Shown here piece by piece: positions 1 to 64,000 of a stretch of 64,000 bases of DNA. Origin of the DNA: Pseudomonadota bacterium (GTDB lineage Bacteria > Pseudomonadota > Alphaproteobacteria > Acetobacterales > Acetobacteraceae); the NCBI GenBank assembly GCA_021845985.1, contig JAJZES010000012.1, positions 62,001-126,000 on the forward strand, written 5' to 3'. Position numbers and translations under genes: made by a program. Every line of letters starts with the position of its first letter. The stretch's first letter is position 1. The notes beneath the pieces are model-generated. The model did no database searches. It was not told the DNA's origin and worked only from the letters and a program-made list of their open reading frames with translations.

Positions 1-52
1 TCTGATCCACTTTCTGTTGCAAAGCAGCATGAGATGGCGTGTTAAGACTGCG

Positions 53-87
53 TGTTTGCGCCACGGCGCTCTTGCGGCGCGCAAACA
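53..87. terminator. Perfect 9-bp stem hairpin near the left edge
   Basis: The 9-base arms at 53-61 and 79-87 (tgtttgcgc / gcgcaaaca) are exact reverse complements around a 17-base loop. No U-tract follows. It may be the terminator of a gene lying left of the window or part of the leader of the YbjN-like gene. No coding region is visible between base 1 and the gene start at 189. Confidence 0.35.
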
Positions 88-188
88 TCGGCCGGTAGGC
101 TAACGATCGTGGGGCACGGCATGCCGCCAGCCGCTTCGGTGCGGTGCCCCGCGGGCCGTCCGGCCTTCCTTTTGTTGGGAGACCTCGC

Positions 189-692
189 ATGTCAGCCCTC
201 AGCAGCAGCATCCCGGAAAGAGCGACCAACCCGCTGGACGTGGTGGAGCAGATCGTCAGCGCCAATGACTGGGCCTTCGACCGCCGCAGCGACTCGGAAA
301 TGGCCGCCGAGGCGCCGGGCAAATGGTGCGATTACGGCCTCTATTTCAGTTGGTCCACGGAAATCTCGGCGATGCACTTCACCTGTGCCTTTGACCTGAA
401 GGTGCCGGAGAAGCGCCGGGCGGCGCTGTATGAGCTGTTGGCGCTGGCCAATGAGCGGCTGTGGATCGGCCATTTCGGCATGGACAGCGACGACGGCATG
501 CCGCTGTTCCGCCATTCGGTGCTGCTGCGCGGCACCGCCGGCGCCTCATCGGAAAGCCTGGAGGACATGGTGGATATCGCCATCACCGAGTGTGAACGGT
601 TCTTCCCCGCCTTTCAGTTCGTGCTGTGGGGCGGCAAGTCGCCGGTGGAGGCGATGCAGGCGGCGATGCTGGAGTGCGCCGGGGAGGCATGA
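189..692 (+). CDS. YbjN domain-containing protein
   Basis: This 167-residue protein has the look of the YbjN family, which resembles the type III secretion chaperone fold and is of poorly defined function in alphaproteobacteria. There is no signal peptide or membrane segment, so it should be cytoplasmic. The ATG at 189 is preferred over the one at 144 because a GGGAG ribosome site lies just before it (about 176-181). Its stop overlaps the ATG of proC (ATGA), so the two are probably translationally coupled, an arrangement I associate with Rhodospirillales genomes. The family assignment rests on overall residue pattern (acidic, Trp/Phe-rich strands such as WCDYGLYFSWS), not on a catalytic motif. 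Confidence 0.7.
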   Translation: MSALSSSIPERATNPLDVVEQIVSANDWAFDRRSDSEMAAEAPGKWCDYGLYFSWSTEISAMHFTCAFDLKVPEKRRAALYELLALANERLWIGHFGMDSDDGMPLFRHSVLLRGTAGASSESLEDMVDIAITECERFFPAFQFVLWGGKSPVEAMQAAMLECAGEA

Positions 693-1495
693 GCAGCACC
701 TTGCTCCCCCCCGTCCTGCTGGCCGGGTTCGGCCGGATGGGCAGCGCCATGCTGGCTGGCTGGCGCGAACAGGGGATCGCGGCAGCGGTGGCGGTCGATC
801 CGGCGATGCCGCCGGCGCCCGGTCCAGAGGTTCGGGTGGTGGCGGAGGCGGCGGCCATTCCCGCCGTGTTCCGTCCCGCCGCGGTGGTCCTGGCGGTCAA
901 GCCGCAGAACGCGGCGGCGACGCTGCCGCTTTATGCGCGCTTTGCCGGGGATGCGGTGTTCCTGTCGATCATGGCCGGGCGCAGCATTGCCGGTATGCGT
1001 GCCCTGCTTGGGGAGGGCGCCGCGGTGGTGCGGGCGATGCCGAACACGCCGGCGGCGATTCGCCAGGGCATCAGCGTCGCGGTGGCCGGGCCGGCGGTCT
1101 CGGCCGGGCAGCGTGCGCTGTGCGACCGGCTGCTGTCCGCCGTCGGCGATGTCGCCTGGGTGGCCGAGGAGGCGCTGCTCGACCCGGTGACGGCGGTGTC
1201 CGGCGGCGGCCCGGCCTATGTGTTCCTGCTCGCCGAATTGCTGGAGCGGGCGGCGGTGGAACAGGGCATCCGGCCCGACCTCGCGCGTCTGCTGGCCCGC
1301 CGCACCGTTGCCGGCGCCGGTGCGCTGCTCGCCGCCAGCGACGAGGATGCGGCGGCGCTGCGCCGCGCCGTGACCAGCCCGAAGGGCACCACCGAGCAGG
1401 CGCTCGCGGTGTTGATGGCCGAACCGGCGTGGCCGGCGCTGCTGTCGCGCGCGATCGATGCGGCGACGCGCCGATCATGTGAACTGGCGGGCTGA
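689..1495 (+). CDS. proC: Pyrroline-5-carboxylate reductase
   Basis: ProC reduces 1-pyrroline-5-carboxylate to L-proline with NAD(P)H, the last step of proline synthesis, in the cytoplasm. The N-terminus carries the Rossmann fingerprint LAGFGRMGSAM (about residues 10-20). The MPNTPA motif and the C-terminal family signature region (LDPVTAVSGGGPAYVF, then VTSPKGTTEQAL) are all present. The 268-residue length is normal. It starts at the ATG overlapping the stop of the YbjN-like gene. Confidence 0.93.
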   Translation: MSSTLLPPVLLAGFGRMGSAMLAGWREQGIAAAVAVDPAMPPAPGPEVRVVAEAAAIPAVFRPAAVVLAVKPQNAAATLPLYARFAGDAVFLSIMAGRSIAGMRALLGEGAAVVRAMPNTPAAIRQGISVAVAGPAVSAGQRALCDRLLSAVGDVAWVAEEALLDPVTAVSGGGPAYVFLLAELLERAAVEQGIRPDLARLLARRTVAGAGALLAASDEDAAALRRAVTSPKGTTEQALAVLMAEPAWPALLSRAIDAATRRSCELAG

Positions 1496-1526
1496 CAAGC
1501 GGCGGCGGTGCGCCTAAGTCTTGGTC

Positions 1527-2159
1527 ATGGATGATGCAGCATTCGATCGCGCCCTGGTCGGCGCGGCCTTCTCGCTTGCCGCCGAACGCGGCTGGAGCGG
1601 CGTCAGCGTGGCGGCGGCGGCGCGTCGCGCCGATCTGCCGCTGGACCGGGCGCGCGCGCGGTTTCCGATGCGCGGTGCAATCCTGCTGCGCTTCGGCGTC
1701 GTCGCCGATCAGGCGGCGCTGGCCCTGGCCCCCAGGGAGGGGCCGCACCGCGACCGTCTGTTCGATATATTGATGCGCCGTTTCGACGTCCTGCAACAGC
1801 ATCGCGACGGTGTGCTGGCGCTGCTGCGCGCCTTGCCGAGCGATCCCTGCAGCGCGGCACTGCTGGCCGGCGCCAGCCTGCGCAGCATGGCATGGCTGCT
1901 GGAGGGGGCGGATATCTCCGCCCGTGGCCCGTTCGGCCGGCTGCGGACGAAGGGCCTGCTGGCGGTGTGGCTGAGCGGGGTGCGCGCCTGGCGGTACGAC
2001 ATGAGCGAGGATTTGTCCGCCACCATGGCGGCGCTCGACCGGGCGTTGTCGCAGGCCGAGCGGGTGGAGGGCTGGCTGCACCGCCGCAAATCCCCGCCCG
2101 CCGAGCCGCCGCCGTTTGAACCGCCGCCGCCGGCTGAGCCGTCGGCCGTGGGCGCCTGA
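1527..2159 (+). CDS. TetR-family-type transcriptional regulator
   Basis: This 210-residue protein begins with a TetR-like helix-turn-helix (residues about 5-45, including AAERGWSGVSVAAAARRADL), although the recognition helix is less canonical than usual. A helical ligand or dimer domain follows. The last 25 residues are a proline-rich tail (PPAEPPPFEPPPPAEP). The annotated start is the ATG at 1527; a TTG two codons upstream is possible. It lies 23 bases before the phasin gene on the same strand, so it might govern that gene, but no operator was identified. Distant relation to the COQ9/TetR fold family is an alternative. Confidence 0.65.
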   Translation: MDDAAFDRALVGAAFSLAAERGWSGVSVAAAARRADLPLDRARARFPMRGAILLRFGVVADQAALALAPREGPHRDRLFDILMRRFDVLQQHRDGVLALLRALPSDPCSAALLAGASLRSMAWLLEGADISARGPFGRLRTKGLLAVWLSGVRAWRYDMSEDLSATMAALDRALSQAERVEGWLHRRKSPPAEPPPFEPPPPAEPSAVGA

Positions 2160-2182
2160 ACCAGAAATCACGGGAGAGAGAT

Positions 2183-2668
2183 ATGGCTAGCGACCACAGT
2201 GATCAGCCGTACGGCAATCCGATGGGGCAGGCGATGCAGCAGGCGCGCGCCGCGGCCGAAGATTTCACCCGCATGTTCGCCGATATGAAGCTGCCGCCGA
2301 TGCTGGATATGGAGGCGCTGGTCGGCGCCCACCGCCGCAACATGGAGGCGCTGTCGGCGGCCAACCGGGTGGCGATGGAGGGCGCGCAGGCGGTGGCACG
2401 GCGCCATATGGAGATCATGCAGCAGACCATGGCGGAGCTGGCCGACACCATGCGCACCCTGGCCACCGCCGAGGCACCGCAGGCCAAGGCGGCGAAGCAG
2501 GCCGAGTTGTTGAAACTCGCCTATGAACGCGCCGTCACCAACACGCGCGAGCTGAGCGACCTGATCCAGCGCAGCAACGGTGAGGCGCTGTCGCTGCTCA
2601 ACCACCGCTTCACCGAGGCAATGGACGAGGTCAAGACGCTGATGAGCCAGGCCAACAAGGCCCGCTGA
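2183..2668 (+). CDS. Phasin family protein
   Basis: Phasins coat polyhydroxyalkanoate granules and control their number and size. This 161-residue protein is almost wholly amphipathic helix, without a signal peptide. Its core has the phasin pattern: a short hydrophobic approach (FADMKLPPMLDMEALV), then long Ala/Met/Gln/Glu helices (residues about 45-155). A GGGAGAGA ribosome site precedes the ATG. A strong inverted repeat after the stop probably ends the transcript. The genes for PHA synthase are not in this window. Confidence 0.82.
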   Translation: MASDHSDQPYGNPMGQAMQQARAAAEDFTRMFADMKLPPMLDMEALVGAHRRNMEALSAANRVAMEGAQAVARRHMEIMQQTMAELADTMRTLATAEAPQAKAAKQAELLKLAYERAVTNTRELSDLIQRSNGEALSLLNHRFTEAMDEVKTLMSQANKAR

Positions 2669-2682
2669 ACATCTCCTTCGTC

Positions 2683-2714
2683 GTGCTCCGCCACCGGCGC
2701 GGGTGGCGGAGCAC
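2683..2714 (+). terminator. Hairpin terminator after the phasin gene
   Basis: Two perfect 12-base arms, 2683-2694 (gtgctccgccac) and 2703-2714, flank an 8-base loop. The hairpin starts 15 bases after the phasin stop. There is no clear U-run, as is common for terminators in GC-rich genomes. The remaining bases to 2887 hold no gene; they contain AT-richer sequence with TTGAC-like boxes that could be a promoter for the following gene. Confidence 0.7.
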
Positions 2715-2887
2715 GGCGGATGTTTGCGGCGCTGTTTGACGATCGCTGTGCATTCATTATTGACGCCGCAACGCACTTGATTCATTCTCTCTGCGAGACG
2801 CCACCCCCCCCGGACTGAACGCCGCCTCGCCGTACCCTGTGACCATGGGTGGCAAAGCCGTGCAGGCAGACAACAGAGGAGGGAGTA

Positions 2888-3640
2888 ATGCGCGTACGCA
2901 GCATCTTCTGTGCCGTCGTTCCGTTGCTCGCCGTCGTGCTCGCCCCGCCCGCGGCGCATGCTGTGGCGATCAATGTCAGTTGCAATTCGCGGGTCGTCGG
3001 CGCAATCAACGTCACTGCAAATGGAACCGGCATTTCCGGCGGCTTCACCAGTTCGGTCGGCGGTCCGCCGGGCACCCTGGCCGCCGCCGCGGCGGCGTGT
3101 AACGAGACGCAGTTCAACTGGTACCAGATCGTCACCGCGACCAACGGCGCCTACCAGAACCGGCAGGGCGCCAACCTGACCCCGCCCTTCATCGATCCGC
3201 CGCTGAACGGTCTGAGCGTGGCGCAGGATCCCACCTGGGCCGACAACATGCCCTGGTACTGGGACATGTACGCCCCCACGGCCGGCACGCCGAACTACGA
3301 TGCCGCCTACCAGCTTTCCAACAACACCACTGCGGGCACATTGAACTTTGCCGATTATCCGGGCGGCCCCGCCGGCCGTACCGTGTCGTTCAACACCTGG
3401 CTGGTCAGCCTGAACGCCAACGGATCGTTTCAGGCGTTCGATGGCGGATTCTCCTGGAACTGGGCGCAGGCGACCAACAGCGTCACCGGTATTGCGGCGC
3501 TGGCCGGCAATCCGACGGCGGCGCAGTATCAGAACATCATCGCCGGCTTCGCCACCCGCGTTCCCGAACCCGCCAGTATGACCCTGCTCGCAGGCGGGAT
3601 GCTGATGCTGGCCGGCATGGCCCGCCGCACCCGACGCTAG
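2888..3640 (+). CDS. PEP-CTERM sorting-domain protein
   Basis: This 250-residue exported protein starts with a Sec signal peptide (ending near AAHA, residues about 20-24). It ends with a complete PEP-CTERM signal: VPEPAS, a hydrophobic stretch (MTLLAGGMLMLAG) and an Arg-rich tail. Such proteins are recognised by an exosortase (EpsH/XrtA type) and usually end up on the surface or in exopolysaccharide. The body is Asn/Thr/Gly-rich and unrecognised. The ATG at 2888 follows an AGGAGGG ribosome site; an upstream ATG at 2849 in frame lacks one and would spoil the signal peptide. No exosortase is encoded in this window. Confidence 0.85.
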   Translation: MRVRSIFCAVVPLLAVVLAPPAAHAVAINVSCNSRVVGAINVTANGTGISGGFTSSVGGPPGTLAAAAAACNETQFNWYQIVTATNGAYQNRQGANLTPPFIDPPLNGLSVAQDPTWADNMPWYWDMYAPTAGTPNYDAAYQLSNNTTAGTLNFADYPGGPAGRTVSFNTWLVSLNANGSFQAFDGGFSWNWAQATNSVTGIAALAGNPTAAQYQNIIAGFATRVPEPASMTLLAGGMLMLAGMARRTRR

Positions 3641-3643
3641 ACC

Positions 3644-4177
3644 GTGAACCGCCGTACTCTGGGACAGGCGGGCGTTGCGTTGCTCATGCTGACAGGCGGC
3701 GCGGCGCCGCCGGGCCAGTGTTTGCCGGCCGGGCCGGACGGCGCCCGGCTGTGCCGCCTGCGTGATCTGGCGCCCGACCTCGCGGTAGGGGTGGCAGTGC
3801 TGGCGGTCTGCCCGGAGACTCCCGCCGACGCTGTCGCCGCCTATCGCGCGGCGCCGGGTGCGGCGCCGGGCGGGGCCTGTCTTGCCACGCTGGGTCCGCT
3901 GCTCGACGGGCCGGACGAGGTCGCGGCCGGCCACCTGCGGCGCGACGGCGCTGTGCTGCGGCTGACCATCGAGCACACCAGCGTCCGCCGGCTCGGCCGT
4001 GATCTGCTGCGGAACCTGCCCTGGCGGCCGTTGCTGATGCTGGCGCTGCCGCCGCTGCCGCGCGGTGACTATCGGCTGGCGGTGACATGGCGGGCGGTTG
4101 CCGCGCTCGGCGACGATGCCGCGCTCGCCGGGGGCACGCAAACCGTCGTCGCCGGTTTCGTCGCCGGCCACGCCTGA
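3644..4177 (+). CDS. Unrecognised exported protein
   Basis: This 177-residue protein starts with GTG three bases after the PEP-CTERM gene. It has a short hydrophobic N-terminus (about residues 7-22) that resembles a weak signal peptide. It contains three cysteines in the first half and no motif I can name. Its codon use matches its neighbours. The tight spacing suggests co-transcription with the PEP-CTERM gene and a possible shared location outside the cytoplasm. It ends two bases before the convergent uvrB stop. Confidence 0.55.
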   Translation: MNRRTLGQAGVALLMLTGGAAPPGQCLPAGPDGARLCRLRDLAPDLAVGVAVLAVCPETPADAVAAYRAAPGAAPGGACLATLGPLLDGPDEVAAGHLRRDGAVLRLTIEHTSVRRLGRDLLRNLPWRPLLMLALPPLPRGDYRLAVTWRAVAALGDDAALAGGTQTVVAGFVAGHA

Positions 4178-4179
4178 CC

Positions 4180-6381
<2,202 letters not shown>

Positions 6382-6460
6382 GTCCCTGTCGTCGAGGGGC
6401 GGGGGTGAGAGGCTCGGGAGCGAAACGGGCTGGATTCACCTCATATAAATCTGTAGTGAA

Positions 6461-6871
6461 GTGAGATGGGAGACCCAAGGTCGGGTGAGGTGGGTGGTGC
6501 CGGCTTACGCCAAGATTGTTTTGGTCTCGTCTGTTTACCATGCGTCCGACATCGCCTTCGTCCAGGGGTGGAGCGCGCGGGCGCCCGGCATCGACGGTTG
6601 GCGGGTGACGTTCGACAACCCGGCGGCGCCGGAATGCGTGATGGTGACGCCGCCCGGATCGGATGCGCCGGTGTTCTTCCTCCGCCGCCGCGCCGGCCGC
6701 ACGGTGATCGAGCGTCGTCCGGCCGGCCGGCCGGACGACGACATGATCGAGATCGGCATGCATGACACGCTGCGCCTCGCGGTGCAGGCGCTGTGCAAGC
6801 TGGATGGCGACGACCTCCAGGAAATCCACGAACAATTGGAGCGGGATTTCCCGCGCGGCCGGCGGCGCTGA
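6461..6871 (+). CDS. Unrecognised small cytoplasmic protein
   Basis: A 136-residue reading frame with normal codon bias, divergent from uvrB. It starts with a GTG at 6461, or with one of the GTGs at 6485-6497; there is no early in-frame ATG. I see no signal peptide, membrane segment or known motif. The second half is charged and helical (LRLAVQALCKLDGDDLQEIHEQLERDF without its flanks). It stops three bases before the convergent DUF1501 gene. Confidence 0.5.
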   Translation: MRWETQGRVRWVVPAYAKIVLVSSVYHASDIAFVQGWSARAPGIDGWRVTFDNPAAPECVMVTPPGSDAPVFFLRRRAGRTVIERRPAGRPDDDMIEIGMHDTLRLAVQALCKLDGDDLQEIHEQLERDFPRGRRR

Positions 6872-6874
6872 CCG

Positions 6875-8026
6875 TCAGCCCCGCAGCAGCGCGGGCAGCG
6901 GCGGGGCGAGGGGGCTGGCGGGAAACACGCGATCGAGCGCCGCGCCATCGAGGCCGAAATGCTGCGCCAGCACGCCCTTTGCCAGCGAGCGCACATCGGC
7001 GGTCGGCTGCAGGTCGCGGTTCTCGAACAGGCGGGATCGGCGCAGCCCCGGCCAATCGCCCGACACACGGCCGCCGGCCACATTGCCGCCGAGCAGCAGC
7101 GCCAGCGTCGCCGTGCCGTGGTCGGTGCCATGCGCGCCGTTCATCCGCACCGTGCGGCCAAACTCGGTGACGACCAGCACCGCAGTCTCGCGCCACGTAT
7201 CGCCGAGGCCGCGCCGCAGCGCCATCAGTCCCTCATCGAGCGGCCGCAGCGCCGCGGCGAGGCGGGCCGGCTGGTTGACATGCGTGTCCCAGCCGCCAAG
7301 TTCCAGCGCCGCGATGCGGGCTCCGGCCGGCGCCGCCAGCAACCGCCCCGCCGCCGCGCACAGCGCCGCGAAGCCGCCGTGCGGCGCGGGATCGGCGCCG
7401 CCCAGCGCGGCCGCGGCGAGACCGCGCTCATCGAGTGCGCGCGCCAGGGCCGGGCCGACCAGCGGATCGTCGCGGTAGAGCGTGCGCAGCGTCGCATAGA
7501 AATCCGCCGGCGGCGGCGACCCGCCGGCCGGCTGCCAGCTCCCGGTCGGCGTCGGGCCGCGCAGCAGCAGCGGCATTGCCGGGCCGACGGCAAGCGCCCG
7601 CTCGGGGCCGTCATCCGGCACCAGGGCGGCGGCACGGTTCAGCCAGCCGCTGCTGATGCCATGCGCCGCGCCCAGTTCCAGCGTGTCCTGTGCCGCGAAA
7701 TGGCTGCGGCTGCGGTCGGGGCTGGCCACCGCCTGTACCGCCAGAAGCTCGCCCGCCGCATACAGCCCGTGCAGCCCGGCCAGCCCCGGATGCAGGCCCC
7801 AGATGCCGCCGAGATCAAGCAGCCCCTCCGGCACCAGCGGCGCCCGCCAGCCGGCAAGGTCGGGATCGCCGCGCGGCACCACCACCGCCAGCCCGTCCAA
7901 CCCGCCGCGCAGCAGCACGACGATCAATCGGCGCGCGGTCGGCGCCGCGGCAACGGCGAGTGACGCCCTGCCGAGCATGACGGCCGACGCGAGGCCGAGC
8001 AGCGCCGTGCGGCGGGTGAGCCTCAT
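6875..8026 (-). CDS. DUF1501 family secreted protein
   Basis: This 383-residue protein belongs to the DUF1501 family, related to the alkaline-phosphatase/sulfatase-like fold, and is probably periplasmic. It begins with a twin-arginine-like signal (MRLTRRTALLGLASAVMLG, Ala-rich end near residue 28). Family features include VLLRGGLDGL near residue 37, SRSHFAAQDTLE, the GGWDTHVNQ segment and VVTEFGRTVRMN. The ATG at 8026 follows a GGAGATG-like ribosome site. It lies 4 bases after the DUF1800 gene; the two families nearly always occur together, in that order. Confidence 0.85.
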   Translation of the reverse strand: MRLTRRTALLGLASAVMLGRASLAVAAAPTARRLIVVLLRGGLDGLAVVVPRGDPDLAGWRAPLVPEGLLDLGGIWGLHPGLAGLHGLYAAGELLAVQAVASPDRSRSHFAAQDTLELGAAHGISSGWLNRAAALVPDDGPERALAVGPAMPLLLRGPTPTGSWQPAGGSPPPADFYATLRTLYRDDPLVGPALARALDERGLAAAALGGADPAPHGGFAALCAAAGRLLAAPAGARIAALELGGWDTHVNQPARLAAALRPLDEGLMALRRGLGDTWRETAVLVVTEFGRTVRMNGAHGTDHGTATLALLLGGNVAGGRVSGDWPGLRRSRLFENRDLQPTADVRSLAKGVLAQHFGLDGAALDRVFPASPLAPPLPALLRG

Positions 8027-8030
8027 CGTG

Positions 8031-9317
8031 TCATCTCCGTTGGAACTCCGGGCTGGCGAGCAGCAGCGCCAGCGCCTCGCGGCGCGATGCGGCGCGGCCC
8101 AGGGCAAGTGCGGTCGGCGCGCCGAGGCAGGGACCGAGCGCGGCCTGCGCCAGTGCCATCGGGTCCACCCCGTCGGCACGGCCGGCGATGGCGCTGGACC
8201 AGTCGGCGCGGCGCAGCAGCATCTCGCCATCGGCCCAGTCGGCGGCGGTATCCGGCCAGCCATCGGGCAGCGGTGCGGCCATCCAGGGCTGGCCGAGGCG
8301 CGCGAGCACCGCCGTCAGGTCGGGCCGCCGCTCCGCCGGCAGGTCGAGCGCCCGCAGCGCGGCGACCGCGTAGTCAAACGGCGTTCGCAGCTTGCCGTCT
8401 GTCTGCCACGCCTGCGGCAGGTCGAGCAGCGCCAGCGCCGCCGCCCGCAGGTCGCCGCCGCCGGCGCGCAGGGCAGACGCGACATGACCCACCGTCTCGG
8501 GCGGCGGCGCGTCGGCGACGAAATGCCGCACCAGTTTCTCCGCCAGCCGGCGACAGGTGGCCGGGTGGGTGCCGAGCCAACGCAGCGCGGCGACGCCGCC
8601 CGCCTCTCCGTCGGGCCAGGTGTGGCCCATCAGCGTCGCCGCGCCGGGCTGGTGACGGCGGGGGAAATAGGCGAAGCCGGGCGCCGCGTCCTCCCGTCCC
8701 AGCCCCCAGCCGGTGAACAGCGCGGCGAAGGCGGTGACATCGGCCTGGGTGTAACCGGCGTCGCGCCCGAGCGTGTGCAGTTCCAGACACTCGCGGGCAA
8801 AGTTTTCGTTGAGTCCGCGATGCGTGCGCAGCCCGGCCGGACTGTCCGGGCCGATCGAGCGGGCGGCGTCGAGATAGATCAGCATCGCCGGATGGCGCGC
8901 CACCGCCAGCAGCATGTCGCTGAAACGGCCGGTGACGTGCGGGCGGATCGCCTGTTGCACGAAGGGGAAGCACAGCGCCTCCAGCCCGCCATGGCGACGG
9001 CTGACGGTGAAATGATTGGCCCAGAACCAGACCAGCCGCTCGCGGAACGGCGTCGGCGTCTCCAGCAGCAGCGCCGCGGCGGCGGCGGCATCGGCGCGGA
9101 ACAGGTCGCGGGTGCGTGTCGGATGGCCGCCGGCGCGCTGCTCGCGCCGGTCGGCGTAAAGCGCCGCCAGGCCCTCGGCGGCGCTGGCGCTGGCGCAGCC
9201 GGGATCGGCGGCGTCGAGTTGGGCGGCGAGCCAGCCGGCGGGGTCGGCCGGCAGCGGCTCGCCGCCCCGGCGGCCGAGGCCAAAGCGGATCAGCGCGACG
9301 GCGGTGCGGGACTCCAT
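8031..9317 (-). CDS. DUF1800 family protein
   Basis: A 428-residue DUF1800 protein, partner of the downstream DUF1501 gene. Recognisable parts are the ERLVWFWANHFTVS segment, YLDAARSIGP, the highly conserved LNENFARECLELHTLG stretch and the TGWGL motif. The function of the family is unknown; the pair may handle extracytoplasmic polymers, but this is inference. The start at the ATG of 9317 is the only plausible one and gives no obvious signal peptide. The 231 bases upstream separate it from the divergent EF-G gene and hold both promoters. Confidence 0.85.
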   Translation of the reverse strand: MESRTAVALIRFGLGRRGGEPLPADPAGWLAAQLDAADPGCASASAAEGLAALYADRREQRAGGHPTRTRDLFRADAAAAAALLLETPTPFRERLVWFWANHFTVSRRHGGLEALCFPFVQQAIRPHVTGRFSDMLLAVARHPAMLIYLDAARSIGPDSPAGLRTHRGLNENFARECLELHTLGRDAGYTQADVTAFAALFTGWGLGREDAAPGFAYFPRRHQPGAATLMGHTWPDGEAGGVAALRWLGTHPATCRRLAEKLVRHFVADAPPPETVGHVASALRAGGGDLRAAALALLDLPQAWQTDGKLRTPFDYAVAALRALDLPAERRPDLTAVLARLGQPWMAAPLPDGWPDTAADWADGEMLLRRADWSSAIAGRADGVDPMALAQAALGPCLGAPTALALGRAASRREALALLLASPEFQRR

Positions 9318-9548
9318 GCGGGCAAGCTACGGCGCAGCAATGTCACCGAGTGTTAAGCGATGTGACGAACGCGCCGGAGCGCAGCCATGTCCGGCGGCGG
9401 TGATTGGCGGCCTTGCATTTTGCCGCCCGCCTTGGCATGTCTGCGGTGAAGACGCCGGCCGGCCGGGTCGGCGAGCGGGGTGCGCAGGCCAAAGGGGCGC
9501 TGCTGCGCCCGCTTGTGCTGCGCCCATTTCGCGCTACTGGAGGCTACC

Positions 9549-11636
9549 GTGTCCGCGACGCCGCTTGAGAAGATCCGCAACATCGGGATCACCGCCCACA
9601 TCGACGCGGGCAAGACCACGACCACGGAACGCATCCTCTATTACACTGGTGTCTCGCACAAGATCGGCGAGGTGCATGACGGCAACACCACCACCGACTA
9701 CATGGAGCAGGAGCGCGAGCGCGGCATCACCATCACCTCCGCCGCCGTTACCTGCGAGTGGAAAGACCACCGCATCAACATCATCGACACGCCCGGCCAT
9801 ATCGATTTCAACATCGAGGTGAACCGGTCGCTGCGCGTGCTCGACGGCGCGGTGTTCATCATCGAGGGTGTCGCCGGGGTGCAGCCGCAGTCGGAGACCA
9901 ACTGGCGTCTGGCCGACCGCTACAACGTGCCGCGCATCATCTTCATCAACAAGCTCGACCGCACCGGTGCCGATTTCTACCGTGCGATGGACAGCCTGCG
10001 CGAAAAGCTGGAGATCGTGGCGCTGCCGCTGCAGCTGCCCATCGGCATCGAGGATCAGTTCCTCGGCGTGGTCGATCTGGTCGAGATGAAGGCGATCATC
10101 TGGGAAGGCGGCGAGCTGGGCGCGAAGTTCCACGACGAGGAAATCCCCGCCGATCTCGCCGACCGTGCCGCCGAGTACCGGCAATTGCTGCTCGATACCG
10201 CGCTGTCGGTCGATACCGAGGCGATGGAGGAGTATTTCGACAAGGGCGATGTCTCCGTCGCGACGCTGAAGCGCTGCATCAAGGCCGGCGCGATCAGCGG
10301 CGTGTTCCGCCCGGTGCTGTGCGGCACCGCGTTCAAGAACAAGGGTGTGCAGCCGCTGCTCGATGCGGTGCTGGATTACCTGCCGGCGCCGATCGACGTG
10401 CCGGGCATCGCCATCGCCGCCGAGCACGCCGAGGATGATGCGGCCGAGCACACCCGCCGCCGCATCAAGGCCGACCCGCACGCGCCGTTCGCCGGTCTGG
10501 CGTTCAAGATCATCAACGACAAATACGGCACGCTGACCTTCGTGCGCGTCTATGCCGGCACGCTGAAGAGCGGCGACACGCTGCTCAACACCACCAAGGA
10601 CCACAAGGAACGGGTCGGCCGCATGTTCCAGATGCACGCCGACAAGCGGGCCGAGATCAAGGAGGTTTCGGCCGGCGATATCGCTGCTTTCGTCGGGCTG
10701 AAGGACACGGTGACGGGCGACACCCTGGCCTCGGCGGATGATCCGGTGGTGCTGGAGCGGATGGCCTTCCCGGTGCCGGTGATCGACATTTCGGTCGAGC
10801 CGCGCACCAAGGACTCGGTCGAGAAGATGACCATCGGGCTGCAGAAGCTGGCCGGCGAGGACCCGAGCCTGCGGCTGAAGACCGACCAGGAGACCGGGCA
10901 GACGATTCTCTCCGGCATGGGCGAACTGCATCTGGAGATCATCATCGACCGGCTGCGCCGCGAATACGGCGTGGAGGCGAATATCGGCGCCCCGCAGGTG
11001 GCCTATCGCGAGACCATCAGCAAGTCGCACACCGAAATCTACACCCACAAGAAGCAGACCGGCGGGTCGGGCCAGTACGCCGAGGTGAAGATCACCTTCG
11101 CGCCGCTGGAGCGCAACGCCGGCGTGGTGTTCGAGAACGACGTGGTCGGCGGCTCGGTGCCGCGCGAATACGTTCCCGCGGTCGAGAAGGGCATCCGCAT
11201 GCAGGCCGATACCGGCGTGCTGGCCGGATTCCCGACGGTCGATTTCAAATACACTCTGATCGACGGCAAGTACCACGACGTCGATTCGAGTGCGCTGGCC
11301 TTTGAAATCGCCGCCAAGGCGTGTTTCCGCGAAGGCATGAAGAAGGCCGGCCCGGTGATCCTGGAGCCGATCATGGATGTGGAAGTCACCACGCCGCAGG
11401 ACCATGTCGGCGACGTGGTCGGCGACCTCAACCGCCGCCGCGGCATGATCCAGAACCAGGAAAGCGCCGGCAGCACGATCATGGTGCGCGCGCATGTGCC
11501 GCTCAAGGAGATGTTCGGCTACATCTCCGACCTGCGCAGCATGACCAAGGGCCGCGCGTCCTTCACCATGCAGTTCCATCATTACGACCCGGTGCCGCGC
11601 AACATCGCCGAAGAGATCGTGGCGAAGTCGGCCTAA
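9549..11636 (+). CDS. fusA: Elongation factor G, stand-alone copy
   Basis: EF-G is the GTPase that translocates tRNA and mRNA on the ribosome. The 695-residue product has G1 [10 protein letters not shown] (16-25), G3 DTPGH, and NKLD where most EF-Gs have NKMD. Domains II to V are complete, including the GQYAEVKI region of domain IV. The start is GTG at 9549 with TGGAGG before it. The gene stands alone rather than in the rpsL-rpsG-fusA-tufA operon. Several normally fixed positions differ ([13 protein letters not shown] for HVDFTIEVERSLR; FINKLDR). It may therefore be a second EF-G rather than the main housekeeping copy. Confidence 0.88.
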
Positions 11637-11645
11637 GGCAGGTTC

Positions 11646-11680
11646 CCTCCGGCTGCCGCGCTGCTGCGGCATGCCGGAGG
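11646..11680 (+). terminator. Hairpin terminator after EF-G gene
   Basis: Arms cctccggc (11646-11653) and gccggagg (11673-11680) are perfect complements. The stem extends inward through tgccgc/gcggca with one bulged base. It begins 10 bases after the EF-G stop; no U-tract follows. Confidence 0.6.
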
Positions 11681-11756
11681 AGCGGGCGCCCTGGCCTGCG
11701 CCCGAGGCGGCCGGCGCAATCCCCTGTGACGCGACCCACCGACCGCCTGATCGGGG

Positions 11757-12392
11757 CTACAGCTGCCGCAGCCACGGCAGCCGCGGCGCGATGGCGTAGT
11801 TGAGCTGGACCAGCAGGATCAGGCCCAGGCTCCACCAGGTGCTGATGACGCAAAGCGCGGCAGCGGCGGCGTAGAGCGCCTGCGCGACGAGGATGCGCCG
11901 CTCGATGGCGCAGGCGACGGCGATGGCCTGATCGTCGGGCACCAGCCCGGCGCGCCGCGCATGCCGCCAGCTCGCCAGCAGCATCGCGCCGAGCAGCAGG
12001 ATGTTCGCCCAATAGACCAGCAGCGCCAGTCGGAAGGTGACGAACTCGGCGATCAGCGCCGTGGTGAAGGGCAGCACCGAGGCGGCGCAGAGAAAGGCAA
12101 ATTGCAGCCACGCCAGATCGCGGTCGCTCGACGACAGGTTCGAGAGCTGCGTCTGCTGGCCGAGCCAGAAGATGCCGAGCGTCAGGAAGCTCATCAGATA
12201 GACCAGCACGCGCGGTGCCAGCGCCAGTAAGGCGCGGGCGAGATCGGCCGCGGACTGCACCGCCGCCATGCTCGGGACATGCAGGTCGAGCACCATCAGC
12301 GTCATGGCGACCGCGAACACGCCGTCGCTGAGGGCGGCGATGCGTTCCAGGCTGCGGCCGGCGAGGCGGTTGTAATGCGGCTGGATCGCCAT
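11757..12392 (-). CDS. TMEM175 (DUF1211) family membrane protein
   Basis: A 211-residue protein of the bacterial TMEM175 family, some members of which are potassium-selective channels. The first helix carries the signature LERIAALSDGVFAVAMTLMV, close to the family's FSDG filter-helix motif but with Leu in the first place. About six transmembrane segments are visible. It is the last gene of a minus-strand series and starts two bases after the LysE stop. Ion selectivity cannot be judged from sequence alone. Confidence 0.82.
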   Translation of the reverse strand: MAIQPHYNRLAGRSLERIAALSDGVFAVAMTLMVLDLHVPSMAAVQSAADLARALLALAPRVLVYLMSFLTLGIFWLGQQTQLSNLSSSDRDLAWLQFAFLCAASVLPFTTALIAEFVTFRLALLVYWANILLLGAMLLASWRHARRAGLVPDDQAIAVACAIERRILVAQALYAAAAALCVISTWWSLGLILLVQLNYAIAPRLPWLRQL

Positions 12393-12394
12393 GC

Positions 12395-13009
12395 TCAGCG
12401 CCGGTGCGCGAGTGCCAGCCCGACTCCGGCGCCGATCAGGAAGCCGCCCGACAGCCGGTTGTGCAGGCGCCCGCGCGCCGCCAGCAGACGCCGCGCCCGC
12501 CCGGCGAGCAGCGCCCACAGACTGTCCAGCCCGGCCGCGAGCATCAGGAAGGTGACGCAGAGCAGCCCCATCTGCGGCGCCACCGGTCGGCCGGTGGCGA
12601 TGAATTGCGGGAAAAAGGCGCCGAAGAACAGCAGCGTCTTGGGGTTGGTCAGCGACACCAGCAGCCCGCGCAGGTAAATGCGCCGCCGCGAGCGCGCCGG
12701 CGGCACCGCGGCGAGGTCGATTGGCGGGGCACGGAACTGCCGCACGCCGAGCACCAGCAGATAGGCCACGCCGGCCCAGCGCAGCAGCTCCATCCAGCCG
12801 CCCAACGTGCCGAGCAGCGCCGCCAGCCCGAACGCCACGGCGGCCAGTTGCAGCACCATCGCCGACAGTGTGCCGGCCAGGGTCAGCAGGCCGAAGTGGG
12901 TGCCGTGGGCGATGCTGTTGGCAACGATCAGGGCGACGTTCGGGCCGGGGATCAGCATCAGCAGAATGGTCGCCAGCACGAAGCCGGCATACAGCCCAGG
13001 GTCGATCAT
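12395..13009 (-). CDS. LysE/RhtB family exporter
   Basis: A 204-residue inner-membrane exporter of the LysE/RhtB superfamily, which expels amino acids and related small molecules by proton exchange. The family signature LMLIPGPNVALIVANS lies in the first helix (about residues 14-29), followed by the G-rich second segment and SLTNPKTLLFFGAFFPQF in the middle. Five to six membrane helices are apparent. Its ATG overlaps the protease stop (ATGA). Given the operon leader, its substrate could be an amino acid or an aromatic amine, but this is a guess. Confidence 0.88.
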   Translation of the reverse strand: MIDPGLYAGFVLATILLMLIPGPNVALIVANSIAHGTHFGLLTLAGTLSAMVLQLAAVAFGLAALLGTLGGWMELLRWAGVAYLLVLGVRQFRAPPIDLAAVPPARSRRRIYLRGLLVSLTNPKTLLFFGAFFPQFIATGRPVAPQMGLLCVTFLMLAAGLDSLWALLAGRARRLLAARGRLHNRLSGGFLIGAGVGLALAHRR

Positions 13010-13743
13010 CGTCCGCTCTCCGGTGTGGCGAGCAATGCTTGCAATGCCGCGGCCGGAACCGCAACACCGCCGTTGCGCCCGGCATAGGCGCCGGTCTGGA
13101 TGCCGGCGATGCGCCACCCGCCGGCGGCGTCGCGCACCAGCAGCGGCGCCCCGCTGGTGCCGCGCGTCGCCGCGCAGTCATGCGCCAGGAGGGCGCCGAC
13201 GGCGGTGATCCGGCATCCGGTGTCGGCTTCGATCACCTCGACGCGGTCCTGGTTGTAGCCGCCGAGCATCGTCGCGGCGCCGGCCGCCGGTGTCGCGGCC
13301 AGCGCCAGCGCCGGCGCACCGAGCGGCGCGGCGAGGATGACCAGCGCGGCATCGGCGGCGCGCGTGGCGTCCGGCCGGGCCGGGTCATAGCCGGGCAGGA
13401 TGCGCCAGGAGGCGCCCAGCACATGCGCCGCGTAGCGTCCGCCGGCATAGCGCGCCAGCACATGCACGCGGTCGGCGGCGACAAATCGGCGCATGCGGTG
13501 GTCGTAGAGGCAATGCGCCGCGGTCAGCACACGATCCGGCGCCACCACGACGGCGGTGCAGCGCACCACCCCCGCCACCTGCAGCCGCGCCAGCGCGGTC
13601 CACGGCGCGGCATCGGCGGCGACGACGCGGCGTGCATCGTCCGGCCCGACCCCAGGAAGCAGCCCAGGGGACAGCGGGGCCGCGCCGGCAAGCAGCGTGG
13701 CCAGCAGCAGGAGCGCCACCGGACGCAGGCGCCGCCCGGCCAT
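13006..13743 (-). CDS. Trypsin-like serine protease, exported
   Basis: A 245-residue protease of the chymotrypsin/V8 fold with a signal peptide (residues 1-22). The catalytic triad is readable as His77 in LTAAHC, Asp131 in DAALVI and Ser197 in GTSGAPLL. Cysteine pairs around the histidine and the serine could form the usual disulfides. It lies two bases after the monooxygenase gene and overlaps the LysE start, so it belongs to the same transcript. Its connection with the aromatic pathway is unknown. Confidence 0.85.
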   Translation of the reverse strand: MAGRRLRPVALLLLATLLAGAAPLSPGLLPGVGPDDARRVVAADAAPWTALARLQVAGVVRCTAVVVAPDRVLTAAHCLYDHRMRRFVAADRVHVLARYAGGRYAAHVLGASWRILPGYDPARPDATRAADAALVILAAPLGAPALALAATPAAGAATMLGGYNQDRVEVIEADTGCRITAVGALLAHDCAATRGTSGAPLLVRDAAGGWRIAGIQTGAYAGRNGGVAVPAAALQALLATPESGR

Positions 13744-13745
13744 GC

Positions 13746-16046
13746 CTATTGCGCGGCCAGCGCCTCCGGCACATACGGCCGCGGCCGTGCCTTGCGCCGC
13801 AATTCGAGCAGCTCCGCCGCCGTCGTCGCCGCGACGCGCATCAACTGGTCGCGGCCCGGCCCGTACTGCACCGGCCCGGACAGCGCCACGCCGTACTGCG
13901 CCGCCGCCCGCAGGGTGAAATACGGATCGGTCAAATGCGGCCGGCCGAGCGCCACCAGATCGGCGCGCCCGGCGGCCAGCACCGTATTGACCTGATCGGC
14001 GCTGGTGACGCTGCCGACGCACATGGTGGCGATGCCGACCTCGTTGCGGATCGCCTCGGCGAACGGCGTCTGGAACATGCGGCCATAAACCGGCGCGGCA
14101 TCCGGCGTGGTCTGCCCGGTGGACACGTCGATCAGGTCGCAGCCGGCGGCGGCGAAGGCGTGCGCGATGGCGACCGCGTCGTCGCCGGTGATGCCGCCGT
14201 CCTGCCAGTCGGTGGCCGAGATGCGCACGCTCATCGGCTTGTCGGCCGGCCAGACCGCGCGCAGCGCCGCGAACACCTCCAGCGGATAGCGCAGCCGGTT
14301 TGCCAGCGTGCCGCCGTATGCGTCGGCCCGGTGATTGGTCAGCGGCGAGATGAAACTGCCGAGCAGGTAGCCGTGGGCGCAGTGCAGCTCCAGCATGTCG
14401 AAGCCGGCGGCGTCGGCGCGGCGCGCCGCGGCGACGAAATCATCCCGCACGCGGTCCATGTCGGCGCGCGTCATCTCCCGCGGAATCTGACTGTCAGGAT
14501 AGTAGGGCAGCGGAGACGGCGCCTCGATCGGCCAAGCCCCCTCCGCCAGCGGCCGGTCCATCGCATCCCACATCAGCCGTGTCGCTCCCTTGCGTCCGCT
14601 GTGGCCGAGCTGGCAGCAGAGTTTGGTGTCACCGCTGGCATGGGCGAAAGCGACGATGCGGCGCCACGCCGCCGCCTGGGCGTCGGTGTAGAGCCCGGCG
14701 CAGCCCGGCGTGATCCGCCCCTCCGGCGAGACCACCACCATTTCGGTGTACAGCAGCCCGGCGCCGCCCTGCGCACGGCTGCCGTAATGCACCAGATGAA
14801 AGTCGCCGGGCATGCCGTCCTCGGCCGAATACATGCACATCGGGCTGACCACGACGCGGTTGGCGAGCTGCATGCCGCGCAACGCGAAGGGGCGGAACAT
14901 CGGCGGCGACGGCGGCGCGTTGCCGGCGAACATGTGGTCGGTGGCATCGACGAACTCGGGCGCGCGCAGGCGCAGATTGTCGTAGGTGATCGATTTCGAC
15001 CGCGTCATCAGCCCGAAGGCGAACTGCACCGGGTCCATGTGCCAAAAGCGCGCGACATGCTCGAACCACACCAGCGACACGTCGGCGGCGTGCTGGGTGC
15101 GCTCGACCTCCTCGCGGCGCGAAGTCTCGAACGCGGCGAGCGAGGCCGGCACACTGCCATGGGCGCGAAAACTCTCGAACAGCGCGATGGCGTCCTCCAT
15201 CGCCAGCTTGGTGCCCGAGCCGATGGAGAAATGCGCCGTCGATTTAGCGTCGCCGAGCAGCACGACGTTGCCCATCGCCCAGCGTTCGGTGCGGATCATC
15301 GGGAATTGCCGCCACAGCGAACGGTTGGTGATCAGCCGGTGGCCATTGAGATCCTCGGCGAACACGTCTTCCATGAAGCGCGCCGACGCTGCCTCGTCCA
15401 CGTCTGCGAGGCCGGCTCGGGCGAAGGTCGCCGGATCGGTCTCCAGCACCCAGGTCGAATGGCCCGGCTCGTACTGATAGGCGTGGGCGATGAAGATGCC
15501 GTGCGGTGTGTCGCGGAAGCTGAAGGTGAAGGCGTCGAGCGGACGCGTCGAACCCATCCAGGCGAAGCGGTTGGGGCGCAGGTCGATGCCGGGACCGAAA
15601 TGCCCGGCATGGCGCGTGCGCACCGCCGAATTGATGCCGTCGGCGGCGACGATCAGGTCGGCGTCGGCGACATCTTCGATGCCGGTGATCTCGCTGCCGA
15701 AACGCATCTGCACGCCGAGCGCCCGGCAGCGGTCCTGCAGCAGCATCAGCAGGGTGCGCCGCGAACAGCCGCAGAAGCCGTTGCCGCCGATCCGGTGCAG
15801 CGTTCCCTTGAAGCGGATTTCGATGTCGTCCCAATAGGCGAACTGCCGGGTGATGGCGCGGTAGCTGTCGCTGTCGTAGCGGGCGAAGGTCTCCAACGTC
15901 TGGTCGGAGAACACCACGCCGAAGCCGAACGTGTCGTCGGCGCGGTTGCGCTCATGGACGGTGATGTCCATGGCCGGCCAGCTCTGTTTCATCAGGATGG
16001 CGAAATAGAGGCCCGCCGGGCCGCCGCCGAGGATCGCGATGCGCAT
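13746..16046 (-). CDS. Bifunctional anthraniloyl-/salicylyl-CoA monooxygenase-reductase
   Basis: A 766-residue fusion. Residues 1 to about 375 are an FAD aromatic hydroxylase of the p-hydroxybenzoate hydroxylase type (GGGPAG at 7-12; [14 protein letters not shown] binds the flavin ribityl end). From about 383 an Old Yellow Enzyme-like domain follows ([33 protein letters not shown]-like phosphate site). This arrangement is known from 2-aminobenzoyl-CoA monooxygenase/reductase and salicylyl-CoA 5-hydroxylase, which hydroxylate, and in the first case also reduce, the CoA thioester of an aromatic acid. Substrate choice between the two cannot be made here. It heads a four-gene minus-strand operon and diverges from the SDR-MarR-Rid genes. 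Confidence 0.88.
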
Positions 16047-16136
16047 GGCCGCCTCCTGTCCTTCCAGATATTTTAGGCTTGAAAGAGTTTCGACGCAATG
16101 TTGGGATGCAGGGCGGCAAACGGAAGGGAAGAGGCG
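16047..16136. promoter_or_regulatory. Divergent promoter region of the aromatic-CoA locus
   Basis: This 90-base gap separates the monooxygenase gene (minus) from the SDR-MarR-Rid genes (plus). It holds an AT-rich patch (atattttaggcttgaaa, about 16067-16083), rare in this GC-rich DNA. The MarR protein encoded in the locus would be expected to bind here. I did not find a convincing palindrome, so the operator position is open. Confidence 0.45.
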
Positions 16137-16856
16137 ATGGAACCGGCCGGACGGCGGGCGCTGGTCACCGGCGGTTCACGCGGGATCGGCGCCGCGATCG
16201 TTGCTGCGCTGCGGGCCGCGGGGGCGGACGTGGTGGTGCTCGGCCGCGGCGCGGGGCCGGCTGAAAACTATGTCCGCGCCGATGTCACCGACTCCGCGGC
16301 GCTGGCCGCCGCGGTTGCCGCATGCCTGCCGCTCGACATCCTGGTCAATAATGCCGGTGCTGCAGAGAGCGCGCCGGTCGCCCGCACCGACCGGGCGCTG
16401 TGGGACCGCATGTTGGCGGTCAATCTGACCGCGGTGTTCGAGGCGACGCGGTTGGTGCTGCCCGGCATGGTGCAGCGCGGCTTCGGCCGCGTCATCAGCA
16501 TTGCCAGCACCGCCGGGCTGATCGGCTACCCCTATGTCGGCGCCTATGTCGCCGCCAAGCACGGTGTGGTCGGGCTGACCCGGGCCTGGGCGCGGGAAGT
16601 GGCGCCGAGCGGCGTCACCGTCAACGCGGTCTGCCCCGGCTTCGCCGACACCGATCTGGTCGCCGACAGCGTGCGCACCATCGTCGCCCGCACCGGCCGC
16701 AGCGCGCAGGACGCGCTGTCGGCGCTCACCGCCGCCAACCCGCAGCGACGCCTGGTGCGGCCGGAGGAGGTGGCGGCCAGCGTGCTCTATCTCTGCGGTC
16801 CCAATTCCGGGGCGATCACCGGGCAGGCACTCGCGGTTGCCGGGGGCGAGGTGTGA
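16137..16856 (+). CDS. SDR family NAD(P)-dependent oxidoreductase
   Basis: A 239-residue classical short-chain dehydrogenase. It has the cofactor motif TGGSRGIG (11-18), the NNAG motif, and the active-site pair Tyr137 and Lys141 in YVAAK, with the serine about 13 residues before. The C-terminal half resembles FabG/3-hydroxyacyl-CoA dehydrogenase relatives. The ATG at 16137 follows a GGAAGGGAAGAGG ribosome site; an ATG at 16098 is less likely. Position opposite the CoA-thioester hydroxylase suggests it oxidises a ring-derived hydroxyacyl-CoA later in the pathway. Its TGA overlaps the MarR ATG. Confidence 0.88.
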
Positions 16857-17359
16857 TGGACTCCGTGCCGCTCGACGCCGAGACGCGCGCCGCCGATCTG
16901 CCGGCGCACCGGCGAGAGGTGCGGCTGTGGCTGCGCATGCTGACCTGCACGACGCTGATCGAGGGGGAAGTGCGCCGCCGCCTGCGCAACGGCTTCGATC
17001 TGACATTGCCGCGCTTCGATCTGATGGCGCAGCTTGAGCGCGCGCCGGAGGGGCTGACCCTGGGGGCGCTGTCGCGCCGGCTGATGGTCTCCAACGGCAA
17101 CATCACCGGGCTGGTCGAACGGCTGGTGGAGAGCGGGCATGTGCAGCGTGTGCCGCATCCGGTCGATCGTCGGGTCGCGCTGGTGCGGCTGACCGAGGCG
17201 GGACGCGCCGCCTTCACCGACATGGCGCGCGCCCATGCCGGCTGGATCGGCGCGTTGTTTGGCGATCTGTCGGCCGAGGAGGTCGAGATGTTGCAGCGCC
17301 TGCTTGGTCGGGTGAAAACCAGCGTGCGCGGGGTGGCCGCGCGGGAGGAGCCGCGATGA
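16856..17359 (+). CDS. MarR family transcriptional regulator
   Basis: A 167-residue MarR-type winged-helix protein. The DNA-binding core is clear: LTLGALSRRLMVSNGNITGLVERLVESG, followed by the wing DRRVALVRLTEAG. MarR members in aromatic degradation loci are often repressors released by the CoA thioester of the substrate. This gene probably acts on the divergent promoter at 16047-16136, which is inference from position. It overlaps the SDR gene at its start and the Rid gene at its end. Confidence 0.88.
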   Translation: MDSVPLDAETRAADLPAHRREVRLWLRMLTCTTLIEGEVRRRLRNGFDLTLPRFDLMAQLERAPEGLTLGALSRRLMVSNGNITGLVERLVESGHVQRVPHPVDRRVALVRLTEAGRAAFTDMARAHAGWIGALFGDLSAEEVEMLQRLLGRVKTSVRGVAAREEPR

Positions 17360-17763
17360 CCGAAGCACCGACGCTGACCACGCTGCTGCCGCCGGGCTGG
17401 CCGCGCCCGCTCGGCTACGCCAACGGCATGGTCGGGCGCGGGCGCACCGTGTTCGTCGCCGGGCAGATCGGCTGGGATGCCGAAGGCCGCTTTGCCGAAG
17501 GCTTTGCCGCCCAGGTGGCGCAGGCCTTGCGCAACGTCCTCGCGGTGCTGGCGGAGGCCGGTGCCGGTCCGGCGCAGATCGCCCGCATGACGTGGTACGT
17601 CACCGACCTCGCCGCCTATCGCTCGGCCGGCCCGGCGCTCGGGGCGGTGTGGCGGGAGGTGATGGGGCGGCACTACCCGGCCATGTCGGTGGTCGGCGTC
17701 AGCGGACTGGTCGAGACGGCGGCGCTGGTCGAGATCGAGGCGACGGCGGTGGTGGCGGACTGA
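17356..17763 (+). CDS. Rid family protein (YjgF/YER057c/UK114)
   Basis: A 135-residue Rid-fold protein. RidA hydrolyses reactive enamine/imine intermediates, but the Arg that carries out the deaminase chemistry (in a PxR context before the final strand) is replaced here: the segment reads YPAMSVVGVSG. The closing ALVEIEATAVV is typical of the family. It therefore fits the Rid subfamilies lacking the catalytic arginine, often found in aromatic amine or nitrogen-compound catabolic loci. It is the last gene of the SDR-MarR-Rid unit. Confidence 0.85.
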   Translation: MTEAPTLTTLLPPGWPRPLGYANGMVGRGRTVFVAGQIGWDAEGRFAEGFAAQVAQALRNVLAVLAEAGAGPAQIARMTWYVTDLAAYRSAGPALGAVWREVMGRHYPAMSVVGVSGLVETAALVEIEATAVVAD

Positions 17764-17872
17764 GATTTTTTCGGCCGTTAACGTCTCGCTAGGACTTCAT
17801 TAAGCGTTCCCCGTTCATTCTGCCGCTCGCGCCGCCGTGATGAGCGCGGCCCGGCAAAATGAAGGGTTCAGC

Positions 17873-18850
17873 ATGAAGACGGCTCTGGTCTGCGGTGCGG
17901 GCGGGTTCATCGGCGGCCATCTGGTGCGGCGGCTGAAGCAGGAAGGCTTCTGGGTCCGTGGCATCGACCTGAAGTTTCCCGAATATGCCGAGACGCATGC
18001 CGATGATTTTGCCATCGGCGATCTGCGCGATGGGTATTTCTGCCGCGCCGTGATCGACCGCCGGTTCGATGAGGTGTACCAGCTCGCCGCCGACATGGGC
18101 GGCGCCGGCTACATCTTCACCGGCGAGAACGACGCCACCATTATGCACAACTCGGCGACGATCAATCTCAACGTGCTCGACACCTGCCACAAGCGCAGCG
18201 TGCGCACGCTGTTCTATTCATCGTCGGCCTGCGCCTATCCGGCCTATAATCAGGAAGACCCGGACAACCCCCGCTGCTCGGAAGACAGCGCCTATCCGGC
18301 CGCGCCGGACAGCGAATACGGCTGGGAAAAACTGTTCAGCGAGCGGCTGTTCCTGGCCTATCGGCGCAATCACGGCATGCAGACGCATGTTGCGCGCTAT
18401 CACAACATCTTTGGCCCGCTCGGCACCTGGCAGGGCGGGCGGGAGAAGGCGCCGGCGGCAATCTGCCGCAAGGTGGCGGCGGCCCGCAGCGGCGATGCCA
18501 TCGACATCTGGGGCGACGGCAGGCAGACGCGCAGCTTCCTCTATATCGACGAATGCCTGGAGGGCACCACGCGCCTGCTGCGCTCCAATTTCGCCGGCCC
18601 GGTTAATATCGGTTCGGAGGAGATGGTAACGATCGACCAGTTGGTCGATCTGGTCGCCGACATCGCCGGCAAGCGCATCGACAAGCGGCACATCACGGGG
18701 CCGACCGGCGTGCGCGGGCGCAATTCCGACAACCGGCTGATCCGCGACCGGCTCGGCTGGGCGCCGAGTGCGCCGCTGCGCCGCGGTCTGGAACACACCT
18801 ATGCCTGGATCGACGCCCAGGTTCACGCCAACGACCGGCTCGCCGCATGA
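17873..18850 (+). CDS. GDP-mannose 3,5-epimerase homologue
   Basis: A 325-residue extended-SDR sugar-nucleotide epimerase. The N-terminal GAGGFIGG (8-15) binds NAD. The catalytic set of GDP-mannose 3,5-epimerase is kept: Cys120 in SSACAYP and Tyr149-xxx-Lys153 in SEYGWEKL. Long stretches match the plant enzyme pattern, for example FGPLGTWQGGREKAPAAICR, WGDGRQTRSF and GVRGRNSDN. That enzyme turns GDP-D-mannose into GDP-L-galactose and GDP-L-gulose. The ATG at 17873 has AAGGG eight bases upstream; an in-frame ATG at 17837 is less likely. It leads an operon of glycosyltransferases, so the product probably feeds a surface glycan. Confidence 0.82.
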   Translation: MKTALVCGAGGFIGGHLVRRLKQEGFWVRGIDLKFPEYAETHADDFAIGDLRDGYFCRAVIDRRFDEVYQLAADMGGAGYIFTGENDATIMHNSATINLNVLDTCHKRSVRTLFYSSSACAYPAYNQEDPDNPRCSEDSAYPAAPDSEYGWEKLFSERLFLAYRRNHGMQTHVARYHNIFGPLGTWQGGREKAPAAICRKVAAARSGDAIDIWGDGRQTRSFLYIDECLEGTTRLLRSNFAGPVNIGSEEMVTIDQLVDLVADIAGKRIDKRHITGPTGVRGRNSDNRLIRDRLGWAPSAPLRRGLEHTYAWIDAQVHANDRLAA

Positions 18851-20115
18851 GTATCGCGCTGCGCACGCGGACCCGCCGCGGGCGCATCACCGGGGCGGAC
18901 GACGCGGCGGTGGCCGATGACGTGTCGTTCCCGGCAGCGGTCAGGCCGCGGCTGTTTCTGCTCGATCCGGTTTGCGTGCTGCCGTTCGGGCACAACGTGC
19001 CGTCGCTGAACTATTATCGCCGCTATCTTTCGGCGCGGTTCGACGTGGTCAGCCCGTTCGTCTGCCGCCATCTGCCCGAACAGGTGGAGGACGCGGCCGA
19101 ATTCCGCCGGCATTTCGAGTTCTACTACCGCGACTTCATCCGCATCGCGGCGCCGGAAACGCCCCTGCCGGAGGGGCCGGGCCACTCGTCGGACCGGTTG
19201 CTGCAATGCGCGCGGCGCGATGTCGCGACGCTGCTGGCGGAGCATGGCGTCGGCGGCGAAGACCGGGTGTTCGTCCCGTCGGCTGACTACTACCTTGTGC
19301 GGGCGCTAATCGACGAATTGCTGCTGCGCGCGCCAGTCAACCGGCCACGCCTTTTTCTGCGCTTCATCGGCGTCATGGAGGGAGCCAGCCGCAGTGTCGC
19401 GGCGCCGTTCGAGGAATTGCTCTCCGGCCTGCGCGGCGCCATTGCCGGCGGATTGCCGATCTCACTTGCCGCCGAGACGCCGAGCTATGCCGATCTGCTG
19501 AGCGTGCGCACCGGCCGGCCGGTGGCGACGGTGCCCTATCCGCTGATCGGCGAGCAGATGAAGCTGCCGGCCGATCCGGTTTTGCGCATCTACTCCGCCG
19601 GCTCGGCGCGGTTCGACAAGGGCTATCTCGATCTGCTCGACATCGCCCGCGCCGTCGCCTGCGCGCCGTTCGCCGAGCGCGTCGCCTTCACCATCCAGAT
19701 GCTGCCGGATGCGGACCTGCGCAGCGTGCAGACCTATACGTCGCAGCTCTATGCCTGCCCCGGCGTCACGCTGCTGCCGGCGATCCTGACCGGTGCGGAG
19801 ATCCAGCACGAATACCGGCGCAGCCACGCCGTCATCATGCCCTATGACGCCGGCATCTACCGGATGCGCGGCTCGGCGATCCTGATGGAGGCGATCGCCT
19901 ATGGCCGCTCCGTGCTGACCGGCGACGGCACCGCTTTCGCGCCGCAGGTGCGCCACTATGGCAACGGCGCCGTGTGCCGCAGCCCGGCGGAGTATCTGGC
20001 GGCGATCGAGGCGCTGCTGGCGATGCCGGCGGCGGAGGCCGAACTGCGGCTGGCGCAGGCACGCGCCCGCTTCGCCATCGACACCGATGCCGCCTATCAG
20101 AACTGGATCCGATGA
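18847..20115 (+). CDS. Glycosyltransferase-like protein, GT-B type
   Basis: A 422-residue protein whose start overlaps the epimerase stop. The N-terminal half is unusual, but the C-terminal half (from about residue 235) has the layout of family-4-like GT-B transferases: a YSAGSARFDKGYLDLL nucleotide-domain opening, then YRRSHAVIMPYDAGIYRMRGSAILMEAIAYG, which holds an E close to the family's donor-binding EAxA position. No membrane segment is seen. The donor could be the L-sugar nucleotide made by the neighbouring epimerase; that is inference. Confidence 0.65.
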   Translation: MSIALRTRTRRGRITGADDAAVADDVSFPAAVRPRLFLLDPVCVLPFGHNVPSLNYYRRYLSARFDVVSPFVCRHLPEQVEDAAEFRRHFEFYYRDFIRIAAPETPLPEGPGHSSDRLLQCARRDVATLLAEHGVGGEDRVFVPSADYYLVRALIDELLLRAPVNRPRLFLRFIGVMEGASRSVAAPFEELLSGLRGAIAGGLPISLAAETPSYADLLSVRTGRPVATVPYPLIGEQMKLPADPVLRIYSAGSARFDKGYLDLLDIARAVACAPFAERVAFTIQMLPDADLRSVQTYTSQLYACPGVTLLPAILTGAEIQHEYRRSHAVIMPYDAGIYRMRGSAILMEAIAYGRSVLTGDGTAFAPQVRHYGNGAVCRSPAEYLAAIEALLAMPAAEAELRLAQARARFAIDTDAAYQNWIR

Positions 20116-20116
20116 C

Positions 20117-21703
20117 ATGCTGCGCATCCTGTTCGTCGATCATGGGTTCCATGAGCGCACCGCCTCAAGCCGCTTCATGCAGGATATTCTGCGCCGGCAT
20201 TTCGACGTTGCCTGCGTGCTGGTCGATCCGGCCGCACCGGACCCGGCAGCGCTGACCGTGGCGCCGGACGTCTTCGCCGTGGTGCTGTGGCAGCTCGACT
20301 ATCTGGCGCCGGTGTTCCTGGCCCAGGGCGTGCGCACCCTGGTCGTGCCGATGTACGACGGTTCGGCCAACCTGCCGGACGAGCATTGGATCGCGGCGCG
20401 CGGTGCCGGCCTGCTGAACTTCTCGCGCGCCCTGCATGAGCGCACGCGCATGCTGGGGCTGTCGTCGCTGCTGGTGAAATATTTCCCCCCGCCGGTGGCC
20501 GAGGCGGCGTTGCCGCGCTTCGACACGCTGCGCGGCTTTTTGTGGCGGCGCCGGCCGCAGGAGGGCATCGACCTGCCCCTGGTGCGCACATTGTTCGGTG
20601 CCCAACTCGCCACGCTGCATGTCCATGACGTGCCCGACGATCCGGCTCTGGCGCTGCGCGACGCCATCGACCCGGCGGACCACCCGTATCCGATCACCAC
20701 CAGCACCTGGTTTGCCGATCGCGCCGCCTATCTGGCGCAGCTTGATGCCTGCAACGTATTCATCGCCCCACGTCCGGCCGAGGGTATCGGCATGGCGATG
20801 CTGGAGGCGATGGCCCGCGGCATGCTGGTGGTGGCCAACGACCTGCCGACGCACTCCGAATATATCTGCAACTGGGTCAATGGCGTGCTGTTCAACACGC
20901 ATGCGCCCGGCCCGGCCGGGTTCGCCGAGGCCGCCGCCATCGCCCGCCGTGGCTGGCGCAGCGCCTGCGACGGTCATGCGGCGTGGCTGGTACAGTCGGA
21001 AACCATTGCCGGCTACCTTGAATCGCTGCGACCGCCGCCGCCGCTGCCGGCGCGCGATCTCGACCGTGTCATGCGTATGATCCCGCGCGCCTTCGCCCGC
21101 GGCGCCACGGCGTATGAGCATGCGGTCACCGGCCTCGTCGAATTGCGGCTGCTCGATGCGGATGTCGGCGCGCCGGATACGCCGCCGGTCCGCGCCTGGC
21201 CGCGCACCGCGCCGCTGCTGATGCCGCACCACGCCGCGGATGCAGAGCTCGGCGCGATCGACTTCGCGCAGGGCGCCGCGCAGCCGTTCCTGCGCCACGG
21301 CTGGAGCTTTCCGGAAGCTGGCTGGACCTGGGTGGAGGGGCTGCGGGCGTCGCTCGCTTTCCGCCTGCCACATCTGCCGGCCGGTGATCTCGGCATCCTG
21401 TGTATTGCCTGGACGGCGCATGCGCAGCACCCGGCGCCGCTGGTCATCGGCGTGCTGGTCAACGGGCATTTCGTCCAGCAACTGCGCCCGGACGATAGCG
21501 CAACCGAGCTGCGGCTGCGGGTGCCGCGCTTCATGCTGCGCGACGACGCCGACAACGAGGTTGGCTTCCTCATGTCGAGCAGTTTCGCCGCGGCGCATGA
21601 CGGCCGCCGCATCTCCTGCGCCTTCTGCCGGCTGCAATTCTTCGACCTCGCCGCGCCGTGTGGCGAACCGGCACCCGCCGGCCTGCTGGAGCTTGTCGCA
21701 TGA
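20117..21703 (+). CDS. Large glycosyltransferase-like protein with C-terminal extension
   Basis: A 528-residue protein starting one base after the previous stop. Residues 1 to about 300 look like a GT-B transferase: an N-terminal ILFVDHGFHERTASSRF, and a donor-side motif FIAPRPAEGIGMAMLEAMARGMLVV with the acidic EGIG and EAMA pair. Beyond about residue 370 comes a beta-rich domain of unknown type (FLRHGWSFPEAGWTWVEG, then DDADNEVGF), which could bind carbohydrate. It sits between another transferase and an FkbM methyltransferase, so it probably extends the same glycan. Confidence 0.65.
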   Translation: MLRILFVDHGFHERTASSRFMQDILRRHFDVACVLVDPAAPDPAALTVAPDVFAVVLWQLDYLAPVFLAQGVRTLVVPMYDGSANLPDEHWIAARGAGLLNFSRALHERTRMLGLSSLLVKYFPPPVAEAALPRFDTLRGFLWRRRPQEGIDLPLVRTLFGAQLATLHVHDVPDDPALALRDAIDPADHPYPITTSTWFADRAAYLAQLDACNVFIAPRPAEGIGMAMLEAMARGMLVVANDLPTHSEYICNWVNGVLFNTHAPGPAGFAEAAAIARRGWRSACDGHAAWLVQSETIAGYLESLRPPPPLPARDLDRVMRMIPRAFARGATAYEHAVTGLVELRLLDADVGAPDTPPVRAWPRTAPLLMPHHAADAELGAIDFAQGAAQPFLRHGWSFPEAGWTWVEGLRASLAFRLPHLPAGDLGILCIAWTAHAQHPAPLVIGVLVNGHFVQQLRPDDSATELRLRVPRFMLRDDADNEVGFLMSSSFAAAHDGRRISCAFCRLQFFDLAAPCGEPAPAGLLELVA

Positions 21704-21713
21704 TCGCCGGAGC

Positions 21714-22562
21714 ATGATGATGGACGCGGACAGCGAGGCGGGCGCCAGTTTCGGCGTCGGTGGGTTTCGCCTGTCGCTGCCAACGGATCACCGGCTGCCG
21801 CAACTGCGCGCGCTTGTGCCGACCTATGATGCGCATTGCGGCTGGATCATTGCCGCCATCGCCGCCGCCGATCCGGCCGGGACCTTCATCGACATCGGCG
21901 CCAATATCGGCGACACTGCGGCGATGCTGCGCCAGCACGCGGCCAACCCGATCGTCTGCGTCGAGGGCAACGCAGCATTCTGCGGCCATCTGCGCCGCAA
22001 CCTCGCGCAGTTGCCCGGCCGGGTGGAGATGATCGCGGCGTTCGTCGCCGTGCCGGAAATCGCCGCGTTTGGTCTCGGCTACCGGCCCGACAGCGGCTCC
22101 GGCGTGTTTGAGCACGGTGCGGAGCCGGCCGCGGCGGCGATGATCGGGCTCGCCGATCTGGTGGCGCGCGGTCCGGTCGCCCTGCTCAAGACCGACACCG
22201 ACGGTCTCGACGCTTTCATCCTGCGCGACGCGCTCGACCATGCGCTGACGGATGCGGTGCTGTTCTTTGAATGCGACGAGGCGCACACCATCGCGCCGGC
22301 CGGTTCCGTCGCCTGGAACAGCAATTTCGCCACGTTGCGCGCGCGCGGCTATGCGCTGATCGTCTATGACAATCACGGCCTGCCGATGCTGTTCGCCGCG
22401 CCAGACCGGTTCGATGCAGTGGAGGACCTGCGGTTTTACCTGCGCCGGCAATACGCCGCCGCGGCGGTGCGCATCCACTATCTCGACATCTGGGCCTTCC
22501 CGCCCTCCCGCCGCGCCGTCTTCGAGCGGCTGCGCGCCGATCGCGACGCGCTGTTCTTCTGA
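21714..22562 (+). CDS. FkbM family methyltransferase
   Basis: A 282-residue SAM-dependent methyltransferase of the FkbM type, commonly O-methylating sugars in surface polysaccharides. The SAM site is FIDIGANIGDTAAML (about residues 60-74), followed by VCVEGN at the second strand and LLKTDTDGLDAFIL, which matches the family's IDTEGxE region loosely. Three ATGs stand in a row (21714, 21717, 21720); the first is annotated. It closes the epimerase-glycosyltransferase operon and runs into the convergent rlmE 13 bases later. Confidence 0.82.
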   Translation: MMMDADSEAGASFGVGGFRLSLPTDHRLPQLRALVPTYDAHCGWIIAAIAAADPAGTFIDIGANIGDTAAMLRQHAANPIVCVEGNAAFCGHLRRNLAQLPGRVEMIAAFVAVPEIAAFGLGYRPDSGSGVFEHGAEPAAAAMIGLADLVARGPVALLKTDTDGLDAFILRDALDHALTDAVLFFECDEAHTIAPAGSVAWNSNFATLRARGYALIVYDNHGLPMLFAAPDRFDAVEDLRFYLRRQYAAAAVRIHYLDIWAFPPSRRAVFERLRADRDALFF

Positions 22563-22575
22563 CCGGTGGGTGGCG

Positions 22576-23244
22576 TTAGGTGCGAAACCCGGTCGCCACC
22601 ACGTACAGCTCGCTCGATTGCTTGCGGCTGGCCGGGGGTTTGGCGTGGCGGACGGCGGCGAAGCGTCGCTTCATCGTCGCCAGCATGGCGTGCTCGGTGC
22701 CACCCTGAAAAACTTTGGCAACGAAGGCGCCGCCCGGTGCCAGCACGGTCACGGCGAAGTCAAGCGCCCGCTCCGCCAACGCGACAATTCGGATATGGTC
22801 AGTCGCGCCGTGTCCGGTGGTGTTGGGCGCCATGTCGGACAGCACCACGTCGGGCTTGCCGCCCAGCCGCTCCAGCAACAGGCCGGGCATCGCCGGATCG
22901 GCGAAGTCGCCGAGCAGGAAGCTTGCGCCCGAGACCGGATCGACCGGCAGCAGATCGACGCCGACCACCGATACCGCGCCGCGCTGCGCCGCCACCTGGC
23001 TCCAGCCGCCGGGCGCCGCGCCGAGATCGAGCACCCGGCTGCCGGGGCGCAGCAAGTGAAACCGGTCATCCAGCTCGATCAGCTTGAACGCCGCCCGCGA
23101 CCGCCAGCCCTGCGCCCGCGCCGCCGCGACATAGGGGTCATTGAGCTGCCGCTCCAGCCAGCGCTGGCTGGCCGGGCTGCGTCCCTGCGCGGTGCGCAGG
23201 CGGACGCCGAGCGCCCGTGGTCCGGCCGGCGGCTGTTTGGCCAT
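22576..23244 (-). CDS. rlmE: 23S rRNA (uridine-2552 2'-O) methyltransferase
   Basis: RlmE (FtsJ/RrmJ) methylates U2552 in the ribosomal A loop during large-subunit assembly. The 222-residue protein holds the K-D-K-E catalytic set at Lys54 (RAAFKL), Asp136 (LSDMAPN), Lys176 (AKVFQGG) and Glu211 (SSELYVVA), and the SAM motif LDLGAAPGGW (71-80). Its ATG overlaps the stop of the ppx/gppA gene. This order is usual in alphaproteobacteria. Confidence 0.95.
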   Translation of the reverse strand: MAKQPPAGPRALGVRLRTAQGRSPASQRWLERQLNDPYVAAARAQGWRSRAAFKLIELDDRFHLLRPGSRVLDLGAAPGGWSQVAAQRGAVSVVGVDLLPVDPVSGASFLLGDFADPAMPGLLLERLGGKPDVVLSDMAPNTTGHGATDHIRIVALAERALDFAVTVLAPGGAFVAKVFQGGTEHAMLATMKRRFAAVRHAKPPASRKQSSELYVVATGFRT

Positions 23245-24299
23245 CAGGCGTGCAGCGCCATCGGCGCCGGTCGCATCCGGCGCATGTCCCGGCCGCGCTC
23301 GGCGCGCATCAGTCGCAGCAGCATGCCCTCACGCAGTCCGCGATCGGCCACCACCACCTCGGGCGCCGGCCACATGCGATGGATCGCGGCGTAAATGGCG
23401 CAGCCGGGCAGCACGAACTCGGCACGCTCGGGTCCGACGCAGGGGTGCCGCGCCAGCCCCTCCCGCCCCATGGCCCGCAATTGCCCAACCGCCGAGGCCG
23501 CCGCCTCGCGCGTCAGCACCGTGCCATCGACCGCCTGCCGCGAATATCGCGGCAGATCGAGCGCCAGCCCGGCGAGCGTCGTCACGGTGCCCGAGGTGCC
23601 GAGAAGATGCACCCCGCCCTGGCGAATTTCCTGGGCGATCCGATGCACTTGCTCAAACGGGCGGATGCGTTCGCTGACATCGATCAGCATCGCGTTGAAT
23701 GCCCCGGCATCACAGGGGGCGCCGGCGAAGCGCTCGGCGAGCGTCACCACCCCGACCGCCAGCGAGATGTAACCGATCAACTCCGGTGGATGCGACGGGC
23801 ATTGCCCGGTGCGAACCCAGGCAAGCTCCGTCGAGCCGCCGCCAATGTCGAACAGCAGCGCCCGCCGCCCGCCGAGGCGAAACAGCGGGGCGCAGGATTC
23901 GAGCGCCAGTTCGGCTTCCTCGCGGGTCGAGATCACGTCGATCGCCAACCCCGTCTCCCGCCGTACGCGGGCCAGAAACTCCTGGCCGTTGGCGGCGCGG
24001 CGGCAGGCTTCGGTGGCGATCGCCCGCAGTGCCAGCACCGGCCGGCGCGCCAACCGTGCCGCGCACCCGTGCAGCGCCGCGATCGCCCGGTCCATCGCGC
24101 CCTGGCTGAGCCGCCCGGTGTCGTGCAGCCCCTCGCCGAGCCGCACCATGCGGCTGAAACTATCGAGTACGCGAAAACCCTCGCCCGCCGGCGCGCCCAC
24201 CAGCAGCCGGCAGTTATTGGTGCCGAGATCGAGCGCGGCATAGGCCGGCGGGCCGGACCTTGCCCTCTCCTCGGGTGGATGAAGATAACTTTCGGCCAT
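23244..24299 (-). CDS. Ppx/GppA family phosphatase
   Basis: A 351-residue exopolyphosphatase/guanosine pentaphosphatase family member of the ASKHA fold. The first phosphate loop ALDLGTNNCRLLV (about residues 22-34), the second FDIGGGSTELAWV, and LLGTSGTVTTLAG are clear. It lacks the long C-terminal domains of E. coli Ppx, so it is the short form usual in alphaproteobacteria. The ATG at 24299 is used, although an AAGGAGG lies 14 bases upstream, rather far; an in-frame ATG at 24329 would precede that site. Confidence 0.88.
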   Translation of the reverse strand: MAESYLHPPEERARSGPPAYAALDLGTNNCRLLVGAPAGEGFRVLDSFSRMVRLGEGLHDTGRLSQGAMDRAIAALHGCAARLARRPVLALRAIATEACRRAANGQEFLARVRRETGLAIDVISTREEAELALESCAPLFRLGGRRALLFDIGGGSTELAWVRTGQCPSHPPELIGYISLAVGVVTLAERFAGAPCDAGAFNAMLIDVSERIRPFEQVHRIAQEIRQGGVHLLGTSGTVTTLAGLALDLPRYSRQAVDGTVLTREAAASAVGQLRAMGREGLARHPCVGPERAEFVLPGCAIYAAIHRMWPAPEVVVADRGLREGMLLRLMRAERGRDMRRMRPAPMALHA

Positions 24300-24450
24300 C
24301 AGCGGAATTCCCGCCTCCTTACATGGTATCATCCCTGCCGCCTGCGGAGGGGGCAAGGCCTCATTTCCGCATCATGTCTCACCCGGCGGCCTTGCACCGT
24401 CGCCGCCGGGCATCAGCTTTGCTCGGGTGTCAAGCCGGGAGGACGTGATC

Positions 24451-25041
24451 ATGCCCAACTTCGGACGTGGCGTGCTGGTCGCGTTGCTACTGTTGATCGG
24501 CGCCGGGCGGGCCTGCGCGCAGGAGGTGTTCGCCATCGACCAGCGCTTCGGCGAGATCGATTTTCGCGTCAGCCATCTCGGCCTGTTCGATACCACCGGC
24601 CATTTCGCCCGCTTCCATGGCGATCTGACGATCGACGCGACGGCGCCGGAGAAATCCGGCATCGCGGTGGAAATCGACGCCGGGTCGGTGGAGATGCCAT
24701 GGGCAAACGAGGTCGATCTCTTGCGCTCACCGCCCTATTTCGACGTGGTAGCGCACCCGGCGGCCCGCTTTGCCAGCACGCGCATCGCCGCTGACGGGCC
24801 GAACCGCTTCCTGGTCGCCGGCTCGCTCGACCTGCGCGGCGTGACACAGCCGATGATGCTGCATGCGGTGTTGACCGGGCGGCACCACGACGCGCAGGGC
24901 GATGTGGCCGATTTCATCGTCACCGGCGCCATCCGCCGCTCGGCCTTCGGCATGACCACCGACCAGAGTTTCATCTCCGATCGGGTCGAACTGATCATCC
25001 ATGCAAGGGTGATTCTGACGGCGGCGGCGCATGCCCAATAG
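24451..25041 (+). CDS. YceI family periplasmic protein
   Basis: YceI-like proteins form a lipocalin-type barrel that holds a long isoprenoid such as ubiquinone-like molecules. This 196-residue protein has a signal peptide (about residues 1-22, ending ACAQ). The family pattern follows: FRVSHLGLFDTTGHF, VDLLRSPPYFDVVAHPAARF and LTLRGVT-like LDLRGVTQPM. The ATG at 24451 follows GGGAGGA. Its stop overlaps the cytochrome b561 gene by 11 bases; yceI and b561 genes are frequent partners. Confidence 0.88.
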   Translation: MPNFGRGVLVALLLLIGAGRACAQEVFAIDQRFGEIDFRVSHLGLFDTTGHFARFHGDLTIDATAPEKSGIAVEIDAGSVEMPWANEVDLLRSPPYFDVVAHPAARFASTRIAADGPNRFLVAGSLDLRGVTQPMMLHAVLTGRHHDAQGDVADFIVTGAIRRSAFGMTTDQSFISDRVELIIHARVILTAAAHAQ

Positions 25042-25579
25042 GGTGGCGGCGGTCTGGTCGCGGGCGCAGCGGCGGCTGCATTGGTGGGTGGCGGCGTTGA
25101 TTCTGCTCGGCTTTGCCATCGCCTGGCCGATGGTGGCGCTGCCGCTGACCGAGTTGCTGCTCAAGTTCCTGCTATATCAGGCGCACAAGACGATCGGGCT
25201 GCTGGTGCTGGCGTTGATGCTGTGGCGGCTGCTGCTGCGGGCGCGGCGCGGCCGGCCGCCGCCGCTGCCAGGACTGCCGGGCTGGCAGCTCCGTGCCGCC
25301 GCCGCCGGGCATGCGGCGCTGTACGGGCTGGCGCTGGCGGTGCCGGTGCTTGGCTATTTCGTTGCCGCGACGGCGCCGGCGCAGGTGCCGACGCTGTTCC
25401 TGCTGGTGGTCAACGTACCGCACATTGTCGGCCCGGACCCGGCGGCATTCGCGGCGTTGCGACTGGTGCATCGCGCCGCAGCGATCCTGCTGGTGGTGCT
25501 GGCGGCGGGGCATGCGGCAATGGCGCTGCGCCACCATTTGCACGGGCGCGGGGAGTTGCGCGCCATGTGGCGCGGCTGA
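25031..25579 (+). CDS. Cytochrome b561 family protein
   Basis: A 182-residue, four-helix inner-membrane di-heme cytochrome b561. Conserved histidines stand in RLHWW (His17), AHKTIG (about His52), GHAALYG, VHRAAAI and the GHAAMALRHH end. Such proteins pass electrons between quinol and a periplasmic partner. The gene overlaps the yceI-like gene, which supports a shared quinone-related role. Confidence 0.87.
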   Translation: MPNRVAAVWSRAQRRLHWWVAALILLGFAIAWPMVALPLTELLLKFLLYQAHKTIGLLVLALMLWRLLLRARRGRPPPLPGLPGWQLRAAAAGHAALYGLALAVPVLGYFVAATAPAQVPTLFLLVVNVPHIVGPDPAAFAALRLVHRAAAILLVVLAAGHAAMALRHHLHGRGELRAMWRG

Positions 25580-25625
25580 GAGGGTTTGCCTCCCACCGCT
25601 GCCCGTGCTACCTCGGCGCCGCCGT

Positions 25626-25699
25626 TGGGGGATAGTTTAGCGGTAGAACTCCCGGCTCTGACCCGGGCAGCCTTGGTTCGAATCCAGGTCCCCCAGCCA
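25626..25699 (+). tRNA. tRNA-Gln (anticodon CTG)
   Basis: The cloverleaf folds fully. The acceptor tggggga pairs with tccccca, the anticodon stem cccgg/ccggg encloses loop ctctgac, and the T arm is cttgg/ccagg around ttcgaat. CCA is encoded (25697-25699). The following 25700-25986 (287 bases) contains no gene I can support; it is the leader region of pqiA. Confidence 0.95.
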
Positions 25700-25986
25700 A
25701 CTTAACTGTTTGAATGAGTTTCCCGCCGAATCCGGTATGGCGGCCGTCGATAACCCTGGTTCATTTGGCCGCGGATTTCAGGCCACTGTACGCCGATGTG
25801 CCCGACGGCCGCGGTGCCGCTGGCGTCTGCGATCGACGGTGGGACCGGGCGCAGATCGGCTATCTGCGGGGGCAGTGTTGCCCCGGCCTGATGCGCCGAT
25901 GACCGCGTCGGCCGAATCCCTTGTTTCCCTGCGTCGCCGGCTGCGGCACAACGGCGGCGCACCAAACACCGGCAAGACCCGTCCGC

Positions 25987-27270
25987 ATGTCCTCCGACGC
26001 CCCTGCCATCGCCGATACCGCTCCCCCGGCCGGGCGGCTGCGTGAATGTGCGGATTGCGGGCTGATCCAGCATCTTCCGCCGCTGCCGCGCGGCTCCGTC
26101 GCCCGCTGCCCGCGCTGCAATGCCGTGCTGCGCCGCCGCCGCGTCGATCCGGCCGGGCGTGCCCTGGCGCTCGCGCTCACCGGCATCCTTCTGTTCGCCA
26201 TCGCGCTCGCGGAACCGTTCATCGACATCCATGTGCGTGGCATTGCCCGGTTCACCACATTGCTGAGCGGCCCCATCGCGCTTGAACAAGTCGGCTTCTG
26301 GCCGCTCGCGCTGGCGGTTCTGGCCACCACCATCGCGGTGCCGCTGGCGCGCCTGCTGGCGCTCGCCTATGTCCTGCTCGGGCAGCAACAGGCGCGTCCG
26401 CCGCGGCATCTCTATGCCGTGTTCCGCTGGGTCGAGCGGCTCAATCCTTGGTCGATGGCCGAGGTATTTCTGCTCGGTGTGTTCGTCGCCTATACCCGCC
26501 TCGTCGATATCGCTGAGGTCGAGGTCGGTGCCGCGGTCTATGCGCTGGGCGCCCTCGCCCTCGCCACCGCCGCCGCCGACAGCGTGCTCGACCCCGAAGC
26601 CGTCTGGCAGGGGCTGGAGAGCCGCGGTATTCCGCCGCGGCGACCCGATGGGGATCATGGCCACGGCATTCACGATCAGATCGGGCCGCTCGCCGGCTGC
26701 GACGGGTGCGGCCTCGTTTCCCGCACTGTCCGCTTCTGCCCGCGCTGCGGCGGCCGCCGCCGGCTGCGCAAGGCCGACAGCCTTGCCCGCACCTGGGCGC
26801 TGATGCTGGCCGCCGCGGTGCTTTACGTTCCGGCCAATCTGTTGCCGGTGATGCAGGTGGTCAATTTCGGCCACGGCGAGGCCGACACCATTCTCAGCGG
26901 GGTCAACGCGCTGATCCAGGCCGATATGTGGCCGCTCGCGGCGCTCGTCTTCTTCGCCAGCATCACGGTGCCGATGCTCAAGCTCAGCGGCCTCACCTGG
27001 CTGCTGGTCAGCATCCAGTTCGGCGCGCGAACACGGGTGCGAGAGCGGACGCGGCTGTTTCGGATTGTCGATGCCGTCGGGAAATGGTCGATGATCGACG
27101 TGTTCATGATCTCGATCCTGACCGCGTTGGTGCGCGTCGGCCTCCTTGCCTCGGTCAATCCGGGGCCGGGGGCCATCGCCTTTTGCGGTGTCGTGATCCT
27201 CACAATTCTCGCCGCCGGCAGCTTCGACCCGCGGCTGATCTGGGATGCCGCCGGGCGCAATGAGGCATGA
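25987..27270 (+). CDS. pqiA: Intermembrane lipid transport subunit PqiA-like
   Basis: PqiA is the integral inner-membrane partner of the MCE protein PqiB in moving lipids between the envelope membranes. The 427-residue protein has two repeated halves. Each starts with a four-cysteine zinc ribbon (Cys21/24/41/44, and CDGC...CPRC near residues 237-260) followed by four membrane helices. The halves share the lines NPWSMAEVFLLGVFVA and KWSMIDVFMISILTA. The ATG at 25987 is the first that keeps the ribbon intact. It overlaps pqiB by 4 bases. Confidence 0.92.
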   Translation: MSSDAPAIADTAPPAGRLRECADCGLIQHLPPLPRGSVARCPRCNAVLRRRRVDPAGRALALALTGILLFAIALAEPFIDIHVRGIARFTTLLSGPIALEQVGFWPLALAVLATTIAVPLARLLALAYVLLGQQQARPPRHLYAVFRWVERLNPWSMAEVFLLGVFVAYTRLVDIAEVEVGAAVYALGALALATAAADSVLDPEAVWQGLESRGIPPRRPDGDHGHGIHDQIGPLAGCDGCGLVSRTVRFCPRCGGRRRLRKADSLARTWALMLAAAVLYVPANLLPVMQVVNFGHGEADTILSGVNALIQADMWPLAALVFFASITVPMLKLSGLTWLLVSIQFGARTRVRERTRLFRIVDAVGKWSMIDVFMISILTALVRVGLLASVNPGPGAIAFCGVVILTILAAGSFDPRLIWDAAGRNEA

Positions 27271-28991
27271 GCGATCCCGCCCCGCCGCTGCCCGCGCCTT
27301 CTGCGGCGCCGTTGCCCGAGGCACGGGTGCAGCCGCAGCGCCCGTTCCATGTCATCTGGCTGATCCCCGTCGTCGCCGCGCTGATCGCCGCGTTCCTGGC
27401 CTATCGGGCGATCAGCCAGCAGGGCGAGACGATCCGCCTCAGCTTCAACACCGCTGACGGGTTGACCGCGGGGCAGACGCATATCCGCCACAAGGCGGTG
27501 GATCTCGGCACGGTGCGGCGCATCACCCTGTCCTACGACATGCGCCGCGTCGTCGTGCAGGCCGACATGCGCCGCGAGGCCGATCGCTATTTGACCAACA
27601 AGGCGCGGTTCTGGGTGGTGCGCCCGCGACTGACCGCGGGCAATATATCGGGCCTCGATACGCTGGTATCCGGCTCGTACATCGAAATGGATCCCGGCCC
27701 CGGCGGTGGCGTGCCAACCACCGAGTTCACCGGGCTGGAGGAGCCGCCGGCGGTGCGTTCGGATGAGCCGGGGACATCGTTCGTGCTGCGGGCGGATCGC
27801 ATCGGCTCGTTGTCCAGTGGCTCGCCGGTTTTTTATCGGGATATCGCCGCTGGCGAGGTTCTCGGCTATGAAGTGCATCCGGCCGAGCGGGCGCAGGACA
27901 GTTTCATCCTGGTGCATGTCTTCATCCGTGCCCCATACGACAAATTCGTCCATCAGCAGACCTATTTCTGGAATGCCTCCGGCGTTTCCGTGCAACTGGG
28001 CGCCGAGGGGGTTCGGCTGCAGTTGCAGAGCATGCAGGCACTGCTGTCGGGCGGCATCGCCTTCGATACGCCCACCGACGGGCAGTCCGGCCCGTCCAGC
28101 CCGGTCAACAGCACGTTTGCCCTGTATCACGATCAGGAATCGGCGACCTCCGCGCGGTTTCAGGAGCGGACACCGTTCCTGGTCTATTTCAGGGGGTCGG
28201 TCCGCGGGCTCGCGGCAGGCTCGCCGGTTGAGCTGTTCGGCATCCCGATCGGCTCGGTCACCGCGATCCAGTTGCAATTCGACCCGACCGGCCGCGACAC
28301 CCGCGTCGCCGTGCGGCTGGAGGTGGAGCCGCAGCGGATCCTGGGCGCCGGACTGGTGCCCGACCAGCAGCCGCTGGCGGTCGCCCGCGGGCTGGTGGCG
28401 CATGGCCTGCGGGTGCAATTGCGCTCGGCCAATTACCTGACCGGGCAGCTTCTCGTCGCGCTGGACTTCTTCCCCGACCAGAAGCCTGCCGAGGTGAAGG
28501 AGGAAAATGGTGTCATCGTGCTGCCGACTCTGCCCGGCGGGCTGGAGGGCATCACCAGCAGCCTCGGACAGATTTTGCAGAAAATCGAGGCGTTGCCTCT
28601 CGATGACATTGCGCGGCATCTGAATGCGACACTGGCCGGTGTCGATTCCGTCACCAATGGGCCGGAGCTGAAGCAAAGCCTGCGCACGCTGACGGCGACG
28701 CTGGCGGCGGTGCAGGAAGTGGTCAAACAGGCCGGCGCGGGGGCGGGACCGGCGCTGCAGCGACTGCCGCAGATTGCGCAGGATTTGCAAACGGCGGTGG
28801 ACCGCGCCGGCAAGCTGGTCGGTTCGGCGGACGCCGGCTACGGCAGCAACTCGCAGTTCCGCCGCGACCTGGAGCGCCTGATGGACCAGTTTTCCGACAC
28901 CGCGCGCTCCGTCCGGCTGCTGACGGATTACCTCGACCAGCACCCGGAGGCGCTGTTGCGCGGCCGTACCGGGCAGGCGGGATCGCCATGA
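27267..28991 (+). CDS. pqiB: MCE-domain protein PqiB-like
   Basis: A 574-residue protein with a cytoplasmic Pro-rich start, one membrane helix (about residues 29-48) and three MCE/MlaD domains. Domain starts are visible near residues 54 (ETIRLSFNTADGLTAGQT), 170 (FVLRADRIGSLSSGSPVFYRD) and 295 (YFRGSVRGLAAGSPVELFGI). A long helical C-terminus follows. In E. coli PqiB hexamers stack into a tube bridging the periplasm. It overlaps both pqiA and pqiC by 4 bases. Confidence 0.93.
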   Translation: MSDPAPPLPAPSAAPLPEARVQPQRPFHVIWLIPVVAALIAAFLAYRAISQQGETIRLSFNTADGLTAGQTHIRHKAVDLGTVRRITLSYDMRRVVVQADMRREADRYLTNKARFWVVRPRLTAGNISGLDTLVSGSYIEMDPGPGGGVPTTEFTGLEEPPAVRSDEPGTSFVLRADRIGSLSSGSPVFYRDIAAGEVLGYEVHPAERAQDSFILVHVFIRAPYDKFVHQQTYFWNASGVSVQLGAEGVRLQLQSMQALLSGGIAFDTPTDGQSGPSSPVNSTFALYHDQESATSARFQERTPFLVYFRGSVRGLAAGSPVELFGIPIGSVTAIQLQFDPTGRDTRVAVRLEVEPQRILGAGLVPDQQPLAVARGLVAHGLRVQLRSANYLTGQLLVALDFFPDQKPAEVKEENGVIVLPTLPGGLEGITSSLGQILQKIEALPLDDIARHLNATLAGVDSVTNGPELKQSLRTLTATLAAVQEVVKQAGAGAGPALQRLPQIAQDLQTAVDRAGKLVGSADAGYGSNSQFRRDLERLMDQFSDTARSVRLLTDYLDQHPEALLRGRTGQAGSP

Positions 28992-29554
28992 GGCGGCGCG
29001 GCGCGTTGCTGCTGCTGCTGGCCCTGCCCGCAGGCTGCGTCTCGCCGACGCCCGAACTGTACACGCTGGCCGCCTTGCCGGGGGCGGGCGTGCGCATCGC
29101 CGCGCCCAGCGTGGAACTGCGACGGATCGGGCTGGCCGGCTATCTCGACCGGCCGGAAATCGTCCGCTCAGAGGCCGATTACCGGGTGCAGGTGGCGACC
29201 AATCAACGCTGGGGCGAACCGCTGAGCGGTATGCTGGACCGGGTGTTTACCGAAGATCTGGTGGAGCGCTTGGCGGGAACGGCGGTGTTCACCGAATCGG
29301 GGGCGATTTCGACGGCGCCGGATCTGGTGCTGGAGGTCGATGTGCAGCGGTTCGACGCCGATGCCTCGGGGGCCGTGGTGCTGCTGGCGCAAGTCGCGGT
29401 GCGCCGGGCCGATGTGCGCGCGCCGGCGCACGCGCAAACGCTGCGGCTGACCGCGACCGCCGCCACGGCCTCGACGCGCGACCATGTCGCGGCAATGAGT
29501 GCGGCGCTGGCGCAGTTGGCGGATCGGGTGGTGGAGATGCTGGCCCGTGCCTGA
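28988..29554 (+). CDS. pqiC: Outer-membrane lipoprotein PqiC-like
   Basis: PqiC is the lipoprotein that caps the PqiB tube at the outer membrane. The 188-residue product has a lipoprotein signal with lipobox LPAGC (Cys17) and the ABC-transport auxiliary fold (TPELYTLAALPG, RIGLAGYLDRPEIV, WGEPLSGMLDRVFTEDL). The pqiABC order is complete. Its last codons overlap the start of the hisN-like gene. Confidence 0.9.
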   Translation: MRRRGALLLLLALPAGCVSPTPELYTLAALPGAGVRIAAPSVELRRIGLAGYLDRPEIVRSEADYRVQVATNQRWGEPLSGMLDRVFTEDLVERLAGTAVFTESGAISTAPDLVLEVDVQRFDADASGAVVLLAQVAVRRADVRAPAHAQTLRLTATAATASTRDHVAAMSAALAQLADRVVEMLARA

Positions 29555-30326
29555 TGCGGCCTGCCCGGCGGAGCTGGTCGATTTTGCCGCCCATTTGGGC
29601 GACATCGCCGCGGCCCTGCTGCGCGATCTCGCCCGCGTGCCGCCGAAGGTGGAGACCAAGCCGGACGGAACGCCGGTGACCGACGCCGATCGCGCGGTGG
29701 AGGCGGCATTGCGCGCCGCCATTCGCGCCGCCCATCCCGGCCACGGCATTTTGGGCGAGGAGTTTCCGCCCGAGCGCGAAGATGCCGATTTCGTCTGGAT
29801 CATCGATCCGGTGGACGGCACCCGCGAGTATATCCAGGGTCTGCCATTGTTCGGCACACTGATCGCGCTGGCCTGTCGCGGTGCCATCGTGCTGGGTCTG
29901 GCGCGGCAGCCGTTGACCGACGATTGCTGGCTGGGGGCCGATGGGCACGGAACGCGCTGGAACAATGCGGCCGTCGCGGTGCGGCAATGTGCTTCGCTTG
30001 ACGCGGCGGTGCTGAGCACGATGGGCTACGACACGTTCTGCGCCGCCGAGCACGCCCGGCTGGCCCCGTTGCGGGCACGGGCGCGGGAGGTAGTGACGGC
30101 CGATTCCTTTTTCGTCTTCGGCCTGCTGGCGGCCGGCCGGGTCGATGCCATCGCCTCGCGCGGCTTTGCGCTGCACGATTATGCGGCGCTGGACGCGATA
30201 ATTCGCAATGCCGGCGGTCTGGTCACCGACTGGGCCGGGCGGCGGCTGACCCTGGCATCCGACGGCACCATCGCCGCGGCAGGCGACGCGCGGGTGCAGG
30301 CCGACCTGCTGGCGGCACTCGTCTGA
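29547..30326 (+). CDS. hisN: Inositol-monophosphatase family enzyme, probable histidinol-phosphatase
   Basis: A 259-residue Mg-dependent phosphatase of the IMPase family. Metal ligands are seen in GEEFP (Glu), IDPVDGTREYIQG (the DPxDGT box) and ALHDYAALDAI (second site). The sub-pattern fits HisN, which removes phosphate from L-histidinol phosphate. The hisB gene nearby is the monofunctional dehydratase type, so the pathway needs such an enzyme. Start is GTG at 29547, inside the end of pqiC. 3'(2'),5'-bisphosphate nucleotidase activity remains an alternative. Confidence 0.78.
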   Translation: MPDAACPAELVDFAAHLGDIAAALLRDLARVPPKVETKPDGTPVTDADRAVEAALRAAIRAAHPGHGILGEEFPPEREDADFVWIIDPVDGTREYIQGLPLFGTLIALACRGAIVLGLARQPLTDDCWLGADGHGTRWNNAAVAVRQCASLDAAVLSTMGYDTFCAAEHARLAPLRARAREVVTADSFFVFGLLAAGRVDAIASRGFALHDYAALDAIIRNAGGLVTDWAGRRLTLASDGTIAAAGDARVQADLLAALV

Positions 30327-30327
30327 G

Positions 30328-30774
30328 CTACCCCGCCGGCAGCAGCGCCGCGGCCTCCCGCACCTTGCGCGCCATCGCGGCAATGCCGTTGCCGCGATTG
30401 GTCGAGAGAGCCTCGATCAGGCCGAGATCTTTGAGGAACCCCGGATCGGTGGCGGCGATCTCGGTCGGCGTGCGGCCGGAATAGACGCGCAGCAACAGGG
30501 CAACGAGGCCGGAGACGATGGCGGCGTCCGACGCGCCGGCGAACAGCACCCGCCCGTCACGGTTTGCTGTCTCCATCCACACCCGGCTTTGACAGCCTGG
30601 AACCCGGTGGGCGTCGTCGGCCCACGCCTCGGGGAAGGCGGGCAGCTTGCGGCCCAGGTCGATGATGTACTGGTAGCGGTCCATCCAGTCGTCGAACACC
30701 GCGAGTTCCTCGCCGATCGCTTCGATGGCGGCGGCGGCGGTGGGTTCGGGGGGGAGGATGAAGGGGTCGGGCAT
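30328..30774 (-). CDS. sufE: SufE family sulfur-acceptor protein
   Basis: SufE takes persulfide sulfur from the cysteine desulfurase SufS and passes it to iron-sulfur cluster assembly. The 148-residue protein has the acceptor cysteine Cys61 in RVPGCQSRVW and the typical YQYIIDLGRKLPAFPE opening. The later segment LRVYSGRTPTEIAATDPGFL is also characteristic. The ATG at 30774 is chosen for length match to the family. No suf operon lies next to it. Confidence 0.93.
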   Translation of the reverse strand: MPDPFILPPEPTAAAAIEAIGEELAVFDDWMDRYQYIIDLGRKLPAFPEAWADDAHRVPGCQSRVWMETANRDGRVLFAGASDAAIVSGLVALLLRVYSGRTPTEIAATDPGFLKDLGLIEALSTNRGNGIAAMARKVREAAALLPAG

Positions 30775-30805
30775 AGGGCCGATGTACGGGGCCAGTCCCG
30801 GGGCT

Positions 30806-31198
30806 TCAACCCCGGGGGATCGCATTGTCGCGTAACCACGCGGCAAGCCCGTCCTGCCCGACGGTGCCGGCAGCCACATCAAGCATGATCGACGCGGCTT
30901 CCGCCTGATCGGCTTCGACCCGCCAGCCGTTCATCTCGACAATCAGGATGCAGGCGGTGAACGCCGCCCGCTTGTTGCCGTCGTTGAACGGATGGTTCTT
31001 CGCCAGCGCCACGCCGTAGCAGGCGCCGAGCGCGAATACATCCTCTAACCCTTCATAGGCATGAAGGTTCTGTGGCCTGGCCAGTGCGCCTTCCAGCAAG
31101 GCTTCGTCGCGCAGCCCCGGCAGCCCGCCATGATCGGCGATATTTTCGCTGTGCAGAAGTTCGATGGCGAGGCGATCGAGCCAGACGATGCCGCTCAT
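30806..31198 (-). CDS. doc: Death-on-curing (Doc/Fic fold) toxin
   Basis: A 130-residue Doc-type toxin. The Fic-like core HPFNDGNKR (69-77) is complete; Doc of phage P1 uses this site to phosphorylate EF-Tu and stop translation. Other family features are IHSE-like LLHSENIADHGG and LEGALARPQNLHAY. It overlaps the antitoxin stop by 4 bases and is co-transcribed with it. The partner is an AbrB-type antitoxin instead of the classical Phd. Confidence 0.9.
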   Translation of the reverse strand: MSGIVWLDRLAIELLHSENIADHGGLPGLRDEALLEGALARPQNLHAYEGLEDVFALGACYGVALAKNHPFNDGNKRAAFTACILIVEMNGWRVEADQAEAASIMLDVAAGTVGQDGLAAWLRDNAIPRG

Positions 31199-31419
31199 TG
31201 CGCAAGCACGCGCAGCGTGTCGCGGTAGCGCCGCATCACGTCCCGCCCGAGACGCACCTGCTCGGCCACGTTCGGATCGAGCGGGGTCAGCATCACGCCG
31301 TCCTTTGTCTCGATCAGATGCAGCACGTCGCCTTCATTGACCTTCAGGCGCGCCAACACCTCGCGCGGCAGCACGACACCCACCGAATTGCCGATCGCAC
31401 GCAGTTTTAGTCGGGACAT
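31195..31419 (-). CDS. AbrB/MazE-type antitoxin of the Doc toxin
   Basis: A 74-residue SpoVT-AbrB swapped-hairpin protein (LKLRAIGNSVGVVLPREVLARL at residues 4-25) with a C-terminal segment that should wrap the toxin. It begins at the ATG of 31419, directly beside an inverted repeat that is likely its own operator. Gene order antitoxin-toxin with a 4-base overlap is standard for type II modules. Confidence 0.88.
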   Translation of the reverse strand: MSRLKLRAIGNSVGVVLPREVLARLKVNEGDVLHLIETKDGVMLTPLDPNVAEQVRLGRDVMRRYRDTLRVLAQ

Positions 31420-31421
31420 CT

Positions 31422-31450
31422 CATAACCCTCCGTGGCTACGGAAGTTATG
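31422..31450. promoter_or_regulatory. Palindromic operator of the AbrB-Doc module
   Basis: A nested dyad stands just before the antitoxin ATG. The outer arms are cataac (31422-31427) and gttatg (31445-31450), and the inner arms tccgt (31430-31434) and acgga (31439-31443). It also contains the GGAGG ribosome site on the minus strand. AbrB-type antitoxins bind such symmetric sites to repress their own operon; binding here is inferred. Confidence 0.55.
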
Positions 31451-31470
31451 ACATGCCGCCCGTCACCGCG

Positions 31471-32790
31471 TTACAGGATAAACCGGCTCAGATCACCCCG
31501 CTGCGCCATCGGCCCGACCTTCTCCTGCACATAAGCAGCGTCCACATGCATTTCCTGGCCGCTGCGGTCGCTGGCGGTGAAGCTGATTTCCTCCAGCAGG
31601 CGTTCCAGCACCGTATGCAGCCGGCGTGCGCCGATATTCTCGACGCGGTCGTTGATGTCGGCAGCCAAATCCGCCACCGCCTCGATCGCTCCCGGATCGA
31701 AATGCAGCGCCATCCCCTCGGTGCCGATCAGCGCCTCGTACTGCTTGAGCAGGTTGTGCTCCGGCTCGATCAGGATGCGGCGCAGATCGGCGCGCGACAG
31801 CGGCGCCAGTTCCACCCGGATCGGCAGCCTGCCCTGCAACTCCGGCAGCAGATCGGCCGGCTTGGCGATATGGAACGCGCCCGAGGCGATGAACAGCACA
31901 TGGTCGGTCTTCACCGGCCCATATTTCGTGCTCACCGTCGTCCCCTCGATCAGCGGCAGCAGATCGCGCTGCACCCCCTCGCGCGAGACGTCGCCGCCGC
32001 GAAACCCGCCTTCGGTGGTGCGGGCGCAGACCTTGTCGATCTCGTCGATGAAGACGATGCCGTTGCTCTCGGCGTGGATGATCGCGTCCTTGGTCAGCCG
32101 GTCGTTGTCGAGCAGCTTGTCGGCTTCCTCGCGCTCCAGCGTGGTGCGCGCGTCGGCCACCTTCATCTTGCGGCTGACGGAGGGGCGGCCGAACATGCCC
32201 TTCATCATCTCGCCGAGATTGATCATCTGGCCGGGCGGCATGCCGGGCATGTCGATCTGGCCGATCGGGTTCTGCGGCGTCTCGGCGACGCTGACCTCCA
32301 CCTCCTGCTGCTCGATTTCGCCCGAGCGCAGCATGCGGCGGAATTTCGAGCGTGTGTCGGCCGCCGCCTTGTCGCCGACCAGCGCGGTGATCAAGCGCTC
32401 CTCGGCATTGGTTTCAGCTTTCGCCTGCACCTCCTTGCGGCGCGACTCGCGCAGCATGGTGATGCTGACCTCGACGAGATCGCGCGCGATGCTCTCGACA
32501 TCGCGGCCGACATAGCCGACCTCGGTGAACTTCGTCGCCTCGACCTTGAGGAACGGCGCCTGCGCCAGCTTGGCCAGGCGGCGGGCGATTTCGGTCTTGC
32601 CGCAGCCGGTCGGGCCGATCATCAGGATGTTCTTCGGCACCACTTCCTCGCGCAGCCCCTCGGGGAGTTGCTGGCGGCGCCAGCGGTTGCGCAGCGCGAT
32701 GGCGACGGCGCGCTTGGCGTCGTTCTGGCCGACAATGAAGCGGTCGAGTTCGGAGACGATCTCGCGCGGGGAAAAGGTCGGAGCGTCCAT
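31471..32790 (-). CDS. hslU: HslVU protease ATPase subunit
   Basis: HslU is the AAA+ unfoldase feeding the HslV peptidase. The 439-residue protein has Walker A GPTGCGKT (59-66), Walker B FIDEIDK, the inserted I domain and the C-terminal tail LSRFIL that docks into HslV. It is encoded 9 bases downstream of hslV in the same direction. Confidence 0.97.
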
Positions 32791-32799
32791 GATCAGTTC

Positions 32800-33384
32800 C
32801 TACGCGCCAAGGCCGGGGGCGATCGTCTCGACGATCACGTTGTAGTTGGTATAGACACAGATATCGGCAGCGATCTTCATCGCCCGCCGGGCCACCTGCT
32901 CGGCGGTCAGGTCCGGAACCTCGATCAGCGCCCGCGCCGCGGCGAGGGCAAAATTGCCGCCCGAGCCGATGGCGACGACACCGTCTTCGGGTTCCAGCAC
33001 GTCGCCGTTGCCGGTCAGCGTGAAGCTGCGGTCGCGGTCGGCCACCGCCATCATCGCCTCCAGCCGGCGCAGATAGCGGTCCGTGCGCCAGTCCTTGGCC
33101 AGTTCGACACAGGCGCGTTCGAGCTGGTTGGGGAAGCGTTCGAGCTTGGCCTCCAGTCGTTCGAGCAGGGTGAAGGCATCGGCGGTGGCGCCGGCAAAAC
33201 CGGCCAGCACGCTGCCGCCGGCGCCAATGCGGCGGACCTTGCGGGCATTGCCCTTGACCACGGTCTGGCCGAGGCTGACCTGACCATCGCCGGCCATCGC
33301 CACCGCCGCGCCGCGGCGGACGCACAGAATGGTCGTGCCGTGCCAGCCGACCGGATCATGCACGATTTGCGGATATGTGTTCAT
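32800..33384 (-). CDS. hslV: HslVU protease peptidase subunit
   Basis: HslV is the proteasome-like threonine peptidase. The 194-residue product carries a 16-residue propeptide before the catalytic threonine ([11 protein letters not shown], Thr17), longer than in E. coli and typical of alphaproteobacteria. [20 protein letters not shown] and [15 protein letters not shown] are family signatures. The 160 bases to hisB hold promoters for both directions but no further gene. Confidence 0.96.
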
Positions 33385-33544
33385 GGTGGCGCTACATGGC
33401 GGGCAGGGAGGCGCTCAACAAGGCGCACGCGGTGGGCGGGGTGCTGCAATGCAGCAGACGCGCGCGGCATGGCCAGCATCTTGCCGGCGGCGCCCGGCGA
33501 AGGCCGGTTTGCCGCAACCGGGCGTTCTCGGCTAATCCTGCGTC

Positions 33545-34135
33545 ATGCCCCGCACCGCCAGCCTCGCCCGCACCACTTCGGAGACCGAGATCACCCTGTC
33601 GCTCGATCTCGACGGCACTGGCCGGGCGCAGATTGCCACCGGCATCGGCTTTCTCGACCATATGCTGACGGCGCTTGCCCGCCACGCCCTGTTCGACATG
33701 CAGGTCGCCGCCCGCGGCGACCTGCATGTCGATTTCCACCATACCACGGAGGATGTCGGTATCGTGCTCGGCCGGGCGCTGGCGGAGGCGTTGGGCGACA
33801 AACGCGGCATCACCCGGTTCGGCCACGCCATCGTGCCGATGGACGACGCTCTGGCGGAGGCCGCGGTGGATCTCTCCGGTCGGCCATTTCTCGCCTGGAC
33901 CGCGCGCTTCGGCCCGCCCAAGATCGGCGAGATGGACACCGAACTGTTCGAGGAGTTCTTTCGCGCCTTCGCCTTCAACGCCCTGCTGAACCTGCATGTC
34001 ACGGTCAAGGCCGGGACCAACGCACACCATATTGCCGAGGCCTGTTTCAAGGCCACGGCGCGGGCGCTGCGCATGGCGGTGGCCCTCGACCCGCGCGTCG
34101 GCGACGACGTGCCCTCGACCAAGGGGGCGCTGTGA
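33545..34135 (+). CDS. hisB: Imidazoleglycerol-phosphate dehydratase
   Basis: HisB dehydrates imidazole-glycerol phosphate in histidine synthesis. The 196-residue protein is the monofunctional form. The metal-binding repeats are seen as [11 protein letters not shown] and [17 protein letters not shown], and the active-site start as GIGFLDHML. It is the first gene of the his operon here and overlaps the DUF2628 gene (GTGA). Confidence 0.96.
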
Positions 34136-34503
34136 GGGTCTATACCGCCCATCTGCGGCCCCGCGCGGCGCCGGTGCTGGTGCCGGAGGCGTTCAGCGTG
34201 GCGGCATTGGTGTTCGGCCCGCTCTGGCTGATGATCCATCGCGCCTGGATCGCCGGCGTGCTGGCGCTGGTCCTGTGGGGGCTGCTCGCGCTGATCGCCG
34301 GCAGCGTGCCGGAAGTGCTGCTTGTGCTGTTGGCGCTGCACTGGTCGCTTGGCCTGTGGGGCCAGGATCTGCGGCGCTGGTCGCTGGCGCGGCAGGGGTA
34401 TCTGCTCGCCCACATCGTCGCCGCCGCGGACCAGGATGCCGCGCTTGCCCGTCTGTTCGCCCGGCGGCCCGATCTCGCGCGCGATCTGACGGTGATCCCG
34501 TGA
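34132..34503 (+). CDS. DUF2628 family membrane protein
   Basis: A 123-residue protein with two to three hydrophobic helices (about residues 20-75) and a charged C-terminus. The start pattern [24 protein letters not shown] fits DUF2628. The GTG start at 34132 overlaps the hisB stop, and its own stop overlaps the hisH start, so it is translated as part of the his operon. Its role is unknown; its place between hisB and hisH recurs in related alphaproteobacteria to my knowledge. Confidence 0.75.
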
Positions 34504-35138
34504 GGGTCGCGGTCATCGACTACGGCAGCGGCAACCTTGCTTCGGCCTCGCGCGCGCTCGCCGTCGCCGCGGAACGCGAAGGTCTCACCGCGCAGGTCGC
34601 CATCACCGCAGATCCCGACGCGGTGGCCCGCGCCGACCGTATCGTGCTGCCCGGCCAGGGCGCCTTCGCCGACTGCGCCGCCGGCCTTGCCGCCATTGCC
34701 GGTCTCAGCGACGCCATCGTCGCCGCCACCGATCGCGGCGCCCCGTTTCTTGGCATTTGCGTCGGCATGCAGTTGATGGCCGAACGCGGCCTGGAACATG
34801 CCGTTACCCCGGGATTTGGCTGGATCGACGGTGAGATCGCCGCGATGGCGGTGCCGCAGGCGCTGCGCCTGCCGCAGATGGGCTGGAACGAGCTTTTTTT
34901 TACGCCCGGCGCGCATCCACTCCTGGAAAACCTGCGTCCTGGCGACCATGCCTATTTTGTCCACAGCTACGCGCTGCGCGGCGGGCGTGCGGCGGAGACC
35001 ATCGCCACCACCGAGTACGGCGGACCGGTCGCCGCGATCGTCGCCGCCGGCAACCGCGCCGGCACGCAGTTCCACGTCGAGAAAAGTCAGGAGGTGGGCT
35101 TGCGCATCCTCGGCAACTTCCTCCGCTGGTCGCCGTGA
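34500..35138 (+). CDS. hisH: Imidazole glycerol phosphate synthase, glutaminase subunit
   Basis: HisH releases ammonia from glutamine for HisF. The 212-residue protein has the class I amidotransferase triad: Cys87 in LGICVGMQ, His192 and Glu194 in QFHVEKSQ. The oxyanion-strand PGQGAF is near residue 51. The GTG start at 34500 overlaps the DUF2628 stop. Confidence 0.96.
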   Translation: MRVAVIDYGSGNLASASRALAVAAEREGLTAQVAITADPDAVARADRIVLPGQGAFADCAAGLAAIAGLSDAIVAATDRGAPFLGICVGMQLMAERGLEHAVTPGFGWIDGEIAAMAVPQALRLPQMGWNELFFTPGAHPLLENLRPGDHAYFVHSYALRGGRAAETIATTEYGGPVAAIVAAGNRAGTQFHVEKSQEVGLRILGNFLRWSP

Positions 35139-35710
35139 GCATCGACGCGCTTTCCGACGACGGTGCCCCGCCCGGCCACAGTCTCGCTGTCGATCGCGCC
35201 GGCGAACTGAGCGACGACGACCTCGCTGCGCTGTGCGATGCCACCAACGCCGCCATTATCGACGGCGGCGGCTTCGGCTGGATCAATCCGCAGGGCCGGG
35301 TTTCGCTGGAGAGCTATTTCAAAGGCGTGCTGCTGGTGCCGGAGCGGCAGTTGTTCATCGTCCGGCTGGACGGTGTCGTGGTTGGCGCGGTGCAACTCGT
35401 CCGCCCGCCGCGCAACAACGAGGCGCAGGCGTTCGCGGCACATCTCCAGCACAGCTTTATTGCCCCCTATGCGCGCGGTCACGGGCTGGCGCGGATGATG
35501 ACGCAGCGGGTCGAGGAATCGGCGCGCGCGCTCGGCTACCATGTGCTCAACCTCGATGTCCGAGAGACGCAGGAGGCGGCGATCGCGCTTTATGAGTCGA
35601 TGGGCTATATTCGCTGGGGCGTGCATCCGGTCTATGCCCGCGCCGGCGGGCGCACCGTGCGCGGCATCCATTATTTCAAAATCCTTCAGCCGGACGGCCG
35701 CATCGCATGA
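35135..35710 (+). CDS. GNAT family N-acetyltransferase in the his operon
   Basis: A 191-residue GCN5-type acetyltransferase. The acetyl-CoA loop region is seen in [21 protein letters not shown], and the last part [20 protein letters not shown] is the usual motif B. Its GTG start overlaps the hisH stop and its end overlaps hisA, so it is firmly within the operon. The substrate is unknown; acetylation of a histidine intermediate or a toxic by-product is a possibility without direct support. Confidence 0.82.
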
Positions 35711-36453
35711 CCGGCCTGACGCTGTATCCGGCGATCGACCTCAAGGACGGCGCCTGCGTCCGTTTGCGCCGCGGCGCGATGGACGAGGCGACGGTCTATT
35801 CCGACGATCCCGGCGCGCAGGCGCGGGCGTGGCAGTCGGCCGGCTGCCGCTGGCTGCATGTGGTGGACCTGAATGGCGCCTTCGCCGGCGAATCGGTCAA
35901 CGGCGAGGCGGTGGCGGCGATCCTGGCGGCGGCGACCATTCCGGTGCAGCTCGGCGGCGGCATCCGCGACCGTGACGCGATCGAGCGATGGCTCGCCGCC
36001 GGCGTCCGCCGCGTCATCCTTGGCAGCATCGCGGCGCGCAATCCGGCGCTGGTGCGCGAGGCCTGCCGCGCCTTTCCCGGCCGCATCGCCGTCGGCATTG
36101 ACGCCCGCGACGGCTATGTCGCGACCGACGGCTGGGCCGAGACCTCCGATATGCGCGCGCTCGATCTCGCGCTGCGCTTCGAGGATGCCGGGGCGGCGGC
36201 GATCATCTACACCGACATCAGCCGCGACGGCATGCTGAGCGGCCTCAACCTGGAACAGACGCTCGACCTCGCGTTCCAGATTTCCACCCCGGTCATTGCC
36301 TCCGGGGGAGTCGGCAGCCTCGCTGATCTGGCGTCGCTCAAGCGCGCGGTGGACGGCATGGCGGGGGCGCTGGTCGAGGGCGTGATCGTCGGCCGGGCGC
36401 TCTATGACGGGCGCATTGACCTCGGGGCGGCGCTGTCGCTGTTGGCGGGCTGA
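35707..36453 (+). CDS. hisA: ProFAR isomerase
   Basis: HisA is the (beta/alpha)8 isomerase acting on N'-ProFAR to give PRFAR. The 248-residue protein has the catalytic aspartate in YPAIDLKDG (Asp11), the second aspartate region [10 protein letters not shown], and two phosphate loops ([15 protein letters not shown]). It overlaps the GNAT gene by 4 bases. Confidence 0.96.
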
Positions 36454-36519
36454 AAACTGCCTTCGCGCTTGCATCGGCACGGCGTGCCGGTTCATTGAGG
36501 GCGGGAGAGGAGCCATCTG

Positions 36520-37287
36520 GTGCTGAAGCTGCGCGTCATCCCGTGTCTGGACGTCAAGGACGGCCGCGTCGTCAAGGGCGTTAACTTCGTTGCGCTGCGC
36601 GATGCCGGCGATCCGGTGGAGCAGGCCGCGGTCTATGACGCGGCCGGCGCCGATGAGCTGACCTTTCTCGACATCACCGCGAGCCACGAAAACCGCGACA
36701 CCATCCTGGACGTGGTGGCGCGCACGGCGGCGCGCGTGTTCCTGCCGCTGACCGTCGGCGGCGGCATCCGCAGCGTCGGTGACATGCGCCGGCTGCTGCT
36801 CGCCGGTGCCGACAAATGCAGCATCAATTCCGCCGCCGTGGCGCGCCCGGAACTGGTGCGCGAAGCGGCGGAGAAATTCGGCAGCCAGTGCGTCGTCGTC
36901 GCCGTCGATGTGAAGCAATCGGCGCAAGGCGCCTGGGAGGTGTTCACCCATGGCGGGCGGCACGGCACCGGCATCGACGCCATAGCCTGGTGCCGGCGGG
37001 TGGCGGAGCTCGGCGCCGGTGAGATCCTGCTGACCAGCATGGACCGCGACGGCACCGGCCAGGGTTTTGATCTCGACCTGCTGCGCGCCGCCTGCGCCGC
37101 CGTGCGCCTGCCGGTGGTGGCCTCGGGCGGCGTCGGCAGCGCCGCCGATTTTGTCGCCGGTGCCCGCGCCGGCGCCACCGGCCTGCTGGCGGCCAGCGTA
37201 TTCCATTTCGGCCAGTTGACGGTGGCGCAGGTGAAGGCGGCCCTGGCGGCGGCCGATTTGCCGGTGCGTCTGATGCAGGCAGCTTAA
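36520..37287 (+). CDS. hisF: Imidazole glycerol phosphate synthase, cyclase subunit
   Basis: HisF closes the imidazole ring with ammonia from HisH. The 255-residue barrel has Asp11 in [25 protein letters not shown] and [16 protein letters not shown], all diagnostic. The start is GTG at 36520 with GAGAGGAG upstream. A 66-base gap after hisA, with a small hairpin (ggcacggcgtgcc), separates it from the upstream genes. Confidence 0.97.
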
Positions 37288-37290
37288 GAC

Positions 37291-37872
37291 ATGGCAAAGA
37301 AGGCCGCGCCGGGCAAGAAAGCGGCGGGGAAGAGGACGATCGCTTCGGGCAAGAAGGCCGCTTCGGGCAAGAAGGCCGCTTCGGGCAAGAAGGCCGCGTC
37401 GGGCAAGAAGGCCGCGTCGGGCAAGGCGGCCGGTGCCGGCAAGAAGGCCGGTCTGAGCAAGCGAATCGCGGCGAAACGTCTGCCCATCCCGCCGCCCGCC
37501 TGCGGTGCCGGCGGCGCCGAGGTGCTGGATCGGCTGTGGGGCGTGGTGACGCAGCGCCGCGATGCCGATCCGACGACGAGCCATTCCGCCCGGTTGCTCG
37601 CGCGCGGTACCGCCAAGGTGGCGCAGAAGTTTGGCGAGGAAGCGGTCGAGTGCCTGATCGAGGCGATTGCCGGCAACCGCGACGCGCTGATCGCCGAAAG
37701 CGCCGACACGCTCTATCATCTCATCGTCATGTGGGTGGCTGCCGGGGTGCGGACGGAGGAAGTCTGGGCCGAGCTGACGCGGCGCGAAGGCGTCAGTGGG
37801 ATTACCGAGAAGGCCAGCCGCGTGCAGAAGCTGCCGATCCAGTTCGGCCTGCGCACCCGCAAGATTCCCTGA
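37291..37872 (+). CDS. hisE: Phosphoribosyl-ATP diphosphatase with Lys/Ala repeat tail
   Basis: HisE hydrolyses phosphoribosyl-ATP, step two of histidine synthesis. The catalytic domain (about residues 76-177) has the MazG-like [13 protein letters not shown] and [13 protein letters not shown] motifs. Usual HisE proteins are about 105-110 residues; this one has 193. The extra 75 N-terminal residues are Lys/Ala/Ser/Gly only in large part: 18 lysines in the first 63 residues and five near-perfect ASGKKA units (18-47). The tail resembles histone H1-like or AlgP-like DNA-binding tails. No in-frame ATG lies at the domain boundary, so the tail appears to be translated. It starts three bases after hisF. 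Confidence 0.92.
37342..37431 (+). repeat. Five tandem 18-bp units in hisE
   Basis: Units of gcttcgggcaagaaggcc occur five times head to tail. Units 1-3 are identical, unit 4 has one change (t to g) and unit 5 has that change plus aagaag to aaggcg. They encode ASGKKA four times, then ASGKAA. Unit length is a multiple of three, so expansion or loss keeps the reading frame. Confidence 0.95.
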
Positions 37873-37880
37873 GGCATCAC

Positions 37881-38333
37881 ATGTCCGCTGAAAAGATCCA
37901 TTATCTCGAAGACCTTCAGGTCGGCCAGCGCTTCGTCAGCGGCTCCTATACCGTGACGCTGGCCGAAATCATCGAGTTCGCCACGCGCTTCGATCCGCAG
38001 CCATTCCACCTCAATGAGGCCGCGGCACGCGCCTCGCTGTTCGGCGGCCTTGCCGCCAGCGGCTGGCACACCGCATCAATCACCATGCGGCTCAACGTTA
38101 CGGGGGGGCTGCCGGTGGCCGGTGGCATCATCGGCGCCGGCGGCGAGATCGCCTGGCCGCGGCCGACCCGGCCCGGCGACACGCTGCATGTCGAGAGCGA
38201 GATTCTCGACATCAAGCCATCGAAGTCGCGCCCCGATCGCGGCATGGTGACGATCCGCAGCGAGACCCGCATCCAGAGCGGCGATGTGGTTCAGGTGCTG
38301 ACGGCAAAGCTGGTGGTGCCGCGGCGCGGATGA
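37881..38333 (+). CDS. MaoC family hot-dog dehydratase
   Basis: A 150-residue MaoC-like protein; members hydrate or dehydrate enoyl-CoA type substrates. The family motif is readable as FATRFDPQPFHLNEAAARASLFGGLAASGWHT (positions about 33-64), with the catalytic Asp and His in FDPQPFH. It starts 8 bases after hisE, so it may share the transcript, though it has no known role in histidine synthesis. Confidence 0.85.
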   Translation: MSAEKIHYLEDLQVGQRFVSGSYTVTLAEIIEFATRFDPQPFHLNEAAARASLFGGLAASGWHTASITMRLNVTGGLPVAGGIIGAGGEIAWPRPTRPGDTLHVESEILDIKPSKSRPDRGMVTIRSETRIQSGDVVQVLTAKLVVPRRG

Positions 38334-38476
38334 CGCGGGCGACGTGTTCGGCCGCCGCCGCACGGTTGCCGGCGTTCAGTCAGCGCGTGATCCTTGCATG
38401 CCGGCTGCCGGTGCGGGCGGGCAAGCGCTGGTGGCGTCAGCCTGCGCGGCAGAAAGTGCCATCCGCCCGGTGCCTC

Positions 38477-39433
38477 TCATCCGCCCACCACCACCTCGAT
38501 CGGCGTCGCCGACTCGCAGATGGTCAGCGGCACCGCACCGGCGAAATCGCCATCGGTTTGCGTCGGCACGTCTTCCGACAAGATCGCGACGTGCTCGGCG
38601 CGGATCAGGCACACGCCGGGCATGTGCGGCAGCAGGTTGAGCGGCAGTGCCGCGCCATTGAGCAGCGCCGCCGCCGGCCCGGTGCGGTTGAACAGCGCCA
38701 CGGTAAAGCCGCGCGCCGTCGGTGAGGCGCCCGGCGCCAACACATATCGCCCGGCATAGAAATGACCCTTGCTGACGATGACGCTGCCGGCCTCGCGTGA
38801 TGCGCCGTCGATGGTCAGACGGATCGGCCGGAACCGGTATTCTGCCAACTCACGCATCATTTGCACCACATAGGCGCCGCGCCCCAGAATACGCTTCAGC
38901 CCCAGCGGCAGCGTCTGCACCACCCGCGCATCGAACCCGGCGCCGAGCATCTGCACAAACACCCGCGCACCTTCCGCCCCATGCGCCAGTCCCGGCCAGA
39001 TCGCCTGGGTGCGGCCGAACGCCAGCGCCCCGGCCACATCGCGCGGCGTGAACGGCAATGCCAGTTCGTGCGCCAGCACGTTCGCCGTGCCGAGCGGAAT
39101 GACGCCGAGTCGACACTCCGAGCCGTTCAGCCCGTTGACCACCTCGGCGATGGTGCCGTCGCCGCCGGCGGCGACGACCAACCGGGCGCCGCGCGCGGCT
39201 GCCTCCCGTGCCAGCAGCGTGGCATGGCCGACATGGCGCGTCTCGGCCAGTTCGATGCGCATGCCGTTGGCCGACATCAGGTCGAGCACACGCCACAGCC
39301 GCGCGGTGCGGCGCAGCCCGGCGGTCGGGTTGAAGACGATCAGCACAATACGACTCGCCGCCCCCGCGGATGGCAAACGCTTATTCTCCGGCCGGATGAT
39401 GACAGTGCAATGACGCTTGCGCGGCATCTGCAT
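38477..39433 (-). CDS. Diacylglycerol/lipid kinase family protein
   Basis: A 318-residue protein of the DgkB/YegS lipid-kinase family. The nucleotide-binding GGDGT stands at 90-94, preceded by NPTAG (35-39) and followed by LGVIPLGTANVLAHEL. It probably phosphorylates diacylglycerol, sphingoid or another lipid at the membrane. The ATGs at 39433 and 39427 are both possible starts. It diverges from the LpxH-like gene; the 143 bases to the MaoC gene hold nothing I can identify. Confidence 0.85.
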   Translation of the reverse strand: MQMPRKRHCTVIIRPENKRLPSAGAASRIVLIVFNPTAGLRRTARLWRVLDLMSANGMRIELAETRHVGHATLLAREAAARGARLVVAAGGDGTIAEVVNGLNGSECRLGVIPLGTANVLAHELALPFTPRDVAGALAFGRTQAIWPGLAHGAEGARVFVQMLGAGFDARVVQTLPLGLKRILGRGAYVVQMMRELAEYRFRPIRLTIDGASREAGSVIVSKGHFYAGRYVLAPGASPTARGFTVALFNRTGPAAALLNGAALPLNLLPHMPGVCLIRAEHVAILSEDVPTQTDGDFAGAVPLTICESATPIEVVVGG

Positions 39434-39548
39434 GATCTTGCCGTCGCGGGTGAAGTTGCTGGCGGGTCATGCAAACATCACATGCGCCGCGCGGTGCATG
39501 GGGTATCTGCTGCGGCAGATGCAACAGCGCACGGGCCCTGCCGCCACG

Positions 39549-40367
39549 ATGACCGCTTCCTCCGCCACTCCGCTGCGGGCACGCTACCGCAGCGTGTTCA
39601 TCTCCGACGTGCATCTCGGCACGCGCGGCTGCCGCAGCGAGTTCCTCATCGACTTCCTCCGCCGAGTCACCTGCGAGCAACTTTACCTTGTCGGCGACAT
39701 CATCGACGGCTGGCGGATGCGCAAGTCCTGGTACTGGGACGCCGATTGCGACGAGGTGCTGCGGCTGATCCTGCGCCATGCCCGCGCCGGCACCGATGTA
39801 ACCTACATTCCCGGCAACCATGACGAGTTGTTCCGCGCCTGGCTGCCGGTCGGGCTGGAGATCGCCGGCATCCGGCTGCGCGCCGAGGCGGTGCATGTCA
39901 CCGCCGATCAGCGGCGGCTGCTGGTCATCCACGGCGACGAGTTCGACAGCGTGGTGCGCTACGCCCGCTTCCTCGCTCTGCTCGGCGACTGGGCGTACAA
40001 CGCCGTGCTGCGGCTGAACACCAGCTTCAACGCGGTGCGCCGCCGCCTCGGCTATCCATACTGGTCGCTCTCGGCGTGGCTGAAGCGCCAGGTCAAGGAG
40101 GCGGTGAAGGCGATTGACCGTTTCGAGCAGGCATTGGCCGGCGAGGCGCGCCGCCGCGGCCTCGACGGCGTCGTCTGTGGCCACATCCATCACGCCGAAA
40201 TGCGCGAGGTCGGCGGCGTGCTCTACGTCAATGACGGTGACTGGGTGGAAAGCTGCACCGCGCTGGTCGAGCACGAGGACGGCCGGCTGGAGCTGATCGA
40301 CTGGGCGGCGCTCAACCGCTTTTCCTTCGCCGCAGTTCGCCCCGCCGCGGTGGCACACCCTGCCTGA
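39549..40367 (+). CDS. UDP-2,3-diacylglucosamine diphosphatase-like phosphoesterase
   Basis: A 272-residue metallophosphoesterase. The dimetal ligands appear in order: SDVHLG, VGDIIDGW, GNHDE, IHGDEFD and GHIHHAE. It belongs to the COG2908 (LpxH-like) group but to the subtype commonly found beside glycosyltransferases rather than the lipid A LpxH proper. The ATG at 39549 is the first fitting the family; upstream in-frame codons lack a ribosome site. The next gene is a glycosyltransferase 22 bases away. Confidence 0.82.
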   Translation: MTASSATPLRARYRSVFISDVHLGTRGCRSEFLIDFLRRVTCEQLYLVGDIIDGWRMRKSWYWDADCDEVLRLILRHARAGTDVTYIPGNHDELFRAWLPVGLEIAGIRLRAEAVHVTADQRRLLVIHGDEFDSVVRYARFLALLGDWAYNAVLRLNTSFNAVRRRLGYPYWSLSAWLKRQVKEAVKAIDRFEQALAGEARRRGLDGVVCGHIHHAEMREVGGVLYVNDGDWVESCTALVEHEDGRLELIDWAALNRFSFAAVRPAAVAHPA

Positions 40368-40389
40368 CGCGCTGCCCCGTGTCGGCGAC

Positions 40390-41466
40390 GTGCCCGCTGC
40401 CGCTGCCGCTGCCGCTGCCGCTGCCGCTGCCGCTGCCGCGGGCGCGGGCGCGGGCTGGCGCATCCTGATCGTCTCGGATGCGTGGCGTCCGCAGGTCAAT
40501 GGCGTGGTGCGCACGCTGGCGACGGTGGCCGACGAGCTGCGCATGCTCGGCCATGCGGTGGAGGTGATCGGGCCGGACCGGTTCCGCACGCTGCCCTGTC
40601 CGACCTATCCCGACATCCGCCTCGCCGTGCTGCCGCGCCGCAAGCTCGGGCGGCTGATCGCGGCGTTCCGCCCGGACCATCTGCACATCGCCACCGAAGG
40701 GCCGCTCGGCATCGCCGCGCGCGCCTGGGTTCGCCGGCGGGGCGGCCAGTTCACCACCTCGTTTCATACCAAGTTTCCCGAATATCTTCAGGCACGCACC
40801 GGGATTCCGCCGCGCCTGGCCTATGCCTGGCTGTGCCGCTTCCACAATGCCGGCAGCGGCGTGATGGTGGCGACGGCGATCCTGCGCGCCGAGTTGGCGG
40901 CGCGCGGCTTCGCCCCCATCCGCGCCTGGACCCGCGGCGTCGATCTCGACCTGTTCCGCCCGCAGCCGCGCGAGGCGTTTGCCGGCATTGCGCGGCCGAT
41001 CTTTCTCTATGTCGGCCGCGTCGCCATCGAGAAGAACATCCGCGGCTTCCTCGACCTCGATCTGCCGGGGTCGAAAGTGGTGGTTGGCGATGGGCCGCAG
41101 CTTGCCGCGCTGCGGCGCGACTATCCGGGGGTGCATTTCACCGGCGCGCGCTTTGGCGCCGAGCTGGCGCGCGCCTATGCTGGTGCCAATGTGTTCGTCT
41201 TTCCGAGTCTGACCGATACGTTCGGCCTCGTGCTGCTGGAAGCGCTCGCCTGCGGCACGCCGGTCGCGGCGTTTCCGGTGACCGGGCCGCTTGACGTGCT
41301 GGCCGGCGCAGCCGGGTCGATCGGTGCCGTCGATGCCGACCTTCGCCGCGCCGCACTCGCCGCACTGGAGGGCGACCGCGTCGCCTGCCGCGCCCATGCC
41401 GAAGGCTTCTCCTGGCGTGCCTGCGCGCGGGCGTTCCTCGACAATCTCGTCACCCTGGCGCTTTAG
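40390..41466 (+). CDS. GT4-type glycosyltransferase with poly-Ala start
   Basis: A 358-residue GT-B retaining transferase. It has the opening ILIVSDAWRPQVNGVVRTL of the MgtA/PimB-like mannosyl- or glucosyltransferases. Later come FLYVGRVAIEKN, then VFPSLTDTFGLVLLEALACG with the donor-binding acidic pair. The product may be a glycolipid, in line with the lipid kinase and LpxH-like neighbours. The GTG start at 40390 leads into 15 alanines and an Ala-Gly run encoded by a hexanucleotide repeat; the true start could lie elsewhere because the next internal candidates come after the repeat. Confidence 0.82.
   Translation: MPAAAAAAAAAAAAAAAGAGAGWRILIVSDAWRPQVNGVVRTLATVADELRMLGHAVEVIGPDRFRTLPCPTYPDIRLAVLPRRKLGRLIAAFRPDHLHIATEGPLGIAARAWVRRRGGQFTTSFHTKFPEYLQARTGIPPRLAYAWLCRFHNAGSGVMVATAILRAELAARGFAPIRAWTRGVDLDLFRPQPREAFAGIARPIFLYVGRVAIEKNIRGFLDLDLPGSKVVVGDGPQLAALRRDYPGVHFTGARFGAELARAYAGANVFVFPSLTDTFGLVLLEALACGTPVAAFPVTGPLDVLAGAAGSIGAVDADLRRAALAALEGDRVACRAHAEGFSWRACARAFLDNLVTLAL
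40396..40437 (+). repeat. (gctgcc)7 hexanucleotide microsatellite
   Basis: Seven exact copies of gctgcc (42 bases) are followed by three gcgggc units (40438-40455). Together they encode the poly-Ala and Ala-Gly start of the glycosyltransferase. Slippage would change protein length by two residues per unit without a frameshift. Confidence 0.95.
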
Positions 41467-41516
41467 CCGCGGCTGCGGCAGGTTCCGGCGGCATACCACC
41501 TGTCGGGACCGATCCG

Positions 41517-41942
41517 TTGAGCCAGCCATCCCGCCGCGCCGACTACCGTGCCTTCTACCCGATCGTCACCCGCTGGAGCGACAACGATCCCTACGGGCAC
41601 GTCAACAACACCGTCTATTATGCGTGGTTCGATACGGCGGTGAACCGCTATCTGATCGAGGCGGGCGTGCTCGACATCGCCGCCAGCCCAACCATCGGCA
41701 TCGTCGCCGAGACCGGCTGCCGCTACCGCGCCTCGATCAGCTATCCAGATGACGTTGCCATCGGGCTGCGCGTGGCCCGGATCGGCACCAGTTCGGTGCG
41801 CTGGGAGGCGGCGGCGTTTCGTGCCGGTGCCGAGACCGCCGCGGCCGAGGGCCATTTCGTGCATGTCTATGTCGATCGCGCCACCATGCGCCCGGTGCCG
41901 ATACCGCAGGCGGTGCGTGCGGCGCTGGAGCAACTCGCATGA
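41517..41942 (+). CDS. 4HBT hot-dog thioesterase
   Basis: A 141-residue acyl-CoA thioesterase of the 4-hydroxybenzoyl-CoA thioesterase/YbgC group. The catalytic Asp is Asp24 in RWSDNDPYGHVNN, with His28 nearby. The start is TTG at 41517, an unusual codon here, but no better start preserves the motif. It overlaps the next gene by 4 bases. Confidence 0.87.
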   Translation: MSQPSRRADYRAFYPIVTRWSDNDPYGHVNNTVYYAWFDTAVNRYLIEAGVLDIAASPTIGIVAETGCRYRASISYPDDVAIGLRVARIGTSSVRWEAAAFRAGAETAAAEGHFVHVYVDRATMRPVPIPQAVRAALEQLA

Positions 41943-42739
41943 ATCTGGAAGCCGAATACAACAACCGCGCCAAGGTTCCCGGGCACCAAGCGATCATCGA
42001 CCGCTGGGAGCGTGACGCCGCCGCCTTCCGCGCCGCCTGGACCGAGGCTGAACTCGGCCTCGCCTATGGCCCGACGCCGCGCCAGGTGATGGATTTGTTC
42101 TGGCCGGCGGCGGCACATGACGCGCCGCTCGCCCTGTTCATCCACGGCGGCTACTGGCAGGGCGGCGACCGGGCGCGGCACAGCCATGTCGCCGCCGGGC
42201 TGCTGGCGCACGGCGTCGCCGTCGCCCTGCCGTCCTATGATCTCTGTCCGCAGGTGTCACTGGCGCAGCTCACCGCGCAGGTGCGCGCCGCCGCCGCCTT
42301 TCTCGCCCGTCGGCACGGACGCGGGATGCTGGCGACGGGGCATTCGGCCGGCGGCCATCTCTCGGCGATGCTGCTGGCGACCGACTGGGGGGCCCACAAC
42401 CTGCCCGCCGCGACCGTCGCCGCCGCCCTGCCGGTCAGTGGCCTGTTCGATCTTGCTCCGCTGCGTCACACGACAGTGAACACGGCGCTCGGGCTGGACG
42501 AGGCGGAGGCGCGGCGGCTGTCGCCGATGCTGCTGCCGCGACCCGCCGGGGCGCGGCTGCATGCCGTGGTCGGCGGTGACGAAGGCGCGGAATACAAGCG
42601 CCAATCGAGCGGCATTGCCGCCGCCTGGGGTGGCACCTGGGAGGCAGTCGCCGGGCGGAACCACTTTACCATCGTGGACACTCTTGCCGACCCCGAGTCG
42701 CCGATCGTACGAACGGCGATCGGGCTACTGTCAAGCTGA
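41939..42739 (+). CDS. Kynurenine formamidase-like alpha/beta hydrolase
   Basis: A 266-residue alpha/beta hydrolase with the HGGYW motif (His69-Trp73) and the nucleophile Ser136 in GHSAGG. The likely catalytic His is His242 in GRNHFTIVD. HGGxW is diagnostic for arylformamidase/kynurenine formamidase relatives, which hydrolyse N-formylkynurenine. Co-translation with a thioesterase (4-base overlap) is notable; carboxylesterase function on another substrate is the alternative. Confidence 0.78.
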   Translation: MNLEAEYNNRAKVPGHQAIIDRWERDAAAFRAAWTEAELGLAYGPTPRQVMDLFWPAAAHDAPLALFIHGGYWQGGDRARHSHVAAGLLAHGVAVALPSYDLCPQVSLAQLTAQVRAAAAFLARRHGRGMLATGHSAGGHLSAMLLATDWGAHNLPAATVAAALPVSGLFDLAPLRHTTVNTALGLDEAEARRLSPMLLPRPAGARLHAVVGGDEGAEYKRQSSGIAAAWGGTWEAVAGRNHFTIVDTLADPESPIVRTAIGLLSS

Positions 42740-42805
42740 AAGAGGCAACCATCGCCTGGCTCAAACGTCAGTGCCTGCGCAGCAACGCAGGAGGTGATGA
42801 CCATT

Positions 42806-43381
42806 ATGTTCGCTCTCTCGGCAGGCCGGGACTGGACGCATCTCGGGTTTCGACTCGGACTGATCTTGGCTGCATCGGTTCCGGTGCAGGCGGCATTGGC
42901 GGGCGACGTGGCCGTTCAACCGCCCCAGGCGCAGGCCGAGGCCAACAAGCTCGCCGCCGAACCCCCCGTCGCCTCGAAGGGTAACGGCATCGTGGTCGAT
43001 CACAGCGGGCGCAAGGAAGCCGGCAAGGCGTCGATCTACGCGCACAGCTTCGACGGGCACAAAATGGCCGACGGCAAGGTGTACAGCCCGCACGCCAACG
43101 TCGCGGCCAGCAAGTCGCTGCCGCTCGGCACGGTCGCCAAGGTGACCAACCTGGAAACCGGCAAATCGACCGAAGTGAAGGTGGAGGACCGCGGCCCGTT
43201 CGTCAGCGGCCGGGTCGTCGATCTGACGCCGCACGCGGCGCGGGAGATCGGCCTGACCGGCAAGGAAGGCTTGGCGCCGGTGATCGTCGCGCCGGTCGCG
43301 GTCCCGCAGACCAATGGCAGCGTCAAGCTGGGCGCCGGCGCGGCCGATGTCGAGCAGGCGGACGCCGCCCCCACCGAATAG
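42806..43381 (+). CDS. RlpA-like double-psi beta-barrel protein
   Basis: A 191-residue exported protein with a signal segment (about residues 14-32 ending AALAG). The RlpA/DPBB domain follows (about 70-150): GKASIYAHSFDGHKMADG, VAASKSLPLGT, KVEDRGPFVSGRVVDLTPHAA. RlpA trims denuded peptidoglycan strands at the septum. The SPOR domain of full-length RlpA is missing. The ATG at 42806 is preferred because a full AGGAGGTGA ribosome site (42789-42797) lies upstream; GTG 42794 and ATG 42797 sit inside that site. Confidence 0.85.
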   Translation: MFALSAGRDWTHLGFRLGLILAASVPVQAALAGDVAVQPPQAQAEANKLAAEPPVASKGNGIVVDHSGRKEAGKASIYAHSFDGHKMADGKVYSPHANVAASKSLPLGTVAKVTNLETGKSTEVKVEDRGPFVSGRVVDLTPHAAREIGLTGKEGLAPVIVAPVAVPQTNGSVKLGAGAADVEQADAAPTE

Positions 43382-44470
43382 CTACGCCACGTCGCGCACC
43401 ATCTCCGCCAGCGCGAGCGCGGCGGTCAGTCCGGGCGACTCGATGCCGAACAGGTTGACCAGTCCGGCGACGCCGTGCATGGCCGGTCCCTGGACGACGA
43501 AATCCTGCCGCGCGACGCTGGGCGGCACAATTTTCGGCCGGATGCCGGCATAACCGGGCTGCAGTGCAGCATCCGGCAGACCGGGCCAGTAGCGGCGGAT
43601 GGCGGCGTAGAACCCGTCCGCCCGTGCCGGGTTCACCCGGTAGTCGATGCGCTCAATCCATTCGACATCCGGGCCGAACCGCGCCTGTCCGGCCATATCG
43701 AGTGTCAGATGCACGCCGAGGCCGCCCGCCACCGGCACCGGGTAGATCAGCCGTCCGAACGGCGACCTTCCTGAGAGGGTGAAATAGTTGCCGCGGGCAT
43801 AATATGGCGTCGGCACCATCTGCGACGGCATGCCGGCGATGGCGCGCGCCACCGAGGGCGCATGCAGCCCGGCGGCATTGACCAAACGCCGCGCCCGCAG
43901 CGCCGCCCCGGCCGCCTCGATCACCACGCCCTGCGCATCCGCCCGTCCGGCCGTCACCGGTGCATGGAAGGCAAACACCGCGCCGGCCGCCTCCGCCTCG
44001 CCCTGCAGGGCGAGCATATAGGCGTGGCTGTCGAGGATGCCGGTGGAGGGGGAAAGCAGCGCGGCGGTGCAGGCGAGGGCGGGTTCCAGCAGGCGCGCCT
44101 CGGCCCCGGAGAGTGGCTGCAGGTCATCGACGCCGTTGGCCGCGGCGGCGGCGGCGATGCCGGAGAGTTTCTGCTCCTCCGGCGCGTCGGTGGCGACGAT
44201 CAGCTTGCCGCAGTTGCGGAACGGCACCCCCCGGTTGCGGCAAAAATCATACAACATCCATTTTCCGCGAACGCACAGCCGCGCCATGAGACTGTCGCGC
44301 GGATAATAGATGCCGGCATGGATCACTTCGCTGTTACGGCTGGAGGTCTCAGTGCCGATCCCCTCCGCCGCTTCCAGCACCAACACCTCGTGTCCGGCCT
44401 GGGCCAGCGCGCGGGCGACCGCGATGCCGACCACGCCGGCGCCGATGACGATGCATTCGACGCTGTCCAT
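43382..44470 (-). CDS. FAD-dependent oxidase, LhgO (L-2-hydroxyglutarate oxidase)-like
   Basis: A 362-residue DAO-family flavoprotein. The N-terminal GAGVVG (about 10-15) binds FAD. The stretch [14 protein letters not shown] and [11 protein letters not shown] match the L-2-hydroxyglutarate dehydrogenase family, as does [10 protein letters not shown]. It probably passes electrons from a 2-hydroxy acid to quinone at the membrane. Its stop touches the RlpA-like stop. The glycine-rich end GYAGIRPK is usual. Confidence 0.82.
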
Positions 44471-44604
44471 GCCTGCTCCGTCCTCACCGGACGCGAGGGT
44501 GGAACGCGGCGCCGCGCCGGGCAAGCGGCAGGGGCGCATGAAAGACCTGTCAGTCGGCCCCATTGTGGTTTAACTGCGCGGCTTCAGTTATTCGCTGCAC
44601 CCTG

Positions 44605-45774
44605 ATGAGGCCCTTGATGCGCGCATACCGTTGCCTCGCGCTGCTGGTCCTGCTGCTGCCCGCGGCCGCCGCGCGCGCGCAAATGGGCGCCGGCCCCCCT
44701 GCGGTCGGCGTCGTCGCTGCCCATGAGCAGCCGGTTACGGAGACCACCGAGTTTGTCGGCCGCATCCAGGCCATCGACAAGGTCGATCTGGTGTCGCGTG
44801 TGACCGCCTTCCTCGATGAAATCCATGTGTCGGAGGGCGCCGAAGTGCAGAAGGGCGACCTGCTGTTCGTGCTGGAGCGCGGCCCGTTCGAGGCTGATGT
44901 CGCCGTGCGGCAGGCGACGGTGGCGCAGGATCAGGCGCTGCTGCGCAACGCCACCATCACGCTCGGCCGCGCCCAGGCGTTGCTCAATACCCCGGCCGGG
45001 CAGCGCAGCGCCGTCGATGACGCGCAGGCGCAGCAGGCGAGCCTCGGCGCCCAGATGCTGTCGGCGCAGGCGCAGCTCCGCGCCTCGCAAATCAACCTCG
45101 CCTACACCGAAATCCGCGCACCGGTGGCGGGGAAGATATCCCGCATCCTGATCACCACCGGCAACGTGGTGACGCCATCCTCTGGTCCGCTGGCGACAAT
45201 TTACAGCCAGGACCCGATGTATGTGCTGTTCCCGGTCTCGGTGCGCGCCGCGCTCGATCTGCGCAAGCGCTACGAGGGCAAGGGACCGCGCGCCGTGACG
45301 GTGAAGTTGCGGCTGCCCGATGGCAGCTTGTTCGGCCAGGCCGGCACCATCGACTATATCGAGCCGACGGTGAGTTCCAGCACCGACACGGTGATCTTTC
45401 GCGCCCGCATCGCCAACCCGCTGCGGCCCAATGCCAGAGCCAACGATCCCGGCAGCCGCGAGCTGATCGACGGCGAGTTCGTCACCGTCCAGCTCGAAGG
45501 CGTCGAGCCGGTGCTGGCACTCGGCATCCCGCGCGCCGCGGTGCTGACCGACCAGCAGGGCAGCTATGTCTATGTGCTCGGCCCCGGCAACCATGCCGAA
45601 CAGCGCCGCATCGTGCTCGGCCAATCGACGCCGGCCACCGCGATCGTGCTGAGCGGGCTGCACGACGGCGAGACGGTGATCGCCGACGGGTTGCAGCGCG
45701 TGCGCCCCGGCGCGGTCGTCAATCCCGGACCGCCGCCGCCCGCCCCGGTCGCGCCGCCACCGGGAAAATCCTGA
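44605..45774 (+). CDS. RND efflux periplasmic adaptor
   Basis: A 389-residue membrane-fusion protein of the HlyD/AcrA type. A signal peptide (about residues 1-25) is followed by the lipoyl-like half [20 protein letters not shown], a helical hairpin rich in Gln/Ala, and the second lipoyl half [14 protein letters not shown]. Beta-barrel and membrane-proximal domains complete it, and it ends in a Pro-rich tail. It is not a lipoprotein. The ATG at 44605 or 44617 may start. It overlaps the pump gene by one base. No outer-membrane channel gene is adjacent, so a TolC encoded elsewhere is needed. Confidence 0.9.
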
Positions 45775-48700
45775 TGTTCTCGTCGATTTTCGTCGATCGG
45801 CCACGGCTCGCGGTGGTCATCGCCATCCTGACGACGCTGGCCGGACTGATCGCGCTGACCCGCATTCCGGTGGCGCAGTTCCCCGACATCGTGCCGCCGC
45901 AGGTCACCGTGACGACGCGCTATCCCGGCGGCTCGGCCAGCGTGGTGGAAGCCACCATCGCCCAGCCGCTGGAGGCGCAGGTCAACGGCGTCGATCGCAT
46001 GATCTACATGAAGTCGAACAGCGCCAACGACGGCAGCTATTCGCTGACAGTCAGCTTCGAGCTCGGCACCAACCCCGACATCGACGTGGTCAACGTCAAC
46101 AACCGGGTGCAGACGGCGCTGTCGAAACTGCCGCCGGAGGTGCAGCTCGAAGGCGTCACGGTGCAGAAGCGCAGTTCGGCGATTCTGGAATTCCTCCAGT
46201 TCTACAGCGAAAACGGCAAGCAGGACCCGTTGTTCATCAGCAATTACGTCACCATCAACATCCTCGACAAGCTGTCCCGCGTGCCCGGCGTCGGGCAGGC
46301 CTTCGTGTTCGGCGCGCTCGACTACTCGATGCGCATCTGGTTCGACACCAATCGGCTGGTCAGCCTGAACCTGATGCCCTCCGACATCATCGCCGCCATC
46401 CAGGCGCAGAACCAGCAAAGCGCCATCGGCCGCATCGGCGCCCGCCCCACCTCGGATGCGACGCAGTTCCAGATCAACCTGCAGACCAAGGGCCGGCTGG
46501 TGACGGCCGAGGAGTTCGGCCGCATCGTCATCCGCGCTAACCCCGATGGCTCGGTGCTGCGCGTCGCCGATGTGGCGCGGGTGGATCTCGGCGCCGCGAC
46601 GATGGACACGCTGAGCCGGCTGAACGGCAAGCCGGCGATAGCCATAGGCATCTATCTGGCACCGGGCGCGAATGCCGTGGCGACGGCGACGCGCGTGTCA
46701 CAGACGCTCGACAGTCTGGCGCACCGCTTCCCCGAGGGGCTGAAGCAGATCGTCTTCTACGACAGTTCCACCTTCGTCACCGACACCATCCACGAGGTAC
46801 TGCGTACTCTGGTCGAAGCATTCGTGCTGGTGGTGGTGGTCGTGTTCTTGTTTCTCGGCAGCCTGCGCGCAACCATCATCCCGACCGTTGCCGTGCCGGT
46901 CAGCCTGATCGGCACCTTTGCCGTCCTGCTGGCGCTTGGCTTTTCGGCCAATACGGTGTCGCTGCTGGCGCTGGTGCTGGCGGTCGGCATCGTCGTCGAT
47001 GACGCGATCGTCGTGGTGGAAAACGTCGAGCGGGTGATGGAGGAGCATCCCGACCTGTCGCCGGCGGCGGCGACCAAGGAGGCGATGCGCCAGATCACCG
47101 GGCCGATCATCGCCATCTCGCTGGTGCTGCTCTCGGTGTTCGTGCCGATCGGCTTCATTCCCGGCATTTCCGGCCAGTTGTTCCGTCAGTTCGCGGTGAC
47201 GATCAGCGTCGCGATGGTGATCTCGGCAATCAACGCGCTGACCTTGTCGCCGGCGCTGTGCGCGCTGTTCCTGCGCCATTCGGGCCGCCGGCGTGGCATC
47301 ATGGGGCTGGTGTTGCGCGGCATCGACGGTGTGCGCAACGGCTACGCGGCGAGCGTGCAGCGGCTGCTGCGCGTCGCCGCGCTGTCGCTGCTGCTGGTGG
47401 CGGCGGCGGCCGGCGGCATCGCCTGGTTCGGCATCAGCACGCCGAGCGGCTTCCTGCCGGACGAGGATCAGGGCGCCTTTTTCATCGCCGTGCAGTTGCC
47501 GGACGGCGCCTCGGTGGCGCGCACGCGCGGTGTGACGCAGCGGGTGGAAACCATGCTGCAGACGATGCCGCAGGTGGAAAACGTGCTCTCCATCGTCGGC
47601 TTTTCCCTGCTCGACGGCGGGGCGCAGAGCAATGCGGCGTTCGTCGTCGTGCGCCTCAAGCCATTTGCTGACCGCACCGCGGCAGCCGACCGGGCACAGG
47701 CGGTGATCGGCCGGGTCTTCGGGCAGGCGCAGGAGATCCGCTCGGCGATGGTGTTTCCGTTCAACCTGCCGCCGATCATCGGGCTGTCCACCAGCGGCGG
47801 CTTCGAATACCAGCTCGACAATCTGGAAGGGCGCGACCCGGCCGAGATGGGCAGCGTGATGGGCGGGCTGCTCGGCGCCGCCAATGCCGACAAGCGGCTG
47901 GCGCAGGTGTTTTCGACCTTCACCGCCGCGACGCCGAGCCTCTATCTCGACATCGACCGCGACAAGACGGCGGCGCTCGGCGTCAATCTCACCGACGTAT
48001 TCACCGCGCTGCAGGCCACGCTCGGCGGTTACTACATCAATGACTTCAATCTCTTCGGCCGCACCTGGCAGGTCAATCTGGAAGCCGAGGACGCCGACCG
48101 CAACGACGTGCCGGCGATCTGGCGCATTTTCGTGCGCAACAGCCGCGGTACGATGGTGCCGCTGCGGTCGCTGGCCGATCTGCGCTATGTGCTCGGGCCG
48201 CAGACCATCAGTCGCTACAATAACTATCGCTCGATCACCATCAACGGCAAGCCGGCGGCGGGCGTGTCGTCGGGCGACGCGCTCACCGCCATGGCGCAGG
48301 TTTCGGCGAAAACCCTGCCGCCCGGCTATGATTTTGAATGGACCGGGACCGCCTATCAGGAAATCCAGGCGAGCGGGAAGACCGGCACGCTGCTGGCGCT
48401 GGCGGTGCTGTTCGCCTATCTGTTCCTGGTGGCGCTGTATGAGAGCTGGGTGATTCCGATCCCGGTGCTGCTGTCGGTCAGTGTCGGCGTGCTCGGGGCG
48501 TTCATCGGCCTCTATCTGTTCGGCCTGCCGCTCGATCTCTACGCGCAGATCGGTCTGGTGGTGCTGATCGCGCTGGCGGCGAAGAACGGCATTTTGATCG
48601 TCGAGTTCGCCAAAGAGCAGCGCGAGGCCGGGCTGCCGATCCGCGAGGCGGCGGCGATGGGCGCGCGCATGCGCTTCCGCGCCGTGGTGATGACCTCGAT

Positions 48701-48923
48701 CGCCTTTATCCTTGGCCTCGTGCCGCTGGTCTGGGCCAATGGTGCGGCGGCGTTAAGCCGGCACGCGGTCGGCACGCCGGTGTTCGCCGGGATGATCGGC
48801 GCGACGACGATCGGCGTGTTCATCATCCCGATGCTGTACGTGACGTTCCAGACGATGCGCGAGCGGGTCAAGCGGGGGCGTAGACGCAAGGGCGAGATCC
48901 CGGCACCACGAAGTGAATTGTGA
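45774..48923 (+). CDS. RND efflux pump, HAE-1 family permease
   Basis: A 1049-residue proton-driven drug pump of the AcrB/MexF type, the usual family length. The proton relay aspartates are Asp409 and Asp410 in [15 protein letters not shown]. The matching lysine is in [16 protein letters not shown] near the C-terminus. Twelve membrane helices and two large periplasmic loops are evident. Substrate range cannot be told from sequence, and no local regulator is seen. Confidence 0.95.
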
Positions 48924-48954
48924 GTATCTTTGCGAGCCAACCGCCGGGTTCCTG

Positions 48955-48993
48955 TTGCGCGATAATCCGGCGTCAGTTATACAAAAATATAAT
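48955..48993 (+). promoter_or_regulatory. Promoter and palindrome of the decayed toxin-antitoxin locus
   Basis: A sigma-70-like pair, ttgcgc (48955-48960) and tataca (48978-48983), is spaced 17 bases. The perfect dyad ttata/tataa (48977-48981 and 48988-48992) overlaps the -10 box, and a second box tataat stands at 48988-48993. Such AT-rich dyads upstream of MazE-type genes serve as autoregulatory operators. The AT content is far above that of the surroundings. Confidence 0.5.
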
Positions 48994-48997
48994 CTCG

Positions 48998-49410
48998 ATG
49001 GTGACAATGCTGACAGCCACGCTGCGCAAGGTTGGTGGTTCGGTCATGCTGTCGGTGCCGCCTTCCATTCTGGAAGCGCTGCACTTGTTCACCGGCGCGA
49101 CAGTCGGCCTCTGCGTCGAGCATGGCAGGCAGATCATCCAGCCGCAGCCCCGCCGAGGCTACCGCTTGGCCGACCTCCTGGCCCAATGCGATCCGTCGGC
49201 CGAGCCGCCCGACGATCGGGCGTGGCTTGAAGCGCCGGCCACCAGCGGCGGCAAACTCGCGCGGGTCTCCGGCCGCGCGGTTTCCCTTGCGGGCGCTGGC
49301 GCGGAGATGCCCGGCATCGTCCGTTGCGACCAGCCATGTGCCCTCGACCATGCCGCCCGCCATGCACCACGGCGCAGGTGGTGGCGAAGCTGACCGCGAT
49401 CTTGGAATAA
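48998..49410 (+). pseudogene. Collapsed MazEF/ChpSB-type toxin-antitoxin locus
   Basis: The first about 80 codons encode a MazE/ChpS-like antitoxin: the AbrB-fold MLTATLRKVGGSVMLSVPPS (from ATG 49007) and the typical YRLADLLAQCDPSAEPPDDR tail. At ATSGGKLAR the frame runs straight into what should be the C-terminal third of a MazF/PemK toxin (GRAVSLAGAGAE, GIVRCDQPCALDHAAR). The toxin start and RNase core are missing. A second lesion follows: the toxin's expected end, QVVAKLTAILE and a stop (49375-49410), lies in another frame, while the fused frame closes at 49391-49393. The locus is thus a deletion fusion and should make no active toxin. Confidence 0.75.
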
Positions 49411-49482
49411 CCTTGCCCCCCTTCACCTTTCCCCGCCATGCCGTAGATTGGGTCGAATGACCAGTTACCCGGAGAACGCCCC

Positions 49483-51810
49483 ATGACAAAGTTCGGCATC
49501 GCCCAGCCCGTCCGCCGGGTCGAGGATCCGCGCCTGTTGCGGGGCGGCGGTTCCTATACCGACGACATCACCCTGCCCGGCACGGTCCACGGCGTGGTGC
49601 TGCGCAGCCCGCACGCCGCCGCCCGCATCACCGCGCTCGACACCGCCGCGGCGCGCGCCCTGCCCGGCGTGTTGGCCGTCTATACCAGCGCCGACCTCAC
49701 GGCCGACGGCATCGGCCCGCTGCCCTGCGCCGCCCAGGTGAAGAACCGCGACGGTTCGCCGCAGGCCGCCCCGCCGCATCCGGTGCTGGCCGAGGGGGCG
49801 GTGCGCCATGTCGGCGACCCGGTCGCCTTCATCGTCGCCGAGACCGGCACACAGGCGCGCGACGCCGCCGAGGCGGTGATGGTCGAATACGACATCCTGC
49901 CCGCCATCACCGATCTCGGTGCGGCGCTCGATGCCGGCGCGGCGCAGGTGTGGGACAGCGTGCCCGGCAACAAGGTGTTCGACTGGGAAATCGGCCAGAA
50001 GGACAAAACCGAGGAGTTGTTCCGCTCTGCCGCCCATGTCACCCGGCTCACCGTGGTCAACAACCGCATCGTCGTCGCCTCGATGGAGGCGCGCGCGGCG
50101 CTCGCCGCCTATGACGCCGCCGAGCAGAAATGGACGCTGCGTACCAACACGCAGGGCGGCTGGCTGCTGAAGGACATTCTTTCGTCCGCGGTGTTCCATG
50201 TCGATGCGGCGAAGTTCCGCGTCATCACCCCCGACGTCGGCGGCGGCTTCGGCATGAAGATTTTCGTCTATGCCGAGCATGTCCTCACCTGCTACGCCGC
50301 GCGCAAGCTGGGTCGGCCGGTGAAATGGGCGTCCGAGCGGTCGGAGGCGTTCCTCTCCGACACGCATGGCCGCGACAACATCACGATGGGCGAGATCGCC
50401 ACCGACGCGGCGGGAAAGTTGCTCGCCCTGCGCACCCGCAATGTTGCCAACATGGGCGCCTATCTCTCGACCTTCGCGCCGTTCATCCCGACCGCGGCGG
50501 GTACCGGCGTGCTGGCCAGCGTCTATGGCTTCCAGGCGGTGTACGCCAACGTCATCGGCGTGTTCACCAACACCACCCCGGTCGATGCCTATCGCGGCGC
50601 CGGCCGGCCGGAGGCGAACTATCTGGTCGAGCGGCTGATCGACGCGGTGGCGCGTGACCTCAAGATCGACCGCGTCGAGCTGCGTCGGCGCAACATGGTG
50701 CTGCCCGAGGCGATGCCGCACAAGACGCCGGTGGGCAAGACCTATGACAGCGGCGATTTCCGCGTCGTGCTCGATGCCGCGCTGCACAATTCCGATTGGG
50801 CGGGCTTCCCGGCGCGGGCGGCGGAGGCGGCCAGGCGCGGTAAGCGCCGTGGCATCGGCCTGTCCTACTACCTGGAGGCGACCGGCGGCGCGCCGACCGA
50901 GCGGGCAGAAATCCGCTTCGTCGAGGATGGCTACGTCGATGTCTATGTCGGCACTCAATCGACCGGCCAAGGGCATGAGACGGCCTATGTCCAGCTTACC
51001 GTCGATCGGCTCGGCGTGCCGGGCGAGAAGGTGCGGGTCAAGCAGGGCGACACCGACACCATCCCGACCGGCGGTGGCACCGGCGGCGCGCGCAGCCTCT
51101 ATTCCGAAGGCACCGCCATTCTCGCCACCGCCGCAACGGTGATCGAAAAGGGCAAGAAGGCGGCCTCCGAGGCGCTGGAGGCAGCCCCTGCCGACATCGT
51201 GTTCGAGGACGGGCGCTTCTCCATCGTCGGCACCGACCGCGGCATGGACATCATCGCCCTGGCCGCGACGCAGCGCGCCCGTGCCGCACGCGGCGAGGAC
51301 GTGACCACGCTCGATGCCGCCGAAGTGGCCGAGATCAAGGCGCACACTTTCCCCAATGGCTGCCACATCGCCGAGGTGGAAGTGGACCCCGAAACCGGGG
51401 TGGTCCGCGTGGTGCGCTACAGCGTCACCGACGATGTCGGCAAGGCGGTCAATCCGCTGATCGTGCGCGGCCAGGTGCATGGCGGCGTGGCGCAGGGCCT
51501 GGGTCAGGCGATGCTGGAGCGCACCGCCTATGACAAGGAAAGCGGGCAGCTCCTCTCCGGCAGTTTCATGGACTATGCCCTGCCGCGCGCCGACGACCTG
51601 CCGTCGATTGATGTCGATCTGGTGGAGGTGCCGTGTGCCTCCAACCCGCTCGGCGTCAAGGGGGCCGGCGAGGCCGGCGCGGTCGGCAGCCCGCCGGCGG
51701 TGATCAATGCCATCGTCGATGCGCTGAGCGGCGACGGCGTCACCCATATCGACATGCCGGCGACGCCGGAAATCGTCTGGCGGGCGCTGTCGGGCCGCAA
51801 GGCCGCCTGA
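49483..51810 (+). CDS. Xanthine dehydrogenase/CO-dehydrogenase-family molybdenum subunit
   Basis: A 775-residue molybdenum hydroxylase large subunit of the CoxL-like group. It has the aldehyde oxidase a/b hammerhead (residues about 20-130), molybdopterin loops (GGGFGMK; GTGGARS) and the catalytic Glu730 in KGAGEAG. The active-site loop is AYRGAGRPE (369-377), so it is not form I CO dehydrogenase, which has AYRCSFR. The usual FAD and 2Fe-2S subunit genes are not next to it. Substrate is probably an aldehyde or N-heterocycle. Confidence 0.9.
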   Translation: MTKFGIAQPVRRVEDPRLLRGGGSYTDDITLPGTVHGVVLRSPHAAARITALDTAAARALPGVLAVYTSADLTADGIGPLPCAAQVKNRDGSPQAAPPHPVLAEGAVRHVGDPVAFIVAETGTQARDAAEAVMVEYDILPAITDLGAALDAGAAQVWDSVPGNKVFDWEIGQKDKTEELFRSAAHVTRLTVVNNRIVVASMEARAALAAYDAAEQKWTLRTNTQGGWLLKDILSSAVFHVDAAKFRVITPDVGGGFGMKIFVYAEHVLTCYAARKLGRPVKWASERSEAFLSDTHGRDNITMGEIATDAAGKLLALRTRNVANMGAYLSTFAPFIPTAAGTGVLASVYGFQAVYANVIGVFTNTTPVDAYRGAGRPEANYLVERLIDAVARDLKIDRVELRRRNMVLPEAMPHKTPVGKTYDSGDFRVVLDAALHNSDWAGFPARAAEAARRGKRRGIGLSYYLEATGGAPTERAEIRFVEDGYVDVYVGTQSTGQGHETAYVQLTVDRLGVPGEKVRVKQGDTDTIPTGGGTGGARSLYSEGTAILATAATVIEKGKKAASEALEAAPADIVFEDGRFSIVGTDRGMDIIALAATQRARAARGEDVTTLDAAEVAEIKAHTFPNGCHIAEVEVDPETGVVRVVRYSVTDDVGKAVNPLIVRGQVHGGVAQGLGQAMLERTAYDKESGQLLSGSFMDYALPRADDLPSIDVDLVEVPCASNPLGVKGAGEAGAVGSPPAVINAIVDALSGDGVTHIDMPATPEIVWRALSGRKAA

Positions 51811-51887
51811 GCCGCCCGTCCCCATAAGGGCAACCTGCTCCGGTGCGTCGCGTTCACACCGACACAGCGGAGCAGGAGAGCGATGGA

Positions 51888-52160
51888 ATGACAGGCATGA
51901 GCGAGCGGATCGGGGATGCCGGAACCGAGGCGCACGAGCAACTCCGACAGTTGCGCGAGCAGGTCGATCGGCTGATGCGCGAGCGGGTCTCGCCGGCGCT
52001 GTCCGGCGCCGCCAGCCGCGCGCAGGGCGCGGCCCATCAGGCGCGCGGGATGGCCGAAGGTCAGGCGGAGGCGCTGTCCGGCCGGATCAAGGGTATGCCG
52101 ATTACCTCGGTGGCGATTGCCGCGGCGGCCGGCTACCTGATCGGCCGGCTGACCCGTTAG
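51888..52160 (+). CDS. YqjD/ElaB-like small membrane-anchored protein
   Basis: A 90-residue protein with a charged helical body and a C-terminal membrane segment ending GYLIGRLTR, the layout of the DUF883/YqjD/ElaB group, some of which bind ribosomes at the inner membrane. The ATG at 51888 has AGGAG upstream; 51897 is an alternative. It precedes another small membrane protein in a YqjD-YqjE-like order. The family call is moderate, based on layout rather than firm motif. Confidence 0.6.
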   Translation: MTGMSERIGDAGTEAHEQLRQLREQVDRLMRERVSPALSGAASRAQGAAHQARGMAEGQAEALSGRIKGMPITSVAIAAAAGYLIGRLTR

Positions 52161-52161
52161 A

Positions 52162-52201
52162 GCGTGACGCTTCAGGGTGGCATCAGCCTGAAGCGTCACG
52201 C
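52162..52201. repeat. 15-bp perfect inverted repeat, possible terminator
   Basis: The arms gcgtgacgcttcagg (52162-52176) and cctgaagcgtcacgc (52187-52201) are exact reverse complements with a 10-base loop. It begins one base after the stop at 52160. It may end the upstream transcript and also looks like a unit of a dispersed palindromic element, together with the second palindrome 21 bases further. Confidence 0.85.
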
Positions 52202-52222
52202 GCCCTCGATAGCGGAGACGCA

Positions 52223-52257
52223 GAGCATGATGGGTTCAACCTGAACCGATCATGCTC
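52223..52257. repeat. 16-bp palindromic repeat, one mismatch
   Basis: Arms gagcatgatgggttca (52223-52238) and tgaaccgatcatgctc (52242-52257) pair with one mismatch around a 3-base loop. Palindromes of this gagcatgat type are scattered through many alphaproteobacterial genomes as intergenic mosaic elements; that comparison is from memory. Confidence 0.8.
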
Positions 52258-52287
52258 CGGCGCCCTGATACGTTCGGAGGATGCGAC

Positions 52288-52365
52288 ATGCGTCAGAGCA
52301 CCCGCTTGTTGGGGCCGGCCGGTCCAGTCGCGGCCCTGGTCCGGGCGTTGGCCTCGGACCACTGA
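52288..52365 (+). CDS. Candidate 25-residue small ORF
   Basis: An ATG at 52288 stands seven bases after a strong CGGAGG ribosome site (52275-52280). It opens a 25-codon frame starting MRQSTRLLGPAG and ending at the TGA of 52363-52365, three bases before the next ATG (52369). It could be a real small protein or a translational coupler for the membrane protein behind it, which has no ribosome site of its own outside this frame. Confidence 0.4.
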   Translation: MRQSTRLLGPAGPVAALVRALASDH

Positions 52366-52368
52366 CCG

Positions 52369-52803
52369 ATGCGCAGCTTCAGGCTGGCCCGCATTGCCGC
52401 GCAGGCGGAGTTGCTGCGTCTGCGGCATCTGTTGCGCCGGCAGGCGGTGCGGGCGGCGCTCGGCGCCATCGCGCTGGTGTTTTTGCTCGCCTGCCTCGGC
52501 GCCCTGCACGTCGTGTCCTACCTCGCGCTGCGGCTCCGGCTGGACGCTTTGACCAGTGCGGCAATCGTCGCCGGCGCCGATCTGCTGCTGGCGCTGATTT
52601 TCGGTGGGCTGGCACTGCGCGACTCGCCCGGCCGGGTTGAGCAGGAGGCACTGCTGCTGCGTCAGACGGCGCAGGCGCAGATGATGGAGGCGGCTGCGGC
52701 GACCATCATCCTCGGGCCGGTGCTGCGTCTGCTCGGGGTGCGCAAACTTTATGGGCTGGCGCTGGCTGCGCTGACCGCGCTCTATCTCGGCCGACGCCGC
52801 TGA
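52369..52803 (+). CDS. YqjE/phage-holin-like membrane protein
   Basis: A 144-residue protein with three hydrophobic segments (about 28-52, 58-80 and 108-140), of the type annotated as phage holin family/YqjE-like. An Arg-rich N-terminus faces the cytoplasm. It follows the YqjD-like gene, as yqjE follows yqjD in enterobacteria. There is no phage context, so lysis function is not implied. Confidence 0.6.
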   Translation: MRSFRLARIAAQAELLRLRHLLRRQAVRAALGAIALVFLLACLGALHVVSYLALRLRLDALTSAAIVAGADLLLALIFGGLALRDSPGRVEQEALLLRQTAQAQMMEAAAATIILGPVLRLLGVRKLYGLALAALTALYLGRRR

Positions 52804-52843
52804 ACCGGCTATAGGGTCGGCGTGACCGGCGGGATGCGCGCAG

Positions 52844-53851
52844 ATGACCGAAGAGACCGTGATCGCGAGGCGGGAGGGCCGCCTCGGCTGGCTGCTGATG
52901 AACCGGCCGCGGGCGCTGAACGCGCTCGATCAGGCGATGATCGAGGCGCTGGTGGCGGCGCTGGACGGCTGGCGTGACGATCCGGCGGTGGCGGCGGTGG
53001 TGCTCGATAGCACCTCGGACCGAGCCTTCTGCGCCGGCGGCGACATCCGCGCCATCCGCACCGCCGCGCTGGCGGGCGACGGCGCGACCATCGAGCGGTT
53101 CTTTACCGCCGAATATGCGCTGAATGCCGCCATCGCCGAATATCCCAAACCCTATGTGGCGCTGATAGACGGCATCTGCATGGGTGGGGGCATCGGCGTC
53201 TCCGTTCACGGCACGATGCGGGTGACCACCGAGCGTGGGCTGTTTGCCATGCCGGAAACGGCGATCGGCATGTTCCCCGATGTCGGGGCCACTTTTGTCC
53301 TGCCGCGACTGCACGGCGCGTTGGGGATGTTTCTTGGCCTGACCGGCACCAGGCTCGCCGGTGGCGATGCGGTGCATGCCGGCCTCGCCACGCATTTCGT
53401 CCCCGCGGCCGCTTTGCCGGCGCTGCGTGCGGCGCTGGTCGAGCAGGGCGCCGCGGCGGTGTCGCGACACGCGGTGCCGCCGCCGCCGTTCACCCTGGCG
53501 CCGCACCTGTCGATGATCGCGCGCTGTTTCTCGGCCGGATCGGTGGCGGAAATCTTGACACGTCTGGCGGCCGAACCGGGCGAGGCTGCGCGCGACACCC
53601 TGGCGACGCTGCGCGGCCTGTCACCGGCGGCGCTGTGCTGGTCGCACGCGGCGCTGACCCGCGGCGCCGGCCTGGATCTGCGCACGGCACTGACCAAAGA
53701 ACTGGCGCTGACGCGGCACGTGACCCGCCACCCGGACTTTGCCGAGGGGGTGCGGGCGATGGTGGTCGATAAGGACCGCGCACCGCGCTGGACGCCGGCG
53801 ACGGTCGAACAGGTCGATGCCGGCGCCATCGCGGCGATGCTGGATGGTTGA
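52844..53851 (+). CDS. 3-hydroxyisobutyryl-CoA hydrolase
   Basis: A 335-residue crotonase-fold enzyme. The oxyanion hole residues lie in FCAGGDIRAI and MGGGIGVSVHG. The MPETAIGMFPDVGATFVLPRL line, with its glutamate and aspartate, and DFAEGVRAMVVDKDRAPRW near the end distinguish HIBCH from enoyl-CoA hydratases. It hydrolyses 3-hydroxyisobutyryl-CoA in valine breakdown. No other valine genes are adjacent. Confidence 0.88.
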   Translation: MTEETVIARREGRLGWLLMNRPRALNALDQAMIEALVAALDGWRDDPAVAAVVLDSTSDRAFCAGGDIRAIRTAALAGDGATIERFFTAEYALNAAIAEYPKPYVALIDGICMGGGIGVSVHGTMRVTTERGLFAMPETAIGMFPDVGATFVLPRLHGALGMFLGLTGTRLAGGDAVHAGLATHFVPAAALPALRAALVEQGAAAVSRHAVPPPPFTLAPHLSMIARCFSAGSVAEILTRLAAEPGEAARDTLATLRGLSPAALCWSHAALTRGAGLDLRTALTKELALTRHVTRHPDFAEGVRAMVVDKDRAPRWTPATVEQVDAGAIAAMLDG

Positions 53852-53884
53852 GCGGCGGCGGGCGGCACGGTAATCAGGTGCGAT

Positions 53885-53956
53885 GCCGGGTTAGCACAGC
53901 GGTAGTGCAGCGGTTTTGTAAACCGAAGGTCGGGGGTTCAAATCCCTCACCCGGCA
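53885..53956 (+). tRNA. tRNA-Thr (anticodon TGT)
   Basis: Acceptor gccgggt/acccggc, D stem gcac/gtgc, anticodon loop tttgtaa and T loop ttcaaat are all present. The anticodon stem gcggt/accga has a G-A mismatch at its outer pair, the one irregularity. CCA is not encoded, unlike the tRNA-Gln gene in this window. Confidence 0.93.
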
Positions 53957-54038
53957 TAAATGATTTCAGTAACTTAAAAGGCGCAATGAGTCGGTGGCGG
54001 ACCATTTGCGGCTGATCGCACGGCAGGAGTCTGGCCGG

Positions 54039-54140
54039 TCATCCGTGCTGCTGCGCCAACCCGGCCAGCGTCTTTTCGTCCTTGATGGCGGCCAATGCCA
54101 CTTTCGCCTTGCAGGTCCGTCTGAATTTGCCCGGCCTTCT
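54039..54140 (-). pseudogene. IS3-family OrfA (transposase) remnant
   Basis: On the minus strand, bases 54140 to 54039 read GKFRRTCKAKVALAAI, then KDEKTLAGLAQQHG and a TGA. This is the N-terminal pattern of IS3-family OrfA proteins (FKAKVALEAIKGEKTLAELA type). The rest of OrfA, all of OrfB and clear terminal repeats are absent, so about 30 codons survive. It lies between tRNA-Thr and a second relic. Confidence 0.7.
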
Positions 54141-54141
54141 C

Positions 54142-54201
54142 TCAGGCGCAGGCCAGCCCGACGATGCCCGCGCCGGGGATGACGACCTGCCTGTCCGTCA
54201 C
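54142..54201 (-). pseudogene. N-terminal stub of an FAD-dependent oxidoreductase
   Basis: From a GTG at 54201 the minus strand encodes MTDRQVVIPGAGIVGLACA and then a TGA. This is the start of a DadA-like amino acid dehydrogenase or related FAD oxidoreductase, including the dinucleotide-binding GAGIVG. Nothing of the remaining protein is found. The stub ends where the IS3 relic begins, suggesting the transposon interrupted the gene, with later deletion. Confidence 0.6.
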
Positions 54202-54211
54202 CGCGGCGCCG

Positions 54212-57200
54212 TCACGCGCCGGGGGCAGGATGCGCGGCGGCACAGGCAAGATGGCTCGCGTCCAGCGCCGGCCCGAGCAACAGCAGGGCGGCGAGCCGGC
54301 GGGCGGTTGCCTGAACGTGTTCCACCTCGGCTTCGCTCAACGGGCGGCCGAGGATGGAATGGTCACGGTAGCTGAGCCATTTCTTCAGCACCTGATAGCC
54401 GCCGATATGCACCTCCCACACCGTATCCGGCACGTTGCGCCAGCAGCTTGCGCCGTTCATCCAAACATCGAAGGTGCGGGCGCCGAGCCGGCCGGACTCG
54501 GCCGTGGTCGCGGCTTCGGCGGCAGAGTAGGCACGCGGCATGGCCCGGCCGCGGCCGGGCATGGTGACGCCCTTGTCGGTGCGCGCGCCCCACCCCGCCG
54601 TCAGCCGCCAATCCCTCGGCACGCCGGGCAGGGTTGCTGGAACGGCGATGGCGGCAAGCTCCGCGCGGATGGTGCCGGTGGTGACGCCGGGCACCGGCAT
54701 ATCAGGGTCGAGCAGCGCCGCCACCTGCGCGCCGAGGGCCGCCGAGGCGTGCAGCAAATCGGCCGAACCCGGCAGCGGCACGCGCGGCCAGCCCTGCCGG
54801 ATGCCGTCGGCGTTGGCCGCGACATAGGCGGGGCTGTAGCCGGTGGCGAGGGCGTGCAGCCAGACGAGGCGTGCGGCGTCGGCATCCGCCGGAACGCCGA
54901 TCCTTTCAAGCCATGCGGCGGCGGCAGCGGACAGGTTCGGCCTTATGGCGCCGGACAGATTTTCCTGGACCGGGAAGACGAACGCATCGGCCCGCATACC
55001 GTGATCGTCGGGCAGCACGGAGGTCCAGCACACCGGCCAGCCTTCCGGCTCCGCCACGCCGCGGACACGGCTTATGAGGAAGCCGGCAGCGTCAGGGAGG
55101 ACGTGTTGTAAATCCGGCCGCGATCGGTTCCACACCGCGGATGCTTGGGTTGCGTACGCCCAGCAATTGTCAAATGGCCGAATCCAATACCGTTTGACGA
55201 AATCCGGTCTGAAACCTTCGCCAATTGCGACCCGGCGCGCTGTTTTCGCGACAAAGGCAGCGCGATCGTCGGCCAGCCCCGGCGCTACCCGACGCACCGC
55301 GTCCATCGGCTGCGTGCGATCCAGATAAATCCGCAGACGCGCTTCAAGTACGTCGCGGTCGTTGTCCATCAGCGCGCCGCCACGCTTCTCCATCAACCCG
55401 TTCAACGGCGCAATCCGCGCGAGGTCCGGCAGCGCCGGCCAACTCGTGTACTCCGCACCTGCCGTTCCCGGCCGCAGCAAAAAGCGGTTTTCCGGCGCCG
55501 GGTGAAGAGCCATGTAGCGCGCATCGAAGTCGGTATCGTCGAGCGAGGCGATCAGGTGCGCGCGTCGTTCCGCCGCCCCGGACGCATCGATGTCGTCGCG
55601 GAAGAAATAGCGCGGACTTGCCTCCTTGCCGGTGCGGACAAGCAGCACGGTGGCCACGCCCTGCCGGATGCCGGGCGAAAAACCCTGCATCGCAAACACC
55701 GTCTCGCTGCTTCGCCCGTCCGGCCCGTATTCGGTGATCTTGCGATCACCGTGCATGTTCTCGATCCAGATGCGATCGAAGCCCTGTACGATGGAACGAC
55801 GCATTACCGTGTAGGACGGTCCCGACAGCCAGGAATGGTTGCTGATGTAGCTGACGACGCCGCGCCCTGTCGTATCGACGATGCGCCGTTCCGCAATGCG
55901 GAAGAAGCGCACGTAAAGATCATCCAGATTGAACTTCTTCACGCCCCACTCGGCCTGCAACCCCGCCTTGTAGGGTTCCACCAACCCGCCTTCGCTGTGC
56001 GGGCTGACCCCGGCAAAAGCGTTGTACGGCGGATTGCCGAGCACCACGAGAATCGGCCGCTCGCGCTTCACCGCGCCGGCCGCGCCGGCTTCCGCCGTCA
56101 GCGCCTCGAATCCGGGGATTGCCGGCTGCGCCGTATCGTCCCAGCCGGTCAGCGCATTGGTCAAATAGACCGCCGCCCGCTCGCCGCTCGCAAACGGCGC
56201 CTGCACCCGGCGCAGCGCCTCGCCGACCTGCCAATGGGCGATGATGAACGGCGCCGTCATGATCTCGAAGCCGACGATGCGCGTCTGCGCCGCCCGCTTC
56301 AGGCGCTCCGCCAGCAGATCGCCCAGGCCTTTGCTCTGCAGCGTCGTGCGGATGCGGGCCAGCACCTCGACCAGGAACGATCCGGTGCCGCAGCACGGAT
56401 CGAGCACCCATACACGCTCATCGGCCAGCCCATCGGCGATGCCGAGTTCGCTGCGCAGCACGCGATCCACCCGCTCGACCATGTAGCGCACGATCTCCGG
56501 CGGCGTGTACCAGACGCCGAGTTGCCGGCGCAGATCGGCGTCGAAATACTCCAGAAAGGGTTCGTAGAAATACTGAATTGCGTGGGCATCCTCGAAATCG
56601 GTGAAGAACGCGGTCTGGTCCACCCGCTCCAGCGTGCCCTGCGCCGCATCGAGCAGAGGGATCAGATCCAGCCCGGCCAGCGCGCGCGGGTTCGCCACTT
56701 GTCCGAACAGGAATTGCGCCACCGGGACATGCAGCGTCCATTGCGCCGCCCGCCACTCGAACCGGCCGGCGCCATCGCGCACATGCGCGACCCAGGCCGA
56801 GAACAGCCCGTAGAACAATGTCTGTACCAGTGTCGAACGAAACAGATGCTCGCCGTCGCCGGCATCGAAGGCGACGCCGAGCGATGTCTCCATCGCTTTG
56901 CGCAAAGCCGCCAGCGCCGGCAGGTCGGCCCGCTCCGTCAGCCGGGCCAGCGCGTCACGCGCATAGGATGCCAGGAAAAAGGCAACATCGGCGGGCTTGC
57001 CGAGCGGCGCCCGCGCCATCAGGCAACGCTGCAGGAAATCGGCGAAGCGTTGCAGAAGCGGCTTCGGCCGGGCGCCGTGCAGCAGGTCACGGAACCCCGC
57101 CTCGTCCGCCGCCAGATCGAACGCTTCGCGCACGCCGCCGGCCGCATCGAGCAACCGCCACTGCCATAAATTGCAGGCCAGTACCAGCCCGTAGGCCGGC

Positions 57201-57547
57201 AGGTAATCGCGGCGCACTTGGTCGCTGGCGAGCAGTGCGGCAATGGCATGGTTGGGCGGCTTGACCTCCACCACCCCGCGCTGCGGCGTCACCGCCTGCA
57301 CCCAGCCGGGCGGTTCGCCGCGACGGAACTGCGCCTGCTCGAACAGACCGAAATCGGGGATGCCGGATTTGCCCCGTGCCGGATGCGGCACGCAGAGCAC
57401 GCGCGGGCGCAGCGTGGCGCCGATCGCATCCAGCAGATTGGCGACGGCGGGATAATGCGCCGTCTCGGGCGTTCCGGCGCGGGTCGCCCGAATCGTTGCG
57501 ACCGAATCCAGGAAGGCGCCCACGGCACGGCTCTCGGGTGCGGTCAT
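54212..57547 (-). CDS. Type ISP restriction-modification enzyme
   Basis: An 1111-residue single-chain type ISP/LlaGI-like enzyme candidate. The N6-adenine methyltransferase motifs are DPCCGTGSF (about residue 382) and NPPYN (about 505). The N-terminal region has an endonuclease-like D...VEVKPPN element (SGIPDFGLFE ... GVVEVKPPN, residues about 61-98). The C-terminal third should be the target-recognition domain. A canonical SF2 helicase set between nuclease and methylase is not evident, so it may be the methylase-specificity type without translocase. It sits next to tRNA-Thr and gene relics, typical of acquired defence genes. Confidence 0.85.
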   Translation of the reverse strand: MTAPESRAVGAFLDSVATIRATRAGTPETAHYPAVANLLDAIGATLRPRVLCVPHPARGKSGIPDFGLFEQAQFRRGEPPGWVQAVTPQRGVVEVKPPNHAIAALLASDQVRRDYLPAYGLVLACNLWQWRLLDAAGGVREAFDLAADEAGFRDLLHGARPKPLLQRFADFLQRCLMARAPLGKPADVAFFLASYARDALARLTERADLPALAALRKAMETSLGVAFDAGDGEHLFRSTLVQTLFYGLFSAWVAHVRDGAGRFEWRAAQWTLHVPVAQFLFGQVANPRALAGLDLIPLLDAAQGTLERVDQTAFFTDFEDAHAIQYFYEPFLEYFDADLRRQLGVWYTPPEIVRYMVERVDRVLRSELGIADGLADERVWVLDPCCGTGSFLVEVLARIRTTLQSKGLGDLLAERLKRAAQTRIVGFEIMTAPFIIAHWQVGEALRRVQAPFASGERAAVYLTNALTGWDDTAQPAIPGFEALTAEAGAAGAVKRERPILVVLGNPPYNAFAGVSPHSEGGLVEPYKAGLQAEWGVKKFNLDDLYVRFFRIAERRIVDTTGRGVVSYISNHSWLSGPSYTVMRRSIVQGFDRIWIENMHGDRKITEYGPDGRSSETVFAMQGFSPGIRQGVATVLLVRTGKEASPRYFFRDDIDASGAAERRAHLIASLDDTDFDARYMALHPAPENRFLLRPGTAGAEYTSWPALPDLARIAPLNGLMEKRGGALMDNDRDVLEARLRIYLDRTQPMDAVRRVAPGLADDRAAFVAKTARRVAIGEGFRPDFVKRYWIRPFDNCWAYATQASAVWNRSRPDLQHVLPDAAGFLISRVRGVAEPEGWPVCWTSVLPDDHGMRADAFVFPVQENLSGAIRPNLSAAAAAWLERIGVPADADAARLVWLHALATGYSPAYVAANADGIRQGWPRVPLPGSADLLHASAALGAQVAALLDPDMPVPGVTTGTIRAELAAIAVPATLPGVPRDWRLTAGWGARTDKGVTMPGRGRAMPRAYSAAEAATTAESGRLGARTFDVWMNGASCWRNVPDTVWEVHIGGYQVLKKWLSYRDHSILGRPLSEAEVEHVQATARRLAALLLLGPALDASHLACAAAHPAPGA

Positions 57548-57611
57548 CGGGGCATGGCTGGTTCAGAATGTTTGCTCACGATGCTGAGTGCAGCACGGCT
57601 GCGCCGCCGCG

Positions 57612-58634
57612 TCACATCCCCTCCCGCACGCCCCAGCGTTCCGCCAGCGCGAGGCAGGCGCGCCAGCCTTCCACGCTGCCTGTCGTGGAAACCCCGCGCA
57701 GCGAGGCCGCCGCCGCGGCGCGGCCGAGCGCCAGCGCCTCGGCCGCCGGCCAGGAGCGGAACATGCCGTACAGGGTGCCGGCGGCGAAAGCGTCGCCGGC
57801 GCCGTTGGCCGCGATGATCTCCGCCGGCGGCACCGACAGCGACGGCTGCACCACCATCTCGCCCACCGCCGTCCGCCCGACCGCGCCGCGCGGGAAATGC
57901 GCCGCCACCAGCCGCATCGGGCCGGCGCCAGCGACGCTGCGCACCGCACGCTCCACCGCCGCGACATCGGTGCGCCCGTCGCGCACCGTGACGCTGCCGG
58001 CCAGCGCGCCGATCTCGGCATCGTTGACGATCAGGTAGTCGAGCAGCGGCAGGCACGGCCGCACCAGCGCGGCGATCCGCTCGCCGGCAATGCTCGCCAG
58101 TTCCAGACTGGTCAGCAGCCCCGCCGCCCGCGCCCGCGCAAGCGTCGCCGCCCAGCCATTGGCCAGCCCGTCGCACGGCGCCTCCATCGCCCGGTGAATG
58201 CCTGGCAGGCCGAGATGGAACACCCGCCCGGCGAGGCCGAAAAAGTCGAAATGGTCCGGCGTCAACAGCGCCGCCGTGCCCTCGAAATACAAATGCGTCC
58301 GCCGTCCGCTGGCGCGCGAGCCGAAGGCGTCGGTGTACTGCGTCGCCGCCGCCGCCGTCATCCGCAGGCGCGTGCGGTCGATGCCGGCGGCATCCGCCTC
58401 GGCCAGCAGGAAGCGCCCGTCCGCATCGTCGCCGACCAGCCCGATCGTGGCCACCGCGACGCCGGGGTCGAGTCGCCGCAGATCGACGGCGAAGTTGCAG
58501 GCCGAGCCGCCGCCGCGCTGCTCCTCCGACAGAATCGCGACGAGCCCGTCCTCGCCCGGCCAGTACTCCACCAGCTTGTTGCGATCGACGCACCACGTCC
58601 CGCCGGTGACGAACCCGGCCAGCCCCCCGGCCAT
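57612..58634 (-). CDS. PfkB family carbohydrate kinase
   Basis: A 340-residue ribokinase-fold kinase. The glycine pair near the start (GGSACNFAVDLRRL) and the PfkB second signature with catalytic Asp281 in ANGAGDAFAAG are intact. It probably phosphorylates a sugar or sugar acid. It starts three bases after the stop of the aldolase-like gene, with which it forms an operon; that combination suggests kinase then aldolase steps in a sugar or polyol pathway. Confidence 0.86.
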   Translation of the reverse strand: MAGGLAGFVTGGTWCVDRNKLVEYWPGEDGLVAILSEEQRGGGSACNFAVDLRRLDPGVAVATIGLVGDDADGRFLLAEADAAGIDRTRLRMTAAAATQYTDAFGSRASGRRTHLYFEGTAALLTPDHFDFFGLAGRVFHLGLPGIHRAMEAPCDGLANGWAATLARARAAGLLTSLELASIAGERIAALVRPCLPLLDYLIVNDAEIGALAGSVTVRDGRTDVAAVERAVRSVAGAGPMRLVAAHFPRGAVGRTAVGEMVVQPSLSVPPAEIIAANGAGDAFAAGTLYGMFRSWPAAEALALGRAAAAASLRGVSTTGSVEGWRACLALAERWGVREGM

Positions 58635-58637
58635 AGC

Positions 58638-59636
58638 TCAGGCGGTGGCGGCGTGGCGCAGCACCGGTTCGGTGATCGCCAGATCGTCCTCCAGGCTGCG
58701 CGTCGGCGCGATGCCTTTCGCCGACAGGGCGCCGTGGTAGTCGCGCACCGCCGCGATCGGCGCCGCCTCGCCGCCGGCCACCGCCCGCATCAGCCGCACG
58801 ATGTCGAGCGGCGATTCGGCGAGGTTGATCTTGCGCCCGAACAGCGCCACCCGCGCGCCATGCCGCTCCGCCTGCGCCAGCAGTTCGAACGTGTCGCGCG
58901 TGGTGCCGGCGCCGCCGCCGAGCACGCCGACGACGAGGCCAGGGTCGAAGCTCGCCAGCTCCTCCAGCGCCTTGGGGCCGTTATAGGGGATTTTCAAGAA
59001 CATCGGCCGGTCGGCCGAGACCACGCCGGCCAGGGCACGGACGATGCAGTCGTTGACGTAGTAGGGCAGCATCTCCGGGTCGATGCCGGTATCGACGTTG
59101 GGGTTGAACACTTCGAGGAAATAGCGGAAGCCATGCGCCGCCGCCTCGTCGCGGAACTGTGAGAAGGCGGTCAGGCTGGCGATGTCGGCGTCGATATCGT
59201 TATTGAACGTCACCGAATACAGGCCAAGATCGACGCCGATCGCGCGCATGCGCGGCAGGGCGGCGGTGCGGAACGGGTGCGACGGGCGGCGGACATAGGT
59301 GGCGCCGCGCATCACCCAGATGTCGGTGGTGTCGTTGGCGCGGATCGCCGGCTTCACCGCGCTGTCATGGAACAGCCCTTCGGCGCCGAGGACTTCGAGG
59401 TTGCTGGCCGAGGCGAGCATGATATCGACGATGTCCTGGCGCACGATGGCGCGGATCTGATCGAGGAACTCGGCGCGGGTGCGGTGGCGGGTCCACTGCC
59501 CGTCGGCGCCGCGATGCGGCCCGCAGGCGGTCAGGCTCGGCCCCATATCACCGTCCTTGGCGTCGGCAATGATGAAGTCGCTGGGGCGGTATGTGCCGGC
59601 ATGGATGCGGGCGAGCTTCTGGTCGAGGCGGGTCAT
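58638..59636 (-). CDS. Aldolase-like (beta/alpha)8 protein
   Basis: A 332-residue cytoplasmic protein that looks like a class I aldolase-type barrel. Alternating strands and helices are clear, and a lysine at the end of a strand (MFLKIPYNGPKALEEL, about residues 217-232) is a Schiff-base candidate, followed by a phosphate-binding-like VVGVLGGGAGTTRD. I do not recognise a named family with certainty; it resembles the Cgl0159/DeoC-like group. The ATG at 59636 has AGGAG upstream. The PfkB kinase gene follows immediately. Confidence 0.6.
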   Translation of the reverse strand: MTRLDQKLARIHAGTYRPSDFIIADAKDGDMGPSLTACGPHRGADGQWTRHRTRAEFLDQIRAIVRQDIVDIMLASASNLEVLGAEGLFHDSAVKPAIRANDTTDIWVMRGATYVRRPSHPFRTAALPRMRAIGVDLGLYSVTFNNDIDADIASLTAFSQFRDEAAAHGFRYFLEVFNPNVDTGIDPEMLPYYVNDCIVRALAGVVSADRPMFLKIPYNGPKALEELASFDPGLVVGVLGGGAGTTRDTFELLAQAERHGARVALFGRKINLAESPLDIVRLMRAVAGGEAAPIAAVRDYHGALSAKGIAPTRSLEDDLAITEPVLRHAATA

Positions 59637-59651
59637 GGCAGACTCCTGCAT

Positions 59652-59690
59652 GTTGACGCCACCGGACGCCAGCTCGCGCGCGGCGTCAAC
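59652..59690. promoter_or_regulatory. 9-bp inverted repeat upstream of the aldolase-kinase operon
   Basis: Arms gttgacgcc (59652-59660) and ggcgtcaac (59682-59690) are exact complements, separated by 21 bases, 15 bases before the aldolase-like ATG. It may be a repressor operator or a leader hairpin. The rest of the 147-base divergent gap includes an AT-richer stretch near 59741-59752 that may promote the PagL-like gene. Confidence 0.4.
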
Positions 59691-59783
59691 CGCCGGGATC
59701 GCAGGGCGGACCGGTATGACAATCTGCGTGCTCACGCATTCGGGATTGGTAAAGGGGTGGCGCAACAATTTCGCTGCATCCCG

Positions 59784-60344
59784 ATGCGTCGCGCCGCCGC
59801 CCTGCTGCTCGTGCCGATCGCCGTGCTGGCCAGTGTGCCGGCGCGGGCCGATGGCGCGCCGGCGGAGGTGCGGCTCGGCGTGCTGTGGCCGGATGCCGGC
59901 CCGCCCGTCGGTCGCCAGCCGGGGGCGGACCTCAACGCCGAGGTGCTGTCGCCGGCGCTGTTCGGTCCGTGGACGGCGCTGCCGGCGTGGCTGCGCTGGG
60001 CGGCCTCGCCGCGGATCAATCTGGGCGGCTCGCTGAACACCGCGGGTGCGACGCAACAGGCCTATGCCGGGCTGACCTGGACGGTTCCGCTGGCCACCGG
60101 CCTGCTGCACCGCGAGGATGGGCTGAGTATCGGTTTCAGCGTCGGCCCGGAACTGCTCGGCGGCCCTGGCGTGCCGCGCGGGCTGGACGGCGGCCCACAG
60201 CTTCGTCTCGGCGCCGAAATCGGCTATCAGGTAACGCCGCGGCTCGGCCTTTATGTATTGTTCGACCATGTCTCCGGCGGCGCGATGGCGCATGAGGGCG
60301 ACAGTCTGAACGATGTCGGGGTCCGCGTCGGGCTGCATTTCTGA
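59784..60344 (+). CDS. Acyloxyacyl hydrolase, PagL-like lipid A deacylase
   Basis: A 186-residue outer-membrane beta-barrel candidate with a signal peptide (residues 1-22). The end of the protein has the PagL-type active-site strand FDHVSGG with the His162/Ser164 pair, and finishes with a terminal aromatic (GLHF) as outer-membrane barrels do. PagL removes the 3-O acyl chain of lipid A. The catalytic acid is not certain. The ATG at 59784 lacks a strong ribosome site; GTG at 59757 is an alternative. Confidence 0.72.
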   Translation: MRRAAALLLVPIAVLASVPARADGAPAEVRLGVLWPDAGPPVGRQPGADLNAEVLSPALFGPWTALPAWLRWAASPRINLGGSLNTAGATQQAYAGLTWTVPLATGLLHREDGLSIGFSVGPELLGGPGVPRGLDGGPQLRLGAEIGYQVTPRLGLYVLFDHVSGGAMAHEGDSLNDVGVRVGLHF

Positions 60345-60357
60345 GGAGGAGCGCCGC

Positions 60358-61809
60358 ATGCGTGCATGGATCGCCGGTCTTTGTGTTCTGCCACTGCTCT
60401 GGTGCGTCCCGGCCCAGGCCCAGGCCCAGGTGTCACAGGAACGCGCGCTTGCGCTGGAGGGCCAGCTTCGCGACTGGCTCGCCGCCGTGCTCGGTCCGCG
60501 CGTCGAACTGGGCGAGCGGCCGGTACGGCTTTCCGCCGAGGACGGGCGCTATGCCCTTGAGTTGCCGGTGATGCATGCCGGCACGCTGGCGCTGGACGGC
60601 CCGCCGCTGACCGCGGTGCTGCGCCCGCTCGATGCGGGCCGCTGGGCGCTCGATGAGGTGAAGCTGCCGTCGCCGCTGCACATCGCCACCGAACTGCCGG
60701 GTGGCGCCACGGCCGACTGGACGGTGACGCTGACCGGCCAGCAAGCGCATGCGATCATCGACCCCAGCCTGGCCACGACCTCGACCTGGGATGCCGAGAC
60801 CAGCGCATCTGATCTGGTGTCGCACAGCCCGGCACGGCAGCGGCACAACTCGGCCGGGCCGGCGGTGTCGCATGTTGTCTGGCAGCCGGCGGGGGAGGGG
60901 CGTGTCGATTTGACGGCCGAGTCCTCGGGCCGCGACCTCGCCGGCGCCTCGGTTCTGCCGGACGGCCGGGCGGTGACCTTCGCCGCTGCGCGCTGGCACC
61001 TGTCGTCGCACATGGACGCGTTGAAGCCGACCTCGCTGCCGCCGCTGCTGCGCGCGGCGCTGGCGCTCGGGCCGCTCGGTCAGGCGCTGCGGGAGGTGGC
61101 ACCCGCCGGCGCCACGCCGGCCCGCTCGGCCTTCGTCGCGGCGGCAAACAACCTGCTGGACGGTATGCGCGACCTGATGGGCGGCTTCGCCGAGGTGACT
61201 GAGATCGACGATGCGCGCATGATCGCGGGGCCGATGGAAGCGGTTCTTCACCGCATGCTGTTTGGCGCCCGCATGGCGGCGCCGGACGGGCGGCTGGCGC
61301 TGCGCTTCGATCTGGGGCTTGACGGCATCGACAGCCCCAGTCTGCCGCCCGGCCCGCTGCACACCTATCTGCCGCGCCATATCGCCCTGTCGCCGCGCGC
61401 CGGCGGGGTGAAGACGGCGGATGTGACCGACATGCTGCAGGCGATGGCCGCCGGCACCGATCCGCAGCCGGCGGTGACGCGCATGCTGGAGGATGGTCCG
61501 CTGCTGCTCGGCATCGACAATCTGGCGGCGGATTTCGGCCCGGCGTCGCTGGCCGGCTCGGGCGAACTGCGCGTCGCCGCGCCGGACAGCGTCTCCGGTC
61601 AGGCGCGCATCACCATGACCGGGCTGGACGCGCTGATCCGCGATGCGCGCAGCGTGCCGATGCTGAAACAGGCGCTGCCAATGCTGATCTTTCTCAAGGG
61701 CATCGGCGAGCCGCAGGGGGCGGCGACGGTGTGGCTGATCACGTATGGCGACCACCATGTCAGCATCAACGGCACCGACCTGTCGCAGATGCTGCCGGGG
61801 ATGAAGTAG
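60358..61809 (+). CDS. Unrecognised periplasmic protein, possibly DUF2125-like
   Basis: A 483-residue protein with a signal peptide (residues 1-22, ending AQAQAQ) and a GAGGAGGA ribosome site. The body alternates short beta strands, as in lipid-binding or AsmA-like repeats, with LPPGPLHTYLPRH and a final WLITYGDHHVSINGTDLSQMLPG. It may belong to DUF2125 or a related group; I am not sure. It is 14 bases behind the PagL-like gene, so both may act on the outer membrane. Confidence 0.6.
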   Translation: MRAWIAGLCVLPLLWCVPAQAQAQVSQERALALEGQLRDWLAAVLGPRVELGERPVRLSAEDGRYALELPVMHAGTLALDGPPLTAVLRPLDAGRWALDEVKLPSPLHIATELPGGATADWTVTLTGQQAHAIIDPSLATTSTWDAETSASDLVSHSPARQRHNSAGPAVSHVVWQPAGEGRVDLTAESSGRDLAGASVLPDGRAVTFAAARWHLSSHMDALKPTSLPPLLRAALALGPLGQALREVAPAGATPARSAFVAAANNLLDGMRDLMGGFAEVTEIDDARMIAGPMEAVLHRMLFGARMAAPDGRLALRFDLGLDGIDSPSLPPGPLHTYLPRHIALSPRAGGVKTADVTDMLQAMAAGTDPQPAVTRMLEDGPLLLGIDNLAADFGPASLAGSGELRVAAPDSVSGQARITMTGLDALIRDARSVPMLKQALPMLIFLKGIGEPQGAATVWLITYGDHHVSINGTDLSQMLPGMK

Positions 61810-61816
61810 CGCCCGG

Positions 61817-62992
61817 CTATTGCAGGTTCGCCAGCCCGGTGATGTGCGCCATGTTCTTGAGGAACACGCGCGCATGTGCCATCGGGCGGGTCCGCGTCAT
61901 CGCCTTGTTCATGTAGGAGTCCCATGTGATCTGCTGCACATCGCGGTCGCCGCAGATGGCGACGAAGCGTTCGCGGCGCCGGTCGCTCGCGTACCAGTAG
62001 CGCTGCATCATCCCGAGCACCCAGAACACCTGGCCATGCGCGCGCATGAAGCGCGCCCGCGCCTGGCGCAGCGCACGGGCGTCCCCGCTCGCCAGAAACG
62101 CCTCGGCAGCCTCGGCGGCGAGGCGCCCGCCGGTCATTGCGTAGTAGATGCCCTCGCCCGAGGCTGGGGCGACGACGCCGGCGGCGTCGCCTGCCAGCAC
62201 CACATCGCGCCCATTGTCCCAGCGCCGCAGCGGACGCAGCGGGATCGGCGCGCCCTCCCGCCGCAGGGTCTCGGCATCGCTGAGGCCGGCGGCATCGCGC
62301 AGGGCGCCAAGCGCCGTCCGCACGGCAAAGCCCTTCTGCGCCGTGCCGGTGCCGATGCTGGCGGTGGCACCGTGCGGAAACACCCAGCCGTAGAAATCCG
62401 GTGACAGCGAGCCGCGATAGAACACGTCGCAGCGCCTGCCGTCGAACGCGCCGCCCGCCGGGATGCGGACGATTTCATGACAGGCATAGACATATGGCAT
62501 GTGCTCGGCACCGGCCACGCTCTGCCGCGCCACCGCCGAGCGCGCGCCGTCGGCGCCGATCACCGCACGGACGCGCACGCGCACCTGCTGCGTACCGTTG
62601 AGGTATTCGACGACTGCCACGCCATCGGGATCGCGGTCGAGGCGGCGGAAACTGCCGCGCCGGCGGACGGCGCCGGCGGCTTCGGCGCGGTCGCGCAAAA
62701 AGCCGTCGAATGTCTCGCGATCGACCATGCCGACGAAGCCGCCGTCGATCGGCATGACGACGTGCCGGTCGGCGGGAGAGACGATGCGCGCGGCAGTGAC
62801 GCGCGCCACCAGTAGATGGTCGGGAATCTCGAAATCGCGCATCAGCCGCGGCGGAATGGCGCCGCCGCACGGCTTGATGCGGCCCTCGCGGTCGAGCAGC
62901 AGCACACGGCGTCCGCGTGCCACGAGGTCGCACGCCGCGGTAGCTCCCGCCGGGCCGCCGCCGACCACCACCACGTCGAAGCTCTCGTCCAT
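61817..62992 (-). CDS. bchP: Geranylgeranyl diphosphate/bacteriochlorophyll reductase
   Basis: BchP reduces the geranylgeranyl tail of bacteriochlorophyll (or its diphosphate) to phytyl. The 391-residue flavoprotein has GGGPAG (11-16), the IKPCGGAIPPRLM segment typical of BchP/ChlP, DFYGWVFPHG and the second FAD motif VLAGDAAGVVAPASGEGIYYAM. It follows bchG by 17 bases. In many photosynthesis clusters a pucC-like gene stands between bchG and bchP; none is here. Confidence 0.93.
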   Translation of the reverse strand: MDESFDVVVVGGGPAGATAACDLVARGRRVLLLDREGRIKPCGGAIPPRLMRDFEIPDHLLVARVTAARIVSPADRHVVMPIDGGFVGMVDRETFDGFLRDRAEAAGAVRRRGSFRRLDRDPDGVAVVEYLNGTQQVRVRVRAVIGADGARSAVARQSVAGAEHMPYVYACHEIVRIPAGGAFDGRRCDVFYRGSLSPDFYGWVFPHGATASIGTGTAQKGFAVRTALGALRDAAGLSDAETLRREGAPIPLRPLRRWDNGRDVVLAGDAAGVVAPASGEGIYYAMTGGRLAAEAAEAFLASGDARALRQARARFMRAHGQVFWVLGMMQRYWYASDRRRERFVAICGDRDVQQITWDSYMNKAMTRTRPMAHARVFLKNMAHITGLANLQ

Positions 62993-63009
62993 GCCATGCT
63001 CCCCTGCGG

Positions 63010-63891
63010 TCAGACGGCCAGTGCGCAGGCGAGCATGCCGAGCACATAGAGACTGGTGCCGGTGGCATTGTACCAGGGCGCCATCTCGCGCGGCGCGCGC
63101 AACAGCCGCCGCATCAGTCCGAGTTGCACCAGCAGCAGCACCGCCACCGCCGCGGCGTGCCCCGGTGCGCCCCAGGCGATGAGCAGCGCCGCCGCCACCG
63201 CCTGCGGCGATGCCATCACCACGCAGGCGACCACCGCCGCCCAGGCGACGCCGAGCTGCACCGGCAGCGAGCGGATGCCCATCCGGCGGTCGCCCGCCTC
63301 CGACTTGAAATCGTTGAGCGTCATGATGCCGTGCGCGCCGGCGCTGTAGAGCGCGGCCAGGATCAGCACCTCGGCGCCCGGCGTGGTGCCGCCGGTAACG
63401 GCGGCGCCGGTGATCCACGGCAGCCCTTCATAGCACACGGCGACCGCAGCATTGCCCCACCAGCCATTCATCTTCAGACGCAGCGGCGGCGCGCTGTAGG
63501 CCCAGGCGAGCGCCAGCCCAACGACCGCGGCGGCGAAGCCGACCCGGCCGAGCAGCGTCGCTACCAGCAACGACAGCAGCGTCCAGAAGATGGCGATGGC
63601 GAGACCCCAGCGGCCAGGGATGCGCCCGGAGGGGATCGGCCGGCCCGGCTCGTTGAGCGCATCGACATGGCGGTCGAACCAGTCGTTCACCGCCTGGCTG
63701 GTGCCGCAGACCATCGGGCCGGCCAGCACCACGCCGGCCACCACCGGCAGAATATGGCCCGACCAGCGCGCCGAGACGACGCCGCAGCCGAAGGCCCACA
63801 TCGGCGCGAACCAGGTGATCGGCTTGAGCAGTTCCAGCACGGCCCGCGGCGCCGGCCGGGCGGCAAGACTGCCAAGGCCGGCGGCGCTCAT
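63010..63891 (-). CDS. bchG: Bacteriochlorophyll synthase
   Basis: BchG attaches the isoprenoid alcohol to bacteriochlorophyllide. The 293-residue UbiA-family membrane prenyltransferase has the first aspartate motif NDWFDRHVDALNEPGRPIPSG (starting at Asn69, Asp70/73/77) and the second DFKSEAGDRRMGIRSLPV. Eight to nine membrane helices are visible. The ATG at 63891 lies four bases after the ppsR stop. Confidence 0.95.
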   Translation of the reverse strand: MSAAGLGSLAARPAPRAVLELLKPITWFAPMWAFGCGVVSARWSGHILPVVAGVVLAGPMVCGTSQAVNDWFDRHVDALNEPGRPIPSGRIPGRWGLAIAIFWTLLSLLVATLLGRVGFAAAVVGLALAWAYSAPPLRLKMNGWWGNAAVAVCYEGLPWITGAAVTGGTTPGAEVLILAALYSAGAHGIMTLNDFKSEAGDRRMGIRSLPVQLGVAWAAVVACVVMASPQAVAAALLIAWGAPGHAAAVAVLLLVQLGLMRRLLRAPREMAPWYNATGTSLYVLGMLACALAV

Positions 63892-63895
63892 CGTA

Positions 63896-64000
63896 TCAGG
63901 CCTCGCCGGCTTCGACGCCGAGATCGCCGAGGCCGTAGCGGCGCAGCTTGACATAGAGGCTCTGCCGGCTGAGGCCGAGCATCTCGGCGGCGGAGGCGCG
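63896..64000 (-). CDS. ppsR: PpsR/CrtJ photosynthesis repressor, C-terminal end (partial)
   Basis: Only the last 34 residues are inside the window. They hold a Fis-type helix-turn-helix, SAAEMLGLSRQSLYVKLRRY, followed by a short GLGDLGVEAGEA tail. This is the DNA-binding end of PpsR/CrtJ, the redox-sensing repressor of bch, crt and puc genes. Its PAS domains lie beyond the right edge. The place just upstream of bchG supports the call over other NtrC/Fis-type regulators. Confidence 0.8.
   Translation of the reverse strand, partial: RASAAEMLGLSRQSLYVKLRRYGLGDLGVEAGEA

Follow-up and report, generated by a model that had tools for sequence, protein, structure and literature searches.

An otherwise ordinary HisE with a family-wide, lysine-conserved N-terminal tail and a C-terminal motif

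The HisE protein encoded in the window (the whole stretch of 64,000 nucleotides that was analyzed) is an otherwise ordinary enzyme that bears a lysine-conserved N-terminal tail and a short C-terminal motif, both of them features of the family. A preliminary description had reported the tail as an oddity of this one locus. The tail is real, but the feature is larger than first reported: it belongs to the family, is most likely old, and is accompanied by a second element at the other end of the protein. Our leading, though tentative, reading is that the tail would make HisE a lysine-dependent binder of a polyanion (DNA, RNA, or polyphosphate). Here nature offers a case in which the composition of a disordered tail, not its sequence, is conserved, on an enzyme without known nucleic-acid business, and natural tailless relatives provide controls for the role of the tail. 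If the tail does bind DNA, RNA, or polyphosphate, a housekeeping pathway would be tied to a cellular polyanion; if it aids expression or solubility only, it would still be an instance of lysine-specific conservation in a tail.

The window protein has the domain, conserved acidic residues, and gene context of HisE

The preliminary description had placed a normal HisE domain behind the basic tail, and profile searches bear this out. Residues 77 to 179 match NCBIfam NF001613 at 157.4 bits (cutoff, 120) and Pfam PF01503 at 63.2 bits (cutoff, 21.3), above the curated cutoffs for HisE, or phosphoribosyl-ATP diphosphatase. Five residues, E116, E117, E120, E136, and D139, are invariant across 52 aligned HisE sequences, the window protein among them; they make up the pattern EExxE ... 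ExxD, which we take to be the conserved acidic metal-binding residues of HisE. The gene lies in a histidine operon context, with hisB, hisH, hisA, and hisF upstream of it on the same strand (Table 1), and HisI is encoded by a separate gene on a different contig of the window's genome, so HisE is not fused to this pathway neighbor. The window protein most likely works as a HisE (phosphoribosyl-ATP pyrophosphohydrolase). The solved structure nearest to it by sequence is 2A7W, the HisE of Chromobacterium violaceum (species name as given in an excerpt of PMC8102479), and known HisE (PRA-PH) proteins share with the window protein the domain, the place in the operon, and the invariant acidic residues. 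HisE proteins of the outgroup, in contrast, have a median of 6 aa before the domain (67 loci) and none has a K(I/L)P end, whereas the window protein has 74 aa of basic tail in front of the domain and ends in TRKIP.

Table 1. Features of hisE and its operon neighbors in the window
Feature	Position	Strand	Basis or remark
hisB, imidazoleglycerol-phosphate dehydratase (PF00475)	33545..34135	+	Domain match
hisH, class I glutamine amidotransferase (PF00117)	34512..35138	+	Start approximate; name from context
GNAT acetyltransferase (PF00583), between hisH and hisA	35135..35710	+	Context; rejected as a codependent partner of the tail (see text)
hisA (PF00977)	35707..36453	+	Name from order and homology
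hisF (PF00977), directly upstream of hisE	36520..37287	+	Name from order and homology
hisE open reading frame, 193 aa	37291..37872	+	ATG 3 nt past the hisF stop; stop codon TGA
Lys/Ala-rich, acid-free N-terminal tail, aa 1 to 74, net +21	37291..37512	+	Composition; predicted disordered (AlphaFold2)
18-bp tandem array coding ASGKKA	37341..37450	+	TRF: 6.1 copies, period 18, score 171
Lys-poor linker with Pro, last 15 residues before the domain	37468..37512	+	Lys composition of family tails
HisE (PRA-PH) catalytic domain, aa 77 to 179	37519..37827	+	Profile matches, alignment, AlphaFold2
C-terminal T-R-K-I-P-stop	37855..37872	+	Motif of the family

The tail is basic, predicted to be disordered, and H1-like in composition

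By composition, the tail comprises 74 residues (22 Ala, 18 Lys, 12 Gly, 6 Ser, 5 Pro, and 3 Arg, with neither Asp nor Glu), in agreement with the approximately 75 residues of mainly Lys, Ala, Ser, and Gly reported at first; its net charge and the AlphaFold2 model likewise support the strong basicity and the predicted disorder that had been claimed. In the model, residues 1 to 70 have no structure (pLDDT of 44 to 63 per block of 10), and the tail leads into helix 1 of the HisE domain. Values of pLDDT are 92 to 96 in the core (residues 81 to 160), 78 in residues 161 to 170, and 51 to 64 from residue 171 on. The tandem array is also real, but the count of five 18-bp ASGKKA repeats did not hold: four units are perfect (37342 to 37413), and two degenerate units then run to 37449, a fifth (37414 to 37431) coding ASGKAA and a more degenerate sixth. 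The repeat unit, GCNTCGGGCAAGAAGGCC, occurs 7 times at no more than 3 mismatches, always inside hisE, against an expected 0.59 and a maximum of 2 in 100 shuffles. Next to the domain, the tail ends in a linker; across 142 family tails, Lys averages 5% of the last 15 residues compared to 30% upstream of the linker. Elsewhere in the window, at 40394 to 40439, a perfect hexamer repeat, (CCGCTG) × 7.7, codes for a poly-Ala run at the N terminus of a glycosyltransferase open reading frame (40390 to 41466) and is possibly a variable repeat.

In the 3.78 Mb of the window's genome, HisE alone gave an in-frame match to AAGAAG × 3 (three overlapping matches), and a fourth match, on contig C40, passes through TAG codons; the pattern alone is weak, because AAA codons are not covered by it and a reversed control matches 4 times. 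Among 2,425 open frames of at least 100 aa in 464 kb, HisE is again the only one with a 40-aa window containing at least 8 Lys and having a net charge of at least +8. The likeness to H1 and AlgP proposed in the preliminary description is substantiated at the level of composition, which is rich in Lys, Ala, and Pro, poor in acidic residues, and predicted to be disordered, as in H1-like proteins, AlgP, and Hc2. The composition of HisE tails correlates at 0.95 with that of the Lys-richest 60-aa windows of 8 same-family H1-like proteins, a figure biased toward likeness because the Lys-richest window of each protein was used, and at 0.45 with that of the HisE domain. Profile homology to histone-like families was not found; a Pfam scan of the window protein at an E value of ≤1 returned PRA-PH and a subthreshold MazG match only. 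Stand-alone H1/AlgP-like Lys/Ala proteins occur in several family genomes (L295, L297, L308, L312, L315, and L317), and the AAGAAG × 3 pattern revealed no in-frame counterpart of them in the window's genome. We rejected the polyphosphate-binding PASK motif as the identity of the tail. This motif is defined, in an excerpt of PMC12345225, as a stretch of 20 aa in which D, E, S, and K together make up 75% or more and one K is present; the window protein reaches 0.55, the best tail 0.70, and none of 146 tails the required 0.75.

The tail and the K(I/L)P-stop motif are found across the family

We took the family to be the Acetobacteraceae, since Acidiphilium, Acidocella, Acidisphaera, and Rhodopila are among the named relatives (Acetobacteraceae and Rhodospirillales records). 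With nothing but the HisE domain as the query, 113 of 120 family genomes matched, of which 108 were read; the second hisE copies L213 and L219 were left out of this set. A basic tail is present in 96 of the 108 genomes under a relaxed cut and in 91 under a strict cut, the relaxed cut having been fixed after borderline cases appeared under the strict one, and we give both counts. Tails in the 96 genomes range from 21 to 130 aa (median, 54.5 aa), with a median net charge of +12. The preliminary description had called for a comparison of relatives and would have been undone by a tail missing from all of them or by an assembly error. The comparison instead yields a family-wide tail of variable length, and its recurrence in independent genomes excludes both an assembly error and a singleton.

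Length varies even between close relatives (94 and 104 aa at 97% domain identity; 108 and 87 aa at 95%). The window's genus is represented by 5 genomes, in which 6 hisE copies were found, all of them tailed, and one of these genomes (G004) has two tailed copies on separate contigs (L007 and L010). Elsewhere in the class, a basic tail was found at 6 of 67 outgroup loci (5 under the strict cut), namely, L126, L127, L132, L141, L142, and, weakly, L264; these scattered tails may be independent gains. A search that had tail and C-terminal peptides among its patterns gave 80 loci, so this 80-locus set leans toward tailed, KIP-bearing proteins. The 108-genome counts of tails and of K(I/L)P-stop exclude these loci, while the strict tail in 143 of 165 distinct family proteins is a count from the biased set that includes them. 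Two loci, L147 and L256, come from one genome. Tail starts outside the window were set by rule, as the first ATG past the hisF stop, and some may be wrong, those of L116, L182, L185, and L199 among them. Six loci (L191, L195, L205, L207, L211, and L225) have a KAVRRAEARHLxPL-like segment between the basic tail and the HisE domain, and a loose pattern for this segment matches 12 of 143 tails.

The second feature of family HisE, besides the tail, is the C-terminal K(I/L)P-stop. It is present in 129 of the 165 family proteins (KIP in 105, KLP in 24), nearly always preceded by T-x, compared to 0 of 67 outside the family; in the set found with the HisE domain alone, 75 of 108 family genomes have it. 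HisE is the sole match to TxKIP-stop (the form searched) in the window's genome, and a tag common to several proteins was rejected on this ground. Changes of state on the tree are too few, counting independent ones, to judge a link between the tail and K(I/L)P.

A tree of HisF and HisE (FastTree) was built from the 211 of 232 rows in which hisF is adjacent. The 160 family rows form one clade (support, 99), the first branches of which (L221 and then L172, L189, and L222) all carry the tail apart from L189; over the 211 rows, the state of the tail changes 13 times. This distribution makes it most likely that the ancestor of family HisE, or a HisE very close to it, already had the tail. In 14 of the 160 family rows the tail is missing or short while HisE is retained, which argues that the tail is unnecessary for catalysis. 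Nine of the 14 fall in two clades of 1.9- to 2.6-Mb genomes and the others are single cases; L199, L170, L037, and L192 are tailed despite genomes of that size, and L212, scored as tailless, carries an 81-aa tail richer in Arg.

The tail looks translated, and its lysines are retained

Across 143 tailed genes, the GC content at the first, second, and third codon positions is 0.615, 0.564, and 0.832 in the tail and 0.717, 0.478, and 0.830 in the domain. With frame 0 of the tail open by construction, stops interrupt the remaining two frames in 90 and 56 of these genes. MAK is the usual beginning, with Lys as residue 3 in 132 of the 143, and in 125 of 140 tailed genes hisE starts no more than 20 nt past the stop of hisF. 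The ATG of the window hisE is preceded by no notable Shine-Dalgarno match, and 66 of the 143 tailed genes lack one of at least 4 nt. An in-frame ATG, GTG, or TTG occurs between codon 11 and a point just inside the domain in 141 of the 143 genes (ATG in 41); in the window hisE, the next in-frame start is a GTG at codon 78, which has no Shine-Dalgarno match. The tail looks translated, sequence tests of this kind stopping short of proving the start codon, and the coding signature, together with the pN<pS pattern described below, disfavors an untranslated tail.

To compare substitution in the tail and the domain, we kept 18 of 35 close pairs (nonoverlapping, with at least 3 domain differences). 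The tail has pN<pS in all 18 (pooled, 0.174/0.388 = 0.45), and the pooled ratio for the domain is 0.031/0.327 = 0.09. Lys makes up 22% of the residues in the tails of the 165 family proteins and D/E about 4%, and K/(K+R) is 0.80 in these tails compared to 0.33 in their domains. In the 143 strict tails, which have 67% GC and were chosen for Lys, Lys accounts for 22.5% of residues, against 3.6% after base shuffling and 6.0% after position-wise shuffling. Lysine retention was assessed in the 8 equal-length pairs among the 18. In the tail without the linker, 71 of 75 Lys positions are unchanged, compared to 144 of 195 other positions (Fisher P = 7 × 10^-5); over the whole tail, the figures are 73 of 80 and 231 of 310 (P = 8 × 10^-4). 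The HisE domain of the same 8 pairs gave no such effect (40 of 42 Lys positions and 855 of 898 others). Because Lys positions outlast other tail positions, it is the lysines, rather than the exact sequence, that are kept. The tail lysines probably matter, and tail charge probably has some role, since the lysines are kept while the remaining tail drifts; this retention would also fit a solubility role or another charge role. Tandem repeats (TRF score of at least 40) are found in 57 of 146 tails, with a period divisible by 3 in 54 of the 57 and most commonly of 15, 18, or 12, and such in-frame repeats offer a route for length change.

Possible roles of the tail

Binding to a polyanion is the reading that we rank first. 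A working HisE would bear a translated, disordered, polycationic N-terminal tail, and this tail would persist through selection on its lysines, with sequence and length free to drift, partly via in-frame tandem repeats. According to an excerpt of PMC8102479, enzymes of the HisE type form dimers in which the chains are swapped, and because HisE works as a dimer, as its homologues suggest for this one, each particle would carry two tails. Through their lysines, these would bind loosely and multivalently to a polyanion of the cell, be it nucleoid DNA, RNA/ribosomes, or polyphosphate, and the binding would place or concentrate HisE, in analogy to the H1-like tails of AlgP and PhaF, which are proposed to place granules. 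A fuller version, which we regard as rather unlikely as a whole, is that an H1-like, lysine-specific tail has tethered HisE to the nucleoid, ribosomes, or polyphosphate for most of the family's history, coupling histidine (and ATP/PRPP) metabolism to the polyanion spatially or under stress, and that the two-tailed dimer may moonlight as an architectural protein by bridging polyanions. Among the matches listed from open-license PMC full text naming HisE or its enzyme, the scope within which we searched, none describes a HisE tail.

Two other readings rank next, and we consider each of them improbable. In one, the tail would offer an acidic protein partner, such as a pathway enzyme, an electrostatic handle within a loose histidine biosynthesis assembly, where TxKIP could be a second contact. 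That HisI is encoded separately, leaving HisE unfused to a pathway neighbor, and that the family is marked by both the tail and K(I/L)P-stop are consistent with it. The charges of HisF and HisI are not: the mean net charge of HisF is alike in tailed (-2.2; n = 146) and tailless (-2.8; n = 14) family members and more acidic (-5.9; n = 51) in the mostly tailless outgroup, and an electrostatic fit of the tail to HisF was rejected because the charge of HisF shows no covariation with the tail among family members. The net charge of HisI is just -2 (one HisI), and TxKIP-stop matches HisE alone in the window's genome. In the other reading, to which we give a similar low weight, the tail has no specific ligand but aids expression, solubility, or folding, a Lys-rich N terminus either helping translation start past the hisF stop or keeping the dimer soluble. 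The close spacing behind hisF in 125 of 140 tailed genes, the usual MAK, and the conservation of composition rather than sequence would all be expected, but a few codons should suffice for initiation, yet the Lys-rich tails have 21 to 130 aa; hisE stays close behind hisF in tailless relatives as well; and solubility alone gives no preference for Lys over Arg in genes of about 67% GC.

The remaining readings are less probable still. PR-ATP, the substrate, is polyanionic, and the first helix of the domain is where the tail attaches, so that the tail might capture PR-ATP (or the product PPi) or steer it to the active site; we think this highly improbable, given that no such tail accompanies the HisE domain at 61 of the 67 outgroup loci, that tail length spans 21 to 130 aa, and that a Lys-poor linker separates the Lys-rich part from the domain. 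A histone-like switch, in which the GNAT acetyltransferase of the operon acetylates the tail, seems more doubtful again. In the 80-locus set, a GNAT gene lies between hisH and hisA at 61 of 61 family loci having both genes, all with strict tails; of the other 19 loci, GNAT was found together with hisA at 5, a hisA match was the sole one at 12 (several of these matches falling at the expected hisF position), and 2 have none, and 14 of the 80 lack an upstream GNAT, some for want of sequence. Against this, among outgroup genomes, 30 of the 60 without a tail and 3 of the 6 with one have a GNAT gene no more than 4 kb from hisE, as do 9 of the 12 family genomes that lack a tail. Because GNAT lies near hisE in tailless genomes of both outgroup and family, the gene and the tail are uncoupled rather than co-occurring, and we rejected GNAT as a codependent partner of the tail. 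Hardly more credible is neutral slippage, whereby the tail is a functionless low-complexity expansion or is untranslated. The tandem repeats in 57 of 146 tails would fit it, but lysine-specific retention, pN<pS in 18 of 18 pairs, Lys far above the level given by base composition, and the persistence of the tail across the family all speak against it. Polyanion binding thus stays at the head of our ranking, ahead of the protein partner and the expression or solubility role.

Comparison with known systems

To our knowledge, AlgP and PhaF are not homologues of HisE, and a Pfam scan of the window protein found no such homology. Within the family, L299 and L306 are presumably TopA-like proteins with C-terminal Lys tails, and we take L305 and L310 to be an aldolase-like protein with a K/A-rich C terminus and a carboxymuconolactone-decarboxylase-like protein with a K/A-rich N terminus. 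In an excerpt of PMC9239181, the C-terminal KPAA tails of AlgP and PhaF of Pseudomonas are thought to place polyphosphate or PHA granules and to bind DNA. As described there, these tails resemble the HisE tail in being disordered Lys/Ala/Pro repeats of H1-like composition that change in repeat number, but they sit at the C termini of a granule-associated protein and a phasin, whereas that of HisE is an N-terminal tail on an amino acid enzyme. Hc2 (HctB) of Chlamydia and the Bordetella-type H1-like proteins likewise have Lys-rich repeat units in variable number (PMC2848022, in excerpt); Hc2 is a DNA-binding protein, and HisE is an enzyme. Actinobacterial topoisomerase I does carry a Lys-repeat domain, at its C terminus, on an enzyme, and an excerpt of PMC7398561 says that this domain confers processivity, but topoisomerase I itself acts on DNA. 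YihI of Escherichia coli has a disordered N-terminal Lys-rich stretch that, in the excerpt of PMC12345225, also depends on acidic residues, of which the window tail has none and family tails about 4%. In the same source, changing K to R in YihI abolishes the polyphosphate shift, and a comparable loss of polyphosphate binding would explain the preference for Lys over Arg in HisE tails.
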